Below the pieces are notes generated by a model. The model was not told the origin of the DNA. It made no database searches and saw only the letters and a list, made by a program, of their open reading frames with translations. Positions 1 through 26,088 of a DNA stretch of 26,088 nucleotides are shown in pieces (positions within the stretch are counted from its first letter, which is position 1; each line of letters opens with the position of its first letter). A program made the position numbers and the translations under genes. The DNA is from a virus: the IMG/VR virus record IMGVR_UViG_3300025110_000109, positions 1 through 26,088 of that record. One strand, 5' to 3'.

Positions 1-12
1 TCTAAGTTCCCT

Positions 13-195
13 TTATCTACGAATTCTTACTGTTTCTATTGCTGGTTTTCCTAGCTCTTGTTCAAAATCTTGTTCAACTGAGAGAGCAGGAATATCTGAA
101 CCCGATTGACTATACAAATTCTTACGTCTTATATAACCATCTACAAAACTTTTTCCACCATTTGCCATTACTGCTGGGAAGTCATTATCACCCAT
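13..195 (-). CDS. Small hypothetical protein (60 aa)
   Basis: I do not recognise this protein. It is short and hydrophilic, with a basic stretch near residue 23 (IRRKNLY) and a basic C-terminus (VRIRR). There is no membrane segment and no known motif. The start is ATG, preceded by AAGGATAAATAAT, a plausible ribosome site about 9 nt away that lies over the stop codon of the upstream gene at 197-199. That tight spacing suggests one transcript with the two genes upstream. Function unknown; in this context a minor virion or accessory protein is possible, but this is inference. Confidence 0.6.
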   Translation of the reverse strand: MGDNDFPAVMANGGKSFVDGYIRRKNLYSQSGSDIPALSVEQDFEQELGKPAIETVRIRR

Positions 196-196
196 A

Positions 197-427
197 TTAT
201 TTATCCTTCTTATAACGCTCTGCTAAACCACCTGCAGCTCCAGTAACAGCTCCTACTGCCATATCTCCGAGGAATCCTTTGGTTCCTGCTACTCCCTCTA
301 CAACATTTACATCTGTATTAATTTCAGGACTGATAAGATTTCTACTTTCCATAAATTTTTTTAAATTTTGGCTTACTTTTGCTTTTTTACCAAATGGATC
401 CTCTCCAAAAAATTTAGAGTAAGTCAT
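197..427 (-). CDS. Small hypothetical protein with Gly/Ala hydrophobic helix (76 aa)
   Basis: Unrecognised. The N-terminal half is charged (GEDPFGKKAKVSQNLKKFM). The C-terminal third carries a glycine/alanine-rich hydrophobic segment around residues 51-69 (GFLGDMAVGAVTGAAGGLA) followed by a basic tail, ERYKKDK. That resembles a glycine-zipper membrane-active or virion-internal helix. The start is ATG, and an AGGATGG sequence 10-14 nt upstream could be the ribosome site. It lies between two other short minus-strand genes with gaps of only 1-4 nt, so co-transcription is likely. No function can be assigned. Confidence 0.6.
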   Translation of the reverse strand: MTYSKFFGEDPFGKKAKVSQNLKKFMESRNLISPEINTDVNVVEGVAGTKGFLGDMAVGAVTGAAGGLAERYKKDK

Positions 428-431
428 TTTA

Positions 432-665
432 TTAAGCCATCCTACCTAAAAATTCATCAACTCTATCTCCAACAGGAGTTTCCTGAGATTTTGCATTCAT
501 AGGATTAGTTTTTTCAGCAGCTTTCATATTAGCCTCTGCGTAAGGAGCAGATACTGACTGACCCTGAGTCGCATAACCCCCTGGTAATCTTGATTGTCTT
601 CTTGGATCGCCTAAATCATTATCCATAGATAATCCCGATTGATCGACTCCTCCGTAACCTGGCAT
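432..665 (-). CDS. Small hypothetical Gly/Pro-rich protein (77 aa)
   Basis: Unrecognised, hydrophilic and probably largely disordered. The N-terminal half is rich in Gly, Asp, Ser and Pro (MPGYGGVDQSGLSMDNDLGD). The C-terminus has a short amphipathic end (RVDEFLGRMA). It is the first gene of the leftmost minus-strand block; the gene-free control region 666-1103 lies immediately upstream. The start is ATG after an A-rich leader (GAATTAAAAAAA) with no clear Shine-Dalgarno. Composition suggests an accessory or minor structural phage protein, but that is a guess. Confidence 0.6.
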   Translation of the reverse strand: MPGYGGVDQSGLSMDNDLGDPRRQSRLPGGYATQGQSVSAPYAEANMKAAEKTNPMNAKSQETPVGDRVDEFLGRMA

Positions 666-714
666 TTTTTTAATTCATACTGTTTCTTTATATTAACATT
701 CACAAAACTAGTAG

Positions 715-990
715 GGTTAGGAAGTGACTGTATATTATTTTTTTTTGAAATGTACAATCAGTTACCCACCCCTACCTCGACATTTTTTCAAATTACTATC
801 CTTAAATTTAAAATAGTAGGTATGGTTAGTATGTTTTTTGATTACACCTTTCTTCAAATCTATTCTCTTGCAATAAGTTTACTATGAACACCCAAGTTCA
901 CAAAAAAAATGGGGGTTTTACTCGGCTACGTATATGTTGAGGATAGGAAGAGAGTGTATATAAAATATTTAACAGTCACATACCTAACCT
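715..990. repeat. Inverted copies of GGTTAGG-n-GTGACTGT
   Basis: Bases 715-731 read GGTTAGGAAGTGACTGT. The reverse complement of 972-990 reads AGGTTAGGTATGTGACTGT. The two arms share GGTTAGG and GTGACTGT, separated by 2 and 3 nt respectively. A third, looser direct copy lies near 938-963 and, like the first, continues into TGTATAT. Spaced copies with this symmetry look like protein-binding sites or paired promoter elements serving the divergent transcripts. Confidence 0.5.
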
Positions 991-1045
991 CACTTTCCCT
1001 AGAAGTAATTAAAATAGGCAAAAAAAATTAGGTTTTGGGTGTTCA
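885..1045. repeat. Perfect 11-bp inverted repeat pair
   Basis: TGAACACCCAA at 885-895 is exactly the reverse complement of TTGGGTGTTCA at 1035-1045, with 139 nt between. The right arm ends 4 nt before the putative -35 box of the rightward promoter, an appropriate place for an operator. The match does not extend beyond 11 bp on either side. Confidence 0.5.
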
Positions 1046-1049
1046 ACGA

Positions 1050-1078
1050 TTGCCATTGCTATGAAAGGGTTCTATACT
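1050..1078 (+). promoter_or_regulatory. Sigma70-like promoter for the 1104 gene
   Basis: TTGCCA (1050-1055) and TATACT (1073-1078) are separated by exactly 17 nt, a good host sigma70-type match. Transcription would start near 1085, leaving a leader of about 20 nt before the ATG at 1104. That leader has no evident Shine-Dalgarno. The position suggests that the 1104-2899 pair is read by host RNA polymerase, i.e. possibly early expression (inference). Confidence 0.5.
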
Positions 1079-1103
1079 AAAAATCACCACACCCCCTACT
1101 TGC

Positions 1104-2240
1104 ATGCAAACTGAAAATCCTTTTTTATACAATCTTTTGACCCCTTACGATCAAATAAAGTTCGTAAATGCGTTTAAAACAGGCTTAAAAATACTGGGAA
1201 AAGAAAAATGTTGGTGTATGAAAAAGATAAAACACTCTGCTTTTGAGGGATTTAATACAAGTAAAAAGAATAAATTGCAATATCAGGGAAGAGATGCAAG
1301 AGAATTACTTCTTTATCTAACAGGCAGAGAACCAACTCCAGAAAAATCTATAATTGTAAGAAAAGGTTATTGTCAATCTCCATATTGTCTCAATCCAGCT
1401 CACTATTATTGGGGAACTAGAAAAGATGTAGCTTATGAAAGTGCTTCAATTAATGAAAATAGTATTGATACATTCTTAATAAGTAAATTAAGAAAGGAAA
1501 GTCAGAAGGGAATTAGCAGTAGAAAATTATCAAAAACATATAGACTTCCTTATCATTCAGTACGTAGAATTTGCTCTTATGAGACTTATGAAGATGCTGA
1601 GAATAGAAATAATGACTACAATGAGAAAGAAATCTGGAATAATCTTTCAGAGATATGTGAAAAAATATCTCTCTCTTTTCCTGAAGAATCAAAAAAATAC
1701 AAACTAAATTTTCTCGTGAATCAACAATTAGAATGCCCTTGGCACATTAAAGATACGAAAACTCATATAGGTAATTTTGGAATAATGGGAGAATGTCTTG
1801 ATTGTATGAAGCAAATCAAAAGTGGTAGATGCATTGTTGATGTTAGAGAATTTGATTTTAGATGGTACTGGCAAGTAAAAAGATTTTGGGAACAAGTAGA
1901 TGTTAAAGATGAAGACTCTTGTTGGGTTTGGAAAGGAGCGACCAGAAAAAATAATTCTGAATCAACTGCATACTTTCCATCTCCTTTTCACTCAGGTAAG
2001 ACCCAATCAGCTCCACGAGTAGCATTCTGGTTAAGTAGGGGATATACAGGTAAATACAGAATATTTAGTAAGTCAACTTGTGAATCATTTTGCTGTAACC
2101 CAAAACACTTAACAATAAAAGAATTAAAAGACTTTGAAGAACCAAAAAAAATTACCTCGATTAAACTAAGTCATGACAACATATTCGAATATTACAAGAA
2201 TAGACAAAAACCTAGCTGCCAAAAATGTCCAGATTCCTAA
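1104..2240 (+). CDS. Modular HNH-like / HTH / zinc-ribbon / HNH-like protein (378 aa)
   Basis: Four DNA-binding modules can be read in order. Residues 36-110 resemble an HNH_3-type fold and end in CQSPYCLNPAHYYWGT (C90, C95, H100). Residues 124-160 look like a helix-turn-helix (GISSRKLSKTYRLPYHSVRRI). Residues 211-234 form a CxxH...CxxC zinc ribbon (C211, H214, C231, C234). Residues 260-336 form a second HNH-like unit with FWEQV, CWVW and C326-x4-C331-x3-H335. In both HNH-like units the usual AHR and vxHxC catalytic histidine positions are replaced (GRD and IIVRK in the first, APR and IFSK in the second). Zinc is probably held but strand cleavage may be lost. It could be a DNA-binding regulator derived from a homing endonuclease, or a divergent nuclease. 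Start is the ATG after a sigma70-like promoter. Its 3' end overlaps the next gene by 16 nt. Confidence 0.7.
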   Translation: MQTENPFLYNLLTPYDQIKFVNAFKTGLKILGKEKCWCMKKIKHSAFEGFNTSKKNKLQYQGRDARELLLYLTGREPTPEKSIIVRKGYCQSPYCLNPAHYYWGTRKDVAYESASINENSIDTFLISKLRKESQKGISSRKLSKTYRLPYHSVRRICSYETYEDAENRNNDYNEKEIWNNLSEICEKISLSFPEESKKYKLNFLVNQQLECPWHIKDTKTHIGNFGIMGECLDCMKQIKSGRCIVDVREFDFRWYWQVKRFWEQVDVKDEDSCWVWKGATRKNNSESTAYFPSPFHSGKTQSAPRVAFWLSRGYTGKYRIFSKSTCESFCCNPKHLTIKELKDFEEPKKITSIKLSHDNIFEYYKNRQKPSCQKCPDS

Positions 2241-2899
2241 CCACAATTCCAAGTAATACAGGCTTTGTTAACTTAGGACTTGTAGAAACTTATCCAACAG
2301 GCGGTGGTGGACCTACAGCTTATGGACCAACATCTTATTATGGTTCAGATCCAAGACCTGCGGAAGATGGCGATAATTTAAATAATCCTATAGATTTAGG
2401 AGATTTTTCATCTATATTTAAATCTTTTGTAATTAAAAATACACATGGTGGATTAACAAGAAAACAAACAACTTTTTATAAAATAAAACTTACAAGACCG
2501 AGAACTATTCAGTTTACTCAAAATTTTTCACAATTTTCATACGAAGAGAATACTAATAGAAATACTTTATTAGCTTTTTATGAAATTTTAGATGATGGTA
2601 GACGAGAAGAATTACCAATAAATGACAACGGTTATGTCCATAAAGACAGTTCTATTAACTATTTAGACGATGATACTGGAGTATTATTAAATGACTTTCC
2701 AAGAACAACACTAGACAAGGGTGATTATTTATTCTTAATTACCAATGATATTAGATATTTAGAAACTAATTATTCAATCAGTTTAAATGTTTCTTCATTG
2801 GACTGGCGTTTTGTATTTGAATCTGTCGATGAGTCTTTAAATTTTGGAAATGTTGATGTTTCTGCAGAATCTACTTTAGATTTCGGATTTATTGTTTAA
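2225..2899 (+). CDS. Beta-rich hypothetical protein, possibly PPC-like fold (224 aa)
   Basis: No signal peptide or membrane segment is seen. The first 45 residues are Gly/Pro/Tyr-rich (GGGGPTAYGPTSYYGSD). The rest alternates polar and hydrophobic residues as in a beta sandwich: FKSFVIKNTHGG, TTFYKIKLTRPRTIQF, LDKGDYLFLITND and NYSISLNVSS. The order 'd..TFYKIKL... LDKGDYLFLIT... YSISL' resembles bacterial pre-peptidase C-terminal (PPC) domains, but I cannot confirm homology. Translation is probably coupled to the upstream HNH-like gene through the 16-nt overlap. It ends in a 4-nt convergent overlap with the 2896-3483 gene. The role may be virion or surface related. Confidence 0.65.
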   Translation: MSRFLTTIPSNTGFVNLGLVETYPTGGGGPTAYGPTSYYGSDPRPAEDGDNLNNPIDLGDFSSIFKSFVIKNTHGGLTRKQTTFYKIKLTRPRTIQFTQNFSQFSYEENTNRNTLLAFYEILDDGRREELPINDNGYVHKDSSINYLDDDTGVLLNDFPRTTLDKGDYLFLITNDIRYLETNYSISLNVSSLDWRFVFESVDESLNFGNVDVSAESTLDFGFIV

Positions 2900-3483
2900 A
2901 CAATATCCATCTGACCAGTTTCTGGATTATATCTCTTAGGTAAGTATTCTTTAGGATCTTGTGTAGCAAATGATGGATCTTTAGTAATAGTAGGCTTAGG
3001 TCTACCTTTTGTTTTAGCTAATTTAAGTGCCTCACTATATTCTTGTTTAGCACGATCTAAATTATCTTTAGCAGCATCTTTGACAAAATCAAGTTGAGAC
3101 TTTGGTGCTGTTCCAGTAGCTGTAGATTGTCCAGCTTTGACTCCAGCCTGACCTGGAACTGTGGTAGCAGCTGATGGTGTGGATTTTATATTAAAAGGTC
3201 TGGGAGTTGTTTGAAAACTTGTATCAGGCATTGCTGAAGGTAAGGATGCTAAATATGCTGCAGCTGATGTAACATCTCTACCTTTAGATCTAGCTCCTAT
3301 TTCAGCTGGAGTTCCAACTTCGTCATATCTTTGCTCTTGTATTTTCCCAGTCTCTGCTTCTATTCTACCCATCTGCTGTGCTAAATCTTTAAAACTCTTT
3401 TCAGGTATGACGGTCTGAAACTGTTGAGGTTTAGTCTCAGCAGGCATTATTACAGTTGGTGCTGATGGCTTACTTCCACCCAT
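2896..3483 (-). CDS. Hypothetical Ala/Pro/Thr-rich protein (195 aa)
   Basis: Unrecognised. It opens with MGGSKPSAPTVIMPAETKPQQ, an N-terminus of the kind seen in phage virion proteins. It has an amphipathic, coiled-coil-prone region at about residues 28-56 (KSFKDLAQQMGRIEAETGKIQEQ). A long low-complexity Ala/Thr/Pro middle follows, then a second charged helix at about 130-160 (LDFVKDAAKDNLDRAKQEYSEALKLAKTK). No cysteine-rich or catalytic motif is present. The stop codon is shared in antisense with the plus-strand gene ending at 2899. A minor structural or internal virion protein is the best guess. Confidence 0.6.
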   Translation of the reverse strand: MGGSKPSAPTVIMPAETKPQQFQTVIPEKSFKDLAQQMGRIEAETGKIQEQRYDEVGTPAEIGARSKGRDVTSAAAYLASLPSAMPDTSFQTTPRPFNIKSTPSAATTVPGQAGVKAGQSTATGTAPKSQLDFVKDAAKDNLDRAKQEYSEALKLAKTKGRPKPTITKDPSFATQDPKEYLPKRYNPETGQMDIV

Positions 3484-3484
3484 T

Positions 3485-3616
3485 TTATTTTTTAATAGAA
3501 CATTCTATAGTAATTCTATCTGTAACATACTCGTACAAGTAAGTGCTCCCGAACCAGCCAAGTGGAACTAACACTAAAAGTAAAAGTAACTCAGCATAAG
3601 TAATTGGACGACGCAT
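3485..3616 (-). CDS. Small single-pass membrane protein (43 aa)
   Basis: Starting at the ATG at 3616, the protein is MRRPITYAELL followed by a strong hydrophobic segment (LLLLVLVPLGWFGSTYLY), then a charged tail containing one cysteine. This is a short inner-membrane protein with a positively charged N-terminus. I chose this ATG because GAAGAAGAGAT precedes it. A longer in-frame reading exists, to a TTG at 3670, but it lacks a ribosome site. It follows the 2896-3483 gene's start by 1 nt on the same strand and so lies upstream in the same transcript. Holin, holin-modulator or superinfection-type roles are possible for such peptides; none is shown. Confidence 0.55.
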   Translation of the reverse strand: MRRPITYAELLLLLVLVPLGWFGSTYLYEYVTDRITIECSIKK

Positions 3617-3714
3617 GATAATAAATATCTCTTCTTCAATGATATTAGCTAACATTGGGAAGATTTTCAAAAGTGAGCTATGTTTTAAAAAGATACATGT
3701 AATATGATCCTCAA

Positions 3715-4320
3715 ATGCCAGTAGAAATAACAGAGGATTGGCTAGATATATTAGACACCACCAATTATGCTCCCCTCAAAGACCCTGATAATACTTATCA
3801 GAGTTATAGATTTAAAAATCTCGATATTAATTCAGTTACTACTAGAAATTTCAGAAAAAAATTATGTGATTCATTAATTGAACAAGTAGAAATATTTATA
3901 CCTCCTTCAGGAAGTTTTTCTAATGCCGATCTTAGAAGATATTTAGAATTAATATCTGGTTATGAAACTAGTACCACTGATGTAGTTTTAGGTTTATCAT
4001 TAGCAGATCAAATAAGAATTACCTTTAGTGACATGAAAACAAGTACTATATGTGACAGATATCCTGATATCAATCTTGCCGAAAAACGTAGATATAGGTG
4101 TGTTGCTGAATATCTTATTAGACAAGGAGAACTAACAAAATTAAGAGATGAGAATGGAAAATTAATAAAAAAAATTGGAAATATGCAAAAAGCTGTAGTC
4201 TTATATAGACCTTTACCAAAACTATTAGAAACACTCAGAAAGTCAGGTTTAGGTAAATTTGTAAAAATTGACAAAAAGCTAAAAAATGATAAAAATGTAG
4301 AAGCAGTAAAAACTAAATGA
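3715..4320 (+). CDS. Hypothetical protein (201 aa), first of plus-strand accessory operon
   Basis: I do not recognise this protein. It is soluble and mixed alpha/beta in appearance. The N-terminus is acidic (MPVEITEDWLDILDTTNY), there is a central helical part, and a strongly basic C-terminal 70 residues (KLRDENGKLIKKIGNMQK ... KFVKIDKKLKNDKNVEAVK) suggest nucleic-acid or protein binding. Its stop overlaps the next start as ATGA, so it is translationally coupled to 4317-4724 and sits at the head of a plus-strand run leading to the methylase-like gene. No clear Shine-Dalgarno precedes the ATG. Confidence 0.65.
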   Translation: MPVEITEDWLDILDTTNYAPLKDPDNTYQSYRFKNLDINSVTTRNFRKKLCDSLIEQVEIFIPPSGSFSNADLRRYLELISGYETSTTDVVLGLSLADQIRITFSDMKTSTICDRYPDINLAEKRRYRCVAEYLIRQGELTKLRDENGKLIKKIGNMQKAVVLYRPLPKLLETLRKSGLGKFVKIDKKLKNDKNVEAVKTK

Positions 4321-4724
4321 CTAGTAGAAGAAACAGATTACTTAAAAAACTTATTGGGACAGCTACAGGAGAGGATGAAGCTAAACTTTACAAACTCACT
4401 ATTGAACGAGTTTGTGCCGATATGTGTGAATATTACTACAAGTTTTATCATAATGATGGGCCAGGGGCAATGGTTTATGTCCCTGATCATGAAGATGAAA
4501 AAAAATCAATGTTTTATTTGACGGTAGACAATCTTATAAGTGCGGTTGATGACCTTAATAAGAAAGATATGGAAGGTGCAGCAGACGTTATGAAGCAGGC
4601 TATCGTAAGAGCTGAAAAATTAGATCCCGATAAAGAAGCTTTATTTATCATTCAAGATTCCAAAGAAATGTCTTTAGTACATTATAAAATTGATAGTGAA
4701 GGTGCAGAATTTAAAATGATGTGA
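4317..4724 (+). CDS. Hypothetical acidic-tailed protein (135 aa)
   Basis: Unrecognised. The N-terminus is basic (MTSRRNRLLKKLIG). A helical, aromatic-rich segment follows (CADMCEYYYKFYHND), then an acidic region with alternating helices (LISAVDDLNKKDMEGAADVMKQAIVRAEKL). There is no catalytic motif. It starts within the ATGA overlap with the 3715 gene, and its TGA overlaps the GTG start of the methylase-like gene at 4721. The three therefore form a tightly coupled operon. By association it may act with the methylase-like protein, but this rests on gene order only. Confidence 0.65.
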   Translation: MTSRRNRLLKKLIGTATGEDEAKLYKLTIERVCADMCEYYYKFYHNDGPGAMVYVPDHEDEKKSMFYLTVDNLISAVDDLNKKDMEGAADVMKQAIVRAEKLDPDKEALFIIQDSKEMSLVHYKIDSEGAEFKMM

Positions 4725-5326
4725 AGAATAAACAATATCTTTCTAAACAGATATATGATTTGACTGATGATTGGCTTACTCCGTGTGAATATTTACCTTA
4801 TATAGACGCATTATTAGGCGATATTGATTTAGATCCTTGCTCCACACATAGTGCAAATGTTGAGTTTTTAAAAGCAAAAAAAATATACACACCTAAAGAT
4901 GATGGTTTAAATATTGATGATCCTTGGACTGGATCCGTCTATCTGTTCCCACCTACAGTAGGACGCTGTTCTTTTTTACAGGAACGAGGAACATGGAGGT
5001 GGAGTGTAAAAGCTGGTACTGGAGCTAAAGCCCCAAGTGTTATCTGGTTTAGAAGACTGCTTAGAGAATGGAAACTACGAAATATTTATCAAGCTTTATT
5101 TTTTTCTACATATCCAGAAATGTTTAGAATATGTCCAGAAATATGGGATTACCCAATGTGTTTTCCTACAAATAGAGTTAATTTAATTCATGGAAAAGGT
5201 ATGTATACTTTGCAATCTCCTGTTTATTGGGGATATTTTATATACTTACCTAAATTAGAGTTCGGGTTCCAGCAAACGGATAAATTTAAAGATATCTTTT
5301 CCCATATTGGAAAAGTAGTTACTTAA
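4721..5326 (+). CDS. Dam-like (phage N6-adenine methylase family) protein with altered NPPY motif (201 aa)
   Basis: The hallmarks of the phage N-6-adenine methyltransferase family are present in order: DDWLTP at 16-21, GDIDLDPC at 33-40 (the usual 'xIDLDPcs'), YTPKDDGL at 56-63, W69, and 'GSVYLFPPT' at 71-79 where family members read 'vwlNPPY'. The catalytic Asn is thus Phe and the Tyr is Thr. The rest of the fold seems kept, including PEIWDYPMCFPTNRV (139-153), which matches the position where Dam-like proteins read 'f...Ri.F'. Methyl transfer by the normal mechanism is doubtful. It may be a DNA-binding decoy or a diverged enzyme. The start is GTG, overlapping the upstream TGA. Its stop TTAA is shared with the convergent gene at 5323. 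Confidence 0.75.
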   Translation: MKNKQYLSKQIYDLTDDWLTPCEYLPYIDALLGDIDLDPCSTHSANVEFLKAKKIYTPKDDGLNIDDPWTGSVYLFPPTVGRCSFLQERGTWRWSVKAGTGAKAPSVIWFRRLLREWKLRNIYQALFFSTYPEMFRICPEIWDYPMCFPTNRVNLIHGKGMYTLQSPVYWGYFIYLPKLEFGFQQTDKFKDIFSHIGKVVT

Positions 5327-5547
5327 GTATCTCTAGGAAATTCTTGATCCTTTAACTTTCCTGGTGTAGGAAAACCGCTATCATTTAAATTATTAATAAA
5401 TGCTCTTAAAAAATTTTTTTTACTACCATCATCAACGCCTGGTCTTACACCTCGTCGTTTTTTGCTGATATCACTTTTAGGATCTAACGATTTGTAGAAC
5501 CTATATCGGTTATCAACATCGTAGCTGCTAGTAAATTGAGATGTCAT
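5323..5547 (-). CDS. Small basic hypothetical protein (74 aa)
   Basis: Unrecognised. It is soluble and rich in Asp, Lys and Arg, with a basic cluster at about residues 28-36 (DISKKRRGVRPG). No membrane segment is present. It sits alone on the minus strand between two plus-strand genes. Its stop overlaps the methylase-like gene's stop by 4 nt (TTAA read both ways), and its start is 24 nt from the start of the divergent DUF1599-like gene. Such isolated opposite-strand small genes are common accessory insertions in phages; function unknown. Confidence 0.5.
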   Translation of the reverse strand: MTSQFTSSYDVDNRYRFYKSLDPKSDISKKRRGVRPGVDDGSKKNFLRAFINNLNDSGFPTPGKLKDQEFPRDT

Positions 5548-5571
5548 AGAGCTATTCTAAGAGGAATTAAC

Positions 5572-5937
5572 ATGACCATGTCTGAGTCAGAAATCAAAAT
5601 CAGTGGAATCTGCGATGATATCAAAGAACTCTTGATTCATAAAAATAGAAAATATGGTAATTCTGCTTTAAAACCATGTAGAGTATTTAGCAAGTCATCT
5701 GCAGTAGAACAATTACTAGTTCGAATTGATGACAAACTAAATCGAATTATGCAGGGTGCTGGTTTACTCGCAGAAGATGAAGATGTTGTAAATGATTTGA
5801 TTGGATATTTAGTACTGCTTAAAATAGGAATGCACGAAGAAAAAATGAGAAATTTACCTCAAGTTTTTCATGAAGGCTTTAAAAATGTCACAATTCCTTC
5901 TGCACATTTAAAAGATATCCCACAAGAAGATGATTGA
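5572..5937 (+). CDS. DUF1599 / Nmad1-like protein (121 aa)
   Basis: The middle of the protein matches the DUF1599 (nucleotide modification associated domain 1) pattern: 'HKNRKYGNSALKPCRVFSK', then 'RIDDKLNRIM', then 'DVVNDLIGYLVLLKIGM'. In this family the arrangement is kYGnSal..P...fsk...RiDDKl.Ri...DliGYlvL. These domains occur in phages and near nucleotide-modification genes; their biochemistry is not settled. The adjacent Dam-like gene fits a DNA- or nucleotide-modification theme. I chose ATG 5572, preceded by GAGGAATTAAC, a proper ribosome site, rather than an in-frame ATG further upstream. It overlaps the following small ORF by 8 nt. Confidence 0.75.
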   Translation: MTMSESEIKISGICDDIKELLIHKNRKYGNSALKPCRVFSKSSAVEQLLVRIDDKLNRIMQGAGLLAEDEDVVNDLIGYLVLLKIGMHEEKMRNLPQVFHEGFKNVTIPSAHLKDIPQEDD

Positions 5938-6106
5938 ATACAAAGATTTAATCAAAAACTACACCCCAGAAATGGAACTAATTGATGCTTTAGATTATCT
6001 TAGAGATCAACCTTGGCTCGCTTCGGAGATCCTAGACCACTTGGCTTCTCGTTCCAGTAACGAAAAAATCGACGTAAAACATCTCCTGAAGGATCAAATT
6101 CTTTAA
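5930..6106 (+). CDS. Small ORF overlapping the lysozyme gene antisense (58 aa)
   Basis: An open frame begins with ATG inside the last codons of the DUF1599-like gene (ATGATTGA overlap) and runs 58 codons to a TAA. Its product is balanced and helical looking, opening MIEYKDLIKNYTPEMELIDA and continuing with short helices (YLRDQPWLASEILDHLAS). It has an ordinary protein composition rather than that of a random antisense frame. The last 107 nt lie antisense to the 3' end of the lysozyme gene. Close coupling to the upstream gene supports translation. No family recognised. Confidence 0.5.
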   Translation: MIEYKDLIKNYTPEMELIDALDYLRDQPWLASEILDHLASRSSNEKIDVKHLLKDQIL

Positions 6107-6716
6107 ATTTCTTTTCTAAATACTCTATTCCTTTAATTTGATTAGAAGATCCGTTATAAGTTTCTACTAAATTCAATAAACAAGCCTCAGTATGACATTG
6201 ATGGCGATAGAAGGTTGGTATTTCTTTATCTGCAGCGAAATACATATCCACTTCTGCTCGTCTTCTAGCAACCATTAGATCTCCTCCAGACATCCAATAG
6301 GTATTAATGTAAGGACTCCATTCTTTAATAATTTTACTTTTAGAAGAATAACTATTAATAAGCTCTAATAATCTGCAGTTTTTAAAAGATTGAATACCAA
6401 TACTATGAGCAAAACTTAAAAGTGCTGCCTTTCTATTATTATTTAAACTAACAAAAACGTAATCCTTTAATTTATTAGAAAATTCTTTTAAATCTAAATA
6501 AAATTGTTTATCTATATCCTCTTGAGTAGCTCTGTCTTTTGAATTAAGAGCATGACCATTTAATTCTAAACTTCCATATCCAATTTTCCAATCTTTTTCG
6601 CCAAAATCTTGATAGGCTGCATATTTTCCTAAACCAAGAAATGTCCTTGGCGAGGTATAAGATTTTGTTAATTTAAAGCCTTTTTCCGAAAAGAATGGAT
6701 ATTTAGGGAACGTCAA
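6000..6716 (-). CDS. Phage lysozyme / endolysin, GH24-like (238 aa)
   Basis: Cell-wall muramidase for host lysis. The GH24 pattern is visible: AAYQDFGEKDWKIGYGSLELNG at residues 33-54 (the usual 'aYqD..g..TIGyG'), 'ALLSFAHSIGIQSFKNCRLL' at 98-117 (the 'l.sf.fN.G...f..StLl' block), and 'WMSGGDLMVARRRAEVDMYF' at 141-160 (the 'w...GG..lvrRR.aE.dly' block). The catalytic Glu is not in the normal spacing before the YQD. E11 in 'SEKGFKL' could be it if there is an insertion of about 16 residues; otherwise it is missing. The C-terminal 70 residues are an extra tail. The only plausible start is TTG 6716, giving a 14-nt overlap with the upstream gene. A lysozyme in the same block as small membrane proteins suggests a lysis set. 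Confidence 0.8.
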   Translation of the reverse strand: MTFPKYPFFSEKGFKLTKSYTSPRTFLGLGKYAAYQDFGEKDWKIGYGSLELNGHALNSKDRATQEDIDKQFYLDLKEFSNKLKDYVFVSLNNNRKAALLSFAHSIGIQSFKNCRLLELINSYSSKSKIIKEWSPYINTYWMSGGDLMVARRRAEVDMYFAADKEIPTFYRHQCHTEACLLNLVETYNGSSNQIKGIEYLEKKFKEFDPSGDVLRRFFRYWNEKPSGLGSPKRAKVDL

Positions 6717-7086
6717 CAGTGCCGTTGTAACTCACTTCAGAATAACCATCATATGTGAGTAAAACAACATAATCTTTACCAGCATTAGTAACTGTAATAC
6801 CTACTGCTCCTTTTCCTCTTCCTGCTTTTTCTATATCAAAAAATCTTTGGTATCCAGCAGGAGAGCTACTACCATCAAATGCATCTTTTTGAAATATCTG
6901 AACATTGCGAATACCTGATGTCTTTTCAAGATTGACAATGATATTACCTGTACCACCAGGGTTCACTTCAAAGCCTCTTACATCATCACTTTTATCGCCT
7001 GTGGTTGATCCACCTACGTATGTAATTTCTGATCCAGAGTCAACACTGAATGTGTCAAGGGTTCCGTTAATTCTTCTTGTAGCCAT
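6703..7086 (-). CDS. Small beta-domain protein, probable virion protein (127 aa)
   Basis: Beta-strand-rich protein opening MATRRINGTLDTFSVDSG, an N-terminus like those of cyanophage decoration or fiber-associated proteins. It has alternating Val/Thr/Gly strands such as GNIIVNLEKTSGIRNVQIF and GAVGITVTNAGKDYVVLLTYDGY. There is no signal peptide or membrane span. It sits directly upstream of the lysozyme gene with a 14-nt overlap and 5 nt downstream of the NblA-like gene, so these three are likely co-transcribed. A specific function cannot be assigned. A fold such as a PPC or Ig-like sandwich is possible. Confidence 0.6.
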   Translation of the reverse strand: MATRRINGTLDTFSVDSGSEITYVGGSTTGDKSDDVRGFEVNPGGTGNIIVNLEKTSGIRNVQIFQKDAFDGSSSPAGYQRFFDIEKAGRGKGAVGITVTNAGKDYVVLLTYDGYSEVSYNGTVDVP

Positions 7087-7091
7087 GTTTT

Positions 7092-7304
7092 TTAAGAAAT
7101 TTGACCTTCAGTTGAAAACTGAAATTGAATGTCTGCATCTATTCCGTGATCTTTCATAATGCCGTAGAACATTTGCCGATCCAATGCTTTTTGATGTAAA
7201 AGCTCAATAAATGCTTCTTCTAACTCTACTCGGTCTAAAGTTTGGATTGCGATCGCAGCAGCATGAATTGCAAATTCTTGATCTACTGGGAGATTGACTT
7301 CCAT
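7092..7304 (-). CDS. nblA: NblA-like phycobilisome degradation adaptor (70 aa)
   Basis: The size and residue pattern match NblA, the 55-65-residue helix-loop-helix adaptor that presents phycobiliproteins to the Clp protease in cyanobacteria. Residues 4-14 read NLPVDQEFAIH (NblA: 'LsLEQeFslr'). Residues 23-38 read LDRVELEEAFIELLHQ ('msReqaqellvelyrq'). Residues 39-55 read KALDRQMFYGIMKDHGI ('lmvRe.mYk.flK..wgl'). Two amphipathic helices are evident. nblA genes are known from freshwater cyanophages (Ma-LMM01, PaV-LD) and have been reported from marine cyanophage metagenomes, so a phage copy is plausible. An AAAGG lies about 12 nt before the ATG. An unrelated helical hairpin remains possible; the similarity was judged by eye. 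Confidence 0.6.
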   Translation of the reverse strand: MEVNLPVDQEFAIHAAAIAIQTLDRVELEEAFIELLHQKALDRQMFYGIMKDHGIDADIQFQFSTEGQIS

Positions 7305-7356
7305 ATAGTTTATAACCTTTATACATATATTACCAACAGTAAATTAAGGGGCAACT

Positions 7357-7524
7357 CTATACAAACCACTCATCGTCTGATCTATTTAACCTTATAACTC
7401 TTGTAGTGTTTTGTTGAATCTTAAACCTTGGCTCATGTATTTTAAGATTTCTTTTTAGCAATACAGAACTGATTCCGTAACTACTACCAAAAAGAATAAT
7501 AAAACTTACAGCAATAGATCCCAT
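7357..7524 (-). CDS. Small single-pass membrane protein (55 aa)
   Basis: A short frame reads MGSIAVSFIILFGSSYGISS followed by VLLKRNLKIHE and a basic tail ending DDEWFV. The first 22 residues form one hydrophobic helix; the rest is basic and cytoplasmic by the positive-inside rule. It fills the gap between the NblA-like gene and the plus-strand oxygenase and heads the minus-strand run 6000-7524. The ribosome site is weak. A membrane peptide upstream of a lysozyme could be a holin-like or host-membrane effector, but this is inference. Confidence 0.5.
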   Translation of the reverse strand: MGSIAVSFIILFGSSYGISSVLLKRNLKIHEPRFKIQQNTTRVIRLNRSDDEWFV

Positions 7525-7552
7525 TTGTATTTTCTGTATTTAATTGTATTCT
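7525..7552 (+). promoter_or_regulatory. Possible sigma70-like promoter for the oxygenase gene
   Basis: TTGTAT (7525-7530) and TATTCT (7547-7552) are separated by 16 nt and sit about 20 nt before the ATG at 7573, which has no Shine-Dalgarno. The match is moderate. The site directly abuts the start of the divergent small membrane gene. Confidence 0.3.
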
Positions 7553-7572
7553 AAGACTAGTAAAACTTAAAT

Positions 7573-8367
7573 ATGACAGTAGAAGATTTAGTCAAACACT
7601 TTATAGAGGCTTCTATTAGTGGGGCTAGTAAAACACAAGTACAAAGAAGATTTAAAGAATTATACAATCTCAGTAATGAACAGGTTCATAAACTTCAAAA
7701 ATTAGCAAAATTTAAAAGTAAACCTAAAAAAATCAATTATAAAGATTTTTACAAAAATAACATTACAGAAAAAACTCAACGGATTTACTATCCTTTTACA
7801 CAGCTATATAAAAAAGAAAATTTTTTATCAGATAAAGAATGTGACCAATTAATGCTAATGATATCTAGAAACCTCAGACCTTCAACTGTAGCTGACGACG
7901 GAGATACTTGTTTAGTAAACAACTACAGAACTAGCAAGACTGCAGACTTAAATTATTTTAAAGATCCTTTTTATCTATCAATAGATAGAAAAATATCTAA
8001 ATTAATGAATTTAGAACCATTTCTTGGAGAAACTATGCAGGCTCAAAAATATGAAGTAGGCGAATACTATAAAGAACATTATGATTTCTTTTCACCTTTT
8101 AATCATGAATTTAAAACATATTGTGAATGGATGGGACAAAGAACTTGGACTACTATGATCTATCTAAATGATGTTGAAGAAGGTGGAGAAACTTATTTTA
8201 AATATTTAAATTTAAAAATTAAACCAAAAAAAGGATTATTAGTAGCTTGGAATAACTTGTATATAAATGGATTCCCTAATTATAAAACGATGCATGAGGC
8301 ACTTCCACCAATTAAAGGTTCAAAATATATTATTACTAAATGGTGGAGGAGCTGGAGTTTAATTTAA
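7573..8367 (+). CDS. 2-oxoglutarate/Fe(II) dioxygenase, prolyl-4-hydroxylase type (264 aa)
   Basis: The C-terminal 190 residues are a P4Hc-type double-stranded beta helix. They contain the lead block 'LRPSTVADDGDTCLVNNYRTS' (101-121), the iron ligands H169 and D171 in 'KEHYDFF', 'MIYLNDVEEGGETYF' (195-209), the third iron ligand H241 in 'MHEALP', and K251 in 'KGSKYIITKWWR' as the likely 2-oxoglutarate carboxylate ligand. All catalytic residues are present, so the enzyme is probably active. It would hydroxylate a proline or similar residue in a protein, or conceivably a nucleic acid. The N-terminal 50 residues are a separate small helical, basic module. 2OG oxygenases are frequent in marine cyanophages; the substrate is unknown. 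The gene stands alone on the plus strand and ends 1 nt before the convergent 8368 gene. Confidence 0.85.
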   Translation: MTVEDLVKHFIEASISGASKTQVQRRFKELYNLSNEQVHKLQKLAKFKSKPKKINYKDFYKNNITEKTQRIYYPFTQLYKKENFLSDKECDQLMLMISRNLRPSTVADDGDTCLVNNYRTSKTADLNYFKDPFYLSIDRKISKLMNLEPFLGETMQAQKYEVGEYYKEHYDFFSPFNHEFKTYCEWMGQRTWTTMIYLNDVEEGGETYFKYLNLKIKPKKGLLVAWNNLYINGFPNYKTMHEALPPIKGSKYIITKWWRSWSLI

Positions 8368-8664
8368 TTACCATTTAACTTTATGTGACCAGTACCTAGC
8401 CGAAAACTTATCAGGATTTGAATCTTGTGCATTATGTCGAGCATAATATGATTTTTTTCTAGCTTTATCTTTGGCTGACTTTGGATTCTTACCAGCTCCC
8501 TTAACACCTTGCTGTCCAAATCTAATTATCTTTTCTTTACCGTCCTTACAGGCTTTTACAACATGAGACTTCGTCTTATGGCTAGGTGTCTTCTTAGGCT
8601 TATTACATTTCAAATGATCTTTTGAAAGTTTTTTAGCTTTTGCTCTCTTCGTTTTCGACGACAT
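8368..8664 (-). CDS. Small very basic phage protein, DUF5872/DUF6321-like (98 aa)
   Basis: A Lys-rich protein with the recurrent phage block 'VKACKDGKEKIIRFGQQGVKG', then 'AGKNPKSAKDKARKKSYYARH' and 'KFSARYWSHKVKW'. This set corresponds to a widespread uncharacterised phage domain (I believe DUF5872/DUF6321; name unchecked). It has two cysteines (C19, C38) and several histidines, so zinc binding is possible. The charge and compact motifs suggest nucleic-acid binding. The 5' end overlaps the 3' end of the Dps-like gene by 32 nt, so translation is probably coupled. Confidence 0.7.
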   Translation of the reverse strand: MSSKTKRAKAKKLSKDHLKCNKPKKTPSHKTKSHVVKACKDGKEKIIRFGQQGVKGAGKNPKSAKDKARKKSYYARHNAQDSNPDKFSARYWSHKVKW

Positions 8665-9145
8665 CCTTTTCTGTCTCGTAATTATATGTCAGTGTCGATC
8701 TAAGATGCCACTGATGTTTAGCGTGTTCTCTACCACGATCAGCTGCCATGTCTTGAGTGAGATCATCACCAATCATACCAGCATACTTTGCTAACTCTTC
8801 GAAAAGACCAGAAAGCACGTTGTGAGCCACACTTAATTCTAAGATGATTTTATCTTCGTCATATGGATTACTCATATCAATTTCTTGGAGTCTAGAACCT
8901 AGCAGGTTATCAACTCTCAATGGAGTCATTACATTTATTGATCTAGCATGCTCTGCAATAGAATCTACACCTGCATGCATCTCATCCTGTATGTCACCTG
9001 TCAAAAGATGGACTTGATAAAATTTAGAGCCATTTAAACCCCAATGAACTAATCTAGTTGTTTCTAAAACAAACATAGAATCTCTTAAGCACTGAATGAT
9101 TAGATCATTTACATATGCTCTGTCCTTTGGATTTACACTATCCAT
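8633..9145 (-). CDS. Dps-like ferritin-fold protein (170 aa)
   Basis: Four-helix, ferritin-like composition with the Dps ferroxidase signature 'VHWGLNGSKFYQVHLLTGDI...GVDSIAEHAR'. H34 and H46 (12 apart), D61 and E65 match E. coli Dps H51, H63, D78 and E82 in spacing. The position of Dps D67 is Gly50, with D51 adjacent. The tryptophan after the first His (W35) is also kept. Dps proteins oxidise and store iron and protect DNA. A phage copy could guard DNA against Fenton chemistry during infection or sequester iron. The C-terminus is acidic (EKDVVENEESKS) rather than a lysine-rich DNA-binding tail. The start ATG overlaps the upstream stop as TAATG. Confidence 0.7.
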   Translation of the reverse strand: MDSVNPKDRAYVNDLIIQCLRDSMFVLETTRLVHWGLNGSKFYQVHLLTGDIQDEMHAGVDSIAEHARSINVMTPLRVDNLLGSRLQEIDMSNPYDEDKIILELSVAHNVLSGLFEELAKYAGMIGDDLTQDMAADRGREHAKHQWHLRSTLTYNYETEKDVVENEESKS

Positions 9146-9333
9146 TAAATAATTTTTATAGTACCTTTCTGTACCTTAGCTCGAATGCTTTGATCTTCGC
9201 CACCCTCTGTCCTTGCTAAGGCATCTGGCATACGTGCCCTTTGTAATTCAGGCATATATTCCATAATTTTTTGGCTTTTATCTCTTAAAAATGCCTTAGC
9301 GTTAGCTTGAGATCCATCCGATGTAGAAGTCAT
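9145..9333 (-). CDS. Small hypothetical protein (62 aa)
   Basis: Unrecognised, soluble and helical looking (NAKAFLRDKSQKIMEYMPEL), with a basic end (RAKVQKGTIKII). Its start lies 32 nt inside the 3' end of the HNH endonuclease gene, and its stop overlaps the Dps-like start as TAATG. It is thus translationally linked in the chain HNH, this gene, Dps-like, basic DUF protein. That arrangement suggests expression together, but nothing in the sequence shows its function. Confidence 0.6.
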   Translation of the reverse strand: MTSTSDGSQANAKAFLRDKSQKIMEYMPELQRARMPDALARTEGGEDQSIRAKVQKGTIKII

Positions 9334-9712
9334 TTGTTATATACGGAGTAGCTTTATCTGAAGATACAAGCTTAATAGGAGCACTATTATCTTCTATCCA
9401 ATGCTTTATTTTACCAAGTCTTTCCTCTGAATAATAAGAATTAGATGGATTATACCAATCTTCTAGTAATACAGATCCTTTTGATCTATTACATTTAGAA
9501 CAGGAACAAATCATATTAGATTTGACATTATGTCCACCTTTATATTTCGGGACTATATGATCAATAGTCGCAGATTTTGTATCTAATTCTATATCACAAT
9601 ATGCACACTTCCATTCCCATGACTCAAATATTGACTGTCTAAATTTTCGTCGAGCATTACGAGGAGATAATTCAATTAGATTGACTAGTAGATCCTGCTC
9701 GCAATTAATCAT
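9302..9712 (-). CDS. HNH endonuclease (136 aa)
   Basis: A canonical HNH nuclease with structural zinc. CAYCD gives C36/C39. ATIDHIVPKYKGGHN at 48-62 holds the catalytic D51-H52. N66 lies in KSNM, and C71/C74 with N75 lie in CSKCNRSKG. All core residues are present, so activity is expected: a metal-dependent cut in double-stranded DNA. Free-standing HNH genes in phages are usually homing endonucleases. The short N-terminus (residues 1-30) is basic and there is no added DNA-binding domain. A strong hairpin covers the leader directly before the ATG, as in some T4-type homing genes whose ribosome site is masked. The next gene downstream begins inside its 3' end. Confidence 0.88.
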   Translation of the reverse strand: MINCEQDLLVNLIELSPRNARRKFRQSIFESWEWKCAYCDIELDTKSATIDHIVPKYKGGHNVKSNMICSCSKCNRSKGSVLLEDWYNPSNSYYSEERLGKIKHWIEDNSAPIKLVSSDKATPYITNDFYIGWISS

Positions 9713-9715
9713 ATA

Positions 9716-9749
9716 TTATGCAGCTTTGAGAAAACTCTATGCTGCATAA
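9716..9749 (-). promoter_or_regulatory. Hairpin in the leader of the HNH gene
   Basis: On the minus strand the outer arms TTATGCAGC and GCTGCATAA pair for 9 bp. A 3-nt internal loop on each side follows, then an inner GAG/CTC stem with a TTTT loop. The hairpin ends 3 nt before the ATG at 9712 and includes the only GAG-type ribosome-site candidate. It has no T-run after it, so it does not look like an intrinsic terminator. Control of HNH translation is more likely. Confidence 0.55.
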
Positions 9750-9768
9750 ACTTGCACAAATGTATCTT

Positions 9769-9993
9769 CTATTCCATTAATGGCACTAACTCAATCTCCT
9801 CTTCTACCTCACAGTCTGATTCCTCTAACAATCTTAATAAATAATAATGAATTTTTTCAGTCACCCACTTTAAATCCTCATCCTTTACATCATTGAATAT
9901 TGCATTTAAGGATAAATCACGGGATGGGGTTCGAATATGATCGGCTAACAATCTAAGAGCTTTATATCTTTCTTGATTCATCTCCGACAACAT
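9769..9993 (-). CDS. Small hypothetical helical protein (74 aa)
   Basis: Unrecognised. It is helix-rich, with a basic N-terminal half (MLSEMNQERYKALRLLADHI) and a strongly acidic C-terminus (LLEESDCEVEEEIELVPLME). I chose ATG 9993, preceded by GAGG at a good distance, over a TTG eight codons upstream. It begins 1 nt after the stop of the coiled-coil gene at 9995, so the two are probably co-translated. No known motif. Possibly a small regulatory protein that binds a host factor, by size and charge only. Confidence 0.55.
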   Translation of the reverse strand: MLSEMNQERYKALRLLADHIRTPSRDLSLNAIFNDVKDEDLKWVTEKIHYYLLRLLEESDCEVEEEIELVPLME

Positions 9994-9994
9994 A

Positions 9995-10222
9995 TCATGT
10001 GACCTCAGCAATATCAATTTTTGGCTCTTCTTCAGGAGAATGCTCTACTTCTTTTTTTAGAAACTGAACGATTTCGATAGCTCCTAAAACTTTTAAATAA
10101 GATTCTTTTGTCTGACTTAAATCTAAATCTTTTAATTTAATATCATTAGCCATACTAGTTTGTTGTTCCGTTAATTGTTTTAACGTATCTTCTAATTTTT
10201 CTAAGGAAACTTTGCAAGACAT
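9995..10222 (-). CDS. Small coiled-coil protein (75 aa)
   Basis: The first 60 residues show heptad-like spacing of Leu/Ile (VSLEKLEDTLKQLTEQQTSM ... LKDLDLSQTKESYLKVLGAIEIVQFLKKEV), followed by an acidic tail (EHSPEEEPKIDIAEV). There is no membrane span. It probably forms a dimer or higher oligomer. Similar short coiled-coil proteins occur throughout phage accessory regions; I cannot name a family. It is paired with the 74-residue gene immediately downstream. Confidence 0.55.
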   Translation of the reverse strand: MSCKVSLEKLEDTLKQLTEQQTSMANDIKLKDLDLSQTKESYLKVLGAIEIVQFLKKEVEHSPEEEPKIDIAEVT

Positions 10223-10272
10223 AGTAAATATTCTATTAATTTGAGTATAGCTTCCTAAATTTTATCTAGCTA

Positions 10273-10821
10273 CTAACAGTCGTTATAATTTCTAGCTATA
10301 TCCCCACCAAGTTCGGATGCTTTATCCTGAGCAACCATTGTAACAAGTCCAGCTAACAACCATCCAACTATCGGCACGTTACTTACAGCAGGGGCTGCTT
10401 TGATCCCTACGGAGGCTCCTACGACCCTTCCCGTAGCATTTCCACTTCCTTCTACCTTTATGCAAGCTATATCTTTATCAGTCATCACAGAGCCATCTGA
10501 CTCTCCTGAAGATGATTCGCTATTCATAGTGTAAGTTTCTCTTAAACTTAATTTAGAATCTTTTTTAAACAATCCTTTCTCATCATCAATAACTTTAGTT
10601 CTTACAAGGATTTTAGGGTCATTAGCTTTATAGCTGATACTATATCCCTTTTCTGAAGTAACAACTTTATAACTTGTGTAAGGACCTACTGGTAAATTTA
10701 AATTAGGAAAAGGACTTTTGAATTTCTGTGACACTAAAGTATTCATCAACGAAAGATTAGATACCCCCAAGATGGATACTAAAGCTATAACTCCCCAATT
10801 TCGTCTTTGTCTGTAGTACAT
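10273..10821 (-). CDS. Membrane-associated hypothetical protein (182 aa)
   Basis: An N-terminal basic segment (MYYRQRRNW) precedes one hydrophobic helix (GVIALVSILGVSNLSLMNTL, residues 10-29), a signal-anchor. The middle is beta-rich (SYKVVTSEKGYSISYKANDPK). The C-terminal third has a Gly/Ala/Val-rich hydrophobic region (GRVVGASVGIKAAPAVSNVPIVGWLLAGLV). It lies 1 nt after the holin-like gene on the same strand. A lysis or envelope function is conceivable, for example as a membrane-anchored periplasmic protein, but it is not shown by any motif. Confidence 0.6.
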   Translation of the reverse strand: MYYRQRRNWGVIALVSILGVSNLSLMNTLVSQKFKSPFPNLNLPVGPYTSYKVVTSEKGYSISYKANDPKILVRTKVIDDEKGLFKKDSKLSLRETYTMNSESSSGESDGSVMTDKDIACIKVEGSGNATGRVVGASVGIKAAPAVSNVPIVGWLLAGLVTMVAQDKASELGGDIARNYNDC

Positions 10822-10822
10822 A

Positions 10823-11194
10823 TCACTTGTTATTATTCTCAGTAATAATCTTAATTGGAGCTTGCTCTATCCGCAATATTTGAGTAGGAATAGATGATGA
10901 GTTATCTACATCTTTAACCTTACCTCTTTTCTTGGCAGCCTCTACGCCATAGGTACTAAGTGTTCCTGTAAAGACGCTGGCGATAAAGGTAGGATCGATC
11001 TTACTTTGTTCCCAACCTGGAATCGTTATGTAGTTAAGAGTGAGGATAAATCCACTCCAAATCAGCACACCCAGTCTGACAAAATTGCTGACAATAGCCA
11101 GTTGATCTTCTTTATCGTCGATACTATGTTTGACTTTCTCAAAAACATTTTTCTTCTGTTGTGATTTAGAAGAATCTTTTAAATTTTCAGTCAT
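10823..11194 (-). CDS. Two-span membrane protein, holin-like (123 aa)
   Basis: After a charged N-terminus (residues 1-32), two closely spaced hydrophobic segments can be read: 'FVRLGVLIWSGFILTLNYI' and 'DPTFIASVFTGTLSTYGVEAA'. A basic stretch (KKRGKVKD) and a polar tail follow. I recall this composition and size from small cyanophage membrane proteins that are holin candidates; this is unchecked. Holins hold the timing of lysis in the inner membrane. I chose ATG 11194, with GGATTATAAA before it, over an upstream in-frame TTG. It is divergent from the exported-protein gene at 11264; the 69-nt gap must hold both promoters. Confidence 0.6.
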   Translation of the reverse strand: MTENLKDSSKSQQKKNVFEKVKHSIDDKEDQLAIVSNFVRLGVLIWSGFILTLNYITIPGWEQSKIDPTFIASVFTGTLSTYGVEAAKKRGKVKDVDNSSSIPTQILRIEQAPIKIITENNNK

Positions 11195-11263
11195 TTTATA
11201 ATCCAATTAATACTAAGTTTCGCTCATGTAAACTTATGTATAGCAAACAATAAGTACAAAAAG

Positions 11264-11764
11264 ATGAGAAAACTTCTTCCTTTGTTAATATTGATATTTG
11301 CACCAGTGGCAAAAGCAGATATTACTTCAAAGCTATCAAGCAGCATACAACTCCAAGTTAATGCTGCAGCAACAAATGTAGAACGGGTTGGGACAACCTA
11401 TTCGATAAGTGGATCTGGAGTGGACACAACATATACACCAAGTGGTGGAAGTGCAGTTTCAGACGGAATTGGCGGATTAACCATAGCTAGTGGAGTAGGT
11501 TCCATACCAGCTCTAGAAGTTACACAAAAGACAGCTGGCAACAGCTTCTCATTCACACAATCCTTTACTCAAGGAGATGCAGTTGCTACAAGTGCTCCTA
11601 GTGTTGGAGCAGTAGGTAACTTTAGTAATCAAACTTCTACTGCATCAGGATCAGCAGGCGACCTTGCAGGTACAATCACAACAGCAGGAGCAATCACAGT
11701 AACTGGAGGGGGAGCAGGAACAAGTGCAATAGGTCAATTTGTAAGTGAGATCAGTATCAAATGA
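11264..11764 (+). CDS. Exported beta-rich protein 1 (166 aa)
   Basis: A clear Sec signal peptide is present: basic MRK, hydrophobic LLPLLILIFAPV, then AKA with likely cleavage before D19. The mature part is Gly/Ser/Thr/Ala-rich with short alternating strands (VERVGTTYSISGSGVD, GDLAGTITTAGAITVTGG) and nearly no charged residues, so it should fold as a beta solenoid or amyloid-like fiber subunit. I recall similar proteins in marine cyanomyoviruses next to the two genes that follow, but this is unverified. It starts a three-gene plus-strand run of exported proteins. It would act outside the inner membrane of the infected cell or on the virion. Confidence 0.7.
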   Translation: MRKLLPLLILIFAPVAKADITSKLSSSIQLQVNAAATNVERVGTTYSISGSGVDTTYTPSGGSAVSDGIGGLTIASGVGSIPALEVTQKTAGNSFSFTQSFTQGDAVATSAPSVGAVGNFSNQTSTASGSAGDLAGTITTAGAITVTGGGAGTSAIGQFVSEISIK

Positions 11765-11776
11765 AGTTAAAGGATC

Positions 11777-12247
11777 ATGCTTTTGCAATCAAAGAAAATG
11801 AAGATGAGAAAGATCCTGAAAAGTGTGATACCTGTGGTCGTATTAAGCTCACTCAGTGCATCTGTAGAAGGCGTTCCTGTAGTCCCCAACTTTCAGAGTG
11901 GTAGTCTTACCAGCCATACAGAAACCACTTCTACGGTCACAGAAACCATAAATGTCGTTGATTATCAGACTGGGTGGCAATATACCGTAACTGGTAATAA
12001 CATTAGTACAGATGCGAGTAGCTTGGTTCCTCCAGCTCAGAGTGTTACGCAGTCAGTAAATGGTGTAAATTCGACGTGGACAAATCTAGATACAACCAAT
12101 ATGCCAAGCTTCACGGTCAAGGACACAAGCAAGCCGTGGCAACTAACTACAACTCTCAGTCAGCCAGGATTGAAATCTCAGACAATAATACAAAGAACAA
12201 CAGAAATAACTTCAGTCACAGACACGGTTTCAACCTTCAGTCAGTAA
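11777..12247 (+). CDS. Exported beta-rich protein 2 (156 aa)
   Basis: The signal peptide begins at one of three closely spaced in-frame ATGs (11777, 11798, 11804). The strongest N-terminus is MRKILKSVIPVVVLSSLSASVEG, starting at 11804. The mature protein is Thr/Ser/Val-rich with repeating strands such as 'TVTETINVVDYQTGWQYTVT', 'SVTQSVNGVNSTW' and a closing 'ITSVTDTVSTFSQ'. Charged residues are scarce. It follows gene 1 by 12 nt. The composition and the 'TGWQYTVTG' style match a cyanophage-associated exported family as I recall it. The final 172 nt overlap, in another frame, the long reading frame of the next gene. Confidence 0.68.
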   Translation: MLLQSKKMKMRKILKSVIPVVVLSSLSASVEGVPVVPNFQSGSLTSHTETTSTVTETINVVDYQTGWQYTVTGNNISTDASSLVPPAQSVTQSVNGVNSTWTNLDTTNMPSFTVKDTSKPWQLTTTLSQPGLKSQTIIQRTTEITSVTDTVSTFSQ

Positions 12248-12888
12248 AATATTTACTTCTAGCTTTAAATATATTTAGTACACCTCTCTATGCAAATGAA
12301 GTAGGAGGAGTGTCCGCAACGGCAAACCCAGTAGCAAATTCGTCCGGGAGCGTATCCAATTTGGCTGTACAAAATTTATCAGGTCCATATATAACTAATA
12401 CTCACGGGAATGGAGTATCATGTCAGGGAGCAACTCTGAGTATTACTCCCTTTGCTACATTACAAGATTCATGGAAAGACCCTTATGAGTCAAGCTATAT
12501 GGATCCAGTATTTGATAATAGTGATACAAATAATGATGGTGTCTTAGATAATCCCGGCTCTGTGCTTTATTACAAACCAACTAGAACAGGTCAGAAATCT
12601 AATCATAGTATTGGATGGGGAATCAGTATGAATATAACCATACCCTTAGATAAACGTCACAACGAGGGCTGTTTAGCTGCTGCTAATACTCAGAATCAAT
12701 TAAATAAACAACTATTAGCTAATAAAAGATTAGACTTTGAAATGGCGAGATTGAAGCATTGTGCAGAGCAAGAAAGGCTTGGAGTCACCTTTCATCCTTC
12801 AAGCCCAGCTGCTCAGATTTGTTCCGATATCGTAGTTGCAAATCCTCATGGAGTTATACCTAATCATCAGCACGAGATTCCGAAATAA
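12076..12888 (+). CDS. Exported protein 3 with signal peptide; start uncertain (up to 270 aa)
   Basis: The supported part begins near 12244, where the frame encodes a signal-peptide core (VKYLLLALNIFSTPLYA, then NEVGG). The mature region contains 'ATANPVANSSGSVSNLAVQ', 'GPYITNTHGNGVSCQG', a calcium-loop-like 'DTNNDGVLDN' (D150, N152, D154, D158) and 'NHSIGWGISMNITIPLD'. The C-terminal third is helical ('ANKRLDFEMARLKHCAEQ'). I recall this as a cyanomyovirus family; unchecked. No ATG, GTG or TTG lies directly before the signal core. The nearest usable starts are GTGs at 12076 or about 12139, deep inside gene 2, and the residues they add look like a shadow frame. So translation may use a rare start, frameshifting or re-initiation. 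The end overlaps the convergent 12860 gene by 29 nt. Confidence 0.6.
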   Translation: MDKSRYNQYAKLHGQGHKQAVATNYNSQSARIEISDNNTKNNRNNFSHRHGFNLQSVKYLLLALNIFSTPLYANEVGGVSATANPVANSSGSVSNLAVQNLSGPYITNTHGNGVSCQGATLSITPFATLQDSWKDPYESSYMDPVFDNSDTNNDGVLDNPGSVLYYKPTRTGQKSNHSIGWGISMNITIPLDKRHNEGCLAAANTQNQLNKQLLANKRLDFEMARLKHCAEQERLGVTFHPSSPAAQICSDIVVANPHGVIPNHQHEIPK

Positions 12889-13585
12889 GTTTCTTTTTTC
12901 TTTTTAATCCTTTAAATTTTTCTCTATCTTTTTTCCCAAAAAAACCTTTAATTCTTTTTATTAATTGTTTTATTAAGGGCTTTACTAACCTTAATAATAG
13001 GGGTGTTGCTGCTGCTGAAGCTGTTGCTACTACAGCTATTGCTGCTGTTGTACTGATTTGCCCTGTAGTTGGTAAATATTTATCAGTTGCAGTAGTTGGT
13101 TCATATAAAACTATACAAGTTTTTTTATCAGCACTGAGTTCATGACCTATAACTTTCTCTTCTCCATTACGTGTAAAATCTCCAACTCTTGGTTGGTTTG
13201 GAGAAGGGCATTCAACTTCTTTTTGTGGTGGGGGAAGATTATCTAAATTAGGTTGAGGAGTTTCTAATTCTGGAGCTGTGGTCACATTAGGTGGAGCTAC
13301 ATCTTCTACAAAAACTAAATCTTCAGGAACATAATCCATAGGAAAAAAATATGGCACAGTTCCATCACACAAAACTCTGCTACCTCTATCATCTTCAGTT
13401 ACGAGTTTTATTGATTTTTCATTAGCAGGATTAAATACAACACATCCTGGAACTTGGATTATGGGATTACCAATAGTTAAAGTTACAGGAGGACTGAAAG
13501 GTATCGCTTGTATAGGCGTATGAATATAACTATTTATAGGAATTATTTCTAAATTATTTATATTTATTTGATTTATTTCGGACAA
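12860..13585 (-). CDS. Proline-rich protein with C-terminal membrane anchor (241 aa)
   Basis: The N-terminal half is beta-rich with 'IQVPGCVVFNPANE' and 'VLCDGTVPYFFPMDYVPEDL'. A proline-rich linker follows (about residues 94-125, with 'NLDNLPPPQKEVECP'), then a small domain 'RVGDFTRNGEEKVIGHELSADKKTCIVLYEPTT', then a hydrophobic helix 'ISTTAAIAVVATASAAATPLLLRL' and a very basic tail. Four cysteines may form two disulphides. I recall this architecture from cyanomyovirus accessory proteins, unverified. The anchor and linker suggest a protein that spans from membrane or virion lumen outward. It is 2 nt downstream of the 13588 gene, in the same transcript, and faces the exported proteins 1-3. 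Confidence 0.7.
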   Translation of the reverse strand: MSEINQININNLEIIPINSYIHTPIQAIPFSPPVTLTIGNPIIQVPGCVVFNPANEKSIKLVTEDDRGSRVLCDGTVPYFFPMDYVPEDLVFVEDVAPPNVTTAPELETPQPNLDNLPPPQKEVECPSPNQPRVGDFTRNGEEKVIGHELSADKKTCIVLYEPTTATDKYLPTTGQISTTAAIAVVATASAAATPLLLRLVKPLIKQLIKRIKGFFGKKDREKFKGLKRKKKLISESRADD

Positions 13586-13587
13586 TT

Positions 13588-13812
13588 TTAAAAAGGACTA
13601 GGAATTTTAGGAATTACATCACCAGTAGCATCAGGCATTGGCAAAGCATCTCCTATAGCATCTCCTAAGCCACCTGTGACCTCTTCTAACGCCCTCTCTT
13701 TTATGTTGTTGATGATTGCATCTTTATTTAAATAAATACCTAATCCAGTTCCTACAACGGTCAAAGAAACTACACCCGAAGCAACAGCTATTGCATTAAA
13801 AATTTTCTGCAT
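13588..13812 (-). CDS. Small signal-anchored protein (74 aa)
   Basis: MQKIFNAIAVASGVVSLTVV plus GTGLGIY forms one hydrophobic N-terminal helix. A charged linker (LNKDAIINNIKERALEEV) and a Gly/Pro-rich tail (GGLGDAIGDALPMPDATGDV) ending IPSPF follow. This pattern recurs, as I recall, in short cyanophage proteins encoded beside the Pro-rich anchored protein. Position and shared anchoring suggest that the two act together at a membrane or in the virion. It is preceded by an AT-rich 62-nt gap, which separates it from the fiber genes. Confidence 0.65.
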   Translation of the reverse strand: MQKIFNAIAVASGVVSLTVVGTGLGIYLNKDAIINNIKERALEEVTGGLGDAIGDALPMPDATGDVIPKIPSPF

Positions 13813-13874
13813 TTTTTAAAAAATCTTATATTTTTATTCTACTGTTATTTTTAGAATCTAACCAGTCTTAATAA

Positions 13875-14243
13875 TTAACTAGGTTCTGTTGGGAAATTAA
13901 CAGATGACATATCTAAATGACCATCTGCACCTACTTTAGGTGATGCACTAGCTGGTAAATCTCTAAGTGCCTGTCTATAAGTTTTCCAATCATCTGACAT
14001 TGCAGGAGAATCTGAAAAACTCATCCAATCTGTTTTTGCTAATCTTGCATCTCTTTCTACTCTTAAAAGTCTCATAGGTTCTGCATTTCTTAATCTTAAT
14101 AACTCTGCTTCTATTTCAGCATCAGTTGGGATGGTTTCGCCTTCATCCCATACAAAACCAGAGTAATCATCATCTTCTGCACGACTACTCCATTGTTTAT
14201 TAGGTTTTAAACTTGCAAGTGCATCTACTTTTCTATAAAACAT
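13875..14243 (-). CDS. Phage tail-fiber assembly chaperone, copy A (122 aa)
   Basis: The C-terminal half carries the tail-assembly-chaperone pattern 'LRVERDARLAKTDWMSFSDSP ... SDDWKTYRQALRDLPA'. In this family (Phage_tail_APC type) the pattern is R..Rd.lL..tDw....dw..YRqaLRDlp followed by 'w-x-P-x-x-P', here 'NFPTEPS'. The N-terminal half is variable, which fits adaptation to different fibers. These proteins help fold or trimerise tail fibers and are not usually part of the virion. It overlaps the start of the preceding C1q-like fiber gene by 1 nt, and a paralogue lies at 17088, each directly downstream of a fiber gene. Confidence 0.75.
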   Translation of the reverse strand: MFYRKVDALASLKPNKQWSSRAEDDDYSGFVWDEGETIPTDAEIEAELLRLRNAEPMRLLRVERDARLAKTDWMSFSDSPAMSDDWKTYRQALRDLPASASPKVGADGHLDMSSVNFPTEPS

Positions 14244-14827
14244 TATGTATCTCCTAAGCGAATAAATGTAATACCATTTCTAAGAGCATCAGAATCTCCA
14301 GAGTATTGAACATTTGCGGTATTGTAGGCTATTAATTTAATTCTATATGTACTTGCATTTTGTACATCAACTACTCCATGTAAAGTCATATGATGATACC
14401 CATTATTAGTATTTTTTATCTCACCATATGAAACTGTAGAATAGTTACTGCCACTGTCTGAACTCATTTGAATTTTAACTCCACAAGAAGTTGCAGAAGT
14501 ATTCATTGTATGTTGAGACATTAGTAGATATATACCAGTTTGTGGAAAAGTAAATATGCCACTTGACTCTGTCATACCAGTTCCTATCTGTGCAAAAAAG
14601 TAATCAGCTCTCTCCCAGTTAGTGTCTATTGTTTGACCATTAGTTTTGTTATTATCACTTGTTATACTCCACTGATCCACCATCTGAATTCCACCACCAA
14701 AACCTGTGGCTGTGCCAGAGCACGTAGCATTTCCTGGGAAGGTAACATTACCTGAAGCATCCATAGTGATTGCATCTGCTGATGCTCCTGTATGTCTTAG
14801 GCTGTTAACTATTAATTTACTTGTCAT
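14243..14827 (-). CDS. Short tail-fiber protein, C1q-like tip, copy A (194 aa)
   Basis: The N-terminal 45 residues are a phage fiber lead (MTSKLIVNSLRHTGASADAI, then MDASGNVTFPGNA). From about residue 48 a C1q/TNF-like jelly roll is suggested: 'MVDQWSI', 'ADYFFAQIGTGMTESSGIFTFPQTGIYLL', 'MTLHGVVDVQNASTYRIKLIAYN' and 'ITFIRLGDT'. Such domains form trimeric tips that contact the host surface. It is a paralogue of 15738-16322; both read 'IGTGMxESSGxFTFPxTG' followed by 'SSDSGSNYx.V.Y'. It is immediately followed by chaperone copy A. Confidence 0.7.
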   Translation of the reverse strand: MTSKLIVNSLRHTGASADAITMDASGNVTFPGNATCSGTATGFGGGIQMVDQWSITSDNNKTNGQTIDTNWERADYFFAQIGTGMTESSGIFTFPQTGIYLLMSQHTMNTSATSCGVKIQMSSDSGSNYSTVSYGEIKNTNNGYHHMTLHGVVDVQNASTYRIKLIAYNTANVQYSGDSDALRNGITFIRLGDT

Positions 14828-14830
14828 AAT

Positions 14831-15160
14831 TTAGGGCTTTGGATTGGCATCTTTCACTGCCTTAATAGAATTATAAAATGCACTAAACTTAACTTTTAAA
14901 TCTGAGTCAGCATCTATTGCATGCCAAAGTAAATCTAATTGATCACCTATGGCAGGATATGTTGTAGAACCATTAATCGTTCTATCTGTTTTATATTTAT
15001 TTGCAACTGCTTCAGCATCTAGTGTGGTTCGTGCAGCATCTATCTTGCTTTGATCTAAAGTAATTGATTTACCATCTTTATCAAAAGCACCTGTTTCATC
15101 ATTAATAATACCGACATCTGGATACGCTTTAAATATTGCATCGTGATCTAATTTTGCCAT
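14831..15160 (-). CDS. Small tail-associated protein with YPAIGDQLDLLWHAID motif (109 aa)
   Basis: Acidic, helical protein. The block 'YPAIGDQLDLLWHAID' at about residues 69-84 is common in small proteins that accompany phage tail-fiber genes ('YPsIgdQLDalwhai'). The rest is generic (MAKLDHDAIFKAYPDVGI; DQSKIDAARTTLDAEA). It sits between two fiber genes and starts in a TAATG overlap with the upstream stop, with AGGATA nearby. Function is probably fiber assembly or attachment; the molecular role is unproven. Confidence 0.65.
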   Translation of the reverse strand: MAKLDHDAIFKAYPDVGIINDETGAFDKDGKSITLDQSKIDAARTTLDAEAVANKYKTDRTINGSTTYPAIGDQLDLLWHAIDADSDLKVKFSAFYNSIKAVKDANPKP

Positions 15161-15738
15161 TATCCTGCTACCTCCAATAAAGTAATATTAGAGGAATTAC
15201 CATCATCTTGAAATCTTACTCTTGCACTATCAGAAGCACTAGCAACTCTTCCCTGAAGTTTATATGTATTAGAACCTGTTGAAGCACCTGTATCTAAAAA
15301 ACTAAAATTTAGAGGAAGAAACAATATTTTCTGAACATCAGTAGAACCTTCTATACCTACATTTTTAGTGTTACCGAGTGTAATAAGATCAGTAGAACCT
15401 CTTAAAAGTTTCACAGCACAGGTACAGGCAACCGAACTACTACCTCGTTGAACGTCTAAATGTTGGACACACAGAACTAAAACTTTACTATTTGCTGAAA
15501 TAGTAATTGATGCAGTTAACCCTGTATCTGCAAAAGTTTCTGTTGTATTTGAAACTGTAGATGTGGTTGAAGCAGTGACAACTTGAATAATATTTCCTGC
15601 TTTTGGATTTGTAGTTGTTAAAACTGTACCACTTGCTGTATCAGGTACAGTTAATACTCTAGCATTTGAACCAGAAGCAGGAGCCTTTAATTCAAAGGTT
15701 CCTCCTCCAGAATCAGCTGTTAATTTAATTGAACTCAT
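15160..15738 (-). CDS. Short tail-fiber protein (192 aa)
   Basis: Typical phage fiber N-terminus: MSSIKLTADSGGGTFELKAP, then 'NARVLTVPDTASGTVLTTTNPKAGNIIQVV', a segment found widely in marine phage tail proteins. The C-terminal 120 residues are a beta-sandwich with 'TETFADTGLTASITISANSKVLV' and a closing 'SNITLLEV', probably a receptor-facing head. The gene starts with ATG after GGAGGTACGTA, one of the best ribosome sites in the window, and its start overlaps the upstream stop (TAATG). The set of four small fiber genes suggests interchangeable adhesins. Confidence 0.7.
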   Translation of the reverse strand: MSSIKLTADSGGGTFELKAPASGSNARVLTVPDTASGTVLTTTNPKAGNIIQVVTASTTSTVSNTTETFADTGLTASITISANSKVLVLCVQHLDVQRGSSSVACTCAVKLLRGSTDLITLGNTKNVGIEGSTDVQKILFLPLNFSFLDTGASTGSNTYKLQGRVASASDSARVRFQDDGNSSNITLLEVAG

Positions 15739-16322
15739 TACGTACCTCCAAAACGTGTAAATATAAAACTAGTGGCATTTTCTCCTGTGTACCCAACAAG
15801 AAAGTCATCATTACCACCAGCACCGCTTCGCACATCAAATTTCAATCTAAAAGTTGATGTGTTTGTTACATCTATTAATTCTATAGAGTTAAAGTTTCCG
15901 TAAGCTCCACCACTTGATGCGTTTCCTATTGCGTAACCAACTATTGTGTAATTACTACCACTATCAGAACTTACTAAAGTCCTTACTTGTCCATAGTGCA
16001 TTTCGTTATTACTACTATATAAATAACCATTTGCTTGAACTAACCATTTCCCAGTACTAGGAAAAGTAAAAACCCCAGAACTTTCAGACATTCCAGTTCC
16101 AATATGCGTTGAAAAAGTATTATCTTGACGTTCTAAATTTGCTGATACAGCACTCCAGCTTGTAGTTAGTTGTTTATTAGCATTTAATCTCCATTGGTCC
16201 ATTTCTTGAATACCTTGAGCAGCTAATCCACTGGCTAGAGTATCTGCGTCTACACAGCCATCAGGTAAGCCTCCAACTGCCAATCCTGTTACTGTTCCAT
16301 TTCCATTAAATGTGATAGGCAT
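15738..16322 (-). CDS. Short tail-fiber protein, C1q-like tip, copy B (194 aa)
   Basis: Fiber lead MPITFNGNGTVTGLAVGGLP, then 'DGCVDADTLASGLAAQGIQ' and 'EMDQWRLN', followed by a C1q-like jelly roll ('HIGTGMSESSGVFTFPSTGKWLV', 'SNNEMHYGQV', 'FNSIELIDVTNTSTFRLKFDV', 'TSFIFTRFGGT'). It has the same length as copy A at 14243 and is clearly homologous over the domain, with different N-termini. Its stop is shared with the start of the next gene, and it follows the 16326 fiber with a 3-nt gap. Confidence 0.7.
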   Translation of the reverse strand: MPITFNGNGTVTGLAVGGLPDGCVDADTLASGLAAQGIQEMDQWRLNANKQLTTSWSAVSANLERQDNTFSTHIGTGMSESSGVFTFPSTGKWLVQANGYLYSSNNEMHYGQVRTLVSSDSGSNYTIVGYAIGNASSGGAYGNFNSIELIDVTNTSTFRLKFDVRSGAGGNDDFLVGYTGENATSFIFTRFGGT

Positions 16323-16325
16323 AAT

Positions 16326-17009
16326 TTAAACCACCGTATATACTGAACCGCTAGGTATAGTCAGCGTGACACCTGCATTAATTGTAATTGGTCCTGCACT
16401 CAGAGCATTGCAAGTAGCTCCAAATTCAGTGCCTAGTGTGTAGTTAGTTGTCATGGTTGTTCCATTCTCCATAAACAGCTTGTCAGAACCTCCTCCGACA
16501 GCTCCACCACCTGATTGATCAACAAATGAGAGAACACCTGATCCATTAGTGGAAAGCACCTGGCCTGAACTCCCTGCACTTGTTGGGAAGGTGGCAACCT
16601 TAACTCCGTTAGCTGAAATAGAAACTAATCCTGATCCACTTCTAAATATTCCCGTATCAGTATCATCAGAGAATGTTATGGAAGGGACTGAAGTAGTTCC
16701 ATCAGGAAATGTTCCACCAGCATTTAGATAATCTGCAGCAGCTAAAATTACACCAAAGAAATTTTCACCTGACGCTGGAGCGGAACCAAAAACTATATTT
16801 GTCCCTGATAATGTAAAACCTGTTCCTGGCTCTTGAACTACACCACCGACAGAAATTATTAATTGTGTCTCGTATTTTGGAAATGGTACAGGTGCAGAAC
16901 CACCAACTGTTAAAGCAAAAGTTGTGGTACTTCCATTAAACGAACTTGATACATCATCAACCGTTTTATAATCATTATTCGACCTTAAATTATTACCTAT
17001 ATACGGCAT
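16326..17009 (-). CDS. Tail-fiber protein with cyanophage YIGNNL N-terminus (227 aa)
   Basis: Opens MPYIGNNLRSNNDYKTVDDVSSSFNGSTTTFALTVGG, a hallmark of marine cyanophage tail-fiber proteins: the 'YIGN.L..' and 'DD.S.sFnG.tttFaL.vgG' blocks that anchor to the virion. A second unit 'ETQLIISVGGVVQEPGTGFTLSGTNIVF' and a fiber shaft ('SITFSDDTDTGIFRSGSGLVSIS') follow. The Gly-rich C-terminus ends in 'TINAGVTLTIPSGSVYTVV', a short tip strand commonly seen in such fibers. AGAAGAAG precedes the start. It is downstream of chaperone copy B, with 78 nt between. Confidence 0.8.
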   Translation of the reverse strand: MPYIGNNLRSNNDYKTVDDVSSSFNGSTTTFALTVGGSAPVPFPKYETQLIISVGGVVQEPGTGFTLSGTNIVFGSAPASGENFFGVILAAADYLNAGGTFPDGTTSVPSITFSDDTDTGIFRSGSGLVSISANGVKVATFPTSAGSSGQVLSTNGSGVLSFVDQSGGGAVGGGSDKLFMENGTTMTTNYTLGTEFGATCNALSAGPITINAGVTLTIPSGSVYTVV

Positions 17010-17087
17010 GATTACTGAAATCTTTTATTTGCTTCTTCTATTTTACAGAGGCTAATTTTTGAGAATTATTACTAATTTTTTAAAAAT

Positions 17088-17447
17088 TTAAGTATTAGGT
17101 CCTGCAGTAGATGGTTGTGTCGGCCAGATAACATCATCAGGAGTCTTATCTTTATAAGTCTGAGGAATATCCCTTACGTTTTGTCTATAAGCAGCCCACT
17201 GAGCTTGATCTACAGTCGATCCAGTTGTCATTGTCCAGTCTGTATCTTTTAATATTTGATTTCTTTTTTCTCTAATGTCAGCCCAACTTGTAGATTCAGC
17301 AGCTTCAGGGGTGTTTCCCTCTGCTACCCATGCTTTAAAATCTTCATTATTTTCATTACATGAAATAAATTGTGATCCATTATCTTCTATTCGTAAATAG
17401 ATTTTTTCATCACTAATTATTGGATTTTTGTATTCTTTGTATTTCAT
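17088..17447 (-). CDS. Phage tail-fiber assembly chaperone, copy B (119 aa)
   Basis: The same family as the 13875 gene. Its C-terminal half reads 'IREKRNQILKDTDWTMTTGST', then 'QWAAYRQNVRDIPQ', then 'DVIWPTQPS', which is the R..Rd..L..tDWt...w..YRq..RDip...w-P..P pattern. The N-terminus (MKYKEYKNPIISDEKIYLRI) differs from copy A, so the two probably serve different fibers. It follows the 389-residue fiber gene by 2 nt, suggesting that this fiber is its client. No transmembrane segments. Confidence 0.78.
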   Translation of the reverse strand: MKYKEYKNPIISDEKIYLRIEDNGSQFISCNENNEDFKAWVAEGNTPEAAESTSWADIREKRNQILKDTDWTMTTGSTVDQAQWAAYRQNVRDIPQTYKDKTPDDVIWPTQPSTAGPNT

Positions 17448-17449
17448 AA

Positions 17450-18619
17450 TTAAAGCTCCGCAGAAAAACCTAAGAAGAAACCTGTGCCATTTGCTCTTAA
17501 TTGCACAGCTTGACCAGTGCTAAGAGAAGCATCTGTTTGACTAGTGTTTACAACCGCAAGATAAGGAGTGGCTATAGCAAAAGTAGGTACAGTATTGCAA
17601 ACCTCATGAGTACTTGTTCTTGAAACAGAATAATCACTAGCAGTTCCAGAAGTTTCTAATGCTGTAGGTTTTGTTCTCAGAGTGGTGGGAAAATTAATTT
17701 GCATACTGGCAGTAGAACCCGTCATTTGCATACCTAGTGCATATCTTTGTCCAGTTGCATCACAAGTTGTTCGGTAGTAATATCTTTGACATAAACCAAG
17801 CTCCTTACCGAATGACCTATGCTCAAAATCTGTTACCACGCTGCCTACTTCTAATTGAACTCCTGTAAGATACCATTCATTGCTTGTGCTACTTGCAACA
17901 TTAGCAGTTTGACCTGCCCTACTATTTGCGTTTGATGTACCTTCCCAAGCTGCTGTAGGTAAAGTGCCACTTGTGAAATCAGTTCCAGCTAAAAGAACAA
18001 ATCTAAGATCTAAAGATCTGGCATTATCATTACCAAACGCACCAGTTGTGTCAGCAGGGAAAGAAACTGTATATCTATTCCAGTTGGAATCTGACACAGT
18101 ATAGACTGCACCTATATTTCTGTTATTGTCAGCATCATATAACCAAACAACATAATTACCACTTACATTAGTTTTTACATAAAAACTTACACTAAATTTT
18201 TTTGCTGCTGATGTACCTTTTGCAAAAGCCTGTAAGTTTTGACCTTCAAATCGTTGTTCTACTTCATACAATTCATTACTTGCTGGTGTCCGAGCAGTCG
18301 TGCAATCTATTTTAAGTGAACTACCAAAACCATCAGGAGAAGTTGTTGATTGACTTACGGTATATGCACCAACGTTTGAACCACTTGCATTAAATCTCCA
18401 TCTATCACAGACATTTTTGTAGCCACTTGAGTTGACACCAGTTTCAGATGTACCACGTTGAGCCACTTGCATAGCTCCGTTGATTATTAAATTTCTATTA
18501 CCTAACTCTCCAGCTAAAGGTAAAATATCATCTGTTAAATCTTGTTTTTCAGCTGCAGTAAAGTTTGTATTCTTTACGTTTGTAGAAAGCCTATCTGAAC
18601 TTACTGTTGTTAGAGCCAT
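17450..18619 (-). CDS. Tail fiber/receptor-binding protein with NLIINGAMQVAQRG motif (389 aa)
   Basis: An N-terminal coiled-coil/attachment part (residues 1-40) is followed by 'NRNLIINGAMQVAQRGTS' (41-58), widespread at the start of carbohydrate-binding receptor domains in marine phage tail proteins. A jelly-roll-like domain follows ('YEVEQRFEGQNLQAF', 'FSVSFYVKTNVSGNYVVWLYDADNN', 'WYLTGVQLEVGSVVTDFEHRSF'), then a C-terminal 'LGLCQRYYYRT' block. This is the typical layout of a host-glycan-binding adhesin. A strong ribosome site, AAGGAGGTATAAAAC, precedes the ATG. The largest adhesin of the minus-strand series and a likely host-range determinant. Confidence 0.78.
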   Translation of the reverse strand: MALTTVSSDRLSTNVKNTNFTAAEKQDLTDDILPLAGELGNRNLIINGAMQVAQRGTSETGVNSSGYKNVCDRWRFNASGSNVGAYTVSQSTTSPDGFGSSLKIDCTTARTPASNELYEVEQRFEGQNLQAFAKGTSAAKKFSVSFYVKTNVSGNYVVWLYDADNNRNIGAVYTVSDSNWNRYTVSFPADTTGAFGNDNARSLDLRFVLLAGTDFTSGTLPTAAWEGTSNANSRAGQTANVASSTSNEWYLTGVQLEVGSVVTDFEHRSFGKELGLCQRYYYRTTCDATGQRYALGMQMTGSTASMQINFPTTLRTKPTALETSGTASDYSVSRTSTHEVCNTVPTFAIATPYLAVVNTSQTDASLSTGQAVQLRANGTGFFLGFSAEL

Positions 18620-18632
18620 GTTTTATACCTCC

Positions 18633-18974
18633 TTAAGTCTGATCTAGATAACTTACAGTTGCATCTATTTTACTTGCAGTGGCAGCTCGTATTCTGAGAA
18701 TATCATTTGCTTGCATTATTATTTTTGATCCAGCTATTATTTCTAAAGAACTACCTGCAGGTACAGGTGCGTTTTTTATGAGATGAGTATTATCTCCACT
18801 ATTCTTTATTAAAGAAACATCAACCTGAACACTAGATGCTGAGGTATTTGAAAGTAAGATACTTAATAAAACTAGTGTTGAACTACCACCAGCGGTAACA
18901 ACAGTTGCATTAGAACTGGTAACGGCATCCGTTACTACGTTTAATTTAGTGTCGCTTTTGAAGGTATTTGCCAT
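18633..18974 (-). CDS. Small virion beta-sandwich protein (113 aa)
   Basis: Opens MANTFKSDTKLNVVTDAVTS, an N-terminus I know from marine cyanophage structural proteins ('MANTFKn...'). The 'STLVLLSILLSNTSASSVQVDVSLI' and 'HLIKNAPVPAGSSLEIIAGSKIIMQANDILRIRA' blocks match this family: repeated strands with a 'piPaGssLei..g.ki.l..gD.irv' core. It ends 'VSYLDQT'. It is probably a connector or baseplate-attached fiber subunit. It is tightly packed between the receptor-binding gene and the Mtd-N gene with no promoter evident. Confidence 0.7.
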   Translation of the reverse strand: MANTFKSDTKLNVVTDAVTSSNATVVTAGGSSTLVLLSILLSNTSASSVQVDVSLIKNSGDNTHLIKNAPVPAGSSLEIIAGSKIIMQANDILRIRAATASKIDATVSYLDQT

Positions 18975-18975
18975 A

Positions 18976-19380
18976 TTATCCTAGAGCAAGAATTAATGCA
19001 ATTTGATCAGAAAAATTGGTAGTAGTTGCAGATAATGTTCCCGTTATAGTTACATTACCTGGAATTGTTACTGCCCCATTAGAATCTATTGTAAGACGTG
19101 CAACTCCTCCAGTTACTAATGTCAGCTCATCACTAACAGGACTAATCAAGCCTGTATTAGGATCACCATTAAATTTTAAAGCACAATTATTTAAATCACC
19201 GCTTTTTGTAAATAATGAATTTGAACCATCTTGTCTTAATAATGGGAAGCCTCCACTAGTAAGTGCGTCATGTATTACAACAGTTTTTAATGTGGTATCT
19301 ACTGTGACCTCACCATCAGCACCTTTAAAGCCTGAATGTTCTGCTGTTGTTCCTCTTCTAAATTGAACTTGAGTTGCCAT
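18976..19380 (-). CDS. Mtd-N-type fiber protein (134 aa)
   Basis: The first 50 residues match the N-terminal attachment domain of Bordetella major tropism determinant-type proteins: 'QFRRGTTAEHSGFKGADGEV', 'VDTTLKTVVIHD', 'TSGGFPLLRQD'. The usual form is 'q.rRGTtaeha.FtGa.gEitvdTtkktvvvHDGtTaGG.pl'. A short shaft-like C-terminus follows ('VTIPGNVTITGTLSATTTNFSDQIALILALG'), closing with the same 'ALG' as the neighbouring long fiber. It has no C-type lectin variable domain, so this is a connector, not a diversifying tropism protein. Confidence 0.75.
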   Translation of the reverse strand: MATQVQFRRGTTAEHSGFKGADGEVTVDTTLKTVVIHDALTSGGFPLLRQDGSNSLFTKSGDLNNCALKFNGDPNTGLISPVSDELTLVTGGVARLTIDSNGAVTIPGNVTITGTLSATTTNFSDQIALILALG

Positions 19381-19384
19381 AATA

Positions 19385-20776
19385 CTATCCTAAAGCCACT
19401 GCTATAGCCGTAGCAAAATCCTCCGTAGCGAAGGATGTCGGCATATTAATTGTAACTTTGTTACCTGTTGCAGCTGTTGTGATGTTTGTACCTCCTTCTA
19501 TGTCTAGAACTTCTGAATTTAAATCAATTGCAATTGTTCCTGAGTCAGCTTCAATATCTAAATCTTCAGCAGAAATTTGACTATTTACATAAGCTTGAGT
19601 AGCAATAGTTCCACTGGCATCAGGAAATGTTAATGTCCTAGTCTGACCAGCTGTAATTGAGGCAGAACTAAAAGCTCCAATTTTTGTATTATCTGAATTA
19701 TTTCTAATCCTAAATCCACTGTCATTTGTAACGACTGCAGTAGAAGTTATCGAGGCTAAGCCAGTAAATGTTGTTGCACTACTTCCAAGAGCAACTCCAG
19801 TACTACCAATAGTTAAGGAACTATTTGCAAGATTCCCGTTAGCAATTGAAGATGCAGTTGTAAGTACGGTTCCTGTTTCAGCTGGAAGGGTAATAGTAAC
19901 ATCAGCTGTCGATGCAGGACCTTTTAAAGTTGCAGAATTTGTTCCATTATCAGTATCTTCTTTAAAAACTATACTCCCTGCAGAAGCTGAAGATCCTGTA
20001 AGAACTGGAGCAGTAAGGCTTTTATTTGTTAAGGTTTCAGTGCCAGTAGTTGAAACTAACGTGGCATTTGAAACAGCAGTATTAAATTGAGCAAATGTCC
20101 CAGTTAAAGTATTATTTGCAAGGTTTACAGATTTATTTGTTAAAGTTTCAGAACCCGTTGTGGTTGCAAGAGTTGCATCTGTAACAGCAGTATTAAATTG
20201 AGCTAATGTCCCTGAAACTGTGTTAGATCCAAGAGCTATTGTTTTATTTGTAAACGTGACAGTATTACTTGCGGTTACTGGATAAGAAATATCACTTGTT
20301 AGAGCTACGGTTCCTGATGCATCAGGAAATGTAATTGTCCTGTCAGCTGTAGGATCAGTAGCCTCAATATTAGTTTCGTGTGCATTTGCTGTTCCTTCAA
20401 ATATAATTGCTGATCCAGCACTATCTAAAGTTAAAGTTCCACCTAAAAATGCATCTGACCTTATAGAGGTCATGTTTGTTATTGATCCTATTGTTCCTCC
20501 GAGAGAAACAGAACTAGCTCCTAGTGTTATTGAAGAATTTGCTAATTGAGTATTAGGTATTGCACTTGTACCTAATACTCCAGTAGAAGAGTTATATGTT
20601 AATCCATTTCCAGACGCTACACTTACTGAACCTCTAGCTCTCGCCTGTGTAAAATATTCATTTGTACCTTCACTTAAATCGGTAGTACTATTTCCAGCAA
20701 AATCTAATTTATCTGCAGAAGAATTTAACTCCTGAAAAAGACCAGAAACAAGTACTAACGCCTTCCTAGTTGCCAT
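19385..20776 (-). CDS. Long tail fiber with tandem repeats (463 aa)
   Basis: The N-terminal block reads 'ATRKALVLVSGLFQELNSSADKLDFAGNSTTDLSEGTNEYFTQARARGS', which is a common phage fiber lead. A repetitive shaft follows: 'DRTITFPDASGTVALTSDI' (145-163) and 'TRTLTFPDASGTIATQAYVNSQI' (about 386-410), with a 37-residue tandem repeat 'TxTxTNKxxxLxxNTxxGTxAQFNTAVxxATL' at about 172-208 and 209-245, plus a partial third. The repeats suggest a triple-stranded shaft whose length can change by recombination. It is preceded by a T4-late-like TATAAATA box, suggesting that late expression of the whole downstream fiber set starts here. Confidence 0.8.
   Translation of the reverse strand: MATRKALVLVSGLFQELNSSADKLDFAGNSTTDLSEGTNEYFTQARARGSVSVASGNGLTYNSSTGVLGTSAIPNTQLANSSITLGASSVSLGGTIGSITNMTSIRSDAFLGGTLTLDSAGSAIIFEGTANAHETNIEATDPTADRTITFPDASGTVALTSDISYPVTASNTVTFTNKTIALGSNTVSGTLAQFNTAVTDATLATTTGSETLTNKSVNLANNTLTGTFAQFNTAVSNATLVSTTGTETLTNKSLTAPVLTGSSASAGSIVFKEDTDNGTNSATLKGPASTADVTITLPAETGTVLTTASSIANGNLANSSLTIGSTGVALGSSATTFTGLASITSTAVVTNDSGFRIRNNSDNTKIGAFSSASITAGQTRTLTFPDASGTIATQAYVNSQISAEDLDIEADSGTIAIDLNSEVLDIEGGTNITTAATGNKVTINMPTSFATEDFATAIAVALG
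20042..20263 (-). repeat. Tandem 111-nt (37-residue) repeat in the long fiber gene
   Basis: Two copies of a 37-residue unit lie head to tail, at about residues 172-208 and 209-245, and a partial third copy follows (ETLTNKSL). Shared residues include TNK, NT..GT, AQFNTAV and ATL. The DNA shares long matching stretches such as the one encoding AQFNTAV. Unit number may vary between isolates. Confidence 0.65.
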
Positions 20777-20811
20777 TTCATATCTCGATCAAGTCCTTAA
20801 CCAAAAGAACT

Positions 20812-20819
20812 TATTTATA
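20812..20819 (-). promoter_or_regulatory. T4-late-type promoter TATAAATA before the long fiber gene
   Basis: Read on the minus strand, TATAAATA exactly matches the T4 late promoter -10 consensus, about 35 nt before the ATG at 20776 and inside the 66-nt gap between structural genes. There is no -35 box, as expected for this class. In an AT-rich genome the motif can occur by chance, but the position in a gene gap is meaningful. Confidence 0.45.
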
Positions 20820-20842
20820 TTTATTTTACGCCCACTAAATTG

Positions 20843-21295
20843 TTAACTTATTTCTATTGGGGGCTCTGTCTTTACTACCAAAGATGTCGTAGTAGCAGCT
20901 TCACCAACCCTTGTCACAAAATGTCCTGAGCTAGATGGTGGAGTTTTTGTAATAGAACCTGCGGAACTTGCAGATAAAAAATAATGATCACCTGCATCTA
21001 GCCCTGAAACAGGAGTTATACCTTCAACAATACATCGAACTAAATTTCCAGCAGATACAGTTGTTTCTACAAAGCCTACTACCCTTGCTTTATCTTGTGT
21101 ATCATTAGCTATCGCCTTTCCAAGTTGACCATCACTAGATCTTGAAAATACAGCATCTCCTTGGTTTAAATTTTCAAAAGCATTTGCAGCAAAACCATTT
21201 ATCTTATTTGCTACCTGACCTGGAAAATTTGATTTTAAATCAATTAATGCTTCAGTAAGACCCTGAGCATTCGGTGCATAAGGTTCGTAAGACAT
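20843..21295 (-). CDS. Duplicated virion/fiber protein, copy B (150 aa)
   Basis: The N-terminus reads MSYEPYAPNAQGLTEALIDLKSNFP. A beta-rich domain follows: 'NAFENLNQGDAVFSRSSDGQLGKAI', 'DKARVVGFVETTVSAGNLVRCIVEG', 'VSGLDAGDHYFLSASSAGSITKTPPSS' and 'RVGEAATTTSLVVKTEPPIEIS'. The 'GLDAGDxyFLS...aGsIT.tPPss.G..v.rvGeA....L.v..EPPI' block is common in phage tail and decoration proteins. It is a tandem paralogue of the gene upstream, from which it is separated only by a 1-nt overlap. It is probably a structural or fiber-attachment subunit. Confidence 0.7.
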   Translation of the reverse strand: MSYEPYAPNAQGLTEALIDLKSNFPGQVANKINGFAANAFENLNQGDAVFSRSSDGQLGKAIANDTQDKARVVGFVETTVSAGNLVRCIVEGITPVSGLDAGDHYFLSASSAGSITKTPPSSSGHFVTRVGEAATTTSLVVKTEPPIEIS

Positions 21296-21825
21296 TAACT
21301 TAATTTAATAGGTGGTTCAATTTGAATAGATAATTTAGTTGCGGTTGCAGCCTCACCTATTCTTACGACTGCCTGACCTGCAGAAGAAGGAGGAGTTGCA
21401 GTTATTGCACCAGATGTAGTTGCAGATAAAAAAAACAAATCCCCTGCGTCTAATCCTGATATATCTTTTAGACCAGCAACAACAACCTGTAATGACTCAT
21501 CTGTTAATGCTGATATTTGTGCAAATCCTATTACAGAAGCATTTTCTAATAATCCATTTGCAGCACTGGCTTTACCAACTTTTCCATCAGATGTACGCAT
21601 AAATAAAGCATCTCCCTCAGTCACAGCCTCAAATGCAGTAGCTGTAAAAGTAACTTGTGCTGGAGCAAAAGTTGGAAATCCTTCTTTTAAATCAATTACT
21701 GCATCAACTAATCCTCTATAATTAGGCTCATATGGTTCACGAGCCTTATTAACATTATTGGCTATCATTAAATCTCTTAATGCAGCAATAGCTCCTTGTA
21801 TATTCGGTTCGTAACCTGTTGCCAT
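21295..21825 (-). CDS. Duplicated virion/fiber protein, copy A (176 aa)
   Basis: Homologous to the 20843 gene over its last 145 residues ('EPNYRGLVDAVIDLKEGFPTF', 'TAFEAVTEGDALFMRTSDGKVGKA', 'ISGLDAGDLFFLSATTSGAITATPPSSAGQAVVRIGEAAT', 'IQIEPPIKLS'). It has an extra N-terminal unit 'MATGYEPNIQGAIAALRDLM'. The motif 'YEPN.qG...Al.DL' thus occurs twice within this protein and once in the paralogue, a sign of stepwise duplication. It lies divergent from the plus-strand gene at 21880. Confidence 0.7.
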   Translation of the reverse strand: MATGYEPNIQGAIAALRDLMIANNVNKAREPYEPNYRGLVDAVIDLKEGFPTFAPAQVTFTATAFEAVTEGDALFMRTSDGKVGKASAANGLLENASVIGFAQISALTDESLQVVVAGLKDISGLDAGDLFFLSATTSGAITATPPSSAGQAVVRIGEAATATKLSIQIEPPIKLS

Positions 21826-21867
21826 TTTATTTACATATAATTATCTATTTTAAACTGTGCCTACCAT

Positions 21868-21873
21868 TATAAT
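21868..21873 (+). promoter_or_regulatory. TATAAT box before the 21880 gene
   Basis: A perfect TATAAT lies only 6 nt before the ATG at 21880. Transcription would start at or next to the start codon, so the mRNA would be leaderless or nearly so. No convincing -35 box is visible, so this is suggestive only. Confidence 0.3.
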
Positions 21874-21879
21874 TAAGTT

Positions 21880-22122
21880 ATGGAGCCTCAAGTCATTGCA
21901 GCTATTATTTCAGGAAGTGTTGGAGCCTTCGCTGGTATATCAAGGGCTTTAGGTAACTTTAATAAAAAATTAGATAGAAGATTTGAAAATATTGAAAGAA
22001 ATTTAGAAAAGTTAAAAAATGAAGTTTTACATGATTATGTATTAAAAGAAGATTTTTTAAGGGAAATGCAAGCAGTACATAGTAAATTAGATAGAATTTT
22101 AGATCATTTATTAAATAAATAA
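21880..22122 (+). CDS. Small membrane + coiled-coil protein, holin/XhlA-like (80 aa)
   Basis: MEPQ is followed by a hydrophobic segment 'VIAAIISGSVGAFAGISRAL' (residues 5-24) and then by a charged, coiled-coil-like tail with heptads 'KKLDRRFENIERNLEKLKNEV' and 'EDFLREMQAVHSKLDRILDHLL'. This layout resembles small phage membrane proteins of the holin-associated or spanin-like kind and similar cyanophage proteins, but no family is certain. It is the only plus-strand gene among about twenty minus-strand virion genes. A TATAAT stands almost at its start codon, and its stop abuts the convergent gene's stop. Confidence 0.65.
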   Translation: MEPQVIAAIISGSVGAFAGISRALGNFNKKLDRRFENIERNLEKLKNEVLHDYVLKEDFLREMQAVHSKLDRILDHLLNK

Positions 22123-22551
22123 TTAAACAGCCTGCCAGTTACCAAGTGCAGATAAATATATTTTTAAAGACCCACCTGAATTTGTATCCCAAACTAATTG
22201 ACCGTTGACAGGATTAGCTGGTAGCCCAGCAGAAACAGATGCAACTGCTTTTGGTATTTGAAATGCAGAGCCATCATGAATCTTAAATATATGCGTACTA
22301 GCAGTATCTAACCAAGTTTCACCCTTACTAGAAGATGTAAATCCAGCAGGGGAACTATTAGGTGCGGTAGATCCAATATGAACAGGACCTACTTTAATTA
22401 AACCTGTACTAGGAGATGCAGTATTATCTGCAAAGAATAAACCAGGACTTATATTATTGTTATTTACCGTTAATTCACCAGCTCCTAGTCTTATTGGAAA
22501 AGGTCTGTCATGTGCTGTGCTCGATCTACGAGATTGAATTTGTACTGCCAT
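22123..22551 (-). CDS. Small Mtd-N/fiber-like structural protein (142 aa)
   Basis: The lead 'MAVQIQSRRSSTAHDRPFPIRLGAGELTVNNNNISPGLFFADNTA' is a variant of the Mtd-N pattern (q.rR.t.......l..GEl.vn....glfv.d). It is followed by 'LIKVGPVHIGSTAPNSSPAG' and then 'GETWLDTASTHIFKIHDGSAFQIPKAV' and 'GLPANPVNGQLVWDTNSGGSLKIYLSALGNWQAV', two related 'G..wld......k.y.g..w..v' units typical of tail attachment proteins. It follows the 756-residue protein by 2 nt and may dock onto it. Confidence 0.68.
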   Translation of the reverse strand: MAVQIQSRRSSTAHDRPFPIRLGAGELTVNNNNISPGLFFADNTASPSTGLIKVGPVHIGSTAPNSSPAGFTSSSKGETWLDTASTHIFKIHDGSAFQIPKAVASVSAGLPANPVNGQLVWDTNSGGSLKIYLSALGNWQAV

Positions 22552-22553
22552 AA

Positions 22554-24824
22554 TTAGACATTTATATATAGTCCTGCATCTACTACTGTATCTTGGGCAG
22601 TCTCTGGATTATATGTCCCAGCATCCATATTACTTGTATTGTCTGCAGCATCTAATAACTCTCCATTTATATAATCTCCAGCTTGTAGCAATCCAGCTTC
22701 AAAAACATTAGTAAATTCTGATAATGGTTTATTTACAATTCCAAATTTTATATCATCTAAAACCGTAGGTGCTTTATTAAATAACTTATTTACCATTGCA
22801 ATCATTCTATTTGTTGTATTAAAAGCTTTACCCGATCTATTTAACCCACCTGTTTCATCTCTTTTTAAACTATCAGTTAAAGTCATAGCAATTACAGATG
22901 GATCAAAATTAGCTATATCTTGAGGTAAATTAAAATCACCAACAATATTTTTATTACCTTCCCATTTTGTTGAACGATTATATAAAGCAAAAATTTCCAC
23001 TGCTTCTTGCATTTTTCTTTTTTCTTTTGCCCATCTCCTTTCCCAACTTTCTAATCCTTTTCCAATTGGTTTATCACTAGGTTCTAATAACCAAGCTCCG
23101 ACATACTCATGTTTTTTTAAATTTTCTACAGTTACATATCCACCTGTAGTTTGTGTAAAAGGATAAACAACAGTAAAACTATTTGGATTGGGAACATCAG
23201 TAATCGTATATTCACCTGATATTGCATTCCCACTTGTAAAATTTAATTGAATTTTATCGTTTTTATTTAAATTATGATTCTCAAAATCTACAGTAATATT
23301 AATACCATTTTGGGTATATTTCGCAGCTAATTTAAGTGGTTCATTACCTTCGTCGTGAAGTATTGACCACATAGCAGCGTAAATATGCTTGCACCAACGT
23401 AATTGATAATATTGTAAATTTTGAAAAGAATCTTGTTTTTCATCTTCATATTCAGGTAACTGATAAAAATTATTTATAGTCACATAACCTAAATCTCTAA
23501 ATACTCCAGGTTCATCTCTTCTTTCATCTAAAGATCCGTCATTTTGAATTATATTTCCCGGTTTTGTATCTCTAATTGCAGTTACAGGAAACTTCTCATG
23601 ATTATTTTTACTAAATAAATTATAACTATCTCTTCTAGAAAAATCTTGACAAGAACAATTCCATCTTAATTCTGTAGTTAAAAATCTCCCTACTGCAAAA
23701 CCTCTATGAGCTGGTACAGTTGTCTTAGCAATTGTATCTACAGTTTTTGCTCCATAACTATCTGCTTTTTGAAAAATAATTTCATTTGTTGTCGCATCGG
23801 AGCCTGTTACTGTATAACCAACATAATCGTCGTATCTAAATCCTCTTATTAATCTAAATAATTTTAAATTTCCTGAAGTTGTTCCAGTAGGGATTGTGGT
23901 GAATTTAAATTGTGTAGGGCTAGTAACTTCGATTGTATATCTACCAGATATAACAGCTCCTGTACTTACATCAACAAACACTTTATTATCTGTAGATAGT
24001 CCATGAGCAGAACTACAAGTCACAGTAACTGTAGAACCTGATCTTGCATATGTTGAAGATATACCAGAGTCTCTTTCTACTATGCGATCTGCCATTCTTT
24101 CTCCAGCTAAGAAGGCAACTTCAGTTGGTAACGATCTTAGTTTTACTCTCACAAATCTCCAACGAGTATCATTAAATGCTGTAGAGTTGTGATAAATAAC
24201 ATTACCTGAAGTTGTTGCAGATCCTGATGCAGTTAAGGTAAAAGTATTCTGTGTCTTACTCACAATTGTTAGAGTCTCATCTGTCGCACTACCTGTAGAT
24301 ATATCTAAGTAAACATCATCACCAGGAAATAATCCATGATCATTTTTTGTTACTACCAAAGTTGTTCCATTTTGAGAATATGTAGCATTTACTTGAGGTG
24401 CTAAGTATCTGACATCTAATATTGGTAACCCAAAATCGTAAAAACTAAATCCATCTGTATCTCTCATCCCACATATATGCTCACCTAATTCTTGATTAGT
24501 GGATGGAAAAGTAAATATTCTGGCAGGTATAAAAACTCCAGGAAACTGTTGAAAAGTAAAAAATAATCTATAGTCTCCTCTCTTATCTCTTTCTTTAGCA
24601 GTAGATCCTAATATCTGTTGCGTAAATGTATATAACTCATACCCTCTTCTCCATCTAGTCCATAAAGAATCTTGATTATAAAATTTAACTTCACTTTCTA
24701 ATTCATATCCATCAGATCCTCTTGGATAAGTACTAGGTCGTTTTGGAATATTTTCAAAATTTTTAAAATTATTTTTTAATTCGAAATTAGATTTATCTTC
24801 GAATTTTTTAAATCCGAATGACAT
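22554..24824 (-). CDS. Large structural protein with three Ig-like repeats and a split SWIM-like zinc motif (756 aa)
   Basis: The N-terminus (residues 1-140) is 'MSFGFKKFEDKSNFELKN' and 'SLWTRWRRGYELYTFTQQIL'. Three repeats follow at about 147-212, 257-324 and 501-568, each reading 'xxYxxxGxxxxVTxxxHgLxxxdxvxxdxsTGxxxxgxyTIxxxxxxxFxxxxxxxxTTxGnv', an Ig-like beta unit. Between repeats 2 and 3, 'RWNCSCQDFSRRD' (C390, C392) and 'RWCKHIYAAMWSI' (C478, H480) match the two halves of a SWIM zinc motif (CxC...CxH), separated by about 85 residues. The rest is mixed. It is probably a baseplate, tail or virion protein of this phage family. The function of the zinc motif is unknown. Start ATG at 24824, 5 nt after the previous gene. 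Confidence 0.72.
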   Translation of the reverse strand: MSFGFKKFEDKSNFELKNNFKNFENIPKRPSTYPRGSDGYELESEVKFYNQDSLWTRWRRGYELYTFTQQILGSTAKERDKRGDYRLFFTFQQFPGVFIPARIFTFPSTNQELGEHICGMRDTDGFSFYDFGLPILDVRYLAPQVNATYSQNGTTLVVTKNDHGLFPGDDVYLDISTGSATDETLTIVSKTQNTFTLTASGSATTSGNVIYHNSTAFNDTRWRFVRVKLRSLPTEVAFLAGERMADRIVERDSGISSTYARSGSTVTVTCSSAHGLSTDNKVFVDVSTGAVISGRYTIEVTSPTQFKFTTIPTGTTSGNLKLFRLIRGFRYDDYVGYTVTGSDATTNEIIFQKADSYGAKTVDTIAKTTVPAHRGFAVGRFLTTELRWNCSCQDFSRRDSYNLFSKNNHEKFPVTAIRDTKPGNIIQNDGSLDERRDEPGVFRDLGYVTINNFYQLPEYEDEKQDSFQNLQYYQLRWCKHIYAAMWSILHDEGNEPLKLAAKYTQNGINITVDFENHNLNKNDKIQLNFTSGNAISGEYTITDVPNPNSFTVVYPFTQTTGGYVTVENLKKHEYVGAWLLEPSDKPIGKGLESWERRWAKEKRKMQEAVEIFALYNRSTKWEGNKNIVGDFNLPQDIANFDPSVIAMTLTDSLKRDETGGLNRSGKAFNTTNRMIAMVNKLFNKAPTVLDDIKFGIVNKPLSEFTNVFEAGLLQAGDYINGELLDAADNTSNMDAGTYNPETAQDTVVDAGLYINV

Positions 24825-24829
24825 AACCT

Positions 24830-25627
24830 TTAATAGAAACCACCCTGTACGTTACAGTAGAATCCATTTGTCAACGCAGTAGCTCCACTAGCAGCTACAT
24901 ATAAAGCTTGACCTCTTCTCAGCATTAATCCTCTTTGTTTTGGAGCAATTTCATTATTAGATCCAGCAAAATTTAAAGCTCCTGACTGTACTGTAGGATG
25001 ATTAATTAAAGGTAATTTTTCTGTAAGTGTTGTACTTAATATTTGATTCTCCGATACTTGTGGAATACTTTGAGTAAATAAGGGGAAGAATTGATTAATG
25101 TTTGTAATTGTACCTGTACTAACAAGATAAAAACAAAAATCAACGGGTAAAGAGACATTAACATTTCCATTTGCTGCTGACTGAGATGGGACATCTACAT
25201 CAAAAGTAGTAGATGTGAAATTTAACGTATCTTTAACTTCAAAGGTATCATCTTTCGGAACTACACCAGTGTTGTATGTAAGAAAATCTAAAAATACTTT
25301 TTGACCTATCTCTAAATTATGTCCGCCTGATAGAGTTACTGTACAAACTGTACCTGTTGCAGAATAAGTTCCTTGAGTAGGAGTTACTGCATCAAGTTTT
25401 TGTATAGATCTTTTTGCATATGTAAACCAAATTTCATCAATATAAGCACCACTAATTGAAGTATCGGTTAATGCGGAGTCAACATCAAATACTTTTGTTG
25501 CATTACCAACAGCTGTTGGAATTAAACTTGTTAAAAATGATTGTCCCGACGCAACTGTACATAGGGTTGAATTCGTTGCTGGGCGATCAACCATTAACGG
25601 TTGTTTGTTTGAACTACTACTTGCCAC
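24830..25627 (-). CDS. Structural protein with one Ig-like repeat (265 aa)
   Basis: Beta-rich with a Ser/Asn N-terminus (MASSSSNKQPLMVDRPATNS). At about residues 85-155 a repeat of the same type as in the 756-residue protein appears ('GTYSATGTVCTVTLSGGHNLEIGQ' and 'FEVKDTLNFTSTTFDVDVPS', closing 'ANGNVNVS'). The C-terminal third holds 'NHPTVQSGALNFAGSNNEIAPKQRGLMLRRGQALYVAAS'. Sharing the repeat and adjacency suggest that the two proteins assemble together. The start is GTG 25627; the only nearby ATG is out of frame. A TATAAT lies on the minus strand at 25654-25659, in the 45-nt gap upstream. Confidence 0.68.
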   Translation of the reverse strand: MASSSSNKQPLMVDRPATNSTLCTVASGQSFLTSLIPTAVGNATKVFDVDSALTDTSISGAYIDEIWFTYAKRSIQKLDAVTPTQGTYSATGTVCTVTLSGGHNLEIGQKVFLDFLTYNTGVVPKDDTFEVKDTLNFTSTTFDVDVPSQSAANGNVNVSLPVDFCFYLVSTGTITNINQFFPLFTQSIPQVSENQILSTTLTEKLPLINHPTVQSGALNFAGSNNEIAPKQRGLMLRRGQALYVAASGATALTNGFYCNVQGGFY

Positions 25628-25672
25628 GTTATTTATTCATAGGACTTGTTTTAATTATATAGGAAGGTTTTT

Positions 25673-25840
25673 TTACTTATCTTTTTTCTCTTCTTTTTTA
25701 TTTTTTATCATCTTAGACTTATCCAAAGCTTCTTTACGTTTTTCCTTATCAGACATTTCTTTGCCATCTTCTTTCTTTTTATTTTTATTTTTAAAATATT
25801 CTAATAATTGTGGTGGCATTTTACCTTTTTTGTCTGCCAT
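25673..25840 (-). CDS. Small highly charged Lys-rich protein (55 aa)
   Basis: A frame of 55 codons reads MADKKGKMPPQLLEYFKNKN followed by a Lys/Glu-rich helix (KKKEDGKEMSDKEKRKEALD ... KNKKEEKKDK). The 'MPPQLLEYFKNK' opening is, as I recall, common in small phage proteins near virion genes. It is helical and intrinsically charged, perhaps a scaffold or an internal virion peptide. It starts at an ATG 2 nt after the stop of the upstream partial gene and lies 45 nt upstream of the 265-residue structural gene. Confidence 0.62.
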   Translation of the reverse strand: MADKKGKMPPQLLEYFKNKNKKKEDGKEMSDKEKRKEALDKSKMIKNKKEEKKDK

Positions 25841-26088
25841 TTAGTCTTCCTCCTCCCTATCAATTGGAATGTCTAAAGTTTGAGTAAATCGTTTAGGTAG
25901 ATTAGTACCTTTCGTATAAGAAAAAGGTGCTTCATCTGGGCGAACAGCAAATAAATCTATTCGCTTTTCTCCTGCCATTCTAGTACGTCTACCTTTGAAA
26001 GGACTGGCTTTCTGTCTCTCTCTTGGACTAATGATATCTCTATTTCTTTTTATACCTAAAGTATATCCAAGTTTTGTAGTAGGTAGAA
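25841..26088 (-). CDS. Partial structural-region protein, C-terminal 82 residues
   Basis: An open frame runs from the right window edge to a TAA at 25841-25843. The visible part reads LPTTKLGYTLGIKRNRDIIS, then 'SPRERQKASPFKGRRTRMAGEKRIDLFAV', 'RPDEAPFSYTKGTNLPKRFTQTLDIPIDREEED'. The basic middle and acidic end give no recognised domain. The start and most of the gene are outside the window, so the length is unknown. Its position directly upstream of structural genes with a 1-nt spacing suggests a virion or assembly protein. Confidence 0.6.
   Translation of the reverse strand, partial: LPTTKLGYTLGIKRNRDIISPRERQKASPFKGRRTRMAGEKRIDLFAVRPDEAPFSYTKGTNLPKRFTQTLDIPIDREEED

Follow-up and report, generated by a model that had tools for sequence, protein, structure and literature searches.

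A divergent NblA-like gene in a cyanophage of the S-EIV1 lineage

The NblA-like gene and its neighbours

The window analysed here, a stretch of 26,088 nucleotides of viral DNA, carries on its minus strand a short gene at 7092..7304 that runs from ATG to TAA and encodes a protein of 70 residues (P0001, MEVNLPVDQEFAIHAAAIAIQTLDRVELEEAFIELLHQKALDRQMFYGIMKDHGIDADIQFQFSTEGQIS). The plus strand across the same interval is interrupted by stops, and AAGG, a weak Shine-Dalgarno-like stretch, lies 5' of the ATG. Directly downstream lies a conserved neighbour encoding a 127-aa protein with no PHROG match and no assigned function (6703..7086, minus), followed by the third gene of the conserved block, a phage lysozyme gene (6000..6716, minus; PF00959, E 8.6e-15). 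On the upstream side are a 55-aa ORF (7357..7524, minus), which is partly conserved in the related contig G002 and whose N-terminus is hydrophobic by eye, and a gene for a 2OG-Fe(II) oxygenase on the plus strand (7573..8367; PF13640). No Rfam families were found across the window.

Relatives of P0001 were detected in IMG/VR in number (115 in one scan and 257 in a second), and 34 of the 70 columns are invariant in the alignment of this window-type family (A1). The dN/dS ratio between the window and its relatives is 0.02-0.10, with a median of ~0.07 over all pairs, indicative of strong purifying selection. Retention of the gene was counted at loci fetched with the lysozyme as bait rather than with the NblA-like gene itself, and the order NblA-like gene, 127-aa gene, lysozyme was present in 33/33 loci having sufficient upstream sequence; since only relatives with a close lysozyme can be fetched in this way, the retention holds for that clade. 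A family member was also present in 14/14 long contigs, a figure that is no measure of retention because these contigs were picked via the NblA-like gene. Because of its many relatives, its low dN/dS and its retention, 7092-7304 is a genuine gene and no chance ORF, and in the clade tested it belongs to the constant gene set of one group of ocean cyanophages. A 78%-identical copy was also seen at 5001-5204 (locus L082) of QQUU01000116.1; this contig is assigned to a Bacteroidetes MAG but is probably of phage origin and misbinned.

Synteny is seen between the window and the contigs G001 and G002, which have terminase, structural/capsid-region genes, primase and DNA polymerase A in common with S-EIV1, mostly at 30-70% identity; by these comparisons the window phage belongs to the S-EIV1 lineage. 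Genomes of the S-EIV1 group are known from marine viromes, and hli and ptoX, but not nblA, were listed for them there (PMC5332604). In the S-EIV1 literature consulted, nblA is not reported for S-EIV1 or its group, although the gene may have been noted before. An uncultured marine cyanophage lineage with nblA, an integrase and a split DNA polymerase was reportedly described by Flores-Uribe and by Nadel in 2019. The window's relatives resemble that lineage in being marine and uncultured and in the nblA reported for it, but no phage integrase was found in 8 related contigs, which may be incomplete, and the family A polymerase is an unsplit single frame of 609-632 aa in four related contigs; the two lineages may nevertheless overlap.

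Resemblance to NblA

The original prediction described a two-helix protein with the motif order of NblA. QEF (residues 9-11), LDRVELEEAFIELLHQ (23-38) and RQMFYGIMKDHGI (43-55) do follow one another in P0001, but RQMFYGIMKDHGI is not terminal as had been stated, since a 15-residue tail that is likewise conserved comes after it. With the wider alignment, AlphaFold predicted helices at 7-21 and 25-52 (monomer; mean pLDDT 79.6, pTM 0.50), leaving a conserved C-terminal tail at 53-70, and the same two helices came out of the narrower alignment, with lower confidence. A short helix paired with a long one is the NblA layout. This moderately confident model agrees with the predicted two helices and supports the view of P0001 as a small helix-loop-helix protein like NblA. 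Searches of PDB and BFVD with the predicted monomer through Foldseek/VIA-align gave no relevant match, a two-helix monomer being too small to inform.

P0001 alone matched no Pfam family and stayed below the curated cut-off of PF04485, which governs automatic annotation, not homology. A PHROG scan of the single sequence returned nothing useful, and only 2/23 close relatives gave weak PF04485 matches (best 0.05). The top match of P0001 in a phmmer search of PDB was NblA 3cs5 (E=0.0022), and the A1 profile reached 3cs5 at 5.7e-4 and 1ojh at 0.053. In the S-EIV1 genome, a profile match was located beside the lysozyme in the ORF 73893-74222, whose protein AHV82245 (73902-74222) is annotated as hypothetical and forms with its relatives a second large family (S-EIV1-type). 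All 21/21 S-EIV1-type relatives matched PF04485 (best 6e-6), with three contigs above the curated cut-off, and hhalign connected the two families at 91.6%. A joint profile of the window-type family and the S-EIV1-type relatives (A5) placed both NblA crystal sequences (3cs5, 1ojh) first at 1.9e-5, with the next match at 0.044; the choice of members and the merging of two families were ours, and the single-sequence and A1-only results agree with A5 but are weaker. Comparison with NblA by hhalign gave 92.9% and 95.2% with scores of 38.3 and 46.4, whereas none of 300 column shuffles scored above 21.7. Isolate phages searched by tblastn yielded no useful match to P0001, to one of its relatives or to two canonical NblAs. 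The Pfam NblA profile, which had been proposed as a check, thus missed P0001 itself and recognized the linked S-EIV1-type family throughout; the NblA identity that had been proposed is backed by the family profiles, and at the level of sequence the NblA homology of the window-type family is well supported.

P0001 resembles cyanobacterial NblA (PF04485; 3cs5, 1ojh) in length, in helix layout and in a near-gapless core alignment of 59 columns with one gap. The start L..(E/D)(Q/V)(E/Q)F is common to both, and the conserved Lys51 of P0001 aligns to the ELLK lysine of Anabaena NblA, a region that presumably matters in phycobilisome binding. In contrast, P0001 and canonical NblA are no more than 14-29% identical, P0001 scores below the Pfam threshold, and it has an extra tail of ~15 residues, DHGIDA-D/N-I-x-F...ST..QIS; the invariant H37-Q38-K39 and KDHGIDA of the window family also distinguish it from the NblAs aligned here. 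The freshwater phages Ma-LMM01 and PaV-LD likewise carry NblA, but theirs pass PF04485 easily (1e-13 and 4e-12), and no lysozyme block surrounds them in the annotated regions examined. NblAs of marine T4-like phages (S-SCSM1, S-TIM5 type) are remote NblA relatives detected by HHpred (PMC9602691); P0001 is a remote relative too but is not close to them, and it is a second NblA-like ORF of the lineage that matches instead. AHV82245 comes from the same phage lineage, has lysozyme nearby and matches the profile, but with 106 aa and an acidic C-terminus it falls in a separate family.

NblA connects phycobiliproteins with ClpC (PMC7966870), and laboratory cyanobacteria expressing NblAs of freshwater phages or marine metagenomes lose phycobilin (PMC9602691). 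By its homology to phage NblAs shown to have this effect, P0001 most probably functions like known NblA. P0001 would form the NblA four-helix dimer, one face of which would hold phycobiliproteins and the opposite face the host's ClpC chaperone. Light-harvesting proteins would thereby be handed to the Clp protease in infected cells, which would release amino acids and reduce light capture. By this analogy it is plausible that P0001 dismantles phycobilisomes. We put at about 60% the probability that 7092-7304 encodes a divergent NblA family member of an S-EIV1-like cyanophage that delivers phycobiliproteins to Clp as proposed. The missing Pfam match of P0001 itself, the low identity to canonical NblA, the absence of a relevant fold match in PDB or BFVD and a host not known to possess phycobilisomes speak against this reading. 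An NblA-type protease adaptor would then be a retained gene of a cyanophage lineage that is widespread and almost uncultured, and automatic annotation overlooks it there.

Further NblA-like families in the lineage

The window-type and S-EIV1-type genes were also considered as simple orthologues, which was rejected because both occur in the S-EIV1-like contig G009. This contig encodes an S-EIV1-type gene at 6014-6313 and a window-type gene at 87601-87816 (loci L410, 6014-6313, and L411, 17601-17816), so the two are separate families, though the pair comes from one assembled contig in which chimerism is possible. The window-type gene of G009 lies away from lysozyme and adjoins a homologue of the window's 2OG-Fe(II) oxygenase.

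A second NblA-like ORF is located away from the window-type gene in G001 (18581-18826, minus), G002 (69986-70234, plus), G004 (29002-29253, plus), G003 (13547-13828, minus) and G006 (1194-1475, minus), and S-EIV1 has one at 27768-27986 (plus), of the S-SCSM1-type ORF family. The sole Pfam match of the G001 copy is PF04485 at 0.0052, under the cut-off, and the profile of these ORFs finds the annotated S-SCSM1 NblA at 4.5e-6 (small test set, 2000 shuffles). NblA1 and NblA2 of Synechocystis are said to act as a heterodimer, a finding attributed to Baier in 2014, which makes a pairing of the two phage proteins worth considering; that the window-type and the second NblA-like protein might act as a pair is, by analogy, an idea worth testing.

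Host and cargo of the putative adaptor

A phycobilisome-bearing, Synechococcus-like host had been favoured over Prochlorococcus on the strength of the gene. This is not supported; the psbA of three relatives and the ~33-34.5% GC of the window's clade lean the opposite way, not decisively. With a reference set of 11 phages picked from match lists, psbA of G001, G002 and G004 groups with Prochlorococcus-phage psbA, and a 100/99 branch separates five Synechococcus-phage sequences. However, S-TIM4, listed with Synechococcus WH8102, also falls within the Prochlorococcus-phage clade, so psbA type is no strict host marker, and psbA is absent from the window itself. GC content is 34.5-34.6% for the window, 34.5% for G001 and ~33% for several of the close relatives. 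It is 45.9% for S-EIV1, the nearest isolate, which infects a Synechococcus, and some members further removed reach 45-47%. No tRNAs that could serve as a host clue were found in the relatives, nor was CpeT in related contigs, which may be incomplete. Some phages of the group may infect a host without a phycobilisome antenna.

Depending on the host, the target could be the whole phycobilisome, residual phycoerythrin or another protein. In a tentative alternative that we consider rather unlikely, the NblA-fold adaptor docks on ClpC but delivers other cargo, namely non-phycobilisome host proteins such as the residual phycoerythrin of Prochlorococcus or other antenna or regulatory proteins. The psbA grouping and the low GC speak for such retargeting, as does the fact that Prochlorococcus has neither phycobilisomes nor nblA orthologues (PMC7439483). 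The conserved tail is common to phage families only, and the low omega points to a working partner. The psbA of S-TIM4, the Synechococcus host of S-EIV1 and the lack of psbA in the window count against it. The fuller version, that a Prochlorococcus-infecting clade keeps a retargeted NblA-type Clp adaptor, possibly paired with the lineage's second NblA-like protein, seems to us slightly more doubtful still. It raises the question of the adaptor's substrate in phages with a Prochlorococcus-like photosynthesis gene.

It is improbable that P0001 instead belongs to the lysis block as a small helical regulator or partner of lysozyme, its likeness to NblA then reflecting convergence of two short helices. 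Weak profile matches come easily for short helical proteins, the 127-aa protein and lysozyme are always adjacent in the tested clade, and the S-EIV1-type copy is beside lysozyme too; however, NblA is the top specific match of several profiles, far over the shuffled controls, and the window-type copy of G009 sits beside the 2OG oxygenase instead. A spurious ORF or chance resemblance, suggested by the short length and the missing Pfam match of P0001, has next to no probability, its reality as a gene being settled by >250 homologues, omega ~0.07 and the 33/33 retention.

Elsewhere in the window, a Dps/ferritin-like protein (PF00210) is encoded at 8633-9145, and S-EIV1 also has an annotated DNA-binding ferritin-like protein. 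Two genes are of HNH-endonuclease type (1104-2240 and 9302-9712), and a Dam-like DNA methyltransferase at 4721-5326 is under the Pfam cut-off. The genes at 20843-21295 and 21295-21825 are adjacent paralogues; in G001 as well as in G002, each of them matches the two neighbouring genes.
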